From assembly GCA_001657315.1 (NCBI GenBank), contig LYSV01000025.1, positions 62,001-126,000 of the forward strand: 64,000 bases of DNA, in the 5' to 3' direction. Of the stretch, positions 1-64,000 are shown piece by piece. Positions within the stretch are counted from its first letter, which is position 1. Every line of letters starts with the position of its first letter. Under the pieces are notes generated by a model. The model saw nothing but the letters and a program-made list of their open reading frames with translations. It did no database searches and was not told the DNA's origin. A program made the position numbers and the translations under genes. This stretch comes from Flammeovirgaceae bacterium BBD 1991-12. Its GTDB lineage: Bacteria; Bacteroidota; Bacteroidia; Cytophagales; Cyclobacteriaceae.

Positions 1-2866
1 AGGCCTCAACATCATATTTGCGCATGTCATAGCGGCCTTGTGCATCACTTCCGCTGTTTGCACGGGCATGCAGGTTTACTACATGCAGCCTTTTGGATAT
101 TCCTTCCACGGTAACATCAGCCACCAGCAGATAAGGTAGCCGGCCACTGGCCCAGAAACGGTCCGTGGCATTGGGGTAACCTACCAGCGCAGAGTCGTCC
201 CCACCGTTGTACAGCGGGTGAATGGAAGCATGCAGGGGTTTCGACTCCAGAGTATCCGGCTGCACTGTCGCCGTTTTATAAATAAATCCAACCCGCTGCT
301 TTTCACCGGGATCATTGGGCCTGGATACAAAATCAGAAAGGAAATAATCGTAACCGGGCAGCTCGGTTATCATTTGATCGAACAGGGCCACGTCCGTGAT
401 CTCCTGCACGGCTATGATGTCCGCATCCAGCTTCAGCAGTACATTCTTCACACTGTCCTTTTGAACGGCATCGCTATTGGGATCTCCGGCCGCCGGTGAA
501 TTGTTTTCATCGCCAAACCACTCGATATTCCAGGTGACAATATCGAAAGTAGCTGTTTTTGGAATAGAAAGGTCATCTCCCTGAGGTACATACTCTTCCG
601 TGCAAGGCATATCCTCAGCGCTTCTGGGCAGGAGCTGGAAGATACTAAAGAAACGCCCCACTACACCCACTATGCTGGTACAGGAGTCCGGTTGTGCTTT
701 TCCCAGTATTTCTTCTACATTTCCATCTATGCGAAGATCTCCGGATCCGCTGATATCGGAAATGGTAAAATTGGCATCACCGAAAAACAAGTCACCCGGA
801 GTCAGAAAAGCTATATTGCTCACTGAAACCAACTCACCCGGATGAGCAGACAACTGGCTGATGGCAACGGACAGTGGCTGGATGGGATTGACCGCCGGTC
901 CAAGGTTCACCAGACTGGAAATACTCCCTAACTGTACCTGCTCGTTGAATTCGCTCCTTGATGCAGTGATCTCCACCGAATCCCCGATCTGAAGTGCCGG
1001 GTTGTTGTGCAACTGAGCGTCAAACACAGCAATACCACCTGTAGCATCCTGTATATAGGCCGGTCCGGCAAAATTACTGGCGACGGTCAGAACTCCTCTC
1101 ACGATTACCTCCTGACCCAGGGTAGCCGCACGGGCCTCTGCAATAGTCACAATCGCCGGAGGATCCATGTCAATATTTTCAGCACCCGGGGTCGGCGCAA
1201 TTGCCAGATACGAACTGGTATTCCTTGCTCCACCTGAACCGTTGGGAATACGCTGCAGCGACTCAAAATCCTTGTTGCCATTCGCATTTTCGTTGACCTG
1301 TGGCTCCCCCGGATTCAGCAATACCAAAAGTCCGGCATCATCCGCATCATTGGTATCATACACTATGGCATCCACCAGGTTGTCTTTAGTAACCGGTGTA
1401 CCTGAGGGAAAATCTGTGGCATTGGCAGCATAGAGTGCCACCGCATCGGCCCCGTTCTGTAAACCATTGGACGGAAATTCAATGATGACATTGGGTACGC
1501 CGGCATTCCCCAGCACAAAATATCCGTTGGCATCAGTAAAGAAACCATCCAGATCTATGGCACGATAGCTCTGGTCAGTAGCGCCATTATAAAAAACGAG
1601 TACAAGGCCCTCAAGTGATACGTTTCCGGCACCCCCGTCAAACAGTTCCACGAATTCAGCTATATCTGTACCATCTGTGTCTGAATCTATTTCGTTGATC
1701 AATATAGCCGCCACCGGCCCTGTAGCTACCAGGTTTTCACCCAGATAAGTGTTGATCGCTTCACCGGCATCGGCTACAGCACCCGGAAATGCGGGCAGGC
1801 CTGCACCATCAAAATCATTTCTCACCCAATCGGATACAGAATCGGTATCCGTTCCATTGGGTATTCGGGAAGCACCTCCTACGGTAAAAGTGGAGCCGTC
1901 GAACCCCTGGTTTAGGGTCAGTCCATAATTAACGTCACCACTTGTACCATCATTGACCCCGATCTCATCCACGATCTGTGTCCATGGTGTTATATCCGGA
2001 GTACCATCATTATCCGAGTCAAGATCATCGGAAAGGCTACCGGTAAAGTCTTCCACCAGCAACAATGTAAGCGTACCGTTTTCAAACTCATTGGCAGACA
2101 GTGGAGTGGCCCAGAAACCGTTGGCATCCGTGGTGCCTATGGTAAAGACTCCATCGATCACCCCTGCATTGGCGCCGTCTCCCTCGATCTCCAGCAGTGT
2201 ATAGCTGCTGTAATCGGCGTTGGGGTCCCCAAGTATCTCTACAAACTCATTAACATCGGAACCGGTATGATTGAAAACGAATTCGTTGATCAATGGCTGC
2301 GCTACCACAGGCTCTCCAAAGGTCTGTCCAATGTTCACGGCCCCATAGGTAGCGGTAAGGTCAGCCTGCCATGTAAAATCCTGATAGGTGTTTCCCTGGC
2401 CGGTAAGCTGCATTGAATTTCCTACAGCCGTAGCTCCACTTTCCGATACGCCTATGTCTTCACTCAGTAAACCGTTGGCTGGTCCATCGGTTGCAGTAAA
2501 CGCACCTTCATAGCTTAAAAACTGTATGACCATGTCAGAAGGGTCAAGCAGCACTATCCCATCAGGAGATCCATTCTGCAGGCCGGTAGCTGTAAAGAAG
2601 GCAGTACCATGCCCCGCCTGCTGATCAGGAAGTACTCCGCTCAGGGCAATGGTAGAATATACTCCACCACCGTTGCCATTATAAAGGACCAGCGACCAGC
2701 CTGTCAGGTTAGTTCCGGCCGGACCCGCTACCTCTATTCCTTCACCCTGATCTGCATTGTCATTGTCATAGTGGATCTCATTGATAAATACATTTTGTGC
2801 ACCGGCCTTCATGTATCCGGCACATGCCATTACTATTGAAAAAAGTAGTAAATAATTCGTGCGCAT
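1..2866 (-). CDS. Secreted lamin-tail-domain / endonuclease-exonuclease-phosphatase protein (3' end outside window)
   Basis: The frame is open from an ATG at 2866 to the window edge, giving 955 residues without a stop; the C-terminus is missing. It starts with a signal peptide (MRTNYLLLFSIVMACAGYMKAGAQ). Three lamin-tail-like segments follow, each opening with an INE[IF] motif (VFINEIHYDNDNAD near 25, PLINEFVFNHTGSD near 185, ILINEIDSDTDGTD near 385). An OB-fold-like stretch (about 565-670, IVTIAEARA...YIQDATGGI) precedes an EEP phosphodiesterase domain beginning near 770 (FDIVTWNIEWFG, then DADIIAVQEI with the metal-binding Glu). Such proteins in Bacteroidota are exported, often by T9SS, and the missing end may hold a sorting domain (inference). 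Likely role: extracellular nuclease or phosphodiesterase; substrate unknown. A 166-base AT-rich gap separates it from the deacetylase gene upstream. Confidence 0.88.
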   Translation of the reverse strand, partial: MRTNYLLLFSIVMACAGYMKAGAQNVFINEIHYDNDNADQGEGIEVAGPAGTNLTGWSLVLYNGNGGGVYSTIALSGVLPDQQAGHGTAFFTATGLQNGSPDGIVLLDPSDMVIQFLSYEGAFTATDGPANGLLSEDIGVSESGATAVGNSMQLTGQGNTYQDFTWQADLTATYGAVNIGQTFGEPVVAQPLINEFVFNHTGSDVNEFVEILGDPNADYSSYTLLEIEGDGANAGVIDGVFTIGTTDANGFWATPLSANEFENGTLTLLLVEDFTGSLSDDLDSDNDGTPDITPWTQIVDEIGVNDGTSGDVNYGLTLNQGFDGSTFTVGGASRIPNGTDTDSVSDWVRNDFDGAGLPAFPGAVADAGEAINTYLGENLVATGPVAAILINEIDSDTDGTDIAEFVELFDGGAGNVSLEGLVLVFYNGATDQSYRAIDLDGFFTDANGYFVLGNAGVPNVIIEFPSNGLQNGADAVALYAANATDFPSGTPVTKDNLVDAIVYDTNDADDAGLLVLLNPGEPQVNENANGNKDFESLQRIPNGSGGARNTSSYLAIAPTPGAENIDMDPPAIVTIAEARAATLGQEVIVRGVLTVASNFAGPAYIQDATGGIAVFDAQLHNNPALQIGDSVEITASRSEFNEQVQLGSISSLVNLGPAVNPIQPLSVAISQLSAHPGELVSVSNIAFLTPGDLFFGDANFTISDISGSGDLRIDGNVEEILGKAQPDSCTSIVGVVGRFFSIFQLLPRSAEDMPCTEEYVPQGDDLSIPKTATFDIVTWNIEWFGDENNSPAAGDPNSDAVQKDSVKNVLLKLDADIIAVQEITDVALFDQMITELPGYDYFLSDFVSRPNDPGEKQRVGFIYKTATVQPDTLESKPLHASIHPLYNGGDDSALVGYPNATDRFWASGRLPYLLVADVTVEGISKRLHVVNLHARANSGSDAQGRYDMRKYDVEA

Positions 2867-3032
2867 AGGTTTTTATGTTCATGTAGATTTCGCGGATGCA
2901 AGTTAAAGAGTTTGCCCGGGACCGGCACTAATTAATGTATTAACTAAATATAAATTTTTTAATAAGGATCGCTTAAAAAAAATAAAACAATATTTCATAC
3001 TATAATAATAACAATAAAGACGCTGTATCCTG

Positions 3033-3935
3033 TCAAAAGAAAATCTCCTGAGCCATTCGGTAGGTATTGGCATGTGCCTCAATGATCAGACGTATGTCTT
3101 CTGAATAACCTCCACCCATAGATGCGACCAGCGGAATATTATTTTCACGGGCTGTTTCCAGCACCATTTTGTCACGCTGTCTGCATCCTTCCATGGTCAG
3201 TGACAGCCGTCCCAGTCTGTCGGTGGAAAGTACATCCACACCAGATTGAAAAAAGATAAAGTCGGGTCGCACCCTTTTCAGCAGGTCATGCAGTGCAGTC
3301 TCCAGTGTACCAAGATACGCTGCGTCCTCCGTGCCGTCCGGCAGGCCTATATCCAGATCGCTGCGCTCTTTATGTGAAGGATAATTCCGTGCACCGTGCA
3401 TACTGAAGGTAAATACACGAGGCTCCTTTTCAAAGATCTCCGCTGTACCATTCCCCTGGTGCACATCCAGATCCACTACCAGTATCTGCCTGACCTTCTT
3501 AAGGTCCAGAAGATATTGAGCAGCTATAGCAATGTCATTAAGCAGGCAAAAACCTTCTCCGCGATCTGTAAAGGCATGGTGTGTACCTCCGGCAATATTC
3601 ATGGCTACACCATATTCAAAGGCATATTCAGTACATAGTAAAGTGCCGTTCATAATGGTGACTTCACGATCTACCAGTTGCCTGGAAAGCGGAAAGCCTG
3701 TTTTTCGGATCTCCTGTTTTGTCAGGTCCAGTTCATTGAGCCTGCGCCAGTATACGGTGTCATGCACGGCCAGTATACGCTCCTCCGGTACGGGAGTGGG
3801 AGAAAACAGGTTTTCCTTATTGATAGTGCCCTCGTGCAGAAGCTGCTGTGGCAAGAGCTCATACTTGCTCATGGGAAACCGGTGATTCCGCGGCAAAGGA
3901 TGTGTGTATATCTCTGACCAGGCTATTTTCAGCAT
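3033..3935 (-). CDS. Histone-deacetylase-family (AcuC/HDAC-like) deacetylase
   Basis: A 300-residue protein, the usual size for bacterial HDAC-fold amidohydrolases. All catalytic elements are visible: the His pair in GGTHHAF (H119/H120), zinc ligands D157 and H159 in VVDLDVHQGNG, the third ligand D239 in VLSTDRLGRLSLT, and the transition-state Tyr in MGGGY (Y277). The family removes acyl groups from lysine or polyamine amines with a Zn2+ ion; short proteins of this kind resemble the class IV (HDAC11-like) group. No signal peptide, so cytoplasmic. It lies 74 bases downstream of the ABC transporter gene on the same strand and may be cotranscribed. Whether the substrate is protein lysine, acetylpolyamine or another acyl amide cannot be read from sequence. 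Confidence 0.93.
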   Translation of the reverse strand: MLKIAWSEIYTHPLPRNHRFPMSKYELLPQQLLHEGTINKENLFSPTPVPEERILAVHDTVYWRRLNELDLTKQEIRKTGFPLSRQLVDREVTIMNGTLLCTEYAFEYGVAMNIAGGTHHAFTDRGEGFCLLNDIAIAAQYLLDLKKVRQILVVDLDVHQGNGTAEIFEKEPRVFTFSMHGARNYPSHKERSDLDIGLPDGTEDAAYLGTLETALHDLLKRVRPDFIFFQSGVDVLSTDRLGRLSLTMEGCRQRDKMVLETARENNIPLVASMGGGYSEDIRLIIEAHANTYRMAQEIFF

Positions 3936-4009
3936 TTAATGCAGTGACTGAGTTATTAGGTTATTGGTTGTTCAGATCACCTTGTACATCATCAAACAAC
4001 ATTGAACGA

Positions 4010-7000
4010 TCAGTTGTTCGCCCTTCTGCGTCTTCTGTTACTGCCAAATATCCGCATGAACCGCTTCAAACCATCATAGTATAATGTAACGTAAAGGATG
4101 AGGCTCATCATCCAGATGATCGAGATATTGAACCTGAGTGTGTCAAAATACAGTCCTGCCAGATGCTTTTCAGGGGCAAAGAACTTGGATCTGAAATCCA
4201 GCGCATGCCGGGGTTCATGATCTTTGAAATAAATGGGATAGATCTTCTGTATCAGCCTGTCTCCCACCTTTATCACGCGGTGCATCGATGTCCGGTTGGT
4301 AAGTGTAGTGTAGATAGCATCATTCTGATAAACCAACCTCAGGGAATCGAAAGCCTGATGTTTTTCAGGTGTAACAGTGAGTGAATCAATGATGTTGTTC
4401 TTTTTCTCCCTGTACTCGTTGAACCGGTTGATATAAAACCGTTTCATCACCCGCAGAAAATTGCGGGTGGTTCCATATACAGCAGAGTCAAATCGTTCAA
4501 TGACAAGATGATCCATACCATTGAACTTGTCCACTCCTACCATTTCCAGCTCATCGCCTATCTCATTTTTGACTACAGCCAGTGCGTTGCTTATATCCTT
4601 TGCCCGGGGAGTAAGCCTCTCACGCATATGATTGAAGGCATAGGTAAGCTCGGTTTCCATCTTTGGAATGTGATACAGCTTTTTATACTCCGCGAGTGCC
4701 ACCTCCCGGTCCAGTTCGTAAAACTTCTTTTCAAACGGATTATCCTTGAACTGAGTAACCATAGCTGCCTCAAACGCCCAGCGCGATGCCATCATCTCTC
4801 CTACCAACGGCACACCGTCCAGTGTGCTCACCGAAGGATTGAATTTATCAAAGCTGATCACTACACCACTGAGCAGCAGCTGCGGGATGAGCAAAAGCGG
4901 GATGAGAATATAAATCGTTACTGCAGAGTTAAAGGTGGCTGACACATTGAGCCCGAGCATATTGGCAAAGGCCGAACAGCTAAAGAGAATAAGCCAGTAG
5001 CTTAGTCCCATACCCTTTATTTCAAGGATAAGATTGCCTATTATGATAAAGCTGGCCGTCTGAATGGCCGATATCAGAAACAGAACAAAGATCTTGGAGA
5101 CCAGGTAGCTGCTTTTACTCAGGTTAAGAAAGCGCTCCCTTTTCAGTATTTTCCGGTCCCTGAATATTTCCTCGGCGCTCACCGTCAGCCCCATGAACAG
5201 CGCCACAATAATGCTCATAAAGAAGTAAATGGGAATATTGTCATTGCTGAAAAAGGCATAGCTCTTGTCCGGGTTGTCCACTGTGGAGTAATAACGTACC
5301 AGAAAAGCCATGAACAGCGCCAGTAGCGGTGCCTCCAGAAGATTGATGGTCAGGTACTGCCGGTTGGCCATTTTTGCCAGTATATCACGTTTTACAAACA
5401 CCGAAAGCTGACGGAACCAGTTGGGGATATTCTGCCGCGACTTGATCTTTTCCTTGCTATGTTCAATTTTGGGGATATGCACTCTGTCCCGGAAATACTG
5501 GTACCACTGACCGGGTGACACTTTGCGTATATTGGTCAAACGGCCAAATTCGTTCACCACCCGGGTTTCTATAATGCTGAAGATCTGTTCTGCATTGATG
5601 TTACCGCATTCCGGACAGGCGCTGAGAGATTTATTGGCGGCGTTGACAATTTCCTTGAAATAGGTAACAGCCTCCACAGGATTTCCATAGTAGATCTGTA
5701 GCCCGCCCACATCCAGGATCAACAGGTTGTCAAACATCTTGAAAATGTCAGATGAGGGCTGATGGATGACCACAAACACCATTTTACCACGAAGGGAAAG
5801 CTCCTTCAGCAGGTCCATGATGTTTTCTGAGTCCTGCGATGACAGGCCGGAGGTAGGCTCATCCACAAACAGTACACTGGGCTGCCGGAGCAGCTCCAGC
5901 CCTATATTGACACGCTTGCGCTGTCCGCCGCTGATGGTCTTGTCAAGGGGAGAGCCGACCTTCAGGTCTTTGATCTCGGACAGGCCCAGGTTCATCAAAA
6001 CCCGATCCACCAGTCTTTCTGTGGTTTTTTCGGAATACTGACTAAAGCATAACCGGGCAGCAAAGTAGAGATTTTCAAAGACAGTAAGTTCCTCGATCAG
6101 CAGATCGTCCTGAGGCACATAGCCGATCACTCCCTCCATCTGCTCAGGATGCTCATGAATATTGACCCCGTTGATAAGCACCCTGCCACTGGAAGGTTTC
6201 TCAGAGCCATTGATCACGTTTAAAAAAGTAGACTTACCGGAACCGCTGGCACCCATAATACCAATGAGATTGCCACCTTCTACTGATATACTTACATTTT
6301 GCAGCCCGGCCCTGCCGCTCTTGAAGTGATAAAATATGTGCTCAGCCGTAAGGGTAAGATTGGTTTCTACCTGCCCTACCAGAAACCGGCTGACGATGTC
6401 ACTGTAGTAAATTGTGTCTATTTTGTTTCCCCTGATGGTACTGCCCGTAGGGAATATGTCGATCATCCGGCTTTTGAGCTGAATACCGTTCAGGTACAGC
6501 GTTGAGATCCCGAGGTACTTGATAAAATAGGTCTCTATATCGGGTAATCGCAGAATGGCGATCAACCCGGTGAGATTCTTTGCCACCATCCGCGGCCCTT
6601 CTCTGGAATAGTCGCCTGAGCCTTCATCGATGATCAGCACATTTTGTGAGGAGAGCTCTTCCAGCTCCTGCCCCGTAACGAATGAGCGAATGGCTACCAT
6701 ATCCTTGCGCGATATCTTCATAGCCTCGCCGATGTAAAAAATGAGATTACCCTGTCTTTCCGATATCTCACCATCTGCAAAGATCAGCTCGATGATCTTT
6801 ACGATCATCACCACTTTCTGCTGCATAGTGAGGGCCTGATTGACCTGTTTGGCTATGGCCATGATCTTAGCCCAGTCGTCCACAAAGGCAAGTGTCTCCG
6901 AATCTACATTTTCAAGGTCTTCGTTGGCTTCAATATCATTTTCACAACAGTAATCATCAAAGAGCGCCAGATAATAACCGATCGATTCCTGATTAAGATG

Positions 7001-7105
7001 AACGGACAGAAATTCCTTGATGTTGGCACGCTCAGCTTCCGTCACCCTTTCCTTAGCCACAATCGCAAATAACTGAATAACAGCTTTGAGAAGCTCCTCA
7101 CTCAT
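4010..7105 (-). CDS. ABCG/ABC-2-type transporter, ATPase and permease fused, with TerB-like N-terminus
   Basis: A 1031-residue half transporter. Residues 1-150 are helical and TerB-like (acidic turn IFADGEISERQGN at 108-120). A forkhead-like or linker stretch precedes the ATPase: Walker A GASGSGKST (285-293), signature ISGGQRKR (391-398), Walker B VLFVDEP (411-417). A CxxC knuckle (SACPECGN, about 500) sits between ATPase and permease. Membrane helices cluster at about 600-770 (LLALFMAFLVRYY, IPIYFFMSIIVALFMGL), with one more at the C-terminus (IIWMMSLILYVTLYY) behind a roughly 230-residue extracytoplasmic loop. ATPase-then-permease order and strong signature motif match the ABCG half-transporter group. 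Substrate unknown. It is 83 bases downstream of the aminopeptidase gene, and the deacetylase gene follows. Confidence 0.9.
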   Translation of the reverse strand: MSEELLKAVIQLFAIVAKERVTEAERANIKEFLSVHLNQESIGYYLALFDDYCCENDIEANEDLENVDSETLAFVDDWAKIMAIAKQVNQALTMQQKVVMIVKIIELIFADGEISERQGNLIFYIGEAMKISRKDMVAIRSFVTGQELEELSSQNVLIIDEGSGDYSREGPRMVAKNLTGLIAILRLPDIETYFIKYLGISTLYLNGIQLKSRMIDIFPTGSTIRGNKIDTIYYSDIVSRFLVGQVETNLTLTAEHIFYHFKSGRAGLQNVSISVEGGNLIGIMGASGSGKSTFLNVINGSEKPSSGRVLINGVNIHEHPEQMEGVIGYVPQDDLLIEELTVFENLYFAARLCFSQYSEKTTERLVDRVLMNLGLSEIKDLKVGSPLDKTISGGQRKRVNIGLELLRQPSVLFVDEPTSGLSSQDSENIMDLLKELSLRGKMVFVVIHQPSSDIFKMFDNLLILDVGGLQIYYGNPVEAVTYFKEIVNAANKSLSACPECGNINAEQIFSIIETRVVNEFGRLTNIRKVSPGQWYQYFRDRVHIPKIEHSKEKIKSRQNIPNWFRQLSVFVKRDILAKMANRQYLTINLLEAPLLALFMAFLVRYYSTVDNPDKSYAFFSNDNIPIYFFMSIIVALFMGLTVSAEEIFRDRKILKRERFLNLSKSSYLVSKIFVLFLISAIQTASFIIIGNLILEIKGMGLSYWLILFSCSAFANMLGLNVSATFNSAVTIYILIPLLLIPQLLLSGVVISFDKFNPSVSTLDGVPLVGEMMASRWAFEAAMVTQFKDNPFEKKFYELDREVALAEYKKLYHIPKMETELTYAFNHMRERLTPRAKDISNALAVVKNEIGDELEMVGVDKFNGMDHLVIERFDSAVYGTTRNFLRVMKRFYINRFNEYREKKNNIIDSLTVTPEKHQAFDSLRLVYQNDAIYTTLTNRTSMHRVIKVGDRLIQKIYPIYFKDHEPRHALDFRSKFFAPEKHLAGLYFDTLRFNISIIWMMSLILYVTLYYDGLKRFMRIFGSNRRRRRANN

Positions 7106-7188
7106 ATCTTAACAGTACAAAGCATTCTAAATGAAAACCTTAAGTAATAAAAGGTTAATTAGGTATCCAAAAAAACATTGCCATAATA

Positions 7189-9813
7189 TTATTCGTCAGC
7201 AGCCTTCTCTTTTTCATGCGCCCGCTTTTTGTTCCAGTTGTTCCGCACAGCTACCGATCTGAACAGATGGTCTGACGATTGCAGGATCTTGTTTTTAAGG
7301 TCAGCCGGATATTTATTATGCCGGTAAAGAAATTGTTTCACGGTCTCCAGTGCTTCTTCAGACTGGTGATTCCCAAGTGTTTTGTCCAACCACCGTTTTG
7401 GAAAGAAAATATCCCCGGTCTCCTTGATCTCTTTCAAAAGGTCCAGCCCGGGACGAATATATTTCAACGTGGTATGCCTTCTCTTAGGATGATGCAGATA
7501 GTGCAGTGCATCAAGCACCCATTCTTCGTTCCTGCGATTTTCTGCTTTTTTCAGGCTTTCAAAAAAAGCGTCCCTTTCATTTTCGCTGGCGGAAAGCGCC
7601 CTGACCACAAATTGGGTTCGTTGCTTCCGGTCCGGGTTGGTGATCTGGCTTAGTTGCCGGGTAATCAGGTTGTCCGCCCCTTCCACATCCCTCACCAGCA
7701 GTTCGTACATCAGGGAAATACGATCATTTTCGGAAAATGTCAGCCCCTCCACCGTTGTTTCATCTGAGTACAACGAAAGTAGCAGATCGGTACCTTCTGG
7801 GGTGTAGGTTATCTGCTTTAGTCCGTTAAAATAGGTGGCCTTCAGATTGTTGTTCTTTGTGTTCAGGATACTATTCAGCAATACCCCTTCTAGTCTTGCA
7901 GCATACGTTTTCCTCTGAACATCGGAGCAATAGATCCAGAAAACATCATGCAAAATATCTATGATATACGAAACAATAAGCGGCTCCCGCTCTGCATTAA
8001 TACTGGTCATAATGGTTTTCAGCAGCCTCTCCGGGTCCAGCCTTCCTCTGATCATGGACTCGTTGAGGTTGATCCACAAAGCTGCTCTCTTGATCTCATC
8101 CGTTACCGAATCAATGTTTTCCAGATAGTGGTCTCTGCTACCGCTATGCATATTAAAGTACCCATAACCCTTACCATCGGAATTGTTGAACATATATTCC
8201 GGAAAAGGCAGACCTACCGACTCGCGGACCTCAACAGACCGGTATTCCTTACGTATCGGTATCTGGAGGGCTGAATCCTTCCAGCCCAGGGTAACATTAA
8301 GGGACTGTGGCCACCATACGGGCCCGTCGCCATCGTCCGCAAAGTTGTAGATGACAAGCTTCTCTATAGCATCATCTTCCTGCTTCAGGTTATAATATAT
8401 ACCTGGCATGCCTTTCTTCTTCACCCATTGTTCATTCCAAAGGTTTAGTTTATAGTCCGTCTTATCTGCCAGAATACGGATCAGGTCATCCCACGTAGCA
8501 TTGGAAAACCCAAAGGTGCGCAGGTACTCCTGCATACCCTTTTGAAAAGCGTCCTCGCCCATATTTTCCTCCAGCATACGCATGACTACAGGAGCCTTCT
8601 GATAAATAATGCTCCCGTACAGGGATCCTGCATCCTTCAGATTAGCCAGCTCCTGCTGTATAGGATGGGTACCCTTGGTGCGGTCCACCGCATAGGCCGC
8701 CGGGTAGTGGGACATAAGGAACTGCAGGTTGTGATTGATATCCGGGTAGTTGGGATGCACGATCTTTGCTGCCATAAAGTTGGCAAAAACCTCTTTCAAC
8801 CATACATCATCAAACCAGTCCATAGTCACCAGATCACCGAACCACATGTGGGCTGTTTCATGTGCTATCAGACGGGCTCTGCCCAGCTCCTGATCTACTG
8901 TACGTGATTCATCCAGAAAAAGGCTGGAAGCCTTGTAGAAAACCGCTCCCGGATGCTCCATGCCTCCGAACTGGAAGGAAGGTATCAACGCAAAATCAAA
9001 TTTTTCAAAGGGGTAGGTTATGCCTGTATACTTCTCGAGCCACTCCAGGGATCGTGTGTGCCATCCAAATATCTCATCAACATTACGTGCTACTCTTGCA
9101 GTGTCCGTTTCACGGTGATACATGGTCAGTCTGCGGCCATTGACCACATGCGTGACGGAATCAAACTTACCGGCCATAAAGGCAAACAGGTAGCTGCTGA
9201 TGGGCTTTGTCTCTCCAAACTCTGTGTAGCGGCGTCCGTTCTTTACAAAAAGTGAACCTGACTCACTGTTGGCCAGGGCTGTCCAGTCATCGGGAAAAGA
9301 CAAAGACAAACGGTAGCGCGCCTTAATATTTGGCTGATCGAACAATGGAAAACAGGTAGAGGCCCTGGCCGGCACAAATAAGGTGTACAGAAAGTCTTCC
9401 TTTCTGTTCAACGCCTGATCACCGGCTGTAAAGGCTATGGTAAATTGATTACTGTCTTTTAAATGCCGGGCAGGTATGACCACGTGCTGTGATCTGACCT
9501 TGAAATCCACCGGTCCTCCGGCATCCGTGACGGACTTTATATTATCCGGAGGTGCGTTAAAGTCCAGGATCAGATCCTCGCTCCTGCCGGACAAGGTGAA
9601 GGATAACTGTAGTTCAGCTTCTATGGGCTCTTCTTTCCTCTCAGGAATATCAAAATGAAGCTGGTATACAACGTTGTCAATAACTTCCTTCCGGTGATCT
9701 GCCAGCGCTCTGGAAATGCCCTCTTCCAGTACATCCTTACGGCTGTTACATGAAAAAATAAGGATCAGGGCCAGCACCGGGGTCAGTCTATGCATTACTT
9801 GCGTAAAGGTCAT
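7189..9813 (-). CDS. M1-family metallo-aminopeptidase, lipoprotein
   Basis: An 874-residue gluzincin aminopeptidase. The exopeptidase motif is GGMEH (283-287, a variant of GAMEN) and the zinc site is HETAH (318-322) with third ligand E341, exactly the HExxH-x18-E spacing. The N-terminus is a lipoprotein signal with lipobox LIFSC (C22), so the enzyme is anchored outside the cytoplasm, probably in the periplasm or at the outer membrane. A second ATG at 9795 (MHRLTPVL) gives a more typical short signal and may be the true start. The helical C-terminal domain runs from about 570 and ends in a charged tail. Role: removing N-terminal residues from imported or surface peptides. Followed by the ABC transporter gene; a functional link is unproven. 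Confidence 0.94.
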   Translation of the reverse strand: MTFTQVMHRLTPVLALILIFSCNSRKDVLEEGISRALADHRKEVIDNVVYQLHFDIPERKEEPIEAELQLSFTLSGRSEDLILDFNAPPDNIKSVTDAGGPVDFKVRSQHVVIPARHLKDSNQFTIAFTAGDQALNRKEDFLYTLFVPARASTCFPLFDQPNIKARYRLSLSFPDDWTALANSESGSLFVKNGRRYTEFGETKPISSYLFAFMAGKFDSVTHVVNGRRLTMYHRETDTARVARNVDEIFGWHTRSLEWLEKYTGITYPFEKFDFALIPSFQFGGMEHPGAVFYKASSLFLDESRTVDQELGRARLIAHETAHMWFGDLVTMDWFDDVWLKEVFANFMAAKIVHPNYPDINHNLQFLMSHYPAAYAVDRTKGTHPIQQELANLKDAGSLYGSIIYQKAPVVMRMLEENMGEDAFQKGMQEYLRTFGFSNATWDDLIRILADKTDYKLNLWNEQWVKKKGMPGIYYNLKQEDDAIEKLVIYNFADDGDGPVWWPQSLNVTLGWKDSALQIPIRKEYRSVEVRESVGLPFPEYMFNNSDGKGYGYFNMHSGSRDHYLENIDSVTDEIKRAALWINLNESMIRGRLDPERLLKTIMTSINAEREPLIVSYIIDILHDVFWIYCSDVQRKTYAARLEGVLLNSILNTKNNNLKATYFNGLKQITYTPEGTDLLLSLYSDETTVEGLTFSENDRISLMYELLVRDVEGADNLITRQLSQITNPDRKQRTQFVVRALSASENERDAFFESLKKAENRRNEEWVLDALHYLHHPKRRHTTLKYIRPGLDLLKEIKETGDIFFPKRWLDKTLGNHQSEEALETVKQFLYRHNKYPADLKNKILQSSDHLFRSVAVRNNWNKKRAHEKEKAADE

Positions 9814-10018
9814 GATCCTTTAAACATAAGCATAATTGATCTTAACTTCCTAACATCCCGGCGTATTACTCAGAAGGTGATCCGGCCGGTGATGTAAGTA
9901 AGACGGAGCAACGGAAGAAGATACAGATACAGGCCTGTAAGGCGCAGACGTCGGACACCGGTTTACAGCGCATTATGGTATCAAACAAGATGACCAAATT
10001 CTACCCGGACCTGTGTCA

Positions 10019-10711
10019 CTACAGAGGTTTCAGGCCGGACATACCTCCGTCAACGCCAATGATCTGCCCTGTGATCCATGTGGCCTCTGCTGAAAGCAAA
10101 AAGACGGCCATGGCAGCTATGTCCTCTGCCGTACCCACGCGCTTCATCGGATGCCTTTCTCCAGATTTTTGCTTTTTCTCATCAGTAGACAGCAGTTTCG
10201 AGGCCAATGGGGTATCGGTAATGGAGGGTGCTATACAGTTGACCCTCACTTTAGGAGCCAGCTCAGCAGCCAGAGATCGTGTCAGGCCTTCTATAGCACC
10301 TTTTGAAGCAGATACCGAAGTATGGAAAGGCATGCCCTGAGCTACGGCTACGGTACTGAAAAACAGCACCGAAGAGCCGGGTGTCTTTTTCAGGGATTTT
10401 AGAAAAGCCTGGGTACACCTGACCGCACCTGTTACGTTGATCCTGAAATCATCCAGAAAATTCTGCTCTGACAGGCTTTGAAACGGTTTAAGGTTGATCG
10501 AGCCCGGGCAATAGACCAGGCCATTTATTTCATCCGGCACTTCAGGCACATTATCCAACAGTACGTCGAAAGGTATGTGGTCAATGCCAGACACCCAATC
10601 GTTACTTGCTGTTCTGGATAAAATACTAACGGTATTTCCCTGACCGGCCAGCCGGTTTGCAATACTGAGTCCAATACCTGTACTACCACCTACAATTACA
10701 TAGCTACTCAT
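10019..10711 (-). CDS. Short-chain dehydrogenase/reductase (SDR) with atypical active site
   Basis: A 230-residue Rossmann protein with the nucleotide-binding motif GGSTGIG (8-14), the structural Asn (RINVTG, N92), catalytic-position Ser (VLFFSTVA, S119) and a C-terminal GVDGGMSG typical of classical SDRs. The active-site YxxxK is altered: VSASK (133-137) keeps the Lys but has Val where the catalytic Tyr should be; the DNA reads gtatctgcttcaaaa on the minus strand, so this is not a translation slip. The usual NAG motif is also changed (CPG, 68-70). The protein is otherwise intact and full length, suggesting a specialised SDR subgroup rather than decay. Divergently placed from the LolA-like gene across a 142-base region carrying a long dyad. 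Confidence 0.88.
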   Translation of the reverse strand: MSSYVIVGGSTGIGLSIANRLAGQGNTVSILSRTASNDWVSGIDHIPFDVLLDNVPEVPDEINGLVYCPGSINLKPFQSLSEQNFLDDFRINVTGAVRCTQAFLKSLKKTPGSSVLFFSTVAVAQGMPFHTSVSASKGAIEGLTRSLAAELAPKVRVNCIAPSITDTPLASKLLSTDEKKQKSGERHPMKRVGTAEDIAAMAVFLLSAEATWITGQIIGVDGGMSGLKPL

Positions 10712-10800
10712 GGTAATGGAACCATAAAGGCTAACAAATGTTTAATGACCTGTGATCTGATCAATTATTTTTGGTGATAAAAGGCTAAAAGTGGTGCGGC

Positions 10801-10836
10801 AAGTTGTATGTTTACAGGCTGATAAACATACGACTT
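10801..10836. promoter_or_regulatory. Long inverted repeat upstream of LolA-like gene
   Basis: Arms AAGTTGTATGTTTA and TAAACATACGACTT (14 bp, a single T/G mismatch) flank the 8-base spacer CAGGCTGA. It ends 17 bases before the ATG at 10854 and lies in the divergent SDR/LolA-like intergenic region, so it could be a two-sided operator or a 5' UTR hairpin. No U-run follows, arguing against a terminator. Confidence 0.6.
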
Positions 10837-10853
10837 AACATAAATCCCTGAAA

Positions 10854-11591
10854 ATGAAGCTTAGATTACTTGCTCTTATACTCTGTTCGGCATTTTCCTA
10901 CAGCAATGCCCAAACCATAGATGAGATCATCCAGGAACACATTAAGAACAGTGGTGGCGAAGAAGCATGGGCCAACATCAGCTCAATAAAGATCACCGCT
11001 AAAATGAGTATGCCTCAGGCTGAACTGAAAATGAATATTATTCAGAAGAAACCGAACATGATCTATACTGAAACAGATGTTATGGGTCAAACAATCATAC
11101 AGGCATATGATGGAACAAACGCCTGGATGGTGAATCCCATGACGGGTAGCACCACACCCATGACCATGCCCGAAAACCTGAAAGACCAGCTACTTAGCAA
11201 TGCACAGGAACTGGAATCTGACTGGATCAGGTACAAGGAAAAAGGACATGAAGTCACATTGGAAGGTAAGGAAACAATAGACGGTGTAGAGACCTTTCGT
11301 GTAAAACTGGTCAAGAACAAAAACAATGACAAACCCGAATCCACGGCTTACTTCTTCTTTGATACAGAAAATTATATACCCATTGCCACCCGGGCTACCA
11401 CAGATCAGGGGCCTACCCCCGGCATGACCGTAGAAACGAAACTGAGTGATTACAGGGAGACCAATGCAGGTATTCTCATGCCTCATCACATGGAGACTGA
11501 AGCCATGGGTCAGACTTCAACTCTTATTTTTGAAGAAGTGATCATGAATGGGGACATAGATGACAGCATTTTTAAAATGCCTGAGGAGTAA
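10854..11591 (+). CDS. LolA-like periplasmic/outer-membrane protein
   Basis: A 245-residue secreted protein with signal peptide MKLRLLALILCSAFSYSNAQ. The body alternates beta strands typical of the LolA/LolB half-barrel (ITAKMSMPQAELKMNIIQKKPNM, then GQTIIQAYDGTNAWMVNPM; ISSIKITAKMSM opens the sheet). Bacteroidota have many such stand-alone outer-membrane-lipoprotein-sorting-like proteins whose cargo is unknown. The opening IDEIIQEHIKNSGGEEAW parallels EAHGGLDVW in the next gene, so the two are probably distant relatives. Preceded by a strong dyad (10801-10836). It probably binds a hydrophobic ligand in the periplasm (inference from fold). Confidence 0.78.
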   Translation: MKLRLLALILCSAFSYSNAQTIDEIIQEHIKNSGGEEAWANISSIKITAKMSMPQAELKMNIIQKKPNMIYTETDVMGQTIIQAYDGTNAWMVNPMTGSTTPMTMPENLKDQLLSNAQELESDWIRYKEKGHEVTLEGKETIDGVETFRVKLVKNKNNDKPESTAYFFFDTENYIPIATRATTDQGPTPGMTVETKLSDYRETNAGILMPHHMETEAMGQTSTLIFEEVIMNGDIDDSIFKMPEE

Positions 11592-11703
11592 GAACCGGGA
11601 TAACCTTTTCTAAAAGGGCACTTCCCGTCGCACAAGGATCCGAAAAACGCCATGATTATCCGGGTTGTCAATTCTCCGACATTCGACTTGGATAAATATT
11701 CTC

Positions 11704-11711
11704 TAGTTTTG
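11704..11711 (+). promoter_or_regulatory. Bacteroidota-type -7 element for the DUF6503-like gene
   Basis: TAGTTTTG is a full match to the TAnnTTTG consensus, with a TTCG 18 bases upstream as a weak -33 element. A start site about 7 bases downstream would leave a leader of roughly 12 bases before the ATG at 11729, implying that this gene has its own promoter. Confidence 0.45.
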
Positions 11712-11728
11712 CCAAAAACCAACTAATC

Positions 11729-12550
11729 ATGACATCCAGTTATTGCATCGCCCTATCGTTAACCTTAGGCCTGATGGCCTGTAATGCTCCAACAGAAAAA
11801 AAACAGGAGCCGGTTGAACAAACTGAAGCCGCTTCCAATATGGATGCTTATCCTGAGTTATTCCAAAAGGCACTTGAGGCCCATGGCGGTCTTGATGTGT
11901 GGAGGAGCTTTGGTAGTTTGAAATATGACCTTGAGACCACACTTGGAGAAGAGAAAAAGGAAACCCACATCATAGATCTGTGGACCCGAAAGGTACGAAT
12001 CACAGGCCAGGGCTATATACTTGGTATGGACGGAAAAGATGTATGGGTATCACCCTCAAAGGAGGATTTTGGGAGGATGTCCGCGCGGTTCTATCACAAC
12101 CTTATTTTTTATTTCTTTTCTATACCCCAGGTACTGGCTGATCCCGGGATTGTCTATGAAGACCTGGGAGAAAGAACGCTTGGCGACAAGACTTACAGGG
12201 CTCTGAAAGCGTCCTTTAAGGAAGGAACGGGTGATGCGGATGATGACCTGTACATCGCGCATTTCAACCCTGAAACCTATCAGTTGGAAGTTCTACTCTA
12301 TACCGTGACATATTTTTCCGGAGAAAAACATGAGAATTACAATGCGCTTGTCTATGACAACTGGCAAACTGTAAATGGCCTGAAAGTACCGGCAAGTATG
12401 GTAGGGTATAAATTTGAAAATGGTGAGATCGGTGAGGTACGATACAATACCCTATTCACCGGAGTGGAGTTTAAACAGGAACAACCTGATCAGGAATTGT
12501 TTGCTGTACCGGAAACTGCAGAAATTGATTCATTGATTGTACACGAGTAG
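11729..12550 (+). CDS. DUF6503-like lipoprotein
   Basis: A 273-residue protein with a lipoprotein signal (MTSSYCIALSLTLGLMAC, lipobox LMAC, C18), so it is expected on a membrane facing the periplasm. The mature start carries an acidic/Gln-rich linker, then KALEAHGGLDVWRSFGSL, a pattern I associate with the Bacteroidota DUF6503 group, and a beta-rich body (DLWTRKVRITGQGYILG, FNPETYQLEVLLYTVTYF) compatible with a LolA-like half barrel. Function unknown. It follows the LolA-like gene by 137 bases but has its own likely promoter; a 24-bp-arm hairpin lies just after its stop. Confidence 0.72.
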   Translation: MTSSYCIALSLTLGLMACNAPTEKKQEPVEQTEAASNMDAYPELFQKALEAHGGLDVWRSFGSLKYDLETTLGEEKKETHIIDLWTRKVRITGQGYILGMDGKDVWVSPSKEDFGRMSARFYHNLIFYFFSIPQVLADPGIVYEDLGERTLGDKTYRALKASFKEGTGDADDDLYIAHFNPETYQLEVLLYTVTYFSGEKHENYNALVYDNWQTVNGLKVPASMVGYKFENGEIGEVRYNTLFTGVEFKQEQPDQELFAVPETAEIDSLIVHE

Positions 12551-12556
12551 TTTTAT

Positions 12557-12624
12557 GTTCAATGTTGGAAGTTCAATGTTTTCCTGAAAGTAGCACTTAG
12601 AACATTGAATATTCAACATTGAAC
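12557..12624. repeat. Hairpin built from repeated TTCAATGTT units
   Basis: Arms 12557-12580 and 12601-12624 pair at 21 of 24 positions around a 20-base loop. Each arm holds two copies of the unit TTCAATGTT or its near variant, so the element is both directly and inversely repetitive. It starts six bases after the stop of the DUF6503-like gene, has no long T-run, and looks like an intergenic repeat element that may also act as a transcript end. Confidence 0.6.
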
Positions 12625-12756
12625 TTTATCCGTGATCACCATTTTTTCTTTTCGCTATATGTAATAAAGGATTTTTTGGGTCTCGTCCCACACGATCCCC
12701 TGCCCTGGTTCCAGAGTTCTGCATGGGCATAAAGAATAAAAACCTGTAGGTTGATT

Positions 12757-12787
12757 TTTGTATTTTCATCATATCATCGTAATATTG
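12757..12787 (+). promoter_or_regulatory. Promoter of the arsRM unit
   Basis: TTTG (12757-12760, within TTGATTTTTG) is followed after exactly 19 bases by TAATATTG (12780-12787), one mismatch from TAnnTTTG. Spacing and sequence fit the Bacteroidota primary-sigma consensus. The expected start near 12793 leaves a leader of about 15 bases before the ArsR ATG at 12809. Confidence 0.65.
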
Positions 12788-12795
12788 CAATGATA
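12772..12795. promoter_or_regulatory. Putative ArsR operator overlapping the -7 element
   Basis: A 24-bp dyad, TATCAT-cgt-AATATT-gca-ATGATA, matches its own complement at 20 of 24 positions and is centred on the -7 element. Position and symmetry fit autorepression by the ArsR dimer encoded just downstream. Binding is inferred. Confidence 0.55.
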
Positions 12796-12808
12796 CGAAG
12801 ATGCAGTT

Positions 12809-13141
12809 ATGGGCATAACAAAAACAAGCCTGTTTTCAGAAGCACAAAATGAGCTGGCCGTCATGGGCAAGGCTTTTTCTCACCCTGCCCGTGTGGCTAT
12901 TATCCAGCATCTTCTGAATGCCAATGCCTGTATCAATAGTGATCTTGTGGAGGAGCTCGGGTTGGCGCAGGCTACGATCAGCCAACACCTTAGAGAGCTA
13001 AAGGATATTGGTATTATCCAGGGAACCATAGAGGGCTCCAGGATGAACTATTGTATTAATCCGGTGCGCTGGGCAGAGATCAGGGACCGGTTCAATGAAA
13101 TATTCAATCAGTATCATACAATTCCTCCCCAACGGATGTGA
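12809..13141 (+). CDS. arsR: ArsR/SmtB-family transcriptional repressor
   Basis: A 110-residue winged-helix protein. The recognition helix region is LGLAQATISQHLRELKDIG (51-69) and the wing is IEGSRMNYCI. ArsR-family repressors release DNA when a metalloid binds. The classical sensor motif ELCVCDL in helix alpha-3 is absent: the equivalent stretch is ACINSDLVEEL with one Cys (C41), and the only other Cys is C82 in the wing. Either the inducer site differs from the E. coli type or C41/C82 pair across the dimer. Promoter and overlapping dyad lie upstream; arsM follows 46 bases downstream with no terminator between, so the two are cotranscribed. Confidence 0.88.
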   Translation: MGITKTSLFSEAQNELAVMGKAFSHPARVAIIQHLLNANACINSDLVEELGLAQATISQHLRELKDIGIIQGTIEGSRMNYCINPVRWAEIRDRFNEIFNQYHTIPPQRM

Positions 13142-13187
13142 CTAAAAATATTTTACAGAGATCATAATACCGCAAACCTAATTTAAG

Positions 13188-14072
13188 ATGAGATCAGAAA
13201 CTGAATTAAAGAATACCGTCAAAGAGCGTTATACCAAAATAGCAGAACAAGGCAAGGCTGAAAATGCCGCCTCCTGTTGTGGTGCCACTACGCCATCCAA
13301 CAAGGTGTACAATATTATGATGGATGACTATTCTGAAGTAGAGGGTTACGTATCAGATGCTGACCTGGGGTTGGGTTGTGGCCTGCCTACTCAGTTTGCA
13401 AGGATCTCGAAGGGAGACACTGTTATAGACCTGGGCTCGGGAGCAGGTAACGACTGCTTTGTAGCCCGCCATGAAACTGGACCCCAGGGTAAAGTCATTG
13501 GTATAGATTTTACCCCCTCTATGATCCATAAGGCTAGGCTGAATGTTGAAAAATCAGGCTTCAACAACGTGGAATTCAGGGAAGGTGATATTGATGATAT
13601 GCCTGTGAATGACAATGTAGCCGATGTCGTAGTCAGCAATTGCGTGTTGAATCTTGTGCCGGATAAGCAAAAAGTGATCGCTGAGATCTACAGAGTACTC
13701 CAGCCGGGTGGACACTTCAGCATATCGGATATTGTACTTATGGGTCACCTGCCACCCTCGCTAAAGGAGGATGCCGAGATGTATGCAGGTTGCATAGCGG
13801 GGGCCATACAGAAAAGTGAATACCTGGATCATATCAAAAATACCGGATTTGAAAATATTATTATCCAAAAGGAAAAACCTATAGTTATTCCGGATGATAT
13901 TCTGGCAAAATACCTGCCTGAAAATGAAGTGGCTGAGTTTAATGAAGGTGAAACGGGAATTTTCAGCATTTCAGTTTATGCAGAAAAACCCGACGCTAAA
14001 ATCAGCAAGCCAAAACTCAACCTGTCAGAATTGCAGGAAGGGCACTGTGACCCTCGTTCAGGGTGTTGCTGA
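13188..14072 (+). CDS. arsM: Arsenite S-adenosylmethionine methyltransferase
   Basis: A 294-residue class I methyltransferase. The SAM motif is DLGSGAGNDCF (81-91). The three As(III)-binding cysteines of ArsM are in place: LGLGCGLP (C64), VSNCVLNL (C152) and YAGCIAGA (C202). Extra thiols occur at the N-terminal ASCCGA (C30/C31) and at the C-terminus (GHCDPRSGCC), as in many bacterial ArsM proteins. It converts arsenite to mono-, di- and trimethyl arsenicals using SAM, in the cytoplasm. The immediate upstream arsR gene and shared promoter indicate arsenic-induced expression. No arsB/acr3 efflux or arsenate reductase gene is in the window, so this is a methylation-only resistance unit locally. 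Confidence 0.95.
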   Translation: MRSETELKNTVKERYTKIAEQGKAENAASCCGATTPSNKVYNIMMDDYSEVEGYVSDADLGLGCGLPTQFARISKGDTVIDLGSGAGNDCFVARHETGPQGKVIGIDFTPSMIHKARLNVEKSGFNNVEFREGDIDDMPVNDNVADVVVSNCVLNLVPDKQKVIAEIYRVLQPGGHFSISDIVLMGHLPPSLKEDAEMYAGCIAGAIQKSEYLDHIKNTGFENIIIQKEKPIVIPDDILAKYLPENEVAEFNEGETGIFSISVYAEKPDAKISKPKLNLSELQEGHCDPRSGCC

Positions 14073-14131
14073 TACACAAGAGCCGACAGGCCACAGGATC
14101 CGGGCTGCCTGCACTGCTGCTATGTCAGTGA

Positions 14132-15871
14132 TCAGGGAACGTGATAAACACGGATAGAGCCTCCTGCCCTGGTCTTAAGTTCGTACTGGTCCAGCCAGCG
14201 GTACCTGGAATGCGGCTTTTCAGGAGGGTCAAACTTAAAGGACAGCACCTGGCAATCCCCGTCAGGAATGATCTCTCCCTCAAATACGCCCCAATAGTTC
14301 AGGGCGCTGACCGCCACCCAACCACTGACAACCTTGTCCGGCGGTAAATGCCTGATCACGGGGAGATCATAAAAGCAATCATTGGTATATCCGAAGTATG
14401 CCAGATGCAGGGTGTCAATATCATTGGCCTTACTGAATTCTGACAATTCAATGAGCCCCTGCCCCCAGTCCAGGTCGCTGTCAAGAAGTACTTTGCCTGG
14501 TTCACCGCCTGCAAATGCATTAAAATAAGCCAGATAATTTGGGAAGGCAGCTATTGCAATGACCAACTGCCAAACCACAAAGGCAGGCGCAAGAAACTTT
14601 TTTATCTGCCCATACCGATCAGGTAGTACTTTCAGTAGTTCCATGAATCCGGCCGAAATACCTACCGCACCCAGGGGATATACCACGAGTATATGCCTGA
14701 GGCCTATATTGATCGTGCTGGTCATTACGGAAATGGTCATGGCTATAGGTATGATGGTCAATGCCTGAACCTCCCAGCTACGACTTTTCAACGGCGGCCA
14801 CCATGCCCCTGCAGTACCAGCAAGAGCGAGCAGGAGAAACGGCCATGGTGTTTTTGTTAACCATGCAAGAGGATAAAAGTACCAGAACCCTTCAAAGGAG
14901 ATCTCTCCCAGACTATAGGCCACATGCCCGAGACGATTGTGCCACAGCAAAAGCTCCAGCCCGGCAAACCATTCAGGCGCCGGAAGCACAATACCTTTCA
15001 AAGCCGGATCTATCTCCCCGGTGGCTATACCTGTTTTTATGATGGGTTCGTTCTCGATCCTGCCGATTGAAAACCCATGGAATGCCCAAACTATACCTAT
15101 CATCAGGAAAAGGATCATCAGAACGCTCCACAGCCTCCTTTTCGACAAGAAAGGAGTGGTGGGCTGCTCGCTTTTCAGTTCTTTTGTAAGATAGAAAATC
15201 AGGGCTATTGCACCAGCTATGGCAAAAAAGGGAAGTACGGAATATTTCGCCAGCACGGCCATTGCCAGCCCTGCGGCAAAAGCAATACTGCGCCGTGGCG
15301 ATGGCCTTGGCAACCATCTGAAAAAGGTCCACATCAGCAATGTGAAACAGGCTACAAAGGTGACGTCCGTAGTGGCCAGACCACTGTGTGCCATGATGAT
15401 GGGAAGGGTAGCATATATTCCCACAGCCAGAAAGGCTCCTGAATAGCCTGATAGCCTGACTGACCAGTACCAAACGATCAGTATCGACAGCAGGAACATG
15501 GGAAGAACGAAAATCCGGATCCAAAAGATCTGATCCTCCGCAACACCCTGTTCAAAATAGACGAGGTCATAGGCGTTCAAAAAGTTTTCCATTACTGTTG
15601 CAGAATCACGCTGAACAGTAAAACGGGACGGTTCATACCCCTGAAGATAGGCCCCCAGCCCCACCACTGCCCGGGAAAGCACCGGGTTCTCAGGCCAGAC
15701 GGTATAGGAGCCCTTCTGCCACCACTCCAGCCCGCAGTAAAAATGATTGGATTCATCAGGAGTAAGGGATTGCCGTTTTGAACTTTCAAATACCAGAATA
15801 AGGCTGAGGGTCACCAGACCGGCAGTTGCCCACAGATATATCTTGTCCGATGAAGATCCTGATAAAGACAT
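14132..15871 (-). CDS. GT39/ArnT-like membrane glycosyltransferase
   Basis: A 579-residue integral membrane protein with about a dozen hydrophobic segments. The first periplasmic loop has the GT-C acidic signature TPDESNHFYCGLEWW (D38/E39), followed by PENPVLSRAVVGLGAYLQGY, the pattern of dolichyl-phosphate-mannose protein mannosyltransferase/ArnT relatives. A soluble C-terminal tail (LDSDLDWGQGLIELSEFSKA onward) follows the last helices. The family moves sugars from polyprenyl phosphate carriers to protein, lipid or glycan acceptors on the outer face of the inner membrane; donor and acceptor are unknown here. It converges with arsM (59-base gap). Alone in its transcription unit as far as can be seen. 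Confidence 0.85.
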   Translation of the reverse strand: MSLSGSSSDKIYLWATAGLVTLSLILVFESSKRQSLTPDESNHFYCGLEWWQKGSYTVWPENPVLSRAVVGLGAYLQGYEPSRFTVQRDSATVMENFLNAYDLVYFEQGVAEDQIFWIRIFVLPMFLLSILIVWYWSVRLSGYSGAFLAVGIYATLPIIMAHSGLATTDVTFVACFTLLMWTFFRWLPRPSPRRSIAFAAGLAMAVLAKYSVLPFFAIAGAIALIFYLTKELKSEQPTTPFLSKRRLWSVLMILFLMIGIVWAFHGFSIGRIENEPIIKTGIATGEIDPALKGIVLPAPEWFAGLELLLWHNRLGHVAYSLGEISFEGFWYFYPLAWLTKTPWPFLLLALAGTAGAWWPPLKSRSWEVQALTIIPIAMTISVMTSTINIGLRHILVVYPLGAVGISAGFMELLKVLPDRYGQIKKFLAPAFVVWQLVIAIAAFPNYLAYFNAFAGGEPGKVLLDSDLDWGQGLIELSEFSKANDIDTLHLAYFGYTNDCFYDLPVIRHLPPDKVVSGWVAVSALNYWGVFEGEIIPDGDCQVLSFKFDPPEKPHSRYRWLDQYELKTRAGGSIRVYHVP

Positions 15872-16043
15872 GCCTTGGGGAGAGATTGGCCTTACAATTT
15901 AACAATACGAAAACCAAAACCAAAATTTCACATGAAGCAGAGCGCTCATAGTGTGTTGGCCTTGTCAGGAGTCATAATACCAGCACTACTGAGATTATCA
16001 GAAGACCACGCCTTGCAGGAGTAACGGAATGTGCAGAGGCCCT

Positions 16044-18752
16044 TTACTTTTCCAAAACCACTCTGAATCCAATATTCGATTTATCGGTGGCATTTTTCTC
16101 CTCATGCAGATCCACAAAATCATAGGCGCTGTAGCCGTATACCTTCAGTGCTTCACCATCCTGGTAGTATTCTGCCACATTACCACCTATATCAAACAGT
16201 TTGGCCTTACCCGATGTGACAGGCAGGTGGCTGCCCACATTTTTGATCAGGGAACCGTCCAGCTCGCTCATTTTGGTTTTGAGATCCTGAACGTCAAATG
16301 CTGTAATGTCATAGCCTGCCCAGTGGTTGAGATTGTTCTGGCCTTTAAAGGATTTGCGCGATAGTTTGTTGAGGCCTGCCGCTTCATCGGCATTCGGAAG
16401 GCGATATGTTTTTCCTGTGGCATTGTTAAGCCATGAAAGATAGTTCGCAATATCTTCCTGGTTCAGGCCCCTCGCCGGTTCGTTGCCGTTGTTGCCAGGG
16501 ACCGCCTCGCCTCGCGAGGCATAGTACTGTGCCATGGTCACTTCAAACCGTCCAATCCCGATAGTATCTTCTCCGAGGGGTACCGTTTCAGGGATCAGTT
16601 TTCCATCCACTGTCTTACCGTAGTACCCTTGTGCGTTCCGGTTCTTTTGTACCAGTAGCTGTGCTGCCAGGGGGCTGTCTTTTTTGAAGGCCTCATTGGG
16701 ATTATCCGCTTTGTCAAAAAGATACCGGTCAAACCATTTGATCTCCTCCTTCATTTTTCGTAGCTGGTGTGTGATCTTTTGCAAACCATGGGGCTGTCCG
16801 GGAAACCAGAGGAACTTCACGGGCGCCTTACCCACCTGCTGCAGACCACGGTAATATTCCCACCCCTGATCCCGGGGTACTGCCCGGTCTTCACTGCCAT
16901 GGAAGATAATGGTTGGAGTCCGGATCTTTTCGATCTCGAAAATGGGTGAGTTATTGATGTACCATTCATTATAGTGTTTGCCATTGGTATCATCCCATGG
17001 CGCTCCTCCAAAATAGCTTTGATCAAAGGTTACCCCGAAACTGCAGGTGCCATAGTCAGAGGTCCAGTTGATATCACCGGCACCTGGAGCGGCGGCCTTG
17101 AACATATCCGGGTATTTCAGGGTCATCCAGGTAGTGAGAATGGCGCCGTTTGACCAACCCATGATACCCAGCTTATCCATATCGATCCATCCCTTGTCCT
17201 TCAGGTGCTGAATACCATTGTACAGGTCCACCTGCTCAAGGTGATAGTAGTTTCCGTTCTTAATGGATTCGATAAACTCCAGCTCATGCTGACCTGATCC
17301 ATGATAGTTGGGCTTCAGTACAAAAGCCCCCTTGTCCGTGTATATCTGCGGATAGGTGGACCAGCGCTCCGACCAGGAATCACGGTCCACACCCGTTGGT
17401 CCGCCATGAATGGACAGGATCAGCGGGTATTTTTTGTCAGGTTCGAAGTCTTTGGGGTAATACAGGATGCCATTCACTTCTTCCTCTTTCGCTCCTTTCC
17501 AGTAGATGATCTCTGACTTTGCCGTGGTTTTCTTTTTCAGACTGTTATTTAGCGCGCATAACACGCGGGCGTTGAGGACCTGAACACCCTTCTTTCCTTT
17601 TTTCAGATCAGCAACATAGTATTCCGGCAGTGATGAAGCGGTGGAATAAGTATAAAGTACCTTACCTCCTGCCCTGTCAGTATTAAGTATGGCCACGTGT
17701 TCATTTTTTTCACCTCCAAAATCCAGCTCACGCTTTTGCCATGTACTTCCGTTTTTCTGGTAAAGTAGTACTTTATGTAGCGGGCCATTGGCCATCTGTG
17801 CTAGTACATCTTCCCCGGAAATGTAGTAGTTGGCAACTCCCTTACTCCATGCCAAGGGCACCTTTTGGTAATTGCCTGTGGTCAGGTCAAAATAATATAA
17901 CCCGGATATGCCTGCTCCGTTCCATTCGGGATTTGACGACTTCACCGCCAAAAAGTAAAACCCACGGGATGAAGCAGTGAACTGCATGCTGTAGGGCGTT
18001 TGCAGGCCTGCCAGTATCTTCTTTTCAGCACCACTTTCAAGGTTTTTCAGGTAATACTTTGGTTTCGGATTGCCATCCACTCCGTAATCAGGGCTGAGGA
18101 TCAGTTGATAGACAAGGTGTTTGCCGTCCCTTGAAACAGCATAAGAACCGACCCGGTAGGAATTATTGGTGATCCTTTCGATCTTTTTCTTTTTTACATC
18201 AAAGGAATACAGCCTGCGTGGTTTCCAGTGGGCAGTGTCCTCAACGATCTGCGTATTGTCTTTTTCATTTTCTATTTCATACAACGTCTTTCCTTCTGTG
18301 GATGAATAGATCAGCACATCCTCTTTTAGCCACCGGATATTGCTGATGCCATTTTTAAATTCGTGTACTTCTTCCGCTTCACCACCAAACAGGCTCAGCC
18401 TCCAGAGCTTTTTTCCCTTGTCTCTGGAAGAAAGAAAATACAAAAATTCATTGTCGCGGCTGAAAAGGGGACTGTTATCACTCTCCTTGTTACTGGTCAG
18501 TTGAAAGGTCCTGATCTTGTCTTCCTGTGTAAGATCCAGCCTGGCAAGATAAAGGTCATTGACAAACTTATCTTTCTCCTTAAGCCCTTTTCTTTGCCTC
18601 CAGACCACCATCCTGGCGTCAGGAGAAAAGGCAGGGCCATAGACATACTGAGTATGGATAATATCCTCCGGGGTCCATTCAGTTTTCTGAGCGGACAGCC
18701 GAAATACAGGTAACAGAGCAATGATCAGTACGAAAAGAGCAGTGGATCTCAT
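16044..18752 (-). CDS. S9-family peptidase fused to a C-terminal sulfatase-modifying-factor-like domain
   Basis: 902 residues from the ATG at 18752; the frame extends 45 codons further upstream, but only this start exposes a signal peptide (MRSTALFVLIIALLPVFRLSAQ). Residues 25-410 form the DPP-IV/oligopeptidase beta propeller (FSPDARMVVW, FSRDNEFLYFLSS). The alpha/beta-hydrolase domain has nucleophile S534 in GWSNG, acid D622 in HGSED and H655 in GQPHG, all intact. From about 720 to the end is a SUMF1/FGE-type C-lectin fold: IGRFEVTMAQYYAS, YRLPNADEAAGL, GGNVAEYYQDG and the closing IGFRVVLEK. S9 peptidases of about 700 residues normally stop before this. Probably periplasmic, cutting proline-containing peptides; the extra domain may be non-catalytic (no FGE Cys pair seen). 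Confidence 0.92.
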   Translation of the reverse strand: MRSTALFVLIIALLPVFRLSAQKTEWTPEDIIHTQYVYGPAFSPDARMVVWRQRKGLKEKDKFVNDLYLARLDLTQEDKIRTFQLTSNKESDNSPLFSRDNEFLYFLSSRDKGKKLWRLSLFGGEAEEVHEFKNGISNIRWLKEDVLIYSSTEGKTLYEIENEKDNTQIVEDTAHWKPRRLYSFDVKKKKIERITNNSYRVGSYAVSRDGKHLVYQLILSPDYGVDGNPKPKYYLKNLESGAEKKILAGLQTPYSMQFTASSRGFYFLAVKSSNPEWNGAGISGLYYFDLTTGNYQKVPLAWSKGVANYYISGEDVLAQMANGPLHKVLLYQKNGSTWQKRELDFGGEKNEHVAILNTDRAGGKVLYTYSTASSLPEYYVADLKKGKKGVQVLNARVLCALNNSLKKKTTAKSEIIYWKGAKEEEVNGILYYPKDFEPDKKYPLILSIHGGPTGVDRDSWSERWSTYPQIYTDKGAFVLKPNYHGSGQHELEFIESIKNGNYYHLEQVDLYNGIQHLKDKGWIDMDKLGIMGWSNGAILTTWMTLKYPDMFKAAAPGAGDINWTSDYGTCSFGVTFDQSYFGGAPWDDTNGKHYNEWYINNSPIFEIEKIRTPTIIFHGSEDRAVPRDQGWEYYRGLQQVGKAPVKFLWFPGQPHGLQKITHQLRKMKEEIKWFDRYLFDKADNPNEAFKKDSPLAAQLLVQKNRNAQGYYGKTVDGKLIPETVPLGEDTIGIGRFEVTMAQYYASRGEAVPGNNGNEPARGLNQEDIANYLSWLNNATGKTYRLPNADEAAGLNKLSRKSFKGQNNLNHWAGYDITAFDVQDLKTKMSELDGSLIKNVGSHLPVTSGKAKLFDIGGNVAEYYQDGEALKVYGYSAYDFVDLHEEKNATDKSNIGFRVVLEK

Positions 18753-18873
18753 GATAGTTATTGGTCTGGTTATTTCGGTTAAATATAGAAGTAATTGTGA
18801 TTTTTTAGTCTTTTTATTATACGTCCGGTAGGATGATCCATGAATCGGCGAACAGATCCGTTGCGAATCCGGA

Positions 18874-19254
18874 TCAATCCCTCCCAACCATATCCAGAAG
18901 TCTGGCCATAGCAGGATATACCTGTTTTATTGAGGATAGTCCCCAAAAACTTTTTCTTACATGGTTAAGGTCTGCCAGAGTCACTTTCCGGGCAACTCCT
19001 ACCTGTATGTAAGTGGCGATCGCTGATCTCAATGTAACAGCCTTTACACGGATACAGTGTGCGCTGTACCACGCCGGATGAATGTGTATATAACGGACGG
19101 CATCATCACCTTTCCTCAGTACCCATGAGGACTGGTCAGACAATATTACTATAGCATAGCCATTGTTTTCACTCAGGTATTGAAGGTATTTTTTCTTTTC
19201 CAGCAATAGCTTTCCTTTCAATTGAACTATGATCTCTCGGGTAATATCCGGCAC
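18874..19254 (-). CDS. Hypothetical protein, 126 residues
   Basis: I recognise no family. The 126-residue frame starts MPDITREIIVQLKGKLLLEKKKYLQYL and ends AMARLLDMVGRD. It has no signal peptide or membrane segment, is basic, and alternates a helical N-terminus with a short beta region (YAIVILSDQSSWVLRKG) and a helical end. Its likelihood as a real gene rests on the lack of a competing frame once the S9 peptidase start is placed at 18752, on even amino-acid composition, and on the same strand as both neighbours (121 bases to the peptidase). It could be an orphan gene or a relic. Confidence 0.45.
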   Translation of the reverse strand: MPDITREIIVQLKGKLLLEKKKYLQYLSENNGYAIVILSDQSSWVLRKGDDAVRYIHIHPAWYSAHCIRVKAVTLRSAIATYIQVGVARKVTLADLNHVRKSFWGLSSIKQVYPAMARLLDMVGRD

Positions 19255-19468
19255 ACATAGTTTTCACGTATACAGGTCCATAACAGAACCTCCGATCAAC
19301 AGGAGGTCCGATCTCAGTTGCTCATGTTCGTACTTTGAAGACTTTCCTATATAATCTCCGAATCACCTCTCCTATTCTTCATGGGATGCGGTGAGAGAGG
19401 ACTGGAAGGAGCAGGTGAAATCACTGATACCCGACCTTAAAGAATACGGGTACTGATGGACACATACC

Positions 19469-21397
19469 TTATTCCTCTTTGAAACCATATTTCCGGGCTT
19501 TAGCCAATGACTTTTCACCCTCCTGAGACATATCCAAAGCAATTTGGGTCATTCCCAAGTAATAGTATCCTTTAGCATCCTTTTTCTCTTTTCTCACAAA
19601 ATCTGTGAAATCCTCATACGCTTTGTTGTACTCTTTACGACGATAATGAAACATCGCCCTACTATAAAGATATTTGTTACTCTGCCAGTGGTATTTCACC
19701 AGCCGGTCGTATGCATTTATTTGCAGATCATCACGTTTAAGCCGTTTCGAAAGAGCCAGTAGCTCCAAATGATAATTTTCCCTGTACTTTCCATACTTAC
19801 TTGCGCTATCAAGGTGCCTTATCGCCTCTGCACTATCCTTCAAATTTAAATAGTTCAAGTACAACATGTAGTAGGACTCATAATCACCGGGTTTGGCCGC
19901 AACTACGATGTTTAGGTCCTTTATCGAGGCGGTATAATGTTTCATATACATAGTTGCGACCGCTCTGTCATAGTACAAATCGTAGTCTGAGCTATCAATC
20001 ATCAAAGCGGCTGAAAAGTCTCTGTAAGCCCTGCGATATTTTTGGCTGGTCAGCTCAAGGATACCCCTGTTTTTATAGCCCTCTTTTAGCCGTGGCCGTA
20101 ACCTGATAAAAGAAGAATAATCACGGAGGGCATCATTATTCCTACGGGCCTTCATGTATAATTGAGCCCTGTGCGAAAGTGCATGGTAATTTGTAGAATC
20201 GCGTTCCAAAGCATCACTATAACTGTCAATTGCTTTTGGCTCACCATCCCACCTCATGTCATAGATAACCCCTTTAAAGAAATAAGAGGAGCTATGATCG
20301 GACTGTACAATGGCACTGTCAAAAAAAATCAATGCTTTATCTTTTTCATCGCGAATGAGCTCACAAATACCTCTGTCCATAAATTCCTTTGATTTCTTTT
20401 CCATTTCCACCCGGTGGTCATAATAGTAGTTCAATCCGTCATGTACGGCTTTACTTCTCTCAAGGCGGGTACTGAACTTATATTCTCCGACATCCACTGA
20501 ATCAATTTCAAGATTGAAAGCCTTTCGAAAATCATCCACCGCCAACCGATAGTTTCCCAATTCAATATTCAGGAAACCGCGTAAGGAAAGATAATGGTAA
20601 TTCGAAGGGGAAAGAGAAATAAGACGGTTCAGGTCTTTTTCAAATTGATCAGTACTTTTATCCGTAAAGAGAGAAATTATTCCTCGCATCACAATTGCCT
20701 GTTCCCATGTTTTGTCAATCTCTACTGCCCTATCCATGATTTTCCTGGCTAGTCGTTGGTTTCTGAACCGAACCAATTCAAGGTATGCCAAGGATATATA
20801 AGCTTCCCTGAAAGTTGAATCCGTTTCCAGGCAACGTTTGTACATTTTTACAGCCTTTTGAAAATTACCCATTTCGGTTGCAACAAGAGCGTGACCATGA
20901 TAACCGTATGAAGCATAAGCAGGTACGCCGACCAGAATATCCATTATTTTTTTAGCTTCTTTCAGGTTTTTGGAAGCTATTTCCAGCAAGCCTATCATAT
21001 ACTTTGCTTCCAGAAATAAAGGCTCCCTTGCAAGGGCTTCCATGAATTGTTCTCTGGCCTCTTCTAAGTGTCCGTTTTGATAATAAATGCTGCCGGCATA
21101 GTATGGCAGCAGGGGTACTGTGGAGTATTTTCTTCCGAGTTGTTTGAAGTGAGCCAATGCATCGTCGCTCTCACCTGTTTTCCACATGTCCAGGCCCTTC
21201 TGGATATCTTCTTCAAAGAACGTAACCTCCGAAACCTTTTCGTTTTCCTTCGTTGGTTGTACTTCAATAACAGGTTGCACCTCAAACAGATCATCTGAGA
21301 CATATTGCACAATATCTACCTGAGCATGAAGATCAACAGAGGAGCAGAGTACCAGACCAAAAGTGAAAATCCTGAATGGGGTGTAAAGTGAAGGCAT
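19469..21397 (-). CDS. Secreted tetratricopeptide-repeat protein
   Basis: A 642-residue protein with a signal peptide (MPSLYTPFRIFTFGLVLCSSVDLHAQ) and at least a dozen TPR units from about 65 to the end (PLLPYYAGSIYYQNGHLEEA, FLEAKYMIGLLEIASKNLKEA, YHYLSLRGFLNIELGNYRLA, SYFFKGVIYDMRWDGEPKA, GYYYLGMTQIALD). TPR solenoids bind other proteins, so a periplasmic or surface scaffold role is likely; no enzyme domain is visible. It stands alone: 271 bases separate it from the operon upstream. A strong dyad (21425-21456) sits 27 bases upstream of the start, suggesting its own regulation. Its AT content looks slightly higher than that of its neighbours by eye. Confidence 0.85.
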   Translation of the reverse strand: MPSLYTPFRIFTFGLVLCSSVDLHAQVDIVQYVSDDLFEVQPVIEVQPTKENEKVSEVTFFEEDIQKGLDMWKTGESDDALAHFKQLGRKYSTVPLLPYYAGSIYYQNGHLEEAREQFMEALAREPLFLEAKYMIGLLEIASKNLKEAKKIMDILVGVPAYASYGYHGHALVATEMGNFQKAVKMYKRCLETDSTFREAYISLAYLELVRFRNQRLARKIMDRAVEIDKTWEQAIVMRGIISLFTDKSTDQFEKDLNRLISLSPSNYHYLSLRGFLNIELGNYRLAVDDFRKAFNLEIDSVDVGEYKFSTRLERSKAVHDGLNYYYDHRVEMEKKSKEFMDRGICELIRDEKDKALIFFDSAIVQSDHSSSYFFKGVIYDMRWDGEPKAIDSYSDALERDSTNYHALSHRAQLYMKARRNNDALRDYSSFIRLRPRLKEGYKNRGILELTSQKYRRAYRDFSAALMIDSSDYDLYYDRAVATMYMKHYTASIKDLNIVVAAKPGDYESYYMLYLNYLNLKDSAEAIRHLDSASKYGKYRENYHLELLALSKRLKRDDLQINAYDRLVKYHWQSNKYLYSRAMFHYRRKEYNKAYEDFTDFVRKEKKDAKGYYYLGMTQIALDMSQEGEKSLAKARKYGFKEE

Positions 21398-21424
21398 AAA
21401 ATAAGATATGGGTGATAAACCTGA

Positions 21425-21456
21425 ATTGATTCCAAAATTAAAATTATGGAATCAAT
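21425..21456. promoter_or_regulatory. 32-bp near-palindrome upstream of the TPR gene
   Basis: ATTGATTCCA (21425-21434) pairs perfectly with TGGAATCAAT (21447-21456), and the AT-rich centre also pairs at four of six positions, giving 14 of 16. It is 27 bases from the TPR start codon on the minus strand. Likely a dimer operator or a leader hairpin; no T-run typical of a terminator follows on either strand. Confidence 0.55.
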
Positions 21457-21668
21457 ATGTATTTTAACAAGGGCCTGCCTGAAATCAACCTCCAGACTTA
21501 AAAAATTTCACAAGTACAATGAAAAAGCGGCAAAGTAGGAAATACCAGCCATATAAGTATCCATTGGATGAATGAACGAGTAAAGGAAGACCCGCCAACC
21601 CCCCGGGCCGCAAATCTTCCTCATATTACAAAAACCAACTATTCCTTTTAGTGCTACAGAAAGGTAAA

Positions 21669-22544
21669 TCAGCCCCCACCCAGCTGAAAGGTGCGTGTTA
21701 TATTAAACCCAAAATGGATATCTCCTTCAAAAAAGTCTCCCGTGGTTTCGCTGATGAATCCTTTTTCTATCATGGCCCTGGAATTGGTCAAATGCAGTTG
21801 GAATACATGACCTCCGGTTTCGATATCCACCCCTACGGCCAATGAGTTATAGGTTTCCAGTGTTTCCAGCGGGTCCAGTTGATAGTGATATTCCAGATTC
21901 AGCGCCAATCGCTGGCTTATTTTGAACCTGCCTGCCAGCCCCATGGACCAGTGGTCGTGCGGATCCTCATCTGCCTGTACTATGTTCCGGTGTATCCATG
22001 TGGGAGCCAACTGGAGAGACAACCTCGAACCGAACTTCCTTGCTACAAGAAGTTGCGCCGTATGGACCATCCTGGCAGAAAAATCAGGTTTGTCCTCAGG
22101 GTCGTAGTCTTTCAGTGTTTTGACGGTAGAGCTCATGAATAAGGTGGAAGAAAAGGGAAAACTGATCGTGCCCTTGCTCTGACGCATCAGCTTGTACTTT
22201 ACAAATCCATCGAATGTCTTCTCAAAAGAACTCCGCCCTACTCCAAGGGTCAGCCGGTCATGGGCAGCATATTCCAGACCAAACCTGACATTGGCCTGAT
22301 CCAGCCCGTACAGCTCGTAACTTCCGGAATTGAGCCTGCCGAATCTGTGGGCAATAATAAACTCCAGTGCCCCCTTCTTCCGCGTCTCAATCGAGTGTCC
22401 ATTGATGATTCTGCTGCCCTTGAAGGTAGCCTCCGTATAATCTGTAAAATCAGGAGACTCCTGCTCCAGCAGGTCCAGCAGGTCCTGTGCAGGTAGCAGA
22501 AAAGGCAGGCACATGATGGCCAGCAGTGTCAATGCCTTTCTCAT
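21669..22544 (-). CDS. DUF5777-type outer-membrane beta-barrel protein
   Basis: A 291-residue protein with signal peptide MRKALTLLAIMCLPFLLPAQ. The sequence after the leader, FKGSRIINGHSIETRKKGALEF and IAHRFGRLNSGSYELYGLDQA, is what I associate with the Bacteroidota DUF5777 family. Alternating hydrophobic strands (NVRFGLEYAAHDRLTLGVGR, LSLQLAPTWIHRN, RLALNLEYHYQL) and a C-terminal strand with terminal aromatic (FNITRTFQLGGG) support a small outer-membrane barrel. Last gene of the five-gene operon: its start is one base from the stop of the YceI gene. Proposed role: outer-membrane partner or pore for the redox/lipid-binding proteins encoded with it (inference). Confidence 0.82.
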   Translation of the reverse strand: MRKALTLLAIMCLPFLLPAQDLLDLLEQESPDFTDYTEATFKGSRIINGHSIETRKKGALEFIIAHRFGRLNSGSYELYGLDQANVRFGLEYAAHDRLTLGVGRSSFEKTFDGFVKYKLMRQSKGTISFPFSSTLFMSSTVKTLKDYDPEDKPDFSARMVHTAQLLVARKFGSRLSLQLAPTWIHRNIVQADEDPHDHWSMGLAGRFKISQRLALNLEYHYQLDPLETLETYNSLAVGVDIETGGHVFQLHLTNSRAMIEKGFISETTGDFFEGDIHFGFNITRTFQLGGG

Positions 22545-22545
22545 A

Positions 22546-23100
22546 TCATTGATATATTTTATGCTTGAGGTTAAGGCTTACCTCCACGATCTCGGCAATG
22601 TTACGGGCCACAACAGAGGGTACTTCAATGTCATGATCTGCCACCTTTACACGGAATTTTCCTACCACATGGATCACCCCACCTACTGTGCTCATTTCCA
22701 CCATGGTATTTAGTTTTTGTGTCACACCATGAATTGTCAGTTCTCCCATGACCGCTATGCGTTGTGGTTCGCTTCCAAGCTGCTTCACTGCCTCCGCAGG
22801 CTGCAGCTTTCCGGTAAACTGAGCCTTGGGGTATTTGTCCGATTCCACGTAATTTTCATTAAAATGCTCCTGCATAAGGGATTTTTCAAACTCAAAGGCT
22901 TTCATAAGCATAGACACAGCTACCTCACCCGTTTCCAGATCGAGGATACTTACCACCTGCTTGTTATGAGCTTCTATATCCTCCAGCGGAGCGCCGGAGA
23001 AAAAAGAAATCTGACCATCTTTTGTAATGTATTTGTTCTGAGCCTTAAGAGCGCCTATGGTGATCAATACCATGGCCAGGGCTATCATTGTTCTTTTCAT
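22546..23100 (-). CDS. YceI-family periplasmic lipid-binding protein
   Basis: A 184-residue protein: signal peptide MKRTMIALAMVLITIGALKAQ, then a lipocalin-like YceI barrel (YITKDGQISFFSGAPLEDIEA, FEFEKSLMQEHFNENYVESD, KYPKAQFTGKL, GELTIHGVTQKLNTMVEM, FRVKVADHDIEVP). The motif KYPKAQF and GELTIHGVT are family hallmarks. YceI-type barrels bind long isoprenoids or amide lipids. The fourth gene in the operon, 33 bases after the OB-fold gene and one base before the DUF5777 gene, which argues for translational coupling. With cytochrome-like and repeat lipoproteins in the same operon, binding of a quinone-like isoprenoid is plausible but unproven. Confidence 0.93.
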   Translation of the reverse strand: MKRTMIALAMVLITIGALKAQNKYITKDGQISFFSGAPLEDIEAHNKQVVSILDLETGEVAVSMLMKAFEFEKSLMQEHFNENYVESDKYPKAQFTGKLQPAEAVKQLGSEPQRIAVMGELTIHGVTQKLNTMVEMSTVGGVIHVVGKFRVKVADHDIEVPSVVARNIAEIVEVSLNLKHKIYQ

Positions 23101-23133
23101 AATTTTTAAGTGTTCAAGAGTTTATACTGTTAA

Positions 23134-23571
23134 CTATTTCATGCTCAGGGCATTCAACTGGTTGACCACAATGCACCTTACCAGCACCACATCCAGAAGG
23201 TAGCCGGTACATATTCCCCGGATGGAGATCTCATTACCTACTTTAATTCTGCCAGGCATTTCACGCATACCCGTCATCACACATCTCACGGTCTCAGGAT
23301 CATCCGTAACACCCAGCACTATGACCGTCTCGTCATTATCCGTAGTGAGGGACTTTACTTTTCCCGTCACTTCCAGCACTTTATTCAGATAAAGTTGATT
23401 GGACTCCTGCTCATTTTCACGAAAGGACCGGATCAGCGCCATGGCACGGATATGGTATTCGGCCTTATGGGTGGAAACATCCAGATGAGGCTTATTGTAC
23501 ATTCTGATGCCGTAAATAACAGCACCAATACCTACTACAAGCACGACCAGCGTTAATTTTACTATTTTCAT
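23134..23571 (-). CDS. Membrane-anchored OB-fold (tRNA_anti-like) protein
   Basis: A 145-residue protein with one N-terminal membrane anchor (MKIVKLTLVVLVVGIGAVIYG) and a periplasmic OB-fold: AMALIRSFRENEQESNQLYLNKVLEVTGKV, ETVIVLGVTDDPETVRCVM and RIKVGNEISIRGICTGYLLDVVLVRCIVV. The order of helix, Y-x-x-K-x-x-E-V-x-G-x-V strand and final GxCTGYxxDVxxxRC is that of the Bacteroidota OB-fold tRNA_anti-like family. Two or three Cys (in VRCVM, GICTG, VRCIV) may form a disulfide or bind a ligand. Two bases separate its start from the cytochrome-like gene, so the two are coupled. Function unknown; nucleic-acid binding is unlikely in the periplasm. Confidence 0.85.
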   Translation of the reverse strand: MKIVKLTLVVLVVGIGAVIYGIRMYNKPHLDVSTHKAEYHIRAMALIRSFRENEQESNQLYLNKVLEVTGKVKSLTTDNDETVIVLGVTDDPETVRCVMTGMREMPGRIKVGNEISIRGICTGYLLDVVLVRCIVVNQLNALSMK

Positions 23572-23573
23572 GA

Positions 23574-23912
23574 TCAGTTATTCAGAGCTCCGGCATCTAC
23601 CCAGCAGGTGATCTTCTCTATTTGTTCTGAGGTGAGCGTTCTGCCGATGGGCATGGACCGGTTTCCCGTTCGTATTTTTATTCTTTGCGCATTTTGCTGA
23701 ACACCGGCCACGGTGGTCAGGTTAGGGAACCGGGTTCCATCATGACATCCAGACACGGCACAGTTTGCCGCTATGATCGGCTGTACATCTGCATTGAAAC
23801 TCACTGTTGCACAGTCATTCGGAGGGAGCTGAGGCTCCTGCTCTTCTTCCACATCGTAGGTACAGGACATTACCAGCAGACCTGATACCAGCATCGCACA
23901 GATTGTTTTCAT
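23574..23912 (-). CDS. Cytochrome c-like lipoprotein with CX4CH motif
   Basis: 112 residues from the ATG at 23912. A GTG at 23978 extends the frame, but only 23912 exposes a lipoprotein signal (MKTICAMLVSGLLVMSC). The mature part is a single small domain: ATVSFNADVQPIIAANCAVSGCHDG, then a loop and RSMPIGRTLTSEQIEKITCWVDAGA. The haem site would be C-AVSG-CH, that is CX4CH rather than CX2CH, with Met in RSMPIG as candidate axial ligand and a W-hAGA end typical of cytochrome c domains found in Bacteroidota. Probably an outer-membrane or periplasmic electron carrier. Sits 62 bases after the repeat lipoprotein gene in the same operon. Confidence 0.82.
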   Translation of the reverse strand: MKTICAMLVSGLLVMSCTYDVEEEQEPQLPPNDCATVSFNADVQPIIAANCAVSGCHDGTRFPNLTTVAGVQQNAQRIKIRTGNRSMPIGRTLTSEQIEKITCWVDAGALNN

Positions 23913-23974
23913 TTTTCCAAAAAGCTTTAAGAAAGGGGGAGGCAGATAGCCTCCCCTGTCAAACATCCTCATTT

Positions 23975-25567
23975 TCACTGTGCCGGTGCCGTGTCTTTAT
24001 TAGCAATGGGCCAGACACCGGGTTCGGGAAATGCTATCCCCTTGTTGCTCCCCCTTTGTTGATTGTCATCTCCGTAATAATAGAGCGGCCAGCCTTTGTA
24101 GGTCAGTTGCTTTCTTCCATGTACATCGATGCTTCCGAAGTCATTCTCATTCAGTATCGACGGGATACTGTTCAGGTCTACCGTCTCGAAAATGGGCCAA
24201 ACCTTATTGTTGCCGTTCTCAAAATCAGGTTCCGTAAAATTGTTTTTGTCTTTGGTGTCATTCACCCAAGTATAGAGCGTACGCCCCTGAGCGTCGGTAA
24301 TGTAGTAGGTAAGCTCCTGTCCAGGTTCGTAGTTGCTGTTGTATTCCACTCCGTCAATACCTACCAGTTGTGCCTGAGCGTACATGAGCGAATAGTCGTT
24401 CTTAGCCACGAACCACTTGTCTCCCACACCTTCTCCTTCGGCGTCTCCCGGTTGGGTGTCTCCGGCAAAGTAGTACAGCGGCCAGCCGTCATAGGTCGTT
24501 TGTTTGGCGCCATCCTCCCGCGTGATACTGCTGAATTTTGCAGCGTCAAGCCCTTCGCCTACCTGCAGCTCTTCTCTGTAAAAAACAGGCCAGGTGGTCA
24601 GGCAATCTCCCTCGCAGGCGGACTCACCATTGACATCTTCCGAAAAGAAATACAGTGTCCGTCCACGAGCGTCTGCTATTACTGCTCCGAGATCGACTAC
24701 TCCGGCCAGTTTAACATTGGGTCCTGCCTGAGCTTCTTCCAGGTCCGTATTAGCTATCGGCCAGATGCCAGGCTGTGGAAAGCTTACGCCTTTGGTGCTT
24801 CCACGCTGGAAATTGTCCTGCTGGAAATAATACAGGGGCCATCCCTTATAGGTCAGTTGAGGTACACCAAGTTGGTTATCCGTGGTCATATCAAAGTCTT
24901 CCATACTCAAAATACTCGGCACTGCCTGAAGCTCCTCATAAAAGACAGGCCACGTGGCCGGATCAAGAATGTACTGGCTTATACCATTTCTGTCCGGCAC
25001 AAAGATGTAAAGTGTATTTCCGTCAAAATCAGTAATAAACGGAGTAAGCCCGGGGCCTTCCTCATAGTTTCCATTATACTGCTTACCGTCTTCACCTACC
25101 AGCTGAGCCAGGGCATACATGAGCGAATAATTCGGTTTGGCTACAAACCATTTCTCCTGTGCGCCATCTCCGTTCGTTTCACCTGGGGCGGCATCATTTA
25201 CAAAATAATACAGCGGCCAGCCATTGTAGGCAATCTGTCTTGAACCATCTGATCTTGTGACCGTAGTAAACAGATTGGCATCCAGCCCTTCTCCCACCTG
25301 CAGGTCTTCCTTAAAGAAGACGGGCCAGTTTTCCAGGCAGGCACCCTCGCAGGTAGGTTGACCAGCTACATCTTCACTGAAAAAATAGAGCGAATTGCCC
25401 TCACCATCCGTCATGATGTTCCCAAGGGTGGCGTTACCCACCAGTTTTACATCAGCCGACGGTACTATGGGATCTTCACCCCCGTCATCGTCACCACAGG
25501 CGCTTACAAACAGAAGAGCCGGTAATGACAGCATTAAAAGTGTGCTTTTAAACCATTGCATTTTCAT
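23975..25567 (-). CDS. Lipoprotein with four PF03640-type secreted repeats
   Basis: A 530-residue lipoprotein (MKMQWFKSTLLMLSLPALLFVSAC, C24). Four copies of the YxFxxD / GWPLYYF repeat appear: YFFSED with GWPLYYF (61-122), YIFVPD with GWPLYYF (187-248), YFFSED with GWPLYYF (about 305-368) and YTWVND with GWPLYYY (about 430-500). They form an A-B-A'-B' pattern: residues 40-280 and 285-530 are copies of one two-repeat unit, so a recent internal duplication. Only A units keep the Cys pair CEGxCLxxWPVF. The family (secreted repeat, Lipoprotein_15) has no defined role; it often sits near redox proteins. First gene of the five-gene operon, divergent from the AraC-type regulator. Confidence 0.9.
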   Translation of the reverse strand: MKMQWFKSTLLMLSLPALLFVSACGDDDGGEDPIVPSADVKLVGNATLGNIMTDGEGNSLYFFSEDVAGQPTCEGACLENWPVFFKEDLQVGEGLDANLFTTVTRSDGSRQIAYNGWPLYYFVNDAAPGETNGDGAQEKWFVAKPNYSLMYALAQLVGEDGKQYNGNYEEGPGLTPFITDFDGNTLYIFVPDRNGISQYILDPATWPVFYEELQAVPSILSMEDFDMTTDNQLGVPQLTYKGWPLYYFQQDNFQRGSTKGVSFPQPGIWPIANTDLEEAQAGPNVKLAGVVDLGAVIADARGRTLYFFSEDVNGESACEGDCLTTWPVFYREELQVGEGLDAAKFSSITREDGAKQTTYDGWPLYYFAGDTQPGDAEGEGVGDKWFVAKNDYSLMYAQAQLVGIDGVEYNSNYEPGQELTYYITDAQGRTLYTWVNDTKDKNNFTEPDFENGNNKVWPIFETVDLNSIPSILNENDFGSIDVHGRKQLTYKGWPLYYYGDDNQQRGSNKGIAFPEPGVWPIANKDTAPAQ

Positions 25568-25975
25568 CGTTTTTTAGTTTTAAGATCTGAGGCAAAACAA
25601 AGCGCTGATCTCCACACCGGACGGCTAAAAGAGCGTGAGAGGGATCAACCTGGCCTTAAAGCCGAAAAACAGCCTGTGAATGTTCAGGAGATAGGCTGAA
25701 TCCGGAACTCAGCGTGCTGAACAGGAATAGTGGGGTATGTAACAGATTTCGGGCTGGTAAATGAAGACAACGAAGGCTCATTCACGCATGCCGGATACCC
25801 TGTCACACATCTGGTAATTTTGTAACATGTGTGTTATGGGTTCATGGCTTACGGTTAATAGGCATGGTCACACCATTAACCGATAACCATTAACAAATAA
25901 CATGATCGAAACATCACCAGGCATCCCAACCCATCCTGTGGTACGTAATGGGAAATAAAGATCCTAAATACACTT
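25568..25975. other. 408-base divergent regulatory region
   Basis: No gene. Lies between the repeat-lipoprotein operon (minus) and the AraC-type regulator (plus). It holds two inverted repeats: CACACAT (25804-25810) with ATGTGTG (25827-25833), and CGGTTAAT (25852-25859) with ATTAACCG (25875-25882). The latter is followed by a further CCATTAAC (25887-25894), forming a TTAACC-type repeat cluster. These are candidate sites for the adjacent regulator or a common intergenic repeat. Confidence 0.5.
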
Positions 25976-26782
25976 ATGATCAGTACCTATACCGGCCTGG
26001 AGCTGGACGATTCCTTTTCTGTATCCAGGTACCTCCTTGAAAATGACATTGAGGTATTGGGTATTTCGAACTGGCACAGGTCCCGTCAGTTTCTACTGTA
26101 TGTACCCAAAAATGTGATCAACTACGTAGTAGAAGGACAGAAACGGATGTACTTCAAAAAAAGACTTATCTCCATGAAAAAAGGGGATCTGATGTTCATT
26201 CCGGCAGGGTCATACATTTTCTCCGATGTGACCCGGAGCCCTTCTTCATTCAAAAGTGCCAACATTCTGCTTGACGAGAGAGTATTCAGGATTGGAGAGA
26301 AAGGTTCCAATAACGGGCACCGTGCACAACATTCACATCTTCTTAAGGACCTCATCGCCCGATTGCACAGACTCACCCGAAGCGAAATAGAACTTGAGGA
26401 AATGTTACCGGTCATTGAAAGGGCCATGACCAAACTGCCTGTTCAGCATGAGTCATCAGAGGATGAGATCCGGTTTAAGACTATTGTAAATCTATGTCTT
26501 GGTGACTCAAGGACATTACCGGAGTTTGCCGGGGAGTGTAACATGAGCCTGGCTACTTTCAAGCGTCACTTTACGGCGGCCTTCGGCACTGCTCCAAAGC
26601 AATGGGTACGCGAGAAGAAGCTGGAAATCGCCGACTTCTTATTGAAAACCCACAAACTCTCTGTTACCGATGTCTGTTTTAAGGCCGGCTTTGAAGATGT
26701 TTCCCATTTTATTCAGCTCTACAGGAAACAGTTTGGTGTCACACCCAAACAATCATCCCTGCAGACAAGCAACCATATGTGA
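25976..26782 (+). CDS. AraC-family transcriptional regulator
   Basis: A 268-residue protein. Residues 1-140 are a cupin-like sensor part (VYVPKN-type strand LLYVPKNVINYVVEGQKRMYF and KGDLMFIPAGSYIFSDVTRSP), and residues 165-262 carry two HTH motifs: LPEFAGECNMSLATFKRHFTA and LSVTDVCFKAGFEDVSHFIQ, ending YRKQFGVTPKQ, the AraC signature. The N-terminus resembles the ExsA-like group rather than sugar-binding AraC. No signal peptide; cytoplasmic. Divergent placement suggests control of the 25567-21669 operon. The T9SS gene at 26836 follows after 53 bases and might be read from the same transcript. Confidence 0.9.
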   Translation: MISTYTGLELDDSFSVSRYLLENDIEVLGISNWHRSRQFLLYVPKNVINYVVEGQKRMYFKKRLISMKKGDLMFIPAGSYIFSDVTRSPSSFKSANILLDERVFRIGEKGSNNGHRAQHSHLLKDLIARLHRLTRSEIELEEMLPVIERAMTKLPVQHESSEDEIRFKTIVNLCLGDSRTLPEFAGECNMSLATFKRHFTAAFGTAPKQWVREKKLEIADFLLKTHKLSVTDVCFKAGFEDVSHFIQLYRKQFGVTPKQSSLQTSNHM

Positions 26783-26835
26783 GAATCATGTGTCAAACAA
26801 AGTAGAACAACCTTGAATAAAAAGAACTTCCGGGA

Positions 26836-29487
26836 ATGAATAGGTATCTCCTATCAGTGTTGTTGGCTTTAAATTATACTGCTCATGCACAACAGTGGCA
26901 TATTGAATCTCCCCGGACGGACCGGCCCGTCAATACCTATTACTTTGCAACGGCCCCGTCCGGTACCGACGATTTGTATGCCTTTGGGGCCAGAATGGGA
27001 ATTTTTGATACAGACTCAGAAAGCTGGACCATCAATCCGGACTATACCCTGGAGATTGAGTTTGAAAATAAAGTAAATACCATACCCACACTGGAGAACC
27101 GAAGGGATGTATGTTTTGCAGGCTCCAATACCGGATTTATCATTGCCCAAAACAGGATACTGAAAACCGATGATAAAGGTGCCAACTGGCGCGTAGTATT
27201 GGAATTGTCACCCAACCATTCAAAATATGGCCATTCTGCAGATTTTACCAATATCCACTTCCCTACCCCGCAGACCGGATATGCTGTGGGTACTTTTGAC
27301 AAAATATTCAAAACCACGGATGGCGGTGAAAAATGGAGCGAAATTCAGTGGAGCGATGCCACCGCACCCTACCGTGAATGGGACGAAGTGCACTTCCGAA
27401 CGGAAACCGAAGGTTACGCTGTGGGGTATGAGATCGATGATATTCTGTTGAACATTGGTGTGTACAAAACAGTCATCCTCAAAACCATTGACGGAGGGGC
27501 AAGCTGGGATGAAATAGTACCGCTACCTGCCCCGGGTGAAAGTGATCATCAGCTGCACAGGATGCAGTTCACCTCTGCAAACACAGCTTATCTGGCACTC
27601 ATCAACAGGAATCGTGTTCTGCCCGTTGACAAGCTGTTGAAATCCACGAATGGAGGGAAACAGTGGTCTGAGGTGGATCTGCCTGGCGCTTTTTTCAGTC
27701 TGGTGATTCGCGATATGCACTGGTTCAGCGATACGGAAGGCCTTTTGATCGGCGGGGACGCCGGTTTCGGCCAGGAAAATAAGGTATATACAACGGATGA
27801 TGGTGGGCAGCACTGGGAAGAAATAACGCTAAAGGTGTGGCCTCATATGGGGCTGACCAGTACCTACACTTTTTCCATGGCCTTTCAGGGAGAAAAAGGG
27901 ATTATTGTCGGTAGTGGTGGACATGTGTCTTATACAAAGGATGGCGGTAACTCCTGGCAAACTATTGTTTTTCCATTTCCCAGACTACGCTCTGTTGATA
28001 TGCTCGATACTGACAGGGGCTATGCTGCGGGAGAAAACGGCCTTATGCTGAAAAAAAGTGCCAGTCAGGGTTGGGACACACTTTCCTATCACAACATTTC
28101 TGAGAATGTACAGGATCTGATAGAAGTGGATTTCTTTAATGAACAACACGGCGCCATACGTAATGTTGGTGGTGCTGTTTTCCGCACCGACGACGGCGGA
28201 CAGTCCTGGAAAAGTATTCTTGACGATGTGAACATACGTACACGCAAGATGCAATACCACGAAGACGTCCTGCATGTACTGGCGCGGATACAGGATGAAG
28301 AAAAACTTGTATTGCTGAAGAACAAGGCAGGAGAAGATCAATGGTCCCGCCTTGATATAAACAATGATCCATCTTCCCTGCTGATGCGGAGCGAGATGCA
28401 GGTAGTGAACGATCAGCTCATGTTTGTTCAGCACAATGAACAACTGCTGGTAACGGAGAATGGAGCTGTGACATGGGATAACATTGATATATCTGCACCC
28501 GGGAGTATCTCCAAAATCCTCTTTCTGGATCGGCAGACCGGTTGGGTAACATCAGACCATTCCCGGGAGATATGGAAAACGACGGATGGAGGAAACAAGT
28601 GGGAAAGAGTGTTTGCTGAAAATGACATCAGCACACCCAATAGCCTGGAAATAAGGGAGCTTATCCAGGCGGGTGACGATAAAGCCCTTGCGCTTGTGCA
28701 GGTACATGGCTCCGACGATGTGCTGGCACATGAGGTGTTTCTGGTACTTCCCATTGACCAGGAGGACTGGCAGGTACTTCCTATCCCCTATACGCTGGAA
28801 ACTTCCTTTTGGCCATCGGGTATCAACATCACCGGTGACCGGCTTTTTCTGGCCGGACCCAACGGCAACATTCTAAACTACAGCTTCCGTTCCGGCAATA
28901 CAAATCCGGTGCTGTCGGTGAATACAGGTATTGAGGTACCGGATGGAGGCAATGCAGTCATTTCTGAGAGTCATCTGAAAGTAACGGACGGTAACAATAC
29001 GCCGGAACAAATTGTATATACCCTGGAAGTCGCTCCGACGGCCGGTACGCTAATGAAAGCGGGATCCCCTCTTTCCACCCAGGATACGTTCACCCAATCC
29101 GATATCGACAATGGAGCTCTTCAGTACCAGCACAATGGCTCGGAGATTGACAGTGATTCGTTTTCCTTTTCAGTGACTAACGGCGCCGGTGGAGAGATTG
29201 CCAACACACAGTTCATGATTTCCATTGAGACCATTTTGAGCAATGAAAATGAGGCTCCCGGGATCTTCAGCATTTATCCCAATCCCACCAAAGCTATGGT
29301 TACCGTACAGCATCACGGGCATGAAGCCGTGGTAGTGGCGCATAATACACAGGGGCAGTTTACAGGCCGCTTCCTGCAGGTCCGTTCAGGAGAAAGGCTG
29401 GACCTGAGTGGCTTCCGGCCGGGGTTTTATTTTTTGACGGTAACTACGGGTTCTGAACGTCAGGTATTTAAGCTGGTGGTGGAGTGA
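26836..29487 (+). CDS. T9SS-secreted YCF48/BNR-type beta-propeller protein with cadherin-like domain
   Basis: An 883-residue protein with signal peptide MNRYLLSVLLALNYTAHAQ. From about 90 to 660 runs a series of YCF48-type repeats of the form TGYAVG...IFKTTDGGEKW (also IYTTDDGGQHWEE, VFRTDDGGQSWKS, IWKTTDGGNKWER). Residues 695-800 form a cadherin-like/CSPG-type module (LKVTDGNNTPEQIVYTLEVAP, FTQSDIDNGALQYQHNG, DSFSFSVTNGAGG). The C-terminus (about 808-883) is a type A T9SS sorting domain: FSIYPNPTKAMVTV, then FRPGFYFLTV and the final KLVVE. So it is exported through T9SS and probably kept on the cell surface; ligand unknown. Ends in a strong hairpin. Confidence 0.9.
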   Translation: MNRYLLSVLLALNYTAHAQQWHIESPRTDRPVNTYYFATAPSGTDDLYAFGARMGIFDTDSESWTINPDYTLEIEFENKVNTIPTLENRRDVCFAGSNTGFIIAQNRILKTDDKGANWRVVLELSPNHSKYGHSADFTNIHFPTPQTGYAVGTFDKIFKTTDGGEKWSEIQWSDATAPYREWDEVHFRTETEGYAVGYEIDDILLNIGVYKTVILKTIDGGASWDEIVPLPAPGESDHQLHRMQFTSANTAYLALINRNRVLPVDKLLKSTNGGKQWSEVDLPGAFFSLVIRDMHWFSDTEGLLIGGDAGFGQENKVYTTDDGGQHWEEITLKVWPHMGLTSTYTFSMAFQGEKGIIVGSGGHVSYTKDGGNSWQTIVFPFPRLRSVDMLDTDRGYAAGENGLMLKKSASQGWDTLSYHNISENVQDLIEVDFFNEQHGAIRNVGGAVFRTDDGGQSWKSILDDVNIRTRKMQYHEDVLHVLARIQDEEKLVLLKNKAGEDQWSRLDINNDPSSLLMRSEMQVVNDQLMFVQHNEQLLVTENGAVTWDNIDISAPGSISKILFLDRQTGWVTSDHSREIWKTTDGGNKWERVFAENDISTPNSLEIRELIQAGDDKALALVQVHGSDDVLAHEVFLVLPIDQEDWQVLPIPYTLETSFWPSGINITGDRLFLAGPNGNILNYSFRSGNTNPVLSVNTGIEVPDGGNAVISESHLKVTDGNNTPEQIVYTLEVAPTAGTLMKAGSPLSTQDTFTQSDIDNGALQYQHNGSEIDSDSFSFSVTNGAGGEIANTQFMISIETILSNENEAPGIFSIYPNPTKAMVTVQHHGHEAVVVAHNTQGQFTGRFLQVRSGERLDLSGFRPGFYFLTVTTGSERQVFKLVVE

Positions 29488-29489
29488 GT

Positions 29490-29530
29490 GGGCAGGAGTC
29501 TGACGGTTTGGAACCGTCAGACTCCTGCCC
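29490..29530. terminator. Bidirectional hairpin between convergent genes (repeat family copy 1)
   Basis: A perfect 19-bp stem, GGGCAGGAGTCTGACGGTT with loop TGG, starts three bases after the stop of the T9SS gene and lies 32 bases before the end of the converging permease gene. No T-run. The core GACGGTTTGGAACNGTC recurs at 55628-55658, also just after a stop codon. Confidence 0.6.
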
Positions 29531-29561
29531 GCATTGGACCCGTGACATAATAGCCATCATT

Positions 29562-32207
29562 TCACTCGTCCTTCAGATACTCCACCGGACGCAGCCTTAT
29601 GGACCATAGGATCTGATGAAGATTAGATAAAAGGACAATGCCCGCCAACAGCAATAACCCAAAGAGGTAATTGTCAATTCCAAAATCGATGGCATAGGCA
29701 AAATTATTCAGCCATTGATCGGAAACATAATAAGCCAGAGGCCATGAAACCAGGCATGAAATGACAATGATCGGCAGGTATTCCCGGGTGACCACCCATA
29801 CAATATCTCCGGATGAAGCGCCAAGAACCTTCCTTACCCCTATTTCCCTGGTCCTTCTTCGGAAAGAGTAGGTGGCCAATCCAAAAGCTCCCAGTGATGC
29901 TATAAAAATAGAGAGGATCGTAAACCATGTCATGATCCTGCTGCCCGCCAGCTCACGCTGGTAGGTTTGCCGGATCTCCTCCTCAATGAACATAAGCTCC
30001 ATGGGCTTGTCCTTGTTGAAGGCCTTGTACTCGGCTTCTATGCCTTCAATCTGATGTACAATTGAAGTTCCGGGGGTCAGCCTTATGTTCAAATAATCCG
30101 TATAGTGGTGATGTCTATTGATGTAGATCACCAGAGGTTTTACACTTTCATACAATGACTGGTAGTGGAAGTCCTCCGCTATCCCAATGATTCTTCCCTT
30201 TCTGGTGTTAGCCTTCCCTGTATAAACCGTAAGTTCGATCTCCCGGCCCACTACGTCCTCAATGGCTCCCAGTTGCTCGGCGGCCGACCTGTTGATGATA
30301 AAAGCCTGCTTTTCATCGGTCTTTAGCTCTTTGTTGAAGTCCCTCCCCTCGATCAATTCAATAGCAAAGGTCTTCAGGTAGTCCTCATCCACTCCCAGCG
30401 TGAACCATTCAAACTCACCCCCGTCCGGTTGGTCCGGAATGTTTACATTCAACCCCTGGAATCCCCCGCCCAGGCCAATGATCGTACTGGAAACGGCCAC
30501 ATTTTCTACGAATGACAGGTTGCTCAGATTTTTTTTCAGGGTTTCGTAATTGATCAAGTCATGATCATCCACCATTTTCAACGCCACCACATAGCTCTTG
30601 TCGAAGCCTGTACTTTTTGTTTGCAGGTAGTAATACTGCCTGATCAACAGGATGGTAAACACAATAAGGAACATGGAAATTGAAAACTGGACAGTCACCA
30701 ATGCCTTACGCTGTACCCCTTTATTCATATACCTTCCCAGATTGTTTTTCATCACATCCACCGGGTTGTAGCGTATACTGGTCAATGCGGGGTAGATACC
30801 GGAAATGAAAGCAAGCATCAATGAGCCTGCGACAAGCCATGCCATGGTCCGGTAACTGACGATAAAATCAAGAACTACTGATTTGTCCAGCAACTGGCTG
30901 ATCAGTGGATCCCACAATAAAACCAAAACGCCAACAGACAACAATATGGACAGGCAGATCATTACTGATGATTCCAGAAAAAACTGCCTGATCAGCTGTC
31001 CCGAGGCAGAACCCATCGCCTTCTTGATGCCTACCTCTTTTGTTCGCTGCTGGCTATTGGCCGTTGTGAGGTTCACATAATTAATGGTGGCTATCATAAG
31101 AATGAACCCACCCAGTATAAGAAAAAAGCGCACGCTCACCTGGGTGTTATTGGGTTTCCATTCTCCCTGACGGTCGGAGGTCAGATGGATGCTGTTCAGC
31201 GGCTGAAGAACGAGTTCCGGCTGACCATCCGTATAGTTTTCATTTCCTCTTTGCATCAGGATCTCCTGCCCAAGCTGTTTAAAATCCTCACTATCCGCCT
31301 GGTCTTCAAATTTTGCGTAGAGAAATGTGGTTGGAAAAAACCAGTTATCATGCCATGGCATGATCTGATCAAGACTTTTAAATGAAGCAATGAAATCAAA
31401 GTTAAAATGGGTATTGGAAGGCAGATCTTCCACCACGGCAGTCACCGTGAACTCAAAATCGCCTGCGCCTTCATCGTAATGCATTACCCTGCCCACCGGG
31501 TTTACTTCTCCAAAATACTGTAGCGCCTTACTTTCAGTGATCACCAACTGAAACGGTGCGATCAGTGCCTTTTGCAGCGATCCTTCTACGACCTTGAGGG
31601 GGAAAAGATCAAAGACCGATTCATCGGCAAAGACAAACTGGTGTTCTTTCCTCTTTCTATTCACTTCATAGCTCACATGGCCCGGCCAAAGCATCATCCT
31701 GCTAAAGATGACCTGCTGAGCAAGCCCCTCTTTATACAATTCAATTAAGGGAATGGGGCTTTTGGCTGACTCCTGGTATTCACCATCGGTTGAGTTTATG
31801 GCTATTCTGTAGATCTTTTCATGATCAGGAAAAAAGGTGTCATAGCTGGTTTCCTGGAAATAATAAAACAACAGGATCAAAAATGCCGTAATGCCCAAAA
31901 CAAGACCGGAGAGATTAAGACCGGAAAAGAGCAGGTTCCTTTTAAGTACACGAATGGAGATCTTTAGATTGTGACACCATAGTCCTTTGTTCATTGAGTA
32001 TTGCATTGCTATCGGCTTTTTAAAATTTGACCATCTGAAAAACCTGAGGACATCAAAAAGGAAGGTACGCCGGGCATAGGAAAAACCCCTGTTTTCTCCC
32101 TTAAGGGAGAAAAGCTCGAAAAGGTCCCCTTCTATTTCCTCCAAATAGTCCTTACTGCAAAACCATCTGAGGAAGCGCAGAGACCATCGGGGCGGATATT
32201 GCTTCAT
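29562..32207 (-). CDS. FtsX/MacB-type ABC transporter permease with N-terminal prefix domain
   Basis: An 881-residue protein. The first 75 residues (MKQYPPRWSLRFLRWFC, YLEEIEGDLFELFSL, YARRTFLFDVLRFF) are the permease prefix domain found in PadR-linked Bacteroidota permeases. Two MacB-PCD/FtsX units follow: TM near 100, periplasmic domain to about 390, three TM (VRFFLILGGFILMIATINYVN onward), then a second periplasmic domain and three final TM (ILSIFIASLGAFGLATYSF, YLPIIVISCLVSWPLAYYV, LFGLLLLAGIVLL). The conserved TKEVGIKKAMGS and TREIGVRKVLGAS segments precede helices. No ATPase is encoded alongside. Overlaps the PadR gene by four bases (ATGA), so coupled. Likely a mechanotransmission exporter for peptides or lipids. 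Confidence 0.92.
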   Translation of the reverse strand: MKQYPPRWSLRFLRWFCSKDYLEEIEGDLFELFSLKGENRGFSYARRTFLFDVLRFFRWSNFKKPIAMQYSMNKGLWCHNLKISIRVLKRNLLFSGLNLSGLVLGITAFLILLFYYFQETSYDTFFPDHEKIYRIAINSTDGEYQESAKSPIPLIELYKEGLAQQVIFSRMMLWPGHVSYEVNRKRKEHQFVFADESVFDLFPLKVVEGSLQKALIAPFQLVITESKALQYFGEVNPVGRVMHYDEGAGDFEFTVTAVVEDLPSNTHFNFDFIASFKSLDQIMPWHDNWFFPTTFLYAKFEDQADSEDFKQLGQEILMQRGNENYTDGQPELVLQPLNSIHLTSDRQGEWKPNNTQVSVRFFLILGGFILMIATINYVNLTTANSQQRTKEVGIKKAMGSASGQLIRQFFLESSVMICLSILLSVGVLVLLWDPLISQLLDKSVVLDFIVSYRTMAWLVAGSLMLAFISGIYPALTSIRYNPVDVMKNNLGRYMNKGVQRKALVTVQFSISMFLIVFTILLIRQYYYLQTKSTGFDKSYVVALKMVDDHDLINYETLKKNLSNLSFVENVAVSSTIIGLGGGFQGLNVNIPDQPDGGEFEWFTLGVDEDYLKTFAIELIEGRDFNKELKTDEKQAFIINRSAAEQLGAIEDVVGREIELTVYTGKANTRKGRIIGIAEDFHYQSLYESVKPLVIYINRHHHYTDYLNIRLTPGTSIVHQIEGIEAEYKAFNKDKPMELMFIEEEIRQTYQRELAGSRIMTWFTILSIFIASLGAFGLATYSFRRRTREIGVRKVLGASSGDIVWVVTREYLPIIVISCLVSWPLAYYVSDQWLNNFAYAIDFGIDNYLFGLLLLAGIVLLSNLHQILWSIRLRPVEYLKDE

Positions 32208-32527
32208 GACAGGGAGGGTCTGATCCTTTTGTACAAACTGCTTCTGATCTCGTAGATCTCATCCAGTATGGCCAGGCCGGCATGGGTCAGGGTATAGATA
32301 CGTTTTCTCCTGCCTCCTCTTTCACTGGTTGCTCCGCCCATCCTTGACTTCATAAAACCCTTATCTTCTAACCGGCGCAAAACGGTATGAATGGCGCCTA
32401 TATTTACCTCCCTGCCAGTGGTCTCTTTTATTTCCGCAACAATGGCCACTCCGTAAGCCTCATCACGTAACGCTGCAGCAGTCAATAAGATGAGCTCTTC
32501 AAGTTCTCCAATAAATTTTCCTTTCAT
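32204..32527 (-). CDS. PadR-family transcriptional regulator
   Basis: A 107-residue winged-helix protein: ELEELILLTAAALRDEAYGVAIVAEIKE, then VNIGAIHTVLRRLEDKGFMKSRMG and GGRRKRIYTLTHAGLAILDEI, the PadR pattern of Y-G-x-x-I, a recognition helix reading GAIHTVLRRLE, and a wing with RRKxYxLT. It overlaps the permease gene by four bases (ATGA), meaning coupled translation; PadR proteins in this arrangement normally repress their own operon and respond to a small molecule or stress. A -7-like TATATTTG lies about 20 bases upstream of the start. Confidence 0.92.
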   Translation of the reverse strand: MKGKFIGELEELILLTAAALRDEAYGVAIVAEIKETTGREVNIGAIHTVLRRLEDKGFMKSRMGGATSERGGRRKRIYTLTHAGLAILDEIYEIRSSLYKRIRPSLS

Positions 32528-32838
32528 ATGAAAAGGTATTTATCATACAAATATAAAACTAATGGATTTTTCGAAAAGAAACAAACCTGATTTGCGAGAA
32601 CCCTACCGGAGCTCAATGGATTCCCATATTCTGCCAGAGACCATTCTACTTGTTGGTTCCCATCGTTCAAAAGGAAGGTACTGTTTGTCAAGTTGTTAAC
32701 ATGGACTTTGACATTGCAATTTATTGCCGCTGCCACCCTCCTCACCCTCCTGCCTTACCTGTTCAGGTCCATTGGAATCATTGGTACCGCGGTGTCTCTT
32801 TATCAGTTTTATTGGATCAGGACGATTCATATTGCTTT
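32528..32838. other. 311-base intergenic region
   Basis: No supported gene. It carries the padR promoter at its left end. A plus-strand open frame without ATG (about 32594-32842) would read hydrophobic near its end (FIAAATLLTLLPYLFRSIG), which could be chance or a decayed membrane-protein tail. Otherwise featureless. Confidence 0.35.
32548..32555 (-). promoter_or_regulatory. -7-like element for the padR-permease operon
   Basis: On the minus strand TATATTTG is a full match to TAnnTTTG, 20 bases before the PadR ATG. The -33 region is weak (TTTC about 22 bases upstream). TATTT and AAATA (32539-32555) form a short dyad across it, a possible PadR site. Confidence 0.4.
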
Positions 32839-35800
32839 TTAGTTTATAGCACCACCGATACCCACCAGAATCAACCCTGATTCTTCTTCGGAAAATCCTA
32901 CCGATATGTTAATAGAGAAGCTTTCCTTTACCGGGACAAAATAGACGCCAAATCCATATCCGGCATGGAATTCATCCGAGGTGTCAAAATCAGAATACAC
33001 CCTGCCCGTATCATAGAATCCCTTCAGGCCGAATTTAATAGGAATAATGGGAGTTTGAAACTCGGTAAGCTGTACCCTGAGTTCTGAATTGATAAACAGG
33101 GAAGATCGGCCTGTAAACCTGTTTAGTTCATAACCCCGCAGGTGATTCTGCTGGCCCAGGTATGCCATTTTATAGAAGGGGATCACATCCTCTCCATAGC
33201 TGGTCGATCCTCCAAGCCTGACGCCGAGAGTCCATGGATTCTTCATTCTCCACGTCGCAAATTTCTCAATGAATCCCTGTGTGACACCGTAGCCTTCATT
33301 ATCTTCACTGGTAATGATGCCACTTTGGTGTTTTAGGTACAAGCGCATTCCCTGCTCCGGCAGATCCGCTCTGTCTCTGAAGTCGAGATCAAGTTCAGCA
33401 ATAGCTTCTGTCAAACCAAGATCCCTCAGCCCAAAGAGATTCAGATCGAGTGTATCTATCAATTCAAAGATCGTACCCTGATCAATTACAGATTGATTTT
33501 CTTCCAGTCGAACTCCAAGTTTAAAGCTGCTTTTTTTCCAAAAGTCCCTGGTTAGTCCCACAGCACCGCTATAGGTTTCATAACGGGCCTGGTAAAAACC
33601 GGCATCATCAAGATCATCATCATTGGCCGTGCCATTGCCCACCCCAAAGAACTTGTTAAAATCGTTGTTATCTGCTGCAAGCCCTTCAACCTCAACGTCC
33701 CACTTGCCCAGCACGTGGCGAAAGCGTCCTGTATAGCTTAGGATCAGGATGTTCTCCGTGGTAAACCTCCCCTTAAGGGTATGTATGGTGCTGTAATCAG
33801 CTTTCCCAAATCTTTGACGTGTAAAGCGAACCCCCAATGTGCCACCAAATCCATTGGTGGAATTTGATCCAATAGAAAAAACAGGACGATACCTGTGATA
33901 GGCAAAGCGTGTCCGGTCATAATTGTAGAGTGTATTATCCCAGTGATTGACCTGTTTACCCTCACGCCCCGGATCAATCGTAGAGTCAGGGTCTTTCTCA
34001 TAGATCAGTGTTTGCCTGCCAACTGCCTTAACGGAAGACTCATCGGTGATCCGGTCGACATCCGGCCCACCAATAATCCTTATTTTGATGGATCTCCGGG
34101 CTTCTCCAGAAACGTTAAATACATCGGCCCCCGCCAGGCCGAACAGTCTTATCTCCTGTGTTTCTTTTGGGTTAAATACACGTTTATAGAGCTTCCTGCC
34201 TTTTGTACCATCTTTTTTTAGATTCCGTACAGTTACTACCGTATTACCGTTGGTCTCTCTAACTACCTTAAAGTGCTCCCGTTTGTTCGAGCCTACAACA
34301 TCTACCTCTCTGGCCAGCATGAGATAATACTCATTAGCATATTTTTTCAGATCCCTTACACGCTGCTTTAACTTTTCTTCAATTTCCTGACCTGACAAGG
34401 CATAAGTCTCCTTAGGCATCTTTTTCACAGACTCTTCAATAACTTTATCCGTAATTTTTGATTGAATATAACCCGCGGCGTCCATCCACTGCTCTTTGGA
34501 AAGCTCACTGAGCAGAAACCGATCGAAGTGTCTTGATTGCCATGTCAGACTTTTGATATCATGGATCTCCAGCCCGAAGTTCTCACCACTCGGCTTTGCC
34601 CATTTTCTGTCTGCCAGCCAGATCAGTGCACCATCCCATCGTGAAAAAACATGGTCACGATCACGCGGAATGGGACGATAGGTCATGCCATCTTCGTCAT
34701 TACCATAACCCGCCCATTTCCAGTTATCCTCATGCCTCCCCCAGTCACCAACCAGTATATCGAACATCCTGGCCCTGGAATATTCCTGAGCATTGATCAT
34801 GTTGTCATTATCCTTGTACAGTTTTCTGAACATTTTGTAGCTCTGCAATACCTCTTCTGCCTCGGCAAAAGGAAATTTTACTTTTTTTACATTGATGGGT
34901 TTTTCTTCCAGCATACCCAGCAGACCTGCGTATTTTTTCCGGAAAGGACCGAGCACCGGGTCATCAGGCAAAACAAATAATTCTGGTCTGGCATGAAGAA
35001 TATCGGTCTCATCCAGCATAGCGCTCGTGATCATGGCTCCGTAGGGGTGCTGCATGGATGTAACATCCCTGAAAGTTTCCGACACGATGGTTCCGCGGAA
35101 ATCACGTCCAAGGACCATAGTAGGGTCTTTATCCACCGAACGAAAAGCATACTCCCTCCCATCCCCACCTTTCATTTTCAAAGATGTAGTCTGTCGCCCT
35201 CCTCCTTTTTCATAGACGGTTAACCCATTTTTCTCGAGGTTGAGATCTAAATAGGGCACTTCAATCGTTTCATTCCATGTTGACCGGTAGTGTGTCCCAA
35301 AAAGGAATCTTTTCATCCCTTTTGCCGGATATAAACCACCTGTTACTTTAGTAGTTCTATGTGTTGGTTTACCATTGACCGCTTCGATGGGTTCCTTCTG
35401 GCAGGGAACGTAGGCGGTATTCATCACCGCACTGCCCTCTATTCGTTCACAAGGTGAGTTCAGTAGCGTTTCCTGTTTGAGTATCGAAAAACCATCATCT
35501 TCTGTCCTTTGATGGGCAGTATAATCTACCCGGCCATCTGCATAATAGATTAGTTCGATCAAACCGACGGATGGCCTGGCGAACCGTACTTTAGTCTTAT
35601 CTTTTCCGGTAAACCGGGCAGTGGCTGCTGCACCGCTGTTCACAAAAAAACTCCCGTATTCCTCAAGCACCTGCAGGTTATAGTCATGCCCGGAAGCATA
35701 GATCGTTGAACTTTTATCAGCAATGAGGTTTTCGATGTCGTGCCGGATCGGATCAAAGCGTTGATTGGTTATATCGAGTGGAGTGCCAATATTTTGCCGG

Positions 35801-36516
35801 TATGCTGCTCTGAAACTTCCGAACAACGGAGGGGCCCAGTGTGCTTTGGGTGATGTTTTACCCCCGTATTCTCCAACAGATATCAGTGGAAAATGCCCCG
35901 CAACCAACAGGTTCTTGCCATTGGCGTCTTCCAGCTCTTCCCTAAGTTCATTCTCAAAATCGGTTTTGGTCACAATTTTGCAATCAGCATCAGCAGGTAG
36001 CGGTTTATCATAGGGGTGGTTCCACCATTGTGTATTTATGGCAACCAGTACAAGGTTTTCAGACAGGTCCACACTTTCCGGTCCGGGACACCCTTTGGAT
36101 ATGGCCCAGGTCACATTATTAAAACCCATGGTATCTACTGCTTTTTCCAAAGCCTTTACACTCTTTAGGCCTTCCCTGCCGGAGTTTGACCAATCCCGGT
36201 CTCCGGGTATGATCACAACCCGTCCAATATCAAACTGTGATACCACCTCAAGTAACTTCCGGGACTTTGACAGGTCTTCCGGGGCGGGTAGGCCATGGGT
36301 ATCCACAAGGTCTCCATTTAAAAGAACAGTAAAGGGTTCCTTTACAGGCAGGAGATGTCTGAACTGCTCATAGAATTTTGAGTCATGAGCAAGATCGGCA
36401 GTATTCCCTAACAGGTACACACGGTGATCAATATTCAAGGTCTGAGCATCCAGATTATGTAGGCTGCTGGTAACTGCAAGCCAAACAAAAAACAAACGGT
36501 AAGAAAATCTTTTCAC
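32839..36516 (-). CDS. Metallophosphoesterase fused to a C-terminal BamA/TamA-type outer-membrane barrel
   Basis: A 1225-residue protein with signal peptide MKRFSYRLFFVWLAVTSSLHNLDAQ. Residues 30-330 form a calcineurin-like phosphoesterase: LLNGDLVD (68-72 core), IIPGDRDWSNSG (about 108), VAGHFPLIS and YASGHDYNL supply the metal-binding Asp/Asn/His series. A middle region of about 500 residues (380-880) is of no family I know but has RPIPRDRDHVFSRWDG-type conserved-looking patches. From about 900 the sequence is a beta barrel: repeated aromatic strands ending FGLKGFYDTGRVYSDF and FSINISVGFSEEESG, as in BamA/surface-antigen proteins. So the phosphoesterase is tethered to the outer membrane. 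Substrate unknown. No neighbour shares its transcript clearly; 282 bases lie upstream. Confidence 0.88.
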   Translation of the reverse strand: MKRFSYRLFFVWLAVTSSLHNLDAQTLNIDHRVYLLGNTADLAHDSKFYEQFRHLLPVKEPFTVLLNGDLVDTHGLPAPEDLSKSRKLLEVVSQFDIGRVVIIPGDRDWSNSGREGLKSVKALEKAVDTMGFNNVTWAISKGCPGPESVDLSENLVLVAINTQWWNHPYDKPLPADADCKIVTKTDFENELREELEDANGKNLLVAGHFPLISVGEYGGKTSPKAHWAPPLFGSFRAAYRQNIGTPLDITNQRFDPIRHDIENLIADKSSTIYASGHDYNLQVLEEYGSFFVNSGAAATARFTGKDKTKVRFARPSVGLIELIYYADGRVDYTAHQRTEDDGFSILKQETLLNSPCERIEGSAVMNTAYVPCQKEPIEAVNGKPTHRTTKVTGGLYPAKGMKRFLFGTHYRSTWNETIEVPYLDLNLEKNGLTVYEKGGGRQTTSLKMKGGDGREYAFRSVDKDPTMVLGRDFRGTIVSETFRDVTSMQHPYGAMITSAMLDETDILHARPELFVLPDDPVLGPFRKKYAGLLGMLEEKPINVKKVKFPFAEAEEVLQSYKMFRKLYKDNDNMINAQEYSRARMFDILVGDWGRHEDNWKWAGYGNDEDGMTYRPIPRDRDHVFSRWDGALIWLADRKWAKPSGENFGLEIHDIKSLTWQSRHFDRFLLSELSKEQWMDAAGYIQSKITDKVIEESVKKMPKETYALSGQEIEEKLKQRVRDLKKYANEYYLMLAREVDVVGSNKREHFKVVRETNGNTVVTVRNLKKDGTKGRKLYKRVFNPKETQEIRLFGLAGADVFNVSGEARRSIKIRIIGGPDVDRITDESSVKAVGRQTLIYEKDPDSTIDPGREGKQVNHWDNTLYNYDRTRFAYHRYRPVFSIGSNSTNGFGGTLGVRFTRQRFGKADYSTIHTLKGRFTTENILILSYTGRFRHVLGKWDVEVEGLAADNNDFNKFFGVGNGTANDDDLDDAGFYQARYETYSGAVGLTRDFWKKSSFKLGVRLEENQSVIDQGTIFELIDTLDLNLFGLRDLGLTEAIAELDLDFRDRADLPEQGMRLYLKHQSGIITSEDNEGYGVTQGFIEKFATWRMKNPWTLGVRLGGSTSYGEDVIPFYKMAYLGQQNHLRGYELNRFTGRSSLFINSELRVQLTEFQTPIIPIKFGLKGFYDTGRVYSDFDTSDEFHAGYGFGVYFVPVKESFSINISVGFSEEESGLILVGIGGAIN

Positions 36517-36570
36517 TTCTTAAGACCATTAGGTTAAAACAATTGAAGCAGATGTTTGATAATCACAGGC

Positions 36571-36760
36571 AGGCAATGACTGGTTTCATGAGCATCAAAT
36601 ATCATAGGCTTTTATTTAGCGTAAGAAAACACTCGTCTATCCCCGGTCCTGTGTGCTTACAGACCGAAGATCGCGTGATAAATGGTCTGTGAGGACACAG
36701 ACCATGGATTTGAAGGCAATAACTACCGTTTCACGTTCATCAAATATCATAAATTGTTAT
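36571..36760. repeat. Imperfect ~45-bp direct repeat flanking a hairpin
   Basis: The stretch 36571-36616 recurs at 36714-36760; the best-conserved core (36584-36606 and 36729-36751) matches at 20 of 23 bases, sharing CATCAAATATCATA. Between them lies a perfect 10-bp stem, ATGGTCTGTG-agga-CACAGACCAT (36682-36705). It occupies the region between the channel gene end and the phosphoesterase start, both minus-strand. Confidence 0.55.
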
Positions 36761-36798
36761 CTAAAGTACTTACGGTAATGAAACCCGGTATAAAACAT

Positions 36799-37467
36799 TT
36801 ACCCGGATTGCGCCGATTGATTGATATACTTACCCACTATGGTCGCTGTGATGATCACCAGATAGAACTGTCCCATCAGACCAATCAACACAGTAGCCTT
36901 CTCAGCCAGCAGGGTGACGGGAAGTATATCTCCATAACCTATGGTGAGTAGTGTAATAAAACTGAAATAGATCAACCGGTCTGTTACAGCTATCGTCATC
37001 GTCTCCCCTGTGTAGAGGCCATGGAACGAATCCGGATGGACCAGCTCAATGCTCAGGCAAATGAAAAAGCCGAGCAATCCGAGAGAAATATAGCCGCTGA
37101 CCACGCCAAAGATCACGCTTTCACTGATCCGTCTTGCCTGCCATACCTGCTTTATCGTTTCGATACTTACTACTATATAAAAAAGAAAATAGATGATCAT
37201 TCTGCTTACCCCTACGCTCCTGGCGTCAATACCGCCCAACAGAGAAGTACCCAGCAGGACTACGGTTATGGCCAGTAGCACCACAAAGAACCACATCAGG
37301 CGCCTTTTTCTGGATATCAGCAGTGCACCCGCCAACAGATTGGCCTGAAAAAGCACAGGATACAGTATGTCCTGATACCAGTAGACAGGAACCAGTAAGG
37401 ACCCGAACAATACTGCTACCTGACTGAAAAAGAAGATCTCAAACCGATATGGATATAGTTTTGGCAA
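36799..37467 (-). CDS. Potassium-channel-family membrane protein
   Basis: A 222-residue protein with six hydrophobic segments. The last two enclose a pore loop with the K+ selectivity filter TIGYGD (175-180). The first four segments do not show an arginine-rich S4, so it is not a classical voltage sensor; some Arg are clustered at 53-56 (RKRR) and 112-113. No RCK/TrkA domain is present. The start is seven bases from the stop of the RND pump gene, so it ends the efflux operon. The role there is not obvious: setting membrane potential, or an unrelated insertion into the operon. Confidence 0.88.
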   Translation of the reverse strand: MPKLYPYRFEIFFFSQVAVLFGSLLVPVYWYQDILYPVLFQANLLAGALLISRKRRLMWFFVVLLAITVVLLGTSLLGGIDARSVGVSRMIIYFLFYIVVSIETIKQVWQARRISESVIFGVVSGYISLGLLGFFICLSIELVHPDSFHGLYTGETMTIAVTDRLIYFSFITLLTIGYGDILPVTLLAEKATVLIGLMGQFYLVIITATIVGKYINQSAQSG

Positions 37468-37474
37468 AGCTAAA

Positions 37475-40400
37475 CTAGTCTAGCAGGACCTTATTGAAGT
37501 TATAATCATGATAACTCACTTTGTACAATACACTGTAAAAAGCCGGAATGAATAACAGCGTAATGATCGTCCCAAACAACAGACCGACCATTATCGTCAC
37601 AGCCATGGGTTCCCAAATGGCTCCGCCGCCAAGGTAAAGAGGTATCAGGCCCAGTACCGTAGTGAACGTAGCCAGTAAAATAGGCCTGAACCGTTGCAGG
37701 CAGGCGCCTATGATAGCATCCTGGGGCTTTCGCTTCAATTCCTTTTCTTCAATTTCAATCCGGTCAATAAGTACAATAGCATTGTTAATGACAATACCTG
37801 CCAGTGATATAACCCCAAGAAATGCCATAAAACCAAAAGGAACACGAAACAGCATCAGGCCAAGGACCATACCTATCACTCCAAGAGGTATGGTACAAAC
37901 GATCATGGTCATTTTACGGAACGAATTGAACTGGATGATCAATAGCATGACAATGATAAAGCCTGAAAGCGGAAGATATTTCCCAACCGCTCCCATATTT
38001 TCGGCAGTGCTCTCTGCATCACCTCCCAACTGGTAGGTGTAACCTGCCCAGCTGGCTTCCTGCTCCTTTAGCCATGGCGTCATTTCAGCCATGATCGCAG
38101 CTGCGTTACCCTCATCCGTCAATTCACTGGATATGTTGATCGTCCGGTTCAGATCCAGTCGTTTGATCCTGGAGTACTGCCACTGCGGACGTATGGATGC
38201 CACCTGTAGCAGTGGTATACTTTTGCCTGAATTCTGGGCATAGATGTTCAACGTTTCAAGAGACGCTAGGGACTGTTGTGCTCCCTGGTCGCTCAGGATT
38301 AAAATGGGAATGGATTTATCGCCCTCCCGAAACTCACCTGCCTGAAAACCGTCCAAAACAGTCTGCAATGATATAGCAATGTCCTGGTTGGTAACCCCGG
38401 CCAGTTGCGCTTTGTTCTGATCAATATCTATCACAAACTTCTTCCCCTTCGGCCCCCAGTCATCCTTCACATTCTTGGTGCCCGGAATGGCAAAAAGCCT
38501 TGCCTTGATCTGCTGTGAGATCTCCGCCAGTTTATCAGGATCATCTCCTGAGACTTTGATCTCGATCGAGGTACCTCCACCCCCCGAACCCAGCAGGCCC
38601 ACTTTTATATCGGCATTGGGAAAACCGGAAAAGCAGAAAGCATCCAGCCGCCGTACCATCTCTGCATTGATAAGAAAAGAGGAGGTATTGACGAGAATAT
38701 GAGCATAGTTGGAGTTGGGCTCATCTGCACTATAGCCCAGATCGTACGCAGACGGACCTTCACCTATAAAAGCGGACCAGTCCACTATGCCAGCCTGCCT
38801 TGCGTCTGTCACCTTCAGCTCTTCTACTATAAACTTCTCTATATCCAGCACGGTCTGTTCGGTACGGCTGATCTTGGTGCCTTCCGGCAAATTGATATCC
38901 ACCGTGATCATATTGCGGTCACTATCAGGAAAAAAGATAAAGGCCAGCTGAGTAAAGCCTGCCAACGATAAAAAGAACAGGATCACAATACCTGCAAGCA
39001 CCGTTCTCTTCCACGCCAGGGCAATTAAAATGAGATCCTTGTATTTTGACTTGAGTGTGTTGATGATCCTGTCAAGAACACTGCCCTTTTGACCTTCTTT
39101 CCTTTTTACTTTTAGGAAGTAGACACAAAACAAGGTGATGATGCTCAATGAAATGATCCATGAGGACAGTAGCGCAATGCTGATCACCACAAAGAGCGGT
39201 CCCATAATATCCCCCATGACCGATTCAGCCATGTAAAAGGCCAGAAAGGCAGCCGAAGTGGTCAGGGTGGAGATCAGCAACGGAATGAAAAGCTCTGAAC
39301 AGGATGTTATGGCGGCCTCCCGTACATCATGACCCTTCTCCAGCTTCACCATGATGGACTCTGCTACCACTATACCATTGTCTACCATCATACCCAGAGC
39401 CATGATCAGCGCCGCCAGCGTGATCTGATTAAGCCCTACTCCTATCAATCCCATCACCATGAGCGTGGTAATAGTAACAATCGGAATCAGACTGGCAATG
39501 ACCAACCCCGTACGCAGCCCCAGAAAAAAGAGCATCACGGCCAATACAATACCGATAGCCTGAAGCAGATTCCCGATAAAATCACCGATCTTCAGGTTGA
39601 TATAGTGGTCTATGGACGAGATACGAAATACATTCAACCCTATGGGAAGCCTGTCCTGCCACTCAGCCAGCACTTGATCCAGCTCTTCACCCAGCTTTAT
39701 GATATTGGCTCCCTCCTTGAGTGAGACATGCAATGAGATGGCATCTCTGCCATTGATCCTGACCTTCTGTTCAGGAGGATTAATGTACCCCTTCTTTACA
39801 TTGGTGATGTCTTCCAGGGACACTACCTGCCCGTTTTCACCCACCGGGATCAGCATGTTCCGGATGTCAGTTATATCGTCAAAATTACCCGTTGGCTCCA
39901 GAATTATCCGTTCATCCTCCATGTTTACCTGTCCCCCTGAACTTAAAATATTGGTACTGGAAATGAGGCTCTGAAGCCGGTTGGAGGTAAGCCCGTAGGC
40001 TTTAAGTTTTGTATTGTCAAATTCTACAAAAACACGTTCCTCCTGTGTACCGTTGAGTTCTACTTTTGCCGCGTCTTCCAGCTTGATGAGGTCATCCCTC
40101 AGATCATCCGCATACTCCTTCATTTCCGTATAGGAAAACCCATCACTGGTCAGGCCTACGGCTATACCAAAGACCTCCCCAATGCCGTCGTCATTAAGCT
40201 GAGGCTTTACATTACTGGGAAGACCCTGTATGGTGTTCAGCTTTCTTCTCAGTCTGTCCCAGACCGCCTGCAGATCCCGTGGGGCTACTTCCATTTTGAG
40301 CTCCACATTTACCACCGAAAGTCCGGTACGCGAGGTGCTTTTTACATTTTTAAGCTCCGGCAGTTCCTGTGCCACCTTTTCTATTTTATCAGTCACCAGT

Positions 40401-40582
40401 TCTTCAACACGCTCAGGACCGGCCCCAGGGAACGACGACACCACGGTGGCCACCCGAACGGTATAGGGGGGCATACTGTCACGCGACAACGTCTGATACA
40501 GCATAACACCGAAAACTATTATTACAAGCAGGATACTTAAAACAACACGGTTTTTTTCTATGGAGAACTGGGTTAGATTCAT
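37475..40582 (-). CDS. Efflux RND transporter permease (HAE-type)
   Basis: A 1035-residue inner-membrane pump in the AcrB superfamily, of normal length. N-terminal TM (VVLSILLVIIVFGVMLYQTL), then the porter domain start (YTVRVATVVSSFPGAGPERVEELVT). TM4 carries GMMVDNGIVVAESI: one Asp of the usual pair is present and the next is Asn; TM10 has SLAGIVINNAIVLIDRIE, without the AcrB Lys. This pattern is found in other Bacteroidota pumps, so the proton relay differs from AcrB. It takes substrates from the periplasm or membrane and passes them through the adaptor to the TolC-like protein. Start is 23 bases after the adaptor gene; operon of four. Confidence 0.95.
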   Translation of the reverse strand: MNLTQFSIEKNRVVLSILLVIIVFGVMLYQTLSRDSMPPYTVRVATVVSSFPGAGPERVEELVTDKIEKVAQELPELKNVKSTSRTGLSVVNVELKMEVAPRDLQAVWDRLRRKLNTIQGLPSNVKPQLNDDGIGEVFGIAVGLTSDGFSYTEMKEYADDLRDDLIKLEDAAKVELNGTQEERVFVEFDNTKLKAYGLTSNRLQSLISSTNILSSGGQVNMEDERIILEPTGNFDDITDIRNMLIPVGENGQVVSLEDITNVKKGYINPPEQKVRINGRDAISLHVSLKEGANIIKLGEELDQVLAEWQDRLPIGLNVFRISSIDHYINLKIGDFIGNLLQAIGIVLAVMLFFLGLRTGLVIASLIPIVTITTLMVMGLIGVGLNQITLAALIMALGMMVDNGIVVAESIMVKLEKGHDVREAAITSCSELFIPLLISTLTTSAAFLAFYMAESVMGDIMGPLFVVISIALLSSWIISLSIITLFCVYFLKVKRKEGQKGSVLDRIINTLKSKYKDLILIALAWKRTVLAGIVILFFLSLAGFTQLAFIFFPDSDRNMITVDINLPEGTKISRTEQTVLDIEKFIVEELKVTDARQAGIVDWSAFIGEGPSAYDLGYSADEPNSNYAHILVNTSSFLINAEMVRRLDAFCFSGFPNADIKVGLLGSGGGGTSIEIKVSGDDPDKLAEISQQIKARLFAIPGTKNVKDDWGPKGKKFVIDIDQNKAQLAGVTNQDIAISLQTVLDGFQAGEFREGDKSIPILILSDQGAQQSLASLETLNIYAQNSGKSIPLLQVASIRPQWQYSRIKRLDLNRTINISSELTDEGNAAAIMAEMTPWLKEQEASWAGYTYQLGGDAESTAENMGAVGKYLPLSGFIIVMLLIIQFNSFRKMTMIVCTIPLGVIGMVLGLMLFRVPFGFMAFLGVISLAGIVINNAIVLIDRIEIEEKELKRKPQDAIIGACLQRFRPILLATFTTVLGLIPLYLGGGAIWEPMAVTIMVGLLFGTIITLLFIPAFYSVLYKVSYHDYNFNKVLLD

Positions 40583-40605
40583 GGCTCTTCAGCGGTAGGA
40601 AATAA

Positions 40606-41697
40606 TTATTGTAAACTTACTTTTTGTCCGTCAAGCAGGGTTTGCAGGCCGGCTGTGGCTATCATCTGACCCTCCGTAAGACCTTTCATTACCTTAAAAC
40701 CGTCCGGGGTCAGTTCGCCTACTTCTACAGATTGTTTCTTTACCGTACCGGTTTGCTGATCATCGGGCTCTATCACAAATACAAAGTTGCCGTTCCCATC
40801 CTCACCAACTGCCTTGAGCGGAATGATAAGGGTATTGCCGTCAGCTGCATCTCCTGATCTGAAATTAAAGGTGACATTTGCCGCCATACCCGGCTTTATG
40901 GCTGTTGATGCATTGGTAATACCAATTTTCACCAGGTATGTAGCGGAGCCGGGGTCAACAATTGGTGCAACCTCTATGACGCTTGCCGTGAACTTTTCTT
41001 CCAGCGCAGAAAAAGTGATCTCCGTGTCCATACCCAGCTGCACTTTGTTGATCACATTCTCAGGCAGGCCTACCTCAACGTTAATGTCAGCCCCCGCGTT
41101 AAGAACGGCTATTACCTGTCCGGCACTTATATTTTCATTTTGAGCGCCATCGGTATCGGCGATAATCCCGTCGCTTGGCGCGTAGATAAATCCGTAGCTC
41201 ACCTGGGTTTGCTGGATGCTCTTGTTCCTTTTGGCAGATTCATATTGATCCAGTGCGGATTGATAGGAATTTTTGGCGGCCTGATAGTCGCTTAAGGAAA
41301 CACCCTGTCTTTCATACAGGGCCTTTATGCGTTCCAGTTCGGTTTTAGCGGTGTTCATTGACGATTCCGCCGCCCTAAGTGCTGATACTGCCTTCTCATA
41401 AGCTAGCGTGGCCTCAATATTGTCCAGCCGGGCGATCAGGTCTCCCTTCTTTACCGTTTGCCCTACTTTAGCATTGATCTCTGCGATGATGCCAGAGCTT
41501 CTGAAGCTCAGCTGGATCTCATCTCCGGCCTTTGCGGTACCACTAAAGGTCCTTATCTGTTGTCCATCTGCCGTTCCTACTACCTGGAACTTAACCGGTC
41601 GTAGCACTTCTTCCTTTTTTTCGTCTTTGCCTCCACATCCGGAGCATACGGCTATTGCAGCAATGAGAACATATTTTTTTTGAAGAGACATATTCAT
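40606..41697 (-). CDS. Efflux RND periplasmic adaptor lipoprotein
   Basis: A 363-residue membrane-fusion protein. The N-terminus is a lipoprotein signal (KYVLIAAIAVCSGC), with an alternative start two codons later (MSLQKKY). Domain order is standard: barrel-sandwich lipoyl half (IIAEINAKVGQTVKKGDLIARLD), coiled-coil hairpin (about 90-150, ALRAAESSMNTAKTELERIKAL), second lipoyl half (FIYAPSDGIIADTDGAQNENISAGQ), beta barrel and membrane-proximal domain (VGEDGNGNFVFVIEPDDQQ, VEVGELTPDGFKVMKGL). It bridges the pump and the TolC-like protein; eight bases after the TolC-like gene and 23 before the pump gene. Confidence 0.95.
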   Translation of the reverse strand: MNMSLQKKYVLIAAIAVCSGCGGKDEKKEEVLRPVKFQVVGTADGQQIRTFSGTAKAGDEIQLSFRSSGIIAEINAKVGQTVKKGDLIARLDNIEATLAYEKAVSALRAAESSMNTAKTELERIKALYERQGVSLSDYQAAKNSYQSALDQYESAKRNKSIQQTQVSYGFIYAPSDGIIADTDGAQNENISAGQVIAVLNAGADINVEVGLPENVINKVQLGMDTEITFSALEEKFTASVIEVAPIVDPGSATYLVKIGITNASTAIKPGMAANVTFNFRSGDAADGNTLIIPLKAVGEDGNGNFVFVIEPDDQQTGTVKKQSVEVGELTPDGFKVMKGLTEGQMIATAGLQTLLDGQKVSLQ

Positions 41698-41705
41698 AAT
41701 TCAAA

Positions 41706-44051
41706 TTAATTGTCAGATACAAATTGAGAAAATCGTTCCTCGAATGCATTAAGTTCTTCTTCCGTGGCAAATCCTGAAAAAAAACCAATGGCGAATTCAA
41801 GTTGTACATGGGCCTGCAGATAATCATAAACAGACAATGCATACGCCAGCCGGGCATTCAGGGCTGCCTGCTGTGCGTCGATCAACTGTGTAATGGTAAC
41901 AAGGCCCTGCTGGTAGTTATCCCTGACCAATGCGTAATTGTCCCGGGCATTGTCAGAAGCAATTTTACTGAACCCAATGTTGGTGGATGTATTCAGGAGC
42001 TCGAGTGCCCTGCTTCGAACGGCCAGTTCAAGGTTCAGGTCCAACTGTTGTCTGGAGTAATTGAGCTGCTCCAGTTGCAGGTTGGATTTTTCGATATTGG
42101 CTTTTCGGTTAAGCCCCTGAAAAAGGGAGTAGTTGAGTGACAGCCCCACCTGCCATGAGTTGTCAAAAAACTCTACCTCCGGTGTTTCTACGGAACCTTT
42201 CCCTCCCCGGTCAAGTATCTGGTCCGTTTGCGCCTGAAGCGCCACCTGAGGGACAAAAAATAAGCGTTTGTTCTGTAACTGTTCACGTTCCGTGGCCTTT
42301 ATATTTTCCAGTAAAAACTGCTTGTTGGGATTTCCGGTTACAGCCTCCTGTACCAGAAAGTCACTGACTTTTCCAAAGTCATCCGGGGTCTTTACAAATT
42401 CCTCCATGGCGCCGGACTGAAATTCCCTGAAGGTTTCGCCGTCAATGCTGATATCCTCTATGTCAAACTCGTCTTCCAAAGTATTGGCAAGGAACGTATT
42501 CAGCTGAAGTTTAGTGGAAATTACTCCGGTTTGTGCTTCCACTACGCTTTGTTTGGCTGTAGCCACCTCACTTTCCCATCGGTACAGTTCTGCCTTGCTG
42601 GATGATCCGAGTGTTACGCGGATCTTGGCCAGTTCCAGATTCGCTTTTGTATTCTTCAGATTCTCCTGCTGGACCAGTAAGTTGGTCTTTGCGGCCAGCA
42701 GGTTAAAGTAGCTGGTGTAGGTATCCAGCAGTACCGCCAGTATATCGCTCTCGGTATCGAACTCCTGGGCCTTCATAAGATGGTGAAGTATCTTAACACC
42801 TGCAATCGCCTCCTCGGAGTAAAGCAGCTGGGTCAATCTTAACTGCCCGGTCAGCGTTCTTTCTGATGACCCAATGGCCGGATTTGCACGTTCATCATTG
42901 ATCTGCGCCCCGGCAACTGACATATCCAATGCAGGCAGTAAAGCACTGCGGGCATTAATGATCTCCTGTTCTGCCAGATCAATGTCCCGGTAACTTACCT
43001 TAATATCGAAGTTAGCCTCCAGTGCTTTTTGCATGATTTCTTCCAAGGAATAGTAAGGCTGATCCCTGGCATCACCATCAATGAGATTGGCTGTAAAAAT
43101 GATCTCGAATGGAGGAGAAAGGCCGATTTCCCTGGCGGTTTGCAGATTAAGGTAAAACTCCTGCTTATGATTAATAACCACAGGCATATCCTGTAATCGT
43201 TCGCCCGTAAAAACTCCATCGGCCATGATCGCCAGCTTTCTTATGGCCTGGTCCAGGCCATTGTCATCGGAGATACTACCCAGTATCCCCTCATCCACAT
43301 GCCATTTGGTCGCTGAAAATGACGGCAGTTTCTGCCTTTTAAGTTCATCTGCTATCATTCGGATATTGCTGAAGCTTTTGGTGTAGAGCTCGGTAACATA
43401 TACCGCATCGGTACCCGGCGGAAGTGACTGGAGAGACGCTAATGCATCATTGCCAACGGGCACCACATTTATGATAGTTGACAACGACTGGCTGAGCGAG
43501 TCGAGTGTTTTGCCGGCCTTTTCCTCATTGAATGTTATGGCTGAGCCTTCATCCACCAGCAACGTCAGATTTCTGAACTGGTGTAACCTGTTGAACTGTT
43601 CGATCTCCTTTCTAAAATTCTGAGCTGCCCAGATGTAGCTAAAATTACTGACACCGGATTTCCCGTTATTGAAAGGGATCTCCTGCAAACCCGGGTCGTA
43701 AATACCAAGTCCTATGGTAGGTGTACTGAACCCGGTCGATAATGCGCCCTTGGTGCTTACACTGCCAATCAAAATGACCAAACTGACTTTAGGAGCAATA
43801 AGGTTGTAATTGGTAGCGGCCTGTGACAGACTCTGTGTACTGTATATGATGTCATCGGCAGCCAATGTGACTTCCCTGGAAGCACCGGTAGTCCTGTCGA
43901 TCTCATTGACCATAACCTGAATGACAGAATCCACAATTGCTGATCTATCAAAATCGGTCACAATGCCTATAGGAGTGTTTTGGGCAAAAACACAGCTAAG
44001 ACTGACCAAATAAAATAATATTAAGAGCTGAAGGTTTTTCTTTGCTAGCAT
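41706..44051 (-). CDS. ABC_sub_bind domain fused to TolC-type outer-membrane efflux protein
   Basis: 781 residues from the ATG at 44051, which gives a signal peptide (MLAKKNLQLLILFYLVSLSCVFAQ); an upstream ATG at 44093 is less likely. Residues 25-330 match the ABC_sub_bind/TrpX periplasmic-binding fold: IGIVTDFDRSAIVDSVIQVM, PGTDAVYVTELYTK, FSATKWHVDEGILGSIS, FTGERLQDMPVVI and the family tail LNLQTAREIGLSP. From about 340 the protein is an outer-membrane efflux protein with two OEP repeats (YSLEEIMQKALEANFDIKVSYRDI; DNYALVRDNYQQGLVTITQLIDAQ). TolC proteins are normally 430-490 residues. First gene of the efflux operon; the binding domain may sense or load substrate at the tunnel. Confidence 0.9.
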   Translation of the reverse strand: MLAKKNLQLLILFYLVSLSCVFAQNTPIGIVTDFDRSAIVDSVIQVMVNEIDRTTGASREVTLAADDIIYSTQSLSQAATNYNLIAPKVSLVILIGSVSTKGALSTGFSTPTIGLGIYDPGLQEIPFNNGKSGVSNFSYIWAAQNFRKEIEQFNRLHQFRNLTLLVDEGSAITFNEEKAGKTLDSLSQSLSTIINVVPVGNDALASLQSLPPGTDAVYVTELYTKSFSNIRMIADELKRQKLPSFSATKWHVDEGILGSISDDNGLDQAIRKLAIMADGVFTGERLQDMPVVINHKQEFYLNLQTAREIGLSPPFEIIFTANLIDGDARDQPYYSLEEIMQKALEANFDIKVSYRDIDLAEQEIINARSALLPALDMSVAGAQINDERANPAIGSSERTLTGQLRLTQLLYSEEAIAGVKILHHLMKAQEFDTESDILAVLLDTYTSYFNLLAAKTNLLVQQENLKNTKANLELAKIRVTLGSSSKAELYRWESEVATAKQSVVEAQTGVISTKLQLNTFLANTLEDEFDIEDISIDGETFREFQSGAMEEFVKTPDDFGKVSDFLVQEAVTGNPNKQFLLENIKATEREQLQNKRLFFVPQVALQAQTDQILDRGGKGSVETPEVEFFDNSWQVGLSLNYSLFQGLNRKANIEKSNLQLEQLNYSRQQLDLNLELAVRSRALELLNTSTNIGFSKIASDNARDNYALVRDNYQQGLVTITQLIDAQQAALNARLAYALSVYDYLQAHVQLEFAIGFFSGFATEEELNAFEERFSQFVSDN

Positions 44052-44274
44052 GATGGTTTCGAAAGAAGTTATCAATAAGATAGTAAAAATCATTAACTAA
44101 CTCATAGCAGCCAAAGATTTCGTTGTTGGCCAACTTCGTGCTTATAGCTACCATTTTGAAAATCAATGAAATACCTGTACCTTTTTCACAATTTTTGAAC
44201 TGACCCTTTCCTGTGATTTGACTTACAACGCCTGTTGTATGCCACGTCCAGGGGGATTGGAACACAAAAAAATA

Positions 44275-44958
44275 ATGCTAACCAATTCCAAACGCCCTGA
44301 TAGTGGATCTTCCACGAGAAGATTCGATGAACCTGGTTTAAGGTCTGGTGTTGAAACCGAAAGTGAAGACCTTATCTGGGAGCGATTCAAGGCCGGTAGT
44401 GAGACGGCACTCACCTATGTTTATCGCAACTATTCCAATCAGCTGTTTAACTATGGCATTCAGTTTACCAGTGATCGTGGTTTACTGAAAGATTGCGTAC
44501 AGGATCTGTTTGAAGAGTTGATCAGGCGACGTGAAAAGCTCTCCTCCACTACATCCATCAAATTCTATTTGATGAAAGCCTTTCGTAACAGACTGGTAAA
44601 AGCTCTTCGAAAGGACAAACGAAGAAAAGAAGGTGAAAAAATATCATCAGAGGAGGGTTTTCAGGTAACTGTATCTGCTGAAGTCAGGTTGATCAACGGT
44701 CAGCTGGATGAAGCAACGAAAAAGTTGATCGAGCAAAAGCTGAACCAATTACCTCCCCTTCAGCGTGAAGCGCTCATTTTATATTTTTACGAAGGACTGA
44801 AGTATCAGCAGATCGCAGAGATGCTTGGGATAAGGACCAAATCAGCGCGTGAGTTGGTTTATCGCGCCACAAGATCCCTGGCAGACCTTGTCGCTCCTCA
44901 CAAAGATCGAATGATGTCCCTCCTTTGGATTATCTCGGTTATGAAATCGTTAGCATAA
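44275..44958 (+). CDS. ECF-type RNA polymerase sigma factor of the PUL
   Basis: 227 residues from the ATG at 44275; an earlier ATG at 44239 (MPRPGG) and a TTG at 44218 extend the frame without added conservation. Region 2: ERFKAGSETALTYVYRNYSNQLFNYGI and LLKDCVQDLFEELIRRREKL with IKFYLMKAFRNRLVKAL; region 4: LNQLPPLQREALILYFYEGLKYQQIAEMLGI with the HTH TKSARELVYRATRSL. The N-terminal 35 residues are unstructured. The fecR and susC genes follow directly, so it is the output of a trans-envelope switch: released when FecR is inactivated, it should transcribe susCD. A short AT-rich hairpin (44983-45000) lies after the stop. Confidence 0.92.
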   Translation: MLTNSKRPDSGSSTRRFDEPGLRSGVETESEDLIWERFKAGSETALTYVYRNYSNQLFNYGIQFTSDRGLLKDCVQDLFEELIRRREKLSSTTSIKFYLMKAFRNRLVKALRKDKRRKEGEKISSEEGFQVTVSAEVRLINGQLDEATKKLIEQKLNQLPPLQREALILYFYEGLKYQQIAEMLGIRTKSARELVYRATRSLADLVAPHKDRMMSLLWIISVMKSLA

Positions 44959-45088
44959 CGAGCATCCGGTAATGAATTTCATAAAAATCTTATGATTTTT
45001 TTATGGATTATTGAATAATTCACGGTCTCTATGGTCATTTCAGGTATATCGGACTTTATAAAAATGAAAGCTTCGCTATCACCGACTG

Positions 45089-46108
45089 ATGGACTACAAA
45101 GACTTTGATCTACACGACTTTTTACAGGACGAATACTTTGTCGGATGGGTGTTGCACTCCGATGTAGAGTCTTCACATTTCTGGGAGCAGTGGTTGGCTG
45201 CCAATCCGGAAAAAAGAGGAACGGTTCAGCAGGCCAGGGAGATGATCTCCTCCATAACCTACCAAAAAACGGATACTCTGAATGACAGGGAGTACAGTGA
45301 GATCCTTGAGCATCTGTTGAAAACCAACCAGAAGAAAAATTCGCAGGGTTTCCGCTGGACGATAAGGCATACCTTACGGTTAGCTGCCAGCATAGCTGTT
45401 TTCTGCATTATTTATATAGTGGTAAGACAGGCGCAGGTAGATGATCCTCCCCCGATGGAGTACCGTCAGGCATCGGTAACAACCCAAATGGGGCAAAAAA
45501 GGACTGTAAGCCTCCCGGATGGCACCACAGTGATGCTGAACTCGGGCAGTACTCTGACGTATACTGTGCCCTTTGAAAAAGATATTCGATCGGTTTCATT
45601 GACCGGTGAGGCGTTTTTCGATGTAGTTCACAATGAAAAGAAACCTTTTATTGTACTTACGACCGGTCTGCAGACCAAAGTATTGGGCACCTCATTCAAT
45701 ATACGCGGATATGCCGATGATCCCTTTGTGTCAGTAGCGGTTTTAAGCGGAAGCGTCCGGTTGAGTTCTGAAGGTTCCAATAGTCACACTCTTGAACCCA
45801 ATGAAATGGGGATCTATCATGGGACCCTCGATCACATAGAGCGTACTTCCTTTGATCCGGATAAAACCATAAACTGGACACGAGGGATACTATCATTTGA
45901 AAACGAAAGCCTGGAGACCATATTTAAAGAACTGGAACGATGGTACGGGGTAAACATAGAGATTAAAGAGGGGGTCAGGCTGGAAGGTAAATACAGTGGA
46001 AGATACAGCAATGATCCGCTGGAGCTTGTGCTGAAAGGATTGAGTTACACTTCACATTTTACATATCAAATAAACGGGAAACAGATAATGATATATGATA
46101 ACAACTAA
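45089..46108 (+). CDS. FecR-family anti-sigma factor
   Basis: A 339-residue protein: cytoplasmic N-terminal anti-sigma part (FDLHDFLQDEYFVGWVL, EQWLAANPEKRGTVQQA), one membrane helix (LRLAASIAVFCIIYIVV, about 92-108), a periplasmic FecR domain (GQKRTVSLPDGTTVMLNSGS, PFEKDIRSVSLTGEAFFDV, TKVLGTSFNIRGYADDPFVS) and the C-terminal DUF4974 lid (ETIFKELERWYGVNIEIKEG). It should hold the upstream sigma factor inactive and receive a signal from the STN domain of SusC. It is 130 bases after the sigma gene. Confidence 0.94.
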   Translation: MDYKDFDLHDFLQDEYFVGWVLHSDVESSHFWEQWLAANPEKRGTVQQAREMISSITYQKTDTLNDREYSEILEHLLKTNQKKNSQGFRWTIRHTLRLAASIAVFCIIYIVVRQAQVDDPPPMEYRQASVTTQMGQKRTVSLPDGTTVMLNSGSTLTYTVPFEKDIRSVSLTGEAFFDVVHNEKKPFIVLTTGLQTKVLGTSFNIRGYADDPFVSVAVLSGSVRLSSEGSNSHTLEPNEMGIYHGTLDHIERTSFDPDKTINWTRGILSFENESLETIFKELERWYGVNIEIKEGVRLEGKYSGRYSNDPLELVLKGLSYTSHFTYQINGKQIMIYDNN

Positions 46109-46152
46109 CAATATGTGCTGAGGCCGTACCAGGTACGTTTTCAACACGCTGA

Positions 46153-46209
46153 AAAACCAGAAACCCTTGTATCCTAAGTTGGGGAACTCCGGTCACAAGG
46201 GCTGGTTTT
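46153..46209 (+). promoter_or_regulatory. Hairpin in the fecR-susC leader
   Basis: AAAACCAG (46153-46160), a 3-base bulge and CCCTTGT (46164-46170) pair with ACAAGGG (46195-46201) and CTGGTTTT (46202-46209), total 15 bp around a 24-base loop. It lies 35 bases before the susC ATG with no T-run, so it may set the 5' end or stability of the susC transcript, or be a sigma-independent attenuator. Confidence 0.5.
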
Positions 46210-46244
46210 AGCGATCTTATTATCCACTAAAACAACTTAAAAGT

Positions 46245-49200
46245 ATGAAAAATCTTCTACTGAAGGAAATATTGATTATGTCCAGGTTCCTTTTCTACGT
46301 AGTTTTTCTGCAGACCTTATTTGCTTCCCTGCTTCACGCCGGTGAAAGTAACGGACAGCAAAAGAGCCTCTATGAAGTTAAGGTGCAGATTGGTTCCGGA
46401 ACCCAGCATTTATTACAGATTTTTGAAACCATAGAGCAGGAAACCGATTTTGTGTTTTCCTACAACAACAAGTATGTGAAGAACACTGTAGTGTCCGTAG
46501 GCGCATACCGGACACTGGGGGAGCTCCTGGAAGAAATCTCGCGCAATGCAGATCTGCAGTTTCGAAGGATCAATGAAAACATCCACGTAGACCGTAAAAA
46601 ACCTTCCCAAAAACACGTAGTCAAAGTGTATGAGAGATTCGAAGATATCGAAGTGAAAGGTCAGGTGCTGGATGAAAATGGTGAAGGACTACCCGGAGCC
46701 ACCATTTCAGTACTGGGTACCACTCTTGGGACCATCACTGACATGGAAGGCAGATTTTCTATTGTTGTAGAGAAGGGTGCTACACTGGTTGTGTCTTTTG
46801 TAGGCTATGTTACTGAAAAAATTCAGATCACGGAGCAAACAACGCTGAATGTTTTACTAACGCCTGACATCCAGTCACTACAGGAAATTGTGGTTATCGG
46901 ATACCAGTCTGTTAAAAAGAAAGATCTGACCGGCTCAACGGCCGTGATCAGCCCTGAAAAATCCAATCGTGTAATGACCAACTCTCTGGCTGAATCCCTA
47001 CAGGGACTGGCACCTGGAGTCACCGTAAGAAATGGCGGTAGCCCGGGACAGCAGGCAGTTATTGAGATCAGAGGAGTGGCCAGCTTCGCCGATACAAACC
47101 CACTGTATGTAATTGATGGCATGCTGGCAGATGCCAATCCAACTATCAACAACAACGATATAGAAACCATACAAATACTAAAAGACGCGTCTGCGGCTGC
47201 TATTTACGGATCCAGAGCAGCCAATGGCGTTATTATCATCACTACCAAAAAAGGTAAGGAAGGCCCCATGCGGGTAAGCTTTGACGGGAAACGGGGCATT
47301 CAACAAATTCCCAATACCCTGGAGGTAATGAATGCACAGGAATTTGCCGCCATGCAACGTACCCAGTACGAAAATTCAGGACGTATACCGCCTGCCCTTG
47401 TAGATGTCGACTTCAATCCTGAGGTAGATACTGACTGGCAGGACGAAATGATCCGTACAGGTACCATGCAGGACTACAACCTGAGTATTTCCGGTGGTTC
47501 GGAAGCATCTTCCTATCTGGTTTCGGGTAGTTACTATAACAACGAGGGTATACTCAAGGGAAGGGATTTTGAGCGTTACAGTCTGCGTTTAAACAGTGAA
47601 AGTAAAATTGGCAGGGTCACCTTCGGTGAAAACCTTTTATTCACCCATACGAACAATCGCACTCCGGCAGAGGGCAACCCGTTCTATGATATGCCGCAGC
47701 TCCTGCCGGTCATACCTGTGCAAAGCGAAGAATATATTTCGGATACGAACCCTGAAGGATGGGGCATTGGCTCGGTGAACGCCCCCACTTACGCCTGGAA
47801 TCCTGTAGCTATCCTTAATTTAAGCCATCAGGACAATAACTTCTCCAAGGTGGTGGGCAATGCGTATCTCAATGTAGAGCTCACAGACTGGATCAGCTAT
47901 AAATTTAACGCCGGTTTGGAAGCCAGCTTCGACCATATCAAATATGTGAGAGAAGATGGTGTATGGTCATTCAATGCCGCCGTTTTTCCAAGTTTCGTGG
48001 ATGAATACCGGTCAACGTATTTGAGCAAGCTATTCGAGCATACGATCAACATCAATAAAGACTTTGGTGATCATACCATTAATGCCGTCTTTGGGATCTC
48101 CCAACAATCCAACCAACGGGAATTTACTTCTGCACGCAGAAGTGAGCTGCAGCAGTTCAATAATCAGTATCTGACCACGATCAATTCAGCCCTCGGCGAC
48201 CCCGTAGCCAGTGGCGGACGCCCCGAAGATAATTTTATTCTGGGCTACCTTGGGCGGATCAATTATATATATGCAGACAAATACCTGCTTACCCTCACCG
48301 GTCGTATAGACAAAAATTCACGTTTTTCTGATGAATACCGTACAGGCTATTTTCCATCGGTTGCCGCTGGCTGGAGGATCAGTGAGGAAAACTTCTTTGA
48401 CGTACCGTTCATTTCCGATCTGAAACTAACGGCATCCTACGGGCGCCTGGGAGTGATCCCCGGTCAGGTAGGATCGTGGGATTATATAGGCAGGTTAAAC
48501 AGCAATGCCAGGGCGATCTTCGGACCGGACCAGGAAGCGTATGTTGGCGCCTATCAGGCACGTATTTCAAACAACCAGCTCCAATGGGAGACGCGTACTA
48601 CCCAAAACATCGGGCTTGATGTAGGCATGCTGACGAATCGCTTACTTTTCAGCATAGAATACTATAACTCCCTGTCAGAGGATGCCATCCTCCAGCTTCC
48701 CCTGGCAGGATATCTGGGTAATCTCAACGGAGACCCCTATGTAAATGCAGGCTCCATACGTAACAAAGGTGTAGAGGTAAGCGCCTCGTACCGCAAACGG
48801 GACGGAGATTTCACATGGGAGGTTTCCGGTAATTTTACAACCATTAACAACACCATTGAGAGTGTGGGAAATCAGGGTGAAGGTATCGATTATCTTCAAA
48901 CAGGACTCACACGCTCCAAGGTAGGAAGGCCCGTAGCAGAATGGTTCCTGCTCAAAACGGATGGTATTTTTCAAAATGAACAGGAAGTGTTGGATCATGT
49001 CAATTCTGAGGGCGTGGTTATTCAAAATGATGCACAACCCGGCGATATCCGTTTTGTGGATGTCAATGATGACGGCCAGATCACAGAAGCAGATCGTGAC
49101 TACAGTGGAAAATCACCATGGCCTTCATTGCAGACCGGGGCGCAATTCAATGCTCAGTATAAAAACTTCACCCTGAATCTTCAGGTCGTAGGTGTTTTTG

Positions 49201-49622
49201 GCAATTACATCTACAACGGTACGCGTCAGATACTTGATGGGTATCAGAACACCAATTTCAGAAAGGATATCAGGCCATGGACACCGGAAAATCCCGATAC
49301 AGACGACCCACGGATAGGTGTAGCGGAAAACGATCCGGCACTGGCGCTGAATGCAGCCAACAGTACACGGTGGCTGGAAAGCGGATCATACTTTAGAATA
49401 CGGAACCTGGAGATCGGATATAACTTCAGTGAGGATTTATTGGGTATAACCGGAATAAACAGTGCCCGCATCTATATCAGCGGCCAGAACTTACTTACAC
49501 TTACCGGTTATTCCGGGCTGGATCCCGACGTGGTAGGCGCAGGGATACTGGAGCGGGGATTCGATGCCGGTAACTGGCCATCGAGTCGGGTATATTCTCT
49601 GGGACTCCAGTTCCGGTTTTAA
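46245..49622 (+). CDS. susC: SusC/RagA-family TonB-linked outer-membrane protein with STN domain
   Basis: An 1125-residue transporter. After the signal peptide (MSRFLFYVVFLQTLFASLLHAGE) come an STN signalling domain (about 45-120: YEVKVQIGSGTQHLLQIFETI, VFSYNNKYVKNTVVSV), a CarboxypepD-like repeat (GQVLDENGEGLPGATISVLG, DMEGRFSIVVEKGATLVVSF), then TonB box and plug (LQEIVVIGYQSVKKKDLTG; ADANPTINNNDIETIQILKDASAAAIYGSRAANGVIIITTKKG) and a 22-strand barrel ending VYSLGLQFRF. The STN domain is the link to FecR, unlike SusC proteins controlled by hybrid two-component systems. It imports oligosaccharides together with SusD, powered by TonB. Confidence 0.96.
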   Translation: MKNLLLKEILIMSRFLFYVVFLQTLFASLLHAGESNGQQKSLYEVKVQIGSGTQHLLQIFETIEQETDFVFSYNNKYVKNTVVSVGAYRTLGELLEEISRNADLQFRRINENIHVDRKKPSQKHVVKVYERFEDIEVKGQVLDENGEGLPGATISVLGTTLGTITDMEGRFSIVVEKGATLVVSFVGYVTEKIQITEQTTLNVLLTPDIQSLQEIVVIGYQSVKKKDLTGSTAVISPEKSNRVMTNSLAESLQGLAPGVTVRNGGSPGQQAVIEIRGVASFADTNPLYVIDGMLADANPTINNNDIETIQILKDASAAAIYGSRAANGVIIITTKKGKEGPMRVSFDGKRGIQQIPNTLEVMNAQEFAAMQRTQYENSGRIPPALVDVDFNPEVDTDWQDEMIRTGTMQDYNLSISGGSEASSYLVSGSYYNNEGILKGRDFERYSLRLNSESKIGRVTFGENLLFTHTNNRTPAEGNPFYDMPQLLPVIPVQSEEYISDTNPEGWGIGSVNAPTYAWNPVAILNLSHQDNNFSKVVGNAYLNVELTDWISYKFNAGLEASFDHIKYVREDGVWSFNAAVFPSFVDEYRSTYLSKLFEHTININKDFGDHTINAVFGISQQSNQREFTSARRSELQQFNNQYLTTINSALGDPVASGGRPEDNFILGYLGRINYIYADKYLLTLTGRIDKNSRFSDEYRTGYFPSVAAGWRISEENFFDVPFISDLKLTASYGRLGVIPGQVGSWDYIGRLNSNARAIFGPDQEAYVGAYQARISNNQLQWETRTTQNIGLDVGMLTNRLLFSIEYYNSLSEDAILQLPLAGYLGNLNGDPYVNAGSIRNKGVEVSASYRKRDGDFTWEVSGNFTTINNTIESVGNQGEGIDYLQTGLTRSKVGRPVAEWFLLKTDGIFQNEQEVLDHVNSEGVVIQNDAQPGDIRFVDVNDDGQITEADRDYSGKSPWPSLQTGAQFNAQYKNFTLNLQVVGVFGNYIYNGTRQILDGYQNTNFRKDIRPWTPENPDTDDPRIGVAENDPALALNAANSTRWLESGSYFRIRNLEIGYNFSEDLLGITGINSARIYISGQNLLTLTGYSGLDPDVVGAGILERGFDAGNWPSSRVYSLGLQFRF

Positions 49623-49629
49623 ATAAAAT

Positions 49630-49703
49630 ACGGTCATCATGTTAAATCCGGATCCTTCATGCAACCTGGCGAAGGATACAGCTGATACCAAACGACAGAC
49701 CGT
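49630..49703 (+). promoter_or_regulatory. Nested stems in the susC-susD gap
   Basis: ATCCTTC (49652-49658) pairs with GAAGGAT (49671-49677) around 12 bases, and ACGGTC (49630-49635) pairs with GACCGT (49698-49703) outside it. The structure ends 20 bases before the susD ATG and may stabilise or separate the susC and susD parts of the message. Confidence 0.4.
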
Positions 49704-49723
49704 TCAATGAAAAACAAATACAC

Positions 49724-51250
49724 ATGAAACGAATAGTTATTTTATTGATGATAATGACATTGGGATTAGGATGTGAAGATAATCTGGAGGTGGACAATCC
49801 CAACGAACCGAACATGGCACTTTTCTGGCAAACAGCAGAAGATGCAGAACAGGGAGTAAATGCCGTTTACAGTACACTACACAGAGGTTCCATATCCCGG
49901 TGGATGATCATGCTGTACTCGACCCGTGCCGATATCGGCGAGAGTCGAAGTCCATGGTTCGAGCTTGCCAATGCCCTGGATAAGTTCATTCAACCAAATT
50001 ACAATTTTGATCCTGTGGCCGGAGTCTGGAGAGACAATTACATCGGTATAAACCGGGCTAATCAGGTCATAGACAATGTACCTTCGATCAATATGGACCA
50101 GGATAAAAAAGATGAGATCCTGGGCCAGGCCTACATGCTTCGGGGCGTATTCTACTACCATTTGGTAACACTTTTTGGAAACGTTCCCCTGATGCTCAAG
50201 ACTCCGGAACCGCAGGACTACCCCGGCAACAGTACACAGGAAGAAGTCTACCGGCAGATCATTGATGACCTGCAACTGGCGGCAGAGCTGCTGCCAGTGA
50301 CTTACAGTAGCCCTAACGACCTGGGAAGAGTAACCAAAGGTGCGGCATACGCTCTGATGGCCAAGGCATATATGCAATTGGGTGAATATAATGATGCCCT
50401 CCCGTCACTGCAATGGTTGGTGGAAGGACCTGGCGCCGGTGTTTACGACCTCACAGCCAACTATAGGGATAACTTCCTGATCACCACGGAAAATAATATT
50501 GAATCGGTTTTTGAATGGCAGTTTGAAGAAAACCCAAATGAGTTTACAGATAACGATGTAGCCACTCCCAATCATAATTACGGATCTTCACTGGCCCAGT
50601 TTACTGCGCCTGTCGGGATCGGATTTTCTGATGCAGAGGCTCTTCGATGGATCATTTATGAATTTGATGAACTCACCACCGGAGGTGAGCGCGACCCACG
50701 GGTAGAAGCAAGCTTTTTGTTTGACTCAACAAATATCAATGGTCCGGAAGCTACAATGGTATATGGTCAGACCTTTGCTTCACGGTTTGGGAGCGGACCC
50801 GACAGCAAGCGGGTCTGGATAAGAAAATTCCTCAATGATCACTGGAAAAATGAAGAAGGATTCCGCTCCCCCAACAACTACCGGTACATCCGGTATGCGG
50901 ATGTATTGCTCATGTATGCCGAATGCCTCAATGCTACGAACAACACAACGGCTGCCTATCCACATGTCGACAGGGTACGCCAGCGCGCAGGACTCCCGGC
51001 ATTATCATCAGTCAGTCCAGGTCTGTCTCAGGCTGATTTCCTGGAGCAACTGAAACGAGAGCGGTTACTGGAACTCGCAGGGGAAGGCCACCGGTGGAAT
51101 GACCTGGTACGTTGGGGAGACCTCGGCCCGCAGCTTTCAACAAATGACCCTGCATTTGCCAATTTCGAAGTGGGTAAACACGAATTGTTACCCATTCCAC
51201 AGCTGGATGTAGATGCCAATCCCAATTTAGATCAGAACCCGTTGTGGTGA
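49724..51250 (+). CDS. susD: SusD/RagB-family glycan-binding lipoprotein
   Basis: A 508-residue lipoprotein (MKRIVILLMIMTLGLGC, C17). The SusD pattern is clear: LEVDNPNEPNMALFWQTAED near the start, TPR-like helices (QAYMLRGVFYYHLVTLFGNVPLM, AAYALMAKAYMQLGEYNDAL), and the C-terminal YIRYADVLLMYAECLNAT, RQRAGLP, FLEQLKRERLLELAGEGHRWNDLVRW and LLPIPQLDVDANPNLDQNP. It forms the hinged lid over the SusC barrel and captures glycan at the surface. 101 bases after susC, same strand. Confidence 0.96.
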   Translation: MKRIVILLMIMTLGLGCEDNLEVDNPNEPNMALFWQTAEDAEQGVNAVYSTLHRGSISRWMIMLYSTRADIGESRSPWFELANALDKFIQPNYNFDPVAGVWRDNYIGINRANQVIDNVPSINMDQDKKDEILGQAYMLRGVFYYHLVTLFGNVPLMLKTPEPQDYPGNSTQEEVYRQIIDDLQLAAELLPVTYSSPNDLGRVTKGAAYALMAKAYMQLGEYNDALPSLQWLVEGPGAGVYDLTANYRDNFLITTENNIESVFEWQFEENPNEFTDNDVATPNHNYGSSLAQFTAPVGIGFSDAEALRWIIYEFDELTTGGERDPRVEASFLFDSTNINGPEATMVYGQTFASRFGSGPDSKRVWIRKFLNDHWKNEEGFRSPNNYRYIRYADVLLMYAECLNATNNTTAAYPHVDRVRQRAGLPALSSVSPGLSQADFLEQLKRERLLELAGEGHRWNDLVRWGDLGPQLSTNDPAFANFEVGKHELLPIPQLDVDANPNLDQNPLW

Positions 51251-51307
51251 CAAATGCCTGATGTAAGCTAAAGGGAGGTTCCTATATATTTATCTCAACC
51301 GATACTT

Positions 51308-52375
51308 ATGGCAAAAGCATTTGTGATATGTTTGGCGGGTTTTTTATGGCTAATACCATGGGCATGCACCAATGATGCTGTGCAAACCGGGGGCCTGCCG
51401 GATCTGCCACAGGAAGAGGCAGACTCTCTTTTCCTCAACCCTGTCCTGAGCCGTGGACCCGATCCCTGGGTATTTCAGACCGGGGATCACTATTATCTTA
51501 CGTTTACTACAGGGATCAACATAATGCTTTACCGGACATCGCACATGTCCGATCTGACTGGCGCCATTAAGCGGGTGATCTGGACACCCCCCTTAACCGG
51601 GCCCAATTCCCGGAATATCTGGGCTCCGGAGATCCATCGTGTTCATGGCAAATGGTACGTGTACTATGCTGCTGACGATGGTAATAATGATAACCACCGG
51701 ATGTTTGTGCTGGAGAATAGTCATGAAGATCCTGCCATGGGACAATGGATTGACCGGGGTGAACTTAAGCTGCCAGATGACCGATGGGCGATCGATGGTA
51801 CCATTTTCGAACATAAGGACCAGCTTTATTATCTCTGGTCCGGTTGGGAGGGTATCGCTAACATCAGGCAAGACATATATATCTGTAAAATGAGCGATCC
51901 TGTCACCCCCGTTGGAGAGCGGATCCTGCTTACCAGCCCTATCCTACCCTGGGAAACCAATGGAGTAAACCCAACGGTAACGGAAGGACCACAGGTGTTG
52001 AAGAAAGGCGATAAGCTGTTCATTGTGTACTCTGCGGGTGGTTGCTGGACAGACGGCTATGCACTGGGCATGCTGTCGGCCCGGCAGGATGCAGATCTCC
52101 TTGACCCGGCCTCCTGGGAGAAAAGCCAGCAGCCGGTCTTCGCCCAGAATCCGGAAGGAAATGCCTTTGGACCGGGCCATAACGGCTTTTTCAGATCATT
52201 GGATGACAGCGAAGACTGGCTCATTTATCATGCCAACGCTTCCGCCGGGCAGGGCTGTGGAAATGACCGTTCCATTCGCATACAACCCTTCTTTTGGAAA
52301 GAAGACGGCACACCCGATTTTGGACAGCCGCATCCTTTGGATCAAAAGTTAACCAAACCCTCAGGCGAGTATTGA
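51308..52375 (+). CDS. GH43 family glycosidase, lipoprotein (arabinofuranosidase-like)
   Basis: A 355-residue five-bladed propeller with lipoprotein signal (lipobox IPWAC, C20). The GH43 triad is visible: base D52 in RGPDPWVF, pKa modulator D163 in WAIDGTIF, acid E226 in VTEGPQVL. The blade sequences (NIWAPEIHRVHGKWYVYYAA, YYLWSGW, FIVYSAGGCWTDGYALGML, AFGPGHNGFFRS) resemble exo-1,5-alpha-L-arabinofuranosidases of subfamily GH43_26; subfamily assignment is from memory. Expected to release arabinose from arabinan or arabino-oligosaccharides at the surface or in the periplasm. First enzyme gene after susD, 57 bases downstream. Confidence 0.92.
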   Translation: MAKAFVICLAGFLWLIPWACTNDAVQTGGLPDLPQEEADSLFLNPVLSRGPDPWVFQTGDHYYLTFTTGINIMLYRTSHMSDLTGAIKRVIWTPPLTGPNSRNIWAPEIHRVHGKWYVYYAADDGNNDNHRMFVLENSHEDPAMGQWIDRGELKLPDDRWAIDGTIFEHKDQLYYLWSGWEGIANIRQDIYICKMSDPVTPVGERILLTSPILPWETNGVNPTVTEGPQVLKKGDKLFIVYSAGGCWTDGYALGMLSARQDADLLDPASWEKSQQPVFAQNPEGNAFGPGHNGFFRSLDDSEDWLIYHANASAGQGCGNDRSIRIQPFFWKEDGTPDFGQPHPLDQKLTKPSGEY

Positions 52376-52406
52376 CACGACCTGACCAATAAACCAGGAA
52401 ATCATA

Positions 52407-54410
52407 ATGAAAAACTACATATCAATTTGTATTGGCATTTTAACCAGTTTCTCTTTATCTGCACAGGACTATCCGATAAGCTATGTACTGTCGGTTAAAA
52501 CACCGGGTAATCCGGCAAGTCAGCATACACTCACAACCAGGGAAGGTAAAATGGTAACCGATCCGGCTATACCCGTGCAAATCAGTCAGGAGCTTTCTAT
52601 CGATGATAACGACCAGGTACTACGTATCACTATAGAAGCCAGAGAAGACACCTACATCAATTTGAGCGGAGCGCTATCGCTTGATCAGCAGGAGTACAGG
52701 TCGACCCAGTTTTATCTCCCGGGTTTCTGGTACCGGAAAAACATGCGGTCGCCGGATAAAGCACCCAATGCCAGGGTAAGTAAAAGCTGGATAGTACGTG
52801 AGGACCGTCTCAGCACTCCTATGGCCGGGGCTTATGATGAAGCCACTGGAAAAGGCATAAACCTGATACGGCTGGACAATGTGGATCAGGTGGCGCTGGC
52901 CCCACTCAATCAGGGAGAGGTGATCCTGAGTGGTCCAACCAACCTGGGTGCGGTGGGCTTTGGTGAGCAAAATGGCAAAGCTTTCCTGTCGTTTGCCATT
53001 CCCTACAAAGAAGCACCTCATAGCTATTATCGAAAACTCACCCTGGGCGAGCCCGTCACTTCATTCGTCCTGATCCGGTCGGGAGAGCGTTTGACTGTGG
53101 AATATCTCATCCGGTCTTTCGAAGCAAGCGACTACTCCGACTTTGTGGCCCGGTCATGGACCACATCCTATGACACCAAAAAGCCTGAACCGGTAAGGTC
53201 AGATAAGTTTACCGATCAGGAGATCAAAAGTGTATTGGCCAGGTTCTGGAAGCAATCCTTCACCTCTACCCGGGATCTCAAGGGGTATTCCGGCGTACAT
53301 CTGCAGACGGCGGACTGCGAAGTGATACCACTGCTGGAAGTGGGGTTTGTAGGTCGTGTGCTGCTCAATGCATTTAACTCCCTTGAGTTTGGCCATGAGC
53401 AAAACGACCAGGAATTGATCCGCATGTCTCATCAAATATGGGACAGCTACCTGGCCAATGGTTTTACCAAAGGTGGGCTTTTTCGTGAGGTAGTGGACGA
53501 GCATCATGGCCGGGAGGCGCATATTTTTTCCATACGCAGACAATCCGAGGGTCTCTATGCTACGCTTTTCTACCTGGCGTACGAAAAGGCCGCCGGACGT
53601 CTTCATCCGGAATGGGAAGCACGAGTAAAAGTGATGCTGTCACTGTTTTCCAAACTACAAAAGGAAGACGGTTCTTTTCCCAGAAAGTTTGACGACAATC
53701 AAAATGTGAAAGACGCAAGCGGGGGAAGTTCTTCCTGCGCGGTGCCTCCGCTGGTAATGGCTTACCGGTACTTTGGAGATAAAAGCTATCTTGAAATGGC
53801 CCGTAAAGTCGCTGCCTATCAGGAGGCAGAATTGATCTCCAAAGCAGACTATTTTTCTTCCACCCTGGATGCCAATTGTGAAGACAAGGAAGCCTCTCTT
53901 TATGTGGCCACCTCTCTGTACTACCTGGCCCAGGTTAGCAAGGGGAAAGAAAGAGCGCATTACATTCAGCAGGCTAAAAAAGCATCTTATTTTGCCCTGA
54001 GTTGGTACTATACCTGGGATGTCCCCTTTGCTCCGGGGCAGATGCTTGGGGACCTGGGCATGAAATCGAGGGGCTGGGGCAATGTATCTGTAGAAAACAA
54101 CCACATCGATGTCTACATATTCGAGTTTGATGAGATCCTGGATTGGCTCGCTTCAGAGACCAGTGAGCCTCGTTTTAAAGACTTTGCCCACGTGATCCGC
54201 TCCTCCATGCGCTCGCAACTCCTGCCCTACGAAGGGCATATGGTGGGTATCGGTAAGGTAGGCTATTACCCGGAAGTGGTACAGCATACGCAGTGGGATT
54301 ATGGAAAATTTGGTAAGGGTTTTTACAACGACCTGTTCGCTCCGGGATGGACGGTAGCCTCCCTTTGGGAGCTGTTAACAATAGGGCGTACAGAAGCCTA
54401 TTTTAAATGA
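52407..54410 (+). CDS. Unassigned PUL enzyme with toroid-like C-terminal domain
   Basis: A 667-residue protein with signal peptide MKNYISICIGILTSFSLSAQ. Residues 20-250 are beta-rich (TREGKMVTDPAIPVQISQEL; a sandwich-like fold), and residues 265-665 are helical with repeating helix pairs (LLEVGFVGRVLLNAFNSLEFG, SIRRQSEGLYATLFYLAYEK, ASLYVATSLYYLAQVSKG, DVYIFEFDEILDWL), as expected for an (alpha/alpha)6 or 7 toroid glycosidase or lyase. Candidate acids include E in FREVVDEHHG and D in DANCEDKEAS. I cannot place it in a known GH family. Position inside the PUL between GH43 and the propeller gene, with a four-base overlap to the next gene, argues for a glycan-degrading role. Confidence 0.78.
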   Translation: MKNYISICIGILTSFSLSAQDYPISYVLSVKTPGNPASQHTLTTREGKMVTDPAIPVQISQELSIDDNDQVLRITIEAREDTYINLSGALSLDQQEYRSTQFYLPGFWYRKNMRSPDKAPNARVSKSWIVREDRLSTPMAGAYDEATGKGINLIRLDNVDQVALAPLNQGEVILSGPTNLGAVGFGEQNGKAFLSFAIPYKEAPHSYYRKLTLGEPVTSFVLIRSGERLTVEYLIRSFEASDYSDFVARSWTTSYDTKKPEPVRSDKFTDQEIKSVLARFWKQSFTSTRDLKGYSGVHLQTADCEVIPLLEVGFVGRVLLNAFNSLEFGHEQNDQELIRMSHQIWDSYLANGFTKGGLFREVVDEHHGREAHIFSIRRQSEGLYATLFYLAYEKAAGRLHPEWEARVKVMLSLFSKLQKEDGSFPRKFDDNQNVKDASGGSSSCAVPPLVMAYRYFGDKSYLEMARKVAAYQEAELISKADYFSSTLDANCEDKEASLYVATSLYYLAQVSKGKERAHYIQQAKKASYFALSWYYTWDVPFAPGQMLGDLGMKSRGWGNVSVENNHIDVYIFEFDEILDWLASETSEPRFKDFAHVIRSSMRSQLLPYEGHMVGIGKVGYYPEVVQHTQWDYGKFGKGFYNDLFAPGWTVASLWELLTIGRTEAYFK

Positions 54411-55624
54411 TCGGATCAGTGAAAATGATGAAAAGCAGAATTAAATACCTGTTGTTGTTGGTTGGAATTTGGGCCTGCAATTCAGATGATGAGGCAGCCA
54501 CACCGGAGCCAGATGAGGAGCCCGATGAGGACACTACCCAATGGGTGATCAAAAAAATTATACCAGGCAAACCGATCAGTCACATCGAATGGGGACTGCC
54601 ACGAAAGGTGTCCCACGAAGTGTACAGTGCAGACTATCCACGGATGCTAAGCCTGGGAGGAGATACATTATTTCTGGCTTACCACGGTGGCCCGTTGAAT
54701 AACGAATGGGATAATCTCTATCTCAGGAAAAGCTTCGATAATGGCCAGACCTGGACGGATACAGAGGTGCTGATGGCTGATGAAGACCCGGACTACTTTG
54801 GCTTTGCCAATCCCGAATTTCTGGCGTTGCGAAATGGCAGAATACTGCTGGCCTTTACGGGACGCGGCAATCCTGACGACAACCAGCACAACAATATCCA
54901 GGTAATGCACAGTGATGATCGTGGAGAGACCTGGTCGGCCCCGCGCGTAGTAGCCTTCGGGCGTTCATGGGAGCCGGCCATGACAGAACATCCGGGAGGA
55001 GATATCCTGATGTTCTATTCCAGTGAGGCCCGTTGGTGGCAGGTAGCAGATCAGATAGAACAGGAGATCCATATGGTGCAGTCCAAAAATGCCGGGATAT
55101 CCTGGAGCACACCGCGATCCGTGGCGTATACGTCAGGCAAACGTGATGGCATGCCCGTACCTTTGGTATTGCGGGAAGGCAAAGGCATTGTGTTTGCCAT
55201 CGAATCTGTGGGTAACCGTGACTCCCCCTGGATACTTCACTCCAGCCTGAAAAACCGGTTTGAAAAACCTTCGGAGGTCTCACGGTACCTCGCGGCGCCA
55301 AAATCCCTGGTGAATTTCGGAGGAGGGCCCTACATTATCCAACTCCCTACAGGTGAAACCGTCCTTTCCTGCCACGATACAGGCGGCAGATCCATTGGGG
55401 CCGACTGGAAGAAAAATACCATGTACGTACTCATCGGCGACAGTGATGCCAGAAACTTTTCAAATGTAAGCTATCCTTTCCCCGGTTTACCGCACGACGA
55501 AGGTGCTTTCTTCAACGCGGTGCATGCACTGGACGCCAATACCTTAGTGGCCCTGGGTAGTCGGCATTTTGCCGACGGGCATGCAGAGGTACATTGGGTG
55601 ACCGGTACCATTGTAAGAAGGTGA
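54407..55624 (+). CDS. Sialidase/GH93-like six-bladed propeller, lipoprotein
   Basis: A 405-residue protein. The ATG at 54407 overlaps the previous stop (ATGA); alternatives at 54425 and 54428 (MMKSRIKYLLLL) give a cleaner lipoprotein signal with lipobox GIWAC. An acidic linker follows (about 28-42). BNR/Asp-box-like units are visible: SFDNGQTWTDTEVL, SDDRGETWSAPRVV, SKNAGISWSTPRSV. Together with GKRDGMPVPLVLREG and GRSWEPAMTEHPGG these fit the sialidase-fold exo-arabinanase family GH93 better than true GH33, since the Arg triad plus Tyr of sialidases is not obvious. Predicted: exo-acting arabinan hydrolase; assignment is tentative. A repeat-family hairpin follows the stop. Confidence 0.8.
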   Translation: MIGSVKMMKSRIKYLLLLVGIWACNSDDEAATPEPDEEPDEDTTQWVIKKIIPGKPISHIEWGLPRKVSHEVYSADYPRMLSLGGDTLFLAYHGGPLNNEWDNLYLRKSFDNGQTWTDTEVLMADEDPDYFGFANPEFLALRNGRILLAFTGRGNPDDNQHNNIQVMHSDDRGETWSAPRVVAFGRSWEPAMTEHPGGDILMFYSSEARWWQVADQIEQEIHMVQSKNAGISWSTPRSVAYTSGKRDGMPVPLVLREGKGIVFAIESVGNRDSPWILHSSLKNRFEKPSEVSRYLAAPKSLVNFGGGPYIIQLPTGETVLSCHDTGGRSIGADWKKNTMYVLIGDSDARNFSNVSYPFPGLPHDEGAFFNAVHALDANTLVALGSRHFADGHAEVHWVTGTIVRR

Positions 55625-55627
55625 AAA

Positions 55628-55658
55628 GGGGTCAGACGGTTTGGAACTGTCTGACCCC
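55628..55658. repeat. Hairpin (repeat family copy 2)
   Basis: GGGGTCAGACGGTT (55628-55641), loop TGG, AACTGTCTGACCCC (55645-55658): 14-bp stem with one G-U pair. Same core as the hairpin at 29490-29530 (GACGGTTTGGAACNGTC) and also right after a stop codon, here between two co-directional PUL genes. Confidence 0.6.
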
Positions 55659-55693
55659 CGTGGAAGGAATCTAAAATAAAATGACTAACAAAG

Positions 55694-57901
55694 ATGAAAC
55701 ATATTTATAGCATATATCTGGTCTGCGTATTGGCAGGCAGTCTGGCCGTCTTTCAGGCAGAAGCACAAAGTTTTGTGAATCCCATCAGCGATCTGGCCGA
55801 TCCGTTCATAACCTATCATAATGGTTACTATTATTACACCGGTACAACCGGTGGAAATATAAGCATGCGCCGGGCCACCACATTGGAGGGCCTGAAGGCA
55901 GCACCCTTACAGGTGGTCTTCACACCGGGTGGAGGGCAACCCACTCATTTCTACTGGGCGCCCGAAATGTTCCGTATCAACAACAAGTGGTACATCTACT
56001 TTAGTGCATCGCTGACCACCTCCACCAATGATATGCGCACCTGGGTTCTGGAAAACACTTCTTCTGATCCCATGTCCGGCACCTGGGTGTTTAAAGAACG
56101 TATTTATGATCCGTGGAATGATCTCTGGGCCATTGATGGTACAGTACTTGATCTGTCCGGGACTAATTATTTCATCTGGTCAGGGGTAGATTACAATGCC
56201 AACATTGACAAACCGCAACGCATATATATATCCTCTATGAGCAATCCGTGGACATTGGACCCGGGACGGACGTTGCTTTCCAGTCCCACACTTTCATGGG
56301 AAAACAACGGGAATGTAAATGAAGGTCCGGAAGTCATCAGAAAAAATGGAAAAGTGTTTTTGGTGTATTCGGCCAATGGCTGCTGGACGCCGGATTACAG
56401 GCTTGGCATGCTCTCGATGAATGATAATCTGAACCCAATGAATGCAGGGAACTGGTACAAGCATCCCAACCCTGTTTTTCAATCCAATGCTTCCGTGGCG
56501 GCCTATGGCCCAGGACATCATTTTTTCTTCACCTCACCCGACGGGTCTCAGGATTGGTTTGCCTATCATGCCACCACTAATTCATCTGGCGCCTGTGATG
56601 CCAGCCGTACCACCAGGGCTCAGCGCATTGTCTGGAACAGCGACGGTACGCCAAACTTTGGCATTCCCGTAGAAACCGGAACGAAGCAACAGGCACCTGC
56701 AGGAGAAGCGGGGCTGCCGGCTGGTTCACCTGTAGCCAATGGTATCTACAAGATCGTGGTGCAAAGCAGTAATAAACCACTGGATGTCGCCGGATGCTCC
56801 GTCGAAAAAGGAGCCAATGTGCATCAGTGGGATGACGGTAATGTGGACTGCCAGAAGTGGCACATCCAGGCTACAAGTGATGGGTACTATACCATTACCT
56901 CTCTTCAGGGAGGGCTGGTACTTGAGGTGGTCAACTGCTCCAATGCCAATGCTGCCAATGTACAAATGTGGGCACCCAATGGAGCCGATTGTCAAAAATG
57001 GTCCTTTGTACCTGTCGGAGGAGGTTATTACCGCATTATGTCGAAACAAAGCGGAAAAGCGCTGGACATTCAGTTTGGAGGTAACAATAACGGCGCTAAC
57101 CTGCAGCAATATGACTACCTGAGTAACACCCAGCAACACTTTCGCCTTGAATGGCTGGGTACGGATGAACCGATGACCTCCGGAGTGTACCGGATCATTT
57201 CCAGGCAGAGTGACCTGGCCATGGACCTTGCCGGATGCAATACCAACAATGGCGCAAATATCGCTCAGTGGACATGGCTCAACAACAACTGTCAACGCTG
57301 GAGTGTGGAAGACACAGGAGATGGTTACTTCATGATCCGGTCTTTGCACAGCGGACGCGTGCTGGATGTACCCGCTTGTTCGGATCAGCCGGGAGCCAAT
57401 ATTCAGCAGTGGGATGCCTACGGCAATGATTGCCAGAAGTTCAGCATTCAACCGGCAGGTAGTGGATTTTACAGCATCATCAACAAATCCAGTGGTCTTG
57501 CTGTGGATGTTACCGGTTGTTCTACTTCACCGGGGGCCAATATTCAGCAATGGACATATTGGGGTGGTGATTGTCAACTATGGAAATTTGAAAAGGTGAG
57601 CACTTCATCGGCGCGGATCGCCAACCGTAAAATGAACAAGGAGACGGTAACCAAAGAAAATGCCTCATCACTGAAGGTTTATCCAAATCCTGCACATGAT
57701 TACCTGGAAATCTCGGGGAGTTTAGGAAAGCAGGAAGTGAATGCTGTACTGTATGACGCCTTGTACCGCGAAGTGGCACGATGGAATACCACTGCAGACA
57801 CGCAAATTACATTGGATGTCAAGGGAGTTTACCCGGGGATCTATGTACTCCGGATCAAAAATGATGAGACCATTGCAAGTTATCGGGTAGTGATAAGGTA
57901 G
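55694..57901 (+). CDS. T9SS-secreted GH43 with two ricin-type lectin (CBM13-like) domains
   Basis: A 735-residue modular enzyme. Signal peptide MKHIYSIYLVCVLAGSLAVFQAEAQ; GH43 propeller 26-335 with D36 (LADPF), D148 (WAIDGT) and E210 (NEGPEV), in the same arabinofuranosidase-like subgroup as the GH43 at 51308. Residues 350-485 and 490-630 are two ricin B-like modules made of QxW-type repeats (LDVAGCSVEKGANVHQWD, LDVPACSDQPGANIQQWD, VDVTGCSTSPGANIQQWT). Residues 660-735 are a T9SS sorting domain (LKVYPNPAHDYLEI, GVYPGIYVLRI). So it is secreted through T9SS and stays on or leaves the cell surface, binding galactose- or arabinose-rich glycans while removing arabinose (inference). Confidence 0.94.
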   Translation: MKHIYSIYLVCVLAGSLAVFQAEAQSFVNPISDLADPFITYHNGYYYYTGTTGGNISMRRATTLEGLKAAPLQVVFTPGGGQPTHFYWAPEMFRINNKWYIYFSASLTTSTNDMRTWVLENTSSDPMSGTWVFKERIYDPWNDLWAIDGTVLDLSGTNYFIWSGVDYNANIDKPQRIYISSMSNPWTLDPGRTLLSSPTLSWENNGNVNEGPEVIRKNGKVFLVYSANGCWTPDYRLGMLSMNDNLNPMNAGNWYKHPNPVFQSNASVAAYGPGHHFFFTSPDGSQDWFAYHATTNSSGACDASRTTRAQRIVWNSDGTPNFGIPVETGTKQQAPAGEAGLPAGSPVANGIYKIVVQSSNKPLDVAGCSVEKGANVHQWDDGNVDCQKWHIQATSDGYYTITSLQGGLVLEVVNCSNANAANVQMWAPNGADCQKWSFVPVGGGYYRIMSKQSGKALDIQFGGNNNGANLQQYDYLSNTQQHFRLEWLGTDEPMTSGVYRIISRQSDLAMDLAGCNTNNGANIAQWTWLNNNCQRWSVEDTGDGYFMIRSLHSGRVLDVPACSDQPGANIQQWDAYGNDCQKFSIQPAGSGFYSIINKSSGLAVDVTGCSTSPGANIQQWTYWGGDCQLWKFEKVSTSSARIANRKMNKETVTKENASSLKVYPNPAHDYLEISGSLGKQEVNAVLYDALYREVARWNTTADTQITLDVKGVYPGIYVLRIKNDETIASYRVVIR

Positions 57902-58009
57902 ATACTAAGTAAGTTTGAGTTATGATGAGAACCAAGGCCAATAGTATGGATAATATTCAAGGCACTCATTAACTTTAAGCAACTTACAATCAAATCTTAT
58001 TTAATACCC

Positions 58010-59224
58010 ATGATTTCTTTTCAAAATAAAAACCTGATTATGATGACCAGCAGTATGATCTCCACTTTTGACAATAGATTTATCACTTACTTTTTCATAC
58101 CTCTTCTAATCATATTGATCCCTGCCTGCAAAAAAAAGGCTGATGACCAAAACTGGAATTATCAAAAGGTGAGAACAGCCTTCCAACAACAACTAAATGG
58201 GAAGGATGTAGACCTGTACCTGTTGGAAAACAGCAATGGAGTACAGGTAACCATCACGAATTACGGGGGCAGGATTGTGCACCTGATCGTACCGGATAAG
58301 GATAGCCAACCTACTGATATCGTTTTGGGGTACAACAGCCTGGACGGATATCTCAACTCCGGTGAGCTCTATTTCGGAGCCCTGATCGGAAGGTACGGCA
58401 ATCGTATTGCACATGGGCAATTTACATTGGATGGGACAACCTACCAGCTTGCGGCAAACAATGGAGACCACAGCCTTCATGGCGGCCCCGGAGGATACCA
58501 CAATGTAGTATGGGAAGTAAACAACACAAGTGAAAATGCTATTACCCTTAGCTATTTTTCACCCGATGGAGAAGAAGGATTTCCCGGTAATCTCCGGATC
58601 GAAATGACTTACACGCTCACAGATCAGAATGAGCTGGTGATGGAATACAAAGCGACTACTGATAAGGCTACCCCTGTAAACCTCACCAACCACGCCTTTT
58701 TTAATTTGAACGGAGATGGCTCCGGCAGCATTAATGGGCATATTTTACAGGTAAATGCAACTCAATATACCCCCGTGGATGAAACCCTTATACCTTTGGG
58801 AGAGGTAGCTTCAGTATCGGGTACGCCTTTTGATTTTACTTCTCCTACTGATATTGGAGCCCGTATCGAAGATACTCACGAACAATTGAAGTTTGGCAAA
58901 GGGTATGATCACAACTTTGTGCTGGACAAGGGTATGACTGTAACTCCAGAACTTGCAGCATCCGTCAGATCACCGGTATCCGGCATTGAGCTGCGGGTCT
59001 TAACCACTGAACCCGGGCTTCAGTTTTATGGAGGAAATTTTCTGAGTGGAACAGATACAGGTAAAAACGGCTCTTATGAGTTTCGTGGGGCATTTTGTCT
59101 GGAAACCCAACACTTTCCCGACTCACCCAATCAACCCGGCTTTCCCTCTGTCATTCTCAGGCCTGGCGAAACATACAGCTCTCAATCCGTCTATGAATTC
59201 ATCCTGCCGGTGTCAGGAGAGTAG
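58010..59224 (+). CDS. Aldose 1-epimerase (galactose mutarotase), lipoprotein
   Basis: A 404-residue protein. Several in-frame ATGs precede a lipoprotein signal (YFFIPLLIILIPAC); 58055 may be the real start. The mutarotase features are present: TNYGGRIVHLIVPD, ALIGRYGNRIAHGQF, catalytic His in DHSLHGG and in VNLTNHAFFNL, PVDETLIPLGE, and catalytic Glu in FCLETQHFPDSPNQP. It interconverts alpha and beta anomers of aldoses; in PULs it speeds entry of freshly released arabinose or galactose into catabolism, here on the outer side because it is lipidated. Last gene of the locus. Confidence 0.94.
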   Translation: MISFQNKNLIMMTSSMISTFDNRFITYFFIPLLIILIPACKKKADDQNWNYQKVRTAFQQQLNGKDVDLYLLENSNGVQVTITNYGGRIVHLIVPDKDSQPTDIVLGYNSLDGYLNSGELYFGALIGRYGNRIAHGQFTLDGTTYQLAANNGDHSLHGGPGGYHNVVWEVNNTSENAITLSYFSPDGEEGFPGNLRIEMTYTLTDQNELVMEYKATTDKATPVNLTNHAFFNLNGDGSGSINGHILQVNATQYTPVDETLIPLGEVASVSGTPFDFTSPTDIGARIEDTHEQLKFGKGYDHNFVLDKGMTVTPELAASVRSPVSGIELRVLTTEPGLQFYGGNFLSGTDTGKNGSYEFRGAFCLETQHFPDSPNQPGFPSVILRPGETYSSQSVYEFILPVSGE

Positions 59225-59567
59225 GCTCAAGCGAGAGCTACCCGCCTTCCTGTAACTTGTGTTCCATGCAGGCATGTCATTCGGGCCTGTTTAAACCCTT
59301 ACGCGGAAGGCGGATTCACCTTCACAATAGTCCTTCACTACTGCTTGCAGGATTTTTTCCCTTCGGGAACTTTTCAGCCATTGTATTATTTCGGCCGGAG
59401 AGTACGTCCGGCATTTAGCTAATCACAGAAATATAGTACAGGTAACCATCTCATCTCCCCTGCCTGTTCTACTCGCTTGTTCCCCAATAATGCCGTTGGT
59501 GTAAATCAAAAGAAAATTTTTCACGAGCTTTGGATAGCTTTGATAATCCTTAAAAAATCCTGATAAA
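59225..59567. other. 343-base intergenic region with weak -7 element
   Basis: No gene found. Near its right end TAGCTTTG (59535-59542) matches TAnnTTTG 25 bases before the tricorn-protease ATG; the -33 element is not convincing. A small stem TTCCC-ttc-GGGAA lies at about 59356-59368. The first 150 bases after the epimerase stop show no clear terminator. Confidence 0.4.
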
Positions 59568-62500
59568 ATGAAAATTTGCCGATTCCTGTATACCACTTTG
59601 GTTTTGCTTGCCGCAACTACCGCATACGCTCAACCGCTCTGGCTCCGTTCAGCAGCTATCTCTCCGGACGGAAGTCAGATCGCCTTTACCTACAAGGGAG
59701 ATATTTTCGTAGTACCGGCCACGGGAGGCACGGCCATTCCACTTACCATGGACGATTCCCATGAATTCATGCCGGTCTGGTCCCACGACGGCACCCGGCT
59801 GGCATTTGCGTCCGACAGGTATGGCAATTTTGATACTTTCGTCATGCCTGTAGCTGGTGGAGAGCTGAGCCGGCTTACCTATCACTCTTCCGATGATCTG
59901 CCCAATACCTTTACACCAAATGACGATCAGGTGATATTCAATTCATGGCGGGTGGACCTGGCGAAATATGCCCAGTTCCCCAACAGTCGAATGCCAGAAC
60001 TCTATGCGGTGCCCGTTGGTGGCGGAAGGCCGTTAACGGTGCTGACCACACCTTCGGAGTCGACGATATACAACAAATCCGGGGACCGGATCTATTATCA
60101 GGACAGAAAAGGGTATGAAGACCCTTTCCGAAAACATCACACCTCTTCCATTACCAGGGACATATGGGTATACGACGTCAGATCCGGCAAACATACCCAG
60201 CTCACTACCTTTGAAGGAGAAGACCGGAACCCGGTTTTATCCCCCGATGAAAAATCGTTGTATTATCTGAGTGAGCAAAACGGCTCTTTTAATATTCACA
60301 AACTAAACCTTAGTGATCCAGCCAGTACTATACAACTGACAAAGCTTGACCGCCATCCTGTGCGTTACCTCAGCATTAGTAACGACGGACTAATGTGCTT
60401 TAGCTACAACGGCGAGTTATACACGTTCAGAGAAGGCGGTGAGCCTTCCAAGGTAAGTATACGGATCACCAGCACAAGGCAAAATATGGCAAGAGAGACT
60501 GTACCTATCTCATCGGGTATATCGGAAATGGAGATATCCCCTGACGGCAAGGAGTTTGTATTTGTAAAGCGTGGCGAGGTGTTCGTTTCGTCCGTAGACG
60601 GAGGAACCACCAAAAGGATCACCAACACCCCTGAGCAGGAAAGGTCGGTAAGCTTTAGTCCGGATGGCAGGTCTATCATTTATGCAGGCGAGCGCAATGG
60701 CTCATGGAATATCTACGAAGCCAAAATGATGGATGAAGATGAGCCCTATTTCTTCGCAGCCACATTGATCGAGGAGAAAGCGTTGGCAGCCACATCGGCA
60801 GCTGAGTTCCAGCCAGTGTATTCTCCGGATGGAAAAAAGGTAGCCTATCTTGAGGAAAGAACCACCTTGAAAATACTTGACCTTGCCTCTGGAAAATCGG
60901 AAGTGGTACTGCCCGCCAGGCGCAATTACTCCTATGCCGATGGGGACATCAGTTTCAGCTGGTCACCGGATAGCAAATGGATCGCCTCTGACATGCTGAT
61001 GCCAAACCAGTGGATCGGAGAGATCGGCATTATCAATGTGGGCAGCAAAAAGGTGGTGAACATCACCAAAAGTGGCTATCAGGATTTTGTTCCCCGATGG
61101 TCGGATGATGGCAGTATGGTTTATTGGTTTTCTGACCGGGACGGTATGAAAAACCACGGCAGTTGGGGCGCAGAATCGGATGTGTATGGTGTATTACTTA
61201 CACAAGAGGCTTATGATCAGTACCAATTGAGCAAGGAAGAAAAGGAGCTGGCGGATAAGGCTGAGGAAGAAGACGAAAAGGAGAAAGAAAAAAATAAGGA
61301 CAAGGACAAGGATAAAGACAAAGATGAGGATGACAAGGATAAAGAAGTAAAACCCGTAATCATTGACTTCGATGATATCAAAAAAAGAAAAGTGAGGTTA
61401 ACCGTCCACTCCTCAAGGCTGAGCGACGGATTGTTATCCAAGGATGGCGAGAAGCTCTACTATCTGGCACGGTTTGAAAAAGGCGTAGACCTGTGGATGA
61501 CCAAACTCAGAAGCAATGAAACAAAGCTCCTGACCAAACTGGGAGTAGGCAATGCAGGCCTGATTCTGAGTGAGGACGGGAAATCCATTTTTGTGATCGC
61601 CGATGGCAAAGCATCCAAAGTGGATGCAGAGAGCGGGAAAAAAGAAGGGCTGAATTTCAAGGGGGAGATGGAACTGAAGAGGGAAAAGGAACGTGAATAC
61701 CTTTTTGGCCACATGTGGCAGCAGGTAGCGGACAAGTTTTATGTAAAAGACCTGCACAATGTGGACTGGGATGGGTTAAAGGACAACTATCGTCGTTTTC
61801 TGCCACATATCACCAACAATCATGATTTCGCTGAAATGATGAGTGAACTGCTGGGGGAGCTCAACGCCTCACATACCGGATGTCGTTACCAGCCTCGTAA
61901 TGAGACGGCTGACCAGACCAGCTCTCTCGGACTCTTTTTCGACAATACCTATACAGGCAACGGGCTTAAAATTGAGGAGGTGTTAAAAGACGGACCCTGC
62001 GACAAGGATGATCTGAAGATCGCCACCGGTATGGTCATTGAAAAAATAGACGGTGTTACTCTCTCCCCTTCTATAAACCACTATGATGTAATGAACCGGA
62101 AGCAGGGGGACAGGATCCGGCTATCGCTTTATGATCCTTCCAAAAAAGAACGGTTTGATCAGGTGATCAAGCCGGTGAGTCGCGGGGCGGAATACAACCT
62201 GATGTATGAGCGCTGGGTGGCCAACCGTAAGAAGGAAGTGGAGGAAGCTTCCGGTGGCAGGATTGGTTATGTGCATGTTCGTGGTATGAATAACCCAAGC
62301 TACAGAACCGTATATGAGGAAGTACTAGGCGAAAACTATGACAAGGAATCACTGATCGTAGATACCCGGTCCAATGGAGGAGGATGGCTACACGATGACC
62401 TCGCCACATTCCTGAACGGCAAGGAATACATTCGTATGGTACCGAGAGGTCAGGACCTGGGCAGCGAGCCACAGTTCAAATGGACCCGGTCCACCGTGGT

Positions 62501-62855
62501 GCTGATCGGCGAAAGCAATTATTCCGATGCTCACATGTTCCCATATACCTACAAGGCGCTGGGCATTGGCAAAACGATCGGGATGCCTATCCCGGGAACT
62601 GGAACCGCGGTCTGGTGGGAACGGCAGATCGACCCTACCCTTGTGTTTGGTATACCGCAGGTGGGCATGATCGATGTCAATGGGGATTACCTGGAAAACA
62701 AACAGCTGGAGCCGGATATTAAGATCAAAAACAGCTACGAAATGCTGGTACAAGGCAAGGACGAGCAGCTTCTGAAAGCTGTGGAGGTACTGTTAAGCGA
62801 AAAATCCGAAAAACCGGAGGGTACCTCGGTGGGTACGGTAGAAGGAGGGAAATAA
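59568..62855 (+). CDS. Tricorn-type S41 peptidase (PD40 propeller, PDZ, protease)
   Basis: An 1095-residue secreted protein with signal peptide MKICRFLYTTLVLLAATTAYAQ. Two WD40-like propellers built of PD40 repeats: 25-290 (AAISPDGSQIAFTYKGDIFV, WSHDGTRLAFASDRYGNFDTF) and 310-560 (EISPDGKEFVFVKRGEVF, FSPDGRSIIYAGERNGSWNIY). A Lys/Asp/Glu-only linker follows at about 565-595. Then C1 helical region, PDZ (GLFFDNTYTGNGLKIEEVL; IATGMVIEKIDGV) and S41 core with RIGYVHVRGM, LIVDTRSNGGGW and nucleophile S986 in GESNYSDAHMF. Tricorn cores cut peptides from larger proteases. Location: periplasm or outside. Alone as a transcription unit. Confidence 0.93.
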   Translation: MKICRFLYTTLVLLAATTAYAQPLWLRSAAISPDGSQIAFTYKGDIFVVPATGGTAIPLTMDDSHEFMPVWSHDGTRLAFASDRYGNFDTFVMPVAGGELSRLTYHSSDDLPNTFTPNDDQVIFNSWRVDLAKYAQFPNSRMPELYAVPVGGGRPLTVLTTPSESTIYNKSGDRIYYQDRKGYEDPFRKHHTSSITRDIWVYDVRSGKHTQLTTFEGEDRNPVLSPDEKSLYYLSEQNGSFNIHKLNLSDPASTIQLTKLDRHPVRYLSISNDGLMCFSYNGELYTFREGGEPSKVSIRITSTRQNMARETVPISSGISEMEISPDGKEFVFVKRGEVFVSSVDGGTTKRITNTPEQERSVSFSPDGRSIIYAGERNGSWNIYEAKMMDEDEPYFFAATLIEEKALAATSAAEFQPVYSPDGKKVAYLEERTTLKILDLASGKSEVVLPARRNYSYADGDISFSWSPDSKWIASDMLMPNQWIGEIGIINVGSKKVVNITKSGYQDFVPRWSDDGSMVYWFSDRDGMKNHGSWGAESDVYGVLLTQEAYDQYQLSKEEKELADKAEEEDEKEKEKNKDKDKDKDKDEDDKDKEVKPVIIDFDDIKKRKVRLTVHSSRLSDGLLSKDGEKLYYLARFEKGVDLWMTKLRSNETKLLTKLGVGNAGLILSEDGKSIFVIADGKASKVDAESGKKEGLNFKGEMELKREKEREYLFGHMWQQVADKFYVKDLHNVDWDGLKDNYRRFLPHITNNHDFAEMMSELLGELNASHTGCRYQPRNETADQTSSLGLFFDNTYTGNGLKIEEVLKDGPCDKDDLKIATGMVIEKIDGVTLSPSINHYDVMNRKQGDRIRLSLYDPSKKERFDQVIKPVSRGAEYNLMYERWVANRKKEVEEASGGRIGYVHVRGMNNPSYRTVYEEVLGENYDKESLIVDTRSNGGGWLHDDLATFLNGKEYIRMVPRGQDLGSEPQFKWTRSTVVLIGESNYSDAHMFPYTYKALGIGKTIGMPIPGTGTAVWWERQIDPTLVFGIPQVGMIDVNGDYLENKQLEPDIKIKNSYEMLVQGKDEQLLKAVEVLLSEKSEKPEGTSVGTVEGGK

Positions 62856-63446
62856 CAAGTTCTTTAGCCGGGCTTTCCGGTGCTTAAAAATATGGAATGC
62901 CGGGGTATTACATGAAGCCATGGCGTCAAAGTAGTAGCTTGTCCTGGCCGATAAATGAAACCACATCCTGTTCAGTGCCAGCAGTAAGGAGGAAGTCGTG
63001 GCACCACTCCGGAGTTCATTTGACATTATATCTTAAAGATTATTCTGGATCTACATTTTATCTTCGCATTGATCAGGATCAGTGGTGCCACGACTGATAC
63101 ATTTCAGACATAATTTAAGGAAAAGGTAATCCTGTAATCAAGTACCCTGCGTCTCTGGCGCCTTTGCGGTGAAAAACAAGGTGTTTGACCTGTTTGAATT
63201 AGTATGTGAATTTTCCTAAACTTGACTAACTTGTTGTACTGTTTTTTTGATAATGTAACGAGAATTCTGAAAGTAGAGGTCCAAAATACAATTGCCTATC
63301 GTCACTATGAGCTATTTTACACGAAAAGATCACAAGGACGTTCAATGGTTCTGATGACCATTGGAAGAGGACATGACGTACATTGCATCTACACAGGATC
63401 ACATTCATGGTAAGTTCATTATCGTATGGATATTAAACAGAAATTC
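62856..63446. other. 591-base intergenic region with inverted repeats and repeat-like core
   Basis: No gene supported. Contents: a perfect 15-bp inverted repeat, AGTCGTGGCACCACT (62994-63008) and AGTGGTGCCACGACT (63081-63095), enclosing 72 bases; a stretch at 63145-63177 (CTGCGTCTCTGGCGCCTTTG, then CGGTGAAAAAC) resembling a common bacterial intergenic repeat; TTTG (63193-63196) 20 bases before TAAACTTG (63217-63224), a fair promoter for the next gene; and CAATGGT/ACCATTG (63343-63363). Confidence 0.5.
63193..63224 (+). promoter_or_regulatory. Candidate promoter for the haloperoxidase-like gene
   Basis: TTTG (63193-63196), 20-base spacer, then TAAACTTG (63217-63224, one mismatch to TAnnTTTG). 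It would give a leader of about 215 bases containing a 7-bp hairpin, which is long; another start site cannot be excluded. Confidence 0.35.
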
Positions 63447-64000
63447 ATGAAGAAAATCTTACTGTTTTCTCTTGTATTATACGTGTTTGCGACCAGCTTT
63501 TCTGCCAGTGCACAACACACCGTGGCCAGATTGTGGAATGAGGTGCTTTTGGAAGGTATACGAAATGACTATGCGCGTCCCACGGTTCATGCCCGTAATC
63601 TGTTTCACATTTCAGCCGCCATGTATGATTGCTGGTCGGTATACGATCAGCAGTCGGTTAATTATTTCCTTGGAAGAAACATAGGTGGATTTAAGATTGA
63701 TTTTGAAGGTGTATCACTGCCTTTAAACATCGAGGAAGCCCAAAAGGAAGCCTTGAGTTATGCCTGTTACAGACTTATTACCCATCGGTTTAAAGATTCC
63801 CCAGGTTCGGTAGAAACAAAAGCTCTGGCGGATAATCTAATGGCCACATTAGGACATGATACCAATGAAGAATCACAGGATTACACCTCCGGATCGCCTG
63901 CAGCTCTCGGAAATTATTTGGCGGCTAAAATAATTGAATTTGGTCTTCAGGATGGCTCAAATGAAGCAGGTGGATATCAAAACCTGTTTTATCAACCCGC
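63447..64000 (+). CDS. Vanadium-dependent haloperoxidase-like secreted protein (5' part only)
   Basis: The frame is open from the ATG at 63447 to the window edge (184 codons). Another in-frame ATG at 63426 lies seven codons upstream; 63447 is preferred because it begins the signal peptide MKKILLFSLVLYVFATSFSA directly. The mature start HTVARLWNEVLLEGIRND followed by YARPTVHARNLFHISAAMYD is the N-terminal helix pattern of the Bacteroidota PAP2/vanadium-haloperoxidase-like proteins. The catalytic His/Arg motifs would lie beyond the window. Expected periplasmic or secreted; whether it is a haloperoxidase or a phosphatase cannot be told from this part. Confidence 0.75.
   Translation, partial: MKKILLFSLVLYVFATSFSASAQHTVARLWNEVLLEGIRNDYARPTVHARNLFHISAAMYDCWSVYDQQSVNYFLGRNIGGFKIDFEGVSLPLNIEEAQKEALSYACYRLITHRFKDSPGSVETKALADNLMATLGHDTNEESQDYTSGSPAALGNYLAAKIIEFGLQDGSNEAGGYQNLFYQP

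Follow-up and report, generated by a model that had tools for sequence, protein, structure and literature searches.

A conserved carrier, YceI and DUF5777 gene set in Bacteroidota as a candidate outer-membrane redox module

Gene layout at the locus

The window analysed here, a stretch of 64,000 nucleotides from contig LYSV01000025.1 of Flammeovirgaceae bacterium BBD 1991-12, carries five minus-strand genes separated by gaps of 62, 2, 33 and 1 nt, with an AraC-type regulator divergent from them (Table 1). The original prediction had described this arrangement and labelled the five families, and both descriptions agreed with the ORF coordinates and with the profile searches, in which four of the products matched Pfam families over the cut-off and the cytochrome was recognized by its motif and lipobox. 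The start of the cytochrome was placed at the ATG that gives the lipobox (the program's ORF list starts it at GTG 23978). The last four genes form the conserved unit, and LP15 lies outside it.

Table 1. Genes and other features at the locus, with positions counted from the first nucleotide of the window
Feature	Position	Strand	Description
DUF5777, predicted 12-stranded outer-membrane barrel	21669..22544	-	PF19089 317.4 bits vs gathering threshold 23.1
YceI, module-specific subfamily of isoprenoid-binding barrel	22546..23100	-	PF04264 50.8 bits vs threshold 23.7
OB, membrane-anchored OB-fold (tRNA_anti-like) protein	23134..23571	-	PF12869 68.4 bits, over cut-off
CYT, lipid-anchored monohaem c-type cytochrome	23574..23912	-	CAVSGCH, later Met-Pro, lipobox
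Hairpin in the LP15-cytochrome gap	23936..23956	-	8 bp (7 GC), then CTTTCTT (weak T tail)
LP15	23975..25567	-	530-aa repeat lipoprotein of the Lipoprotein_15 / SCO0930 type; PF03640 249 bits (Pfam, over cut-off)
AraC-type regulator, divergent	25976..26782	+	PF12833 72.7 bits

The five genes had been taken as almost certainly one transcript, and the tight gaps are as stated; co-transcription of LP15 with the other four is less sure because of the hairpin that follows it, possibly a partial terminator or processing site. Terminator-like sites in the stretch around this gap numbered nine, against 4.4 expected, and comparably strong stems were found 3' of 5/25 LP15, 7/171 CYT, 3/62 OB, 8/151 YceI and 20/158 DUF5777 genes. 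A search of the divergent region for Bacteroidota-type promoters, using a consensus from general knowledge, gave one -7-like match toward araC and none toward the operon, and sigma-70 promoter matches were uninformative, since nine were found and 6.6 were expected. On present evidence the AraC-type gene is not part of the module, and it is a possible local regulator. Elsewhere, 18 of the 146 module runs described below include an ECF sigma gene, and a LytTR protein was encoded near DUF5777 in 17 loci (neighbour cluster 7).

Co-occurrence of the families across Bacteroidota

To evaluate how often the families occur together, we examined the gene runs around 146 DUF5777 genes for which no less than 2.5 kb of upstream sequence was available. 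The same run contained YceI in 125 cases, a one-electron carrier in 126, and cytochrome and YceI together in 96; OB was present in 58/146, LP15 in 22/146 and all five families in only 16/146. The predicted five-family association was thus upheld for carrier, YceI and DUF5777, partly for OB and weakly for LP15. Ranked by frequency over 155 DUF5777 loci, the neighbour clusters were cytochrome, YceI and OB, followed by ECF sigma (26) and then LP15 (24). Around control genes at distances above 6 kb, YceI was found within 2.5 kb in 8/495 cases, a module-type cytochrome in 4/495, LP15 in 7/495 and OB in 1/495. Genes in the comparison loci were our own ORF picks, clustered by single linkage of BLAST hits with one or two representatives of each cluster scanned by Pfam; 80 of the DUF5777 loci were the best 80 of at least 585 confirmed matches, and the DUF5777 loci that were counted also supplied the sequences for the family profiles. 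Median gaps, calculated from the furthest start codon, were -4 nt for YceI-DUF5777 and 11 nt for cytochrome-YceI.

Similar results were obtained with 40 further loci, hand-picked across the phylum, of which two (L232 and L243) had no called DUF5777 ORF and were dropped from the counts. Among the remaining 38, a carrier was present in 33 (cytochrome in 31, Rieske protein in one, fusion in one) and YceI in 27, and two of the remaining five loci have a cupredoxin. A further batch of 30 loci overlaps in part with the genomes of these 40. In 60 genomes of the family, all 48 with a module-type YceI have DUF5777 and all eight without DUF5777 lack a module-type YceI (Fisher p 1.9e-7, kinship ignored), a count that leans toward linkage because the YceI profile was built from DUF5777 loci. 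For this test 66 matches were taken, leaving out the second piece of a broken copy in G003. The module YceI profile scored 243.7 bits at the window YceI and 241.5 bits beside the other DUF5777 of the host genome, and at most 27.5 bits with that genome's other YceI proteins. A survey of 296 genomes from across the phylum detected DUF5777 in 115, and our literature search found no paper that names DUF5777 or PF19089. Taken together, these data indicate that the core (cytochrome, YceI, DUF5777 and often OB) is a genuine module found throughout the phylum, with parts that are widely conserved yet unstudied. Isolates assigned to Polaribacter or Aquimarina are among its hosts.

In the same 60 genomes, 8/11 OB genes lay within 5 kb of DUF5777. 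We discarded LP15 as a core part, given that only 5/15 of its genes did so; it is a loose accessory of the module. Its product passes the NCBIfam SCO0930-type model NF040526 (284.8 bits, cut-off 275), whereas a Fulvivirga relative stays below that cut-off (249 bits). The SCO0930 / Lipoprotein_15 lipoproteins, which we take to be COG4315, have no described function that we could find; the window protein differs from many of them in being about twice as long (530 aa) and in adjoining the module. It looks like two tandem halves of about 240 aa, and half-length homologues (282-289 aa) are common. A Foldseek search of its fold gave no PDB match at E<=0.001, a result that says nothing of novelty or function.

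Components of the module and exchange of the carrier

The only Pfam match of the window cytochrome was to Cytochrome_CBB3 (PF13442), at 19.8 bits and below the cut-off of 27. It has a haem site of the C-Xn-C-H type (CAVSGCH) and a distal Met (M87), and covalent haem attachment is predicted; C51, C56, H57, M87 and W104 had a frequency of 1.0 in 93 rows (100-150 aa) of 171 cytochromes. Among these 171 relatives, 70 had only CX4CH sites, 71 only CX2CH, 26 two or more sites, two CX3CH and two none. The host genome has three matches to a cytochrome c assembly family above the family cut-off.

A lipid-anchored cytochrome c is the usual occupant of the carrier position, which is also filled by unrelated proteins. 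A Rieske [2Fe-2S] protein takes this place mainly in one clade of a barrel tree (a representative scored 47 bits with PF00355), the tree comprising 144 of 234 barrels, namely every non-cytochrome row and every second cytochrome row. In L257, L258 and L273 a plastocyanin-type cupredoxin (PF00127, 43.6-55.2 bits) directly precedes YceI-DUF5777. No recognizable carrier was present in 20 of the 146 DUF5777 loci, which counts against the proposed module: seven of these are second OB-YceI-DUF5777 sets in Flavobacteriaceae, and in L136, as in the nearly identical L137, the position is held by a protein of no recognized family.

The AlphaFold2 model of the window DUF5777 (mean pLDDT 90.8) has 12 long strands, so that a 12-strand barrel is confidently predicted; its fold resembles the transport porins KdgM, NanC and FadL/TodX, a likeness at fold level only. 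Ligation of haem in the lumen by two nearly invariant His residues of this barrel was considered and dropped, since strand parity places both on the lipid-facing side and not in the lumen. The YceI profile matched solved YceI proteins among PDB sequences with E values down to 2.9e-6. Judging by PDB entry names the family binds polyisoprenoids, and by family membership the module YceI may bind an isoprenoid or quinone. In OB, which probably faces the periplasm, Cys97 and Cys121 each had a frequency of 0.95 in 62 rows.

In six genomes (L228 and L294-L298) cytochrome and DUF5777 barrel are fused in one gene, and seven full-length fusions were found among 148 relatives of G089, G089 included. In a sub-branch, the cytochrome-DUF5777 run continues into NrfC/DsrO-like and NrfD/DsrP-like genes, and in L084 this NrfC/NrfD-type run adjoins a nine-haem lipoprotein resembling MtrC/MtrF. 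YceI is missing from the run in the fused forms and in 8/9 NrfD loci, the exception being L108, suggesting that quinone shuttling is not universal. Acidic residues follow the lipid cysteine of the carrier, a hint at surface export, whereas the fused haem domain stands before the first strand, normally the periplasmic side.

Proposed role and alternative readings

The substitution of three unrelated one-electron proteins as carrier suggests that what they share is a function in electron transfer, and a redox role is likely given these unrelated carriers at one position, the cytochrome-barrel fusions and the NrfC/NrfD-like links. The reading we favour, with a probability of roughly 0.55, is that the core specifies a redox module of the outer membrane, composed of a barrel, a docked one-electron carrier and YceI as lipid or quinone carrier. 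This retains for the core the redox module of the original prediction, by co-occurrence, carrier exchange and fusions, and leaves LP15 as an accessory. DUF5777 would be a 12-stranded barrel dedicated to docking a lipid-anchored one-electron carrier, here the CX4CH cytochrome; YceI would ferry a redox-active, lipid-like molecule in the periplasm, with menaquinone the likeliest candidate, and would donate electrons to the barrel-docked carrier or accept them from it, with electrons flowing at or across the outer membrane. The membrane-anchored OB may assist YceI at the inner membrane, and LP15 could be an optional surface partner.

A different role for YceI is considered in an envelope antioxidant system, where it would bind, in the periplasm, a quinone or oxidized lipid that the lipid-anchored carrier re-reduces, shielding the outer membrane from peroxyl radicals, with the barrel as scaffold or exporter of damaged lipid. 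BcnA belongs to the YceI family. We regard this role as improbable but worth weighing: the ECF sigma genes in module runs favour it, as does the link of the secreted bacterial lipocalin BcnA to cytochrome b561, both protecting against lipid peroxidation (PMC9113575), where BcnA/LcoA are proposed for such protection. The module shares with BcnA/LcoA the pairing of a periplasmic lipid-binding barrel with an envelope haem protein (PMC9113575), and differs in having a c-type cytochrome, Rieske protein or cupredoxin and a dedicated outer-membrane barrel. No cytochrome b561 was found among the neighbour representatives scanned with Pfam (one or two per cluster), and the NrfC/NrfD and MtrC-like links suit respiration better than repair. 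Less probable still is transport or biogenesis of isoprenoids or lipids across the envelope, with a redox protein modifying the cargo and electrons not being the cargo; polyisoprenoid binding in the YceI family and the porin-like fold of DUF5777 agree with this, and replacement of the carrier by three unrelated one-electron proteins argues against it.

Oxidation of a metal or small molecule, in which a reduced substrate such as Fe(II) enters the barrel and its electron is passed inward by the carrier, on the pattern of Cyc2, appears unlikely, though slightly less so than isoprenoid transport. Among PDB sequences the cytochrome profile matched FoxE best (E 1.2e-8), a photoferrotroph protein, but it also matches many small cytochromes, with 98 different PDB sequences at E values of 1 or less, and the hosts of the module are mostly heterotrophs. 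The layout of a fused monohaem cytochrome and barrel is that of Cyc2, described as a 16-stranded porin fused to a cytochrome in the Cyc2 passages considered from PMC8406198; these mention no YceI, and 12 strands are predicted here instead of 16.

If the favoured module does move electrons at the outer membrane, as is probable for the cell surface in many Bacteroidota, redox activity of porin-cytochrome type would be widespread in this phylum, which to our knowledge is seldom regarded as electroactive, and quinone shuttling would become a testable role for the YceI family. The carrier swaps offer a natural test set. Tentatively, and with less confidence than for the module itself, it may represent a novel class of device for electron transfer at the outer membrane, in which a 12-stranded barrel takes interchangeable lipid-anchored cytochrome c, Rieske or blue copper proteins and quinone borne by a soluble, dedicated YceI bridges the periplasm with no haem chain, giving ordinary Bacteroidota an extracellular electron route.

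On strand number and motif, we discarded a plain Cyc2 or Mtr assignment. The Mtr-type conduit holds a multihaem cytochrome in a 26-strand barrel (PMC8406198). The module resembles MtrCAB in its outer-membrane barrel with its own cytochrome, the NrfC/NrfD-like sub-branch and the MtrC/MtrF-like lipoprotein of L084, and differs in its small 12-strand barrel and a carrier that mostly has one haem or none. A single haem alone cannot span the membrane, which counts against the proposed module. With Cyc2 it shares the linkage of a monohaem c-type cytochrome to an outer-membrane barrel, in the same haem-then-barrel order in the fused forms, whereas the window DUF5777, to which the strand figure applies, is predicted to have 12 strands and not 16, the usual form has two genes, a lipoprotein cytochrome, a YceI partner and a replaceable carrier, and the fusions have CX4CH. 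The Cyc2 motif AXPXFAR[Q/K][T/Y], five residues before CXXCH (PMC8406198), is absent from the window cytochrome as read by eye. The fused forms carry FAR, FER or FEQ one residue ahead of the first Cys, which partly resembles this motif at a different spacing.

Gene content and expression of the operon

The window (G000:C4:62001-126000, in a host genome of 8.6 Mb) carries the five minus-strand genes of the original prediction, whose ORFs matched, including intergenic gaps of 62, 2, 33 and 1 nt from the repeat lipoprotein (LP15) to the DUF5777 barrel. The predicted family names also held, as detailed in the table.

Five-gene set of the window, in order of transcription
Gene	Position	Strand	Evidence
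LP15	25567-23975	minus	ORF; NCBIfam SCO0930-type; Pfam over cut-off
Cytochrome	23912-23574	minus	CX4CH site, distal Met-Pro, lipobox; Pfam score under cut-off
OB (OB-fold protein)	23571-23134	minus	Pfam over cut-off
YceI	23100-22546	minus	Pfam over cut-off
DUF5777	22544-21669	minus	Pfam over cut-off

The short gaps agree with the single transcript that had been proposed, but a GC-rich hairpin, followed by a weak T tail and located between LP15 and the cytochrome gene, makes this less certain for LP15. Stems of comparable strength were found 3' of LP15 in 5/25 cases, of the cytochrome gene in 7/171, of OB in 3/62, of YceI in 8/151 and of DUF5777 in 20/158. Because of the hairpin and the frequency of stems after LP15, separate expression of this gene is possible, and it may differ from that of the other four genes.

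Conservation of the gene neighbourhood

DUF5777 was present in 52 of 60 genomes of the host's family, in 115 of 296 genomes across the phylum and in 112 of 195 genomes from a different class; none of 14 control genomes had it. We sampled 75 DUF5777 loci (L numbers) from the 60 family genomes and 80 from named genomes, the latter being the best 80 of at least 585 confirmed matches. The biggest gene clusters in these 155 loci were DUF5777 (154), YceI (129), cytochrome (125) and OB (53), followed by an ECF sigma factor (26) and LP15 (24).

Same-strand runs were scored around 146 DUF5777 genes whose upstream sequence spanned 2.5 kb or more. The expected co-occurrence was borne out for YceI (125) and for a one-electron carrier (126, with cytochrome in 113 and Rieske in 14; none recognized in 20), in part for OB (58), and weakly for LP15 (22); all five families were together in 16 runs. 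Cytochrome, OB and YceI were combined in 50 runs, an ECF sigma factor was present in 18 and NrfD in 5. The family contributed 65 runs (YceI 52, carrier 58, OB 8, LP15 5, all five 2) and the named genomes 81 (73, 68, 50, 17 and 14, respectively). The order LP15-cytochrome-OB-YceI-DUF5777 was uninterrupted in 14 loci, the window's included, for example in Sinomicrobium, Tenacibaculum, Aquimarina, Arenibacter and Fulvivirga, and gaps inside the module were short or negative. In a control set of 495 genes located over 6 kb away, 8 had a YceI and 4 a cytochrome within 2.5 kb.

Among 40 additional loci, hand-picked chiefly from other families, DUF5777 was called in 38, with cytochrome in 31, YceI in 27, and a Rieske protein and a fusion in 1 each. 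Thirty short loci from the 195-genome class, some from genomes also in the 40-locus set, carried YceI (30), cytochrome (26), Rieske (1) and cupredoxin (1).

Judged by its sequence profile, the YceI of the module is a separate subfamily. In the host genome, the two copies adjoining its two DUF5777 genes scored 243.7 and 241.5 bits, and the next 27.5. Module-type YceI was found in 48 of 60 family genomes, all 48 with DUF5777, and 60 of the 66 copies counted lay within 5 kb of it, a linkage towards which the profile, trained on DUF5777 loci, is biased. The host's second module (L054, G000:C30:62736-76878) comprises an ECF sigma factor, an outer-membrane-like protein, cytochrome, YceI and DUF5777. 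In L048, YceI is interrupted by stops, although cytochrome and DUF5777 are retained. Seven Flavobacteriaceae loci (L116, L117, L119, L129, L130, L131 and L142) have a second OB-YceI-DUF5777 set with no recognized carrier, on the opposite strand and a few kb off the main operon.

Carrier exchange, fusions and the NrfD branch

A Rieske gene preceded YceI in 13 family loci belonging to a single clade, and in L257, L258 and L273 this place was taken by a plastocyanin/azurin-type cupredoxin lipoprotein (PF00127, 43.6-55.2 bits). In a tree of 144 DUF5777 sequences, 16 of 17 Rieske rows fell in one supported clade, which enclosed two rows without a recognized carrier; the outlier, L059, carries both cytochrome and Rieske genes. 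Cupredoxin rows were in a supported group of five, with one cytochrome row and one carrier-less row. The occupation of a single gene position by three unrelated one-electron proteins is the strongest argument for electron transfer as the common function.

In L228 (7989-9254) and L294-L298, one protein of 410-440 aa combines a CX4CH haem domain with DUF5777 behind it, with Pfam DUF5777 scores of 152-172 bits in the three scanned; NCBIfam searches of the fusions gave no match. A search of 148 genomes, G089 and its relatives, gave seven full-length matches, G089 included. Fused rows clustered in the tree, with a support of 39 alone and 100 including one unfused row. L294 and L295 share an upstream layout, which in L294 consists of a molybdopterin oxidoreductase, a di-haem MauG-type peroxidase and MbnP. 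YceI was not found in the genes nearest the fused loci, of which L296 and L297 are close to contig ends.

In L083, L084, L086, L087, L103 and L108, cytochrome and DUF5777 shared a run with a DsrO/NrfC-like 4Fe-4S protein and an NrfD/DsrP-like membrane protein, neither over the cut-off of the DsrO and DsrP models; only L108 had YceI. The run of L089 ends after the Fe-S gene, and L233, L250 and L252 carry the same Fe-S/NrfD set without YceI. Several loci of this branch additionally contain a small cytochrome c. L084 encodes, directly upstream of its cytochrome, DUF5777, Fe-S and NrfD-like genes, a nine-haem lipoprotein (790-2211) whose MtrC/MtrF-like domain scored 65.2 bits against a cut-off of 30. 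A six-haem protein of L083 remained under that cut-off (25.9 bits). In L246-L248, a protein of 341-345 aa with two haem sites is encoded 3' of the cytochrome-DUF5777 pair.

Protein features and possible function

The predicted structure of DUF5777 (mean pLDDT 90.8) has 12 long strands, and its top neighbours were FapF, KdgM and NanC (Z 17.4-18.0). Because these neighbours are among many barrels, the fold is uninformative on function. His66 and His246 were kept in 94-100% of every class tested, fusions too; by strand parity they are predicted to face the lipid, within a conserved seam formed by strands 11, 12 and 1, part of which may be the BAM signal. The LP15 model (mean pLDDT 78.4, C-terminal half mainly >90) had no match to PDB structures at E<=0.001. 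In L197, L198, L199 and L200, LP15 repeats follow, or adjoin a gene for, what we take to be a FAS1-like N-terminal part.

A lipoprotein export signal with acidic residues after the lipid cysteine is described in PMC5080379. At least two such residues directly followed this cysteine in 86/109 cytochromes with a recognized lipobox, 10/11 LP15, 15/15 Rieske proteins and 66/143 other lipoproteins, a hint of surface exposure; however, this is at odds with the fusions, whose haem domain precedes the first barrel strand, a normally periplasmic place.

Most likely, the lipid-anchored one-electron carrier would dock to the DUF5777 barrel, YceI would supply quinone, or an isoprenoid like it, from the periplasm, and membrane-anchored OB would assist; a quinol oxidoreductase might substitute for YceI in loci of the NrfD branch. 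Of this picture, the sequences directly show the gene set, the exchange of carriers and the fusions, and the remainder is inferred. Defence against lipid peroxides, similar to BcnA/LcoA (PMC9113575), is an unlikely reading of the same genes, Cyc2-like oxidation of a substrate (PMC8406198) is rather less probable, and isoprenoid transport we find the most doubtful. The module is classed as a novel variant among porin-cytochrome systems, and it would represent a new class if YceI were shown to shuttle quinone to a barrel of the outer membrane. No mention of DUF5777 or PF19089 was found in the literature searched by those names.

Module-like cytochrome domains also occur inside long ORFs (445-1094 aa) on host contigs C67, C2, C151, C157 and C33. 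Elsewhere in the window, we take 41706-44093 (minus), adjoining RND efflux genes, to encode a 795-aa TolC-like protein with an extra N-terminal part resembling a substrate-binding domain, and 16044-18887 (minus) presumably encodes a prolyl-oligopeptidase-like protein with a formylglycine-enzyme-like C-terminal part. The product of 13188-14072 (plus) resembles, in our estimation, an arsenite methyltransferase.
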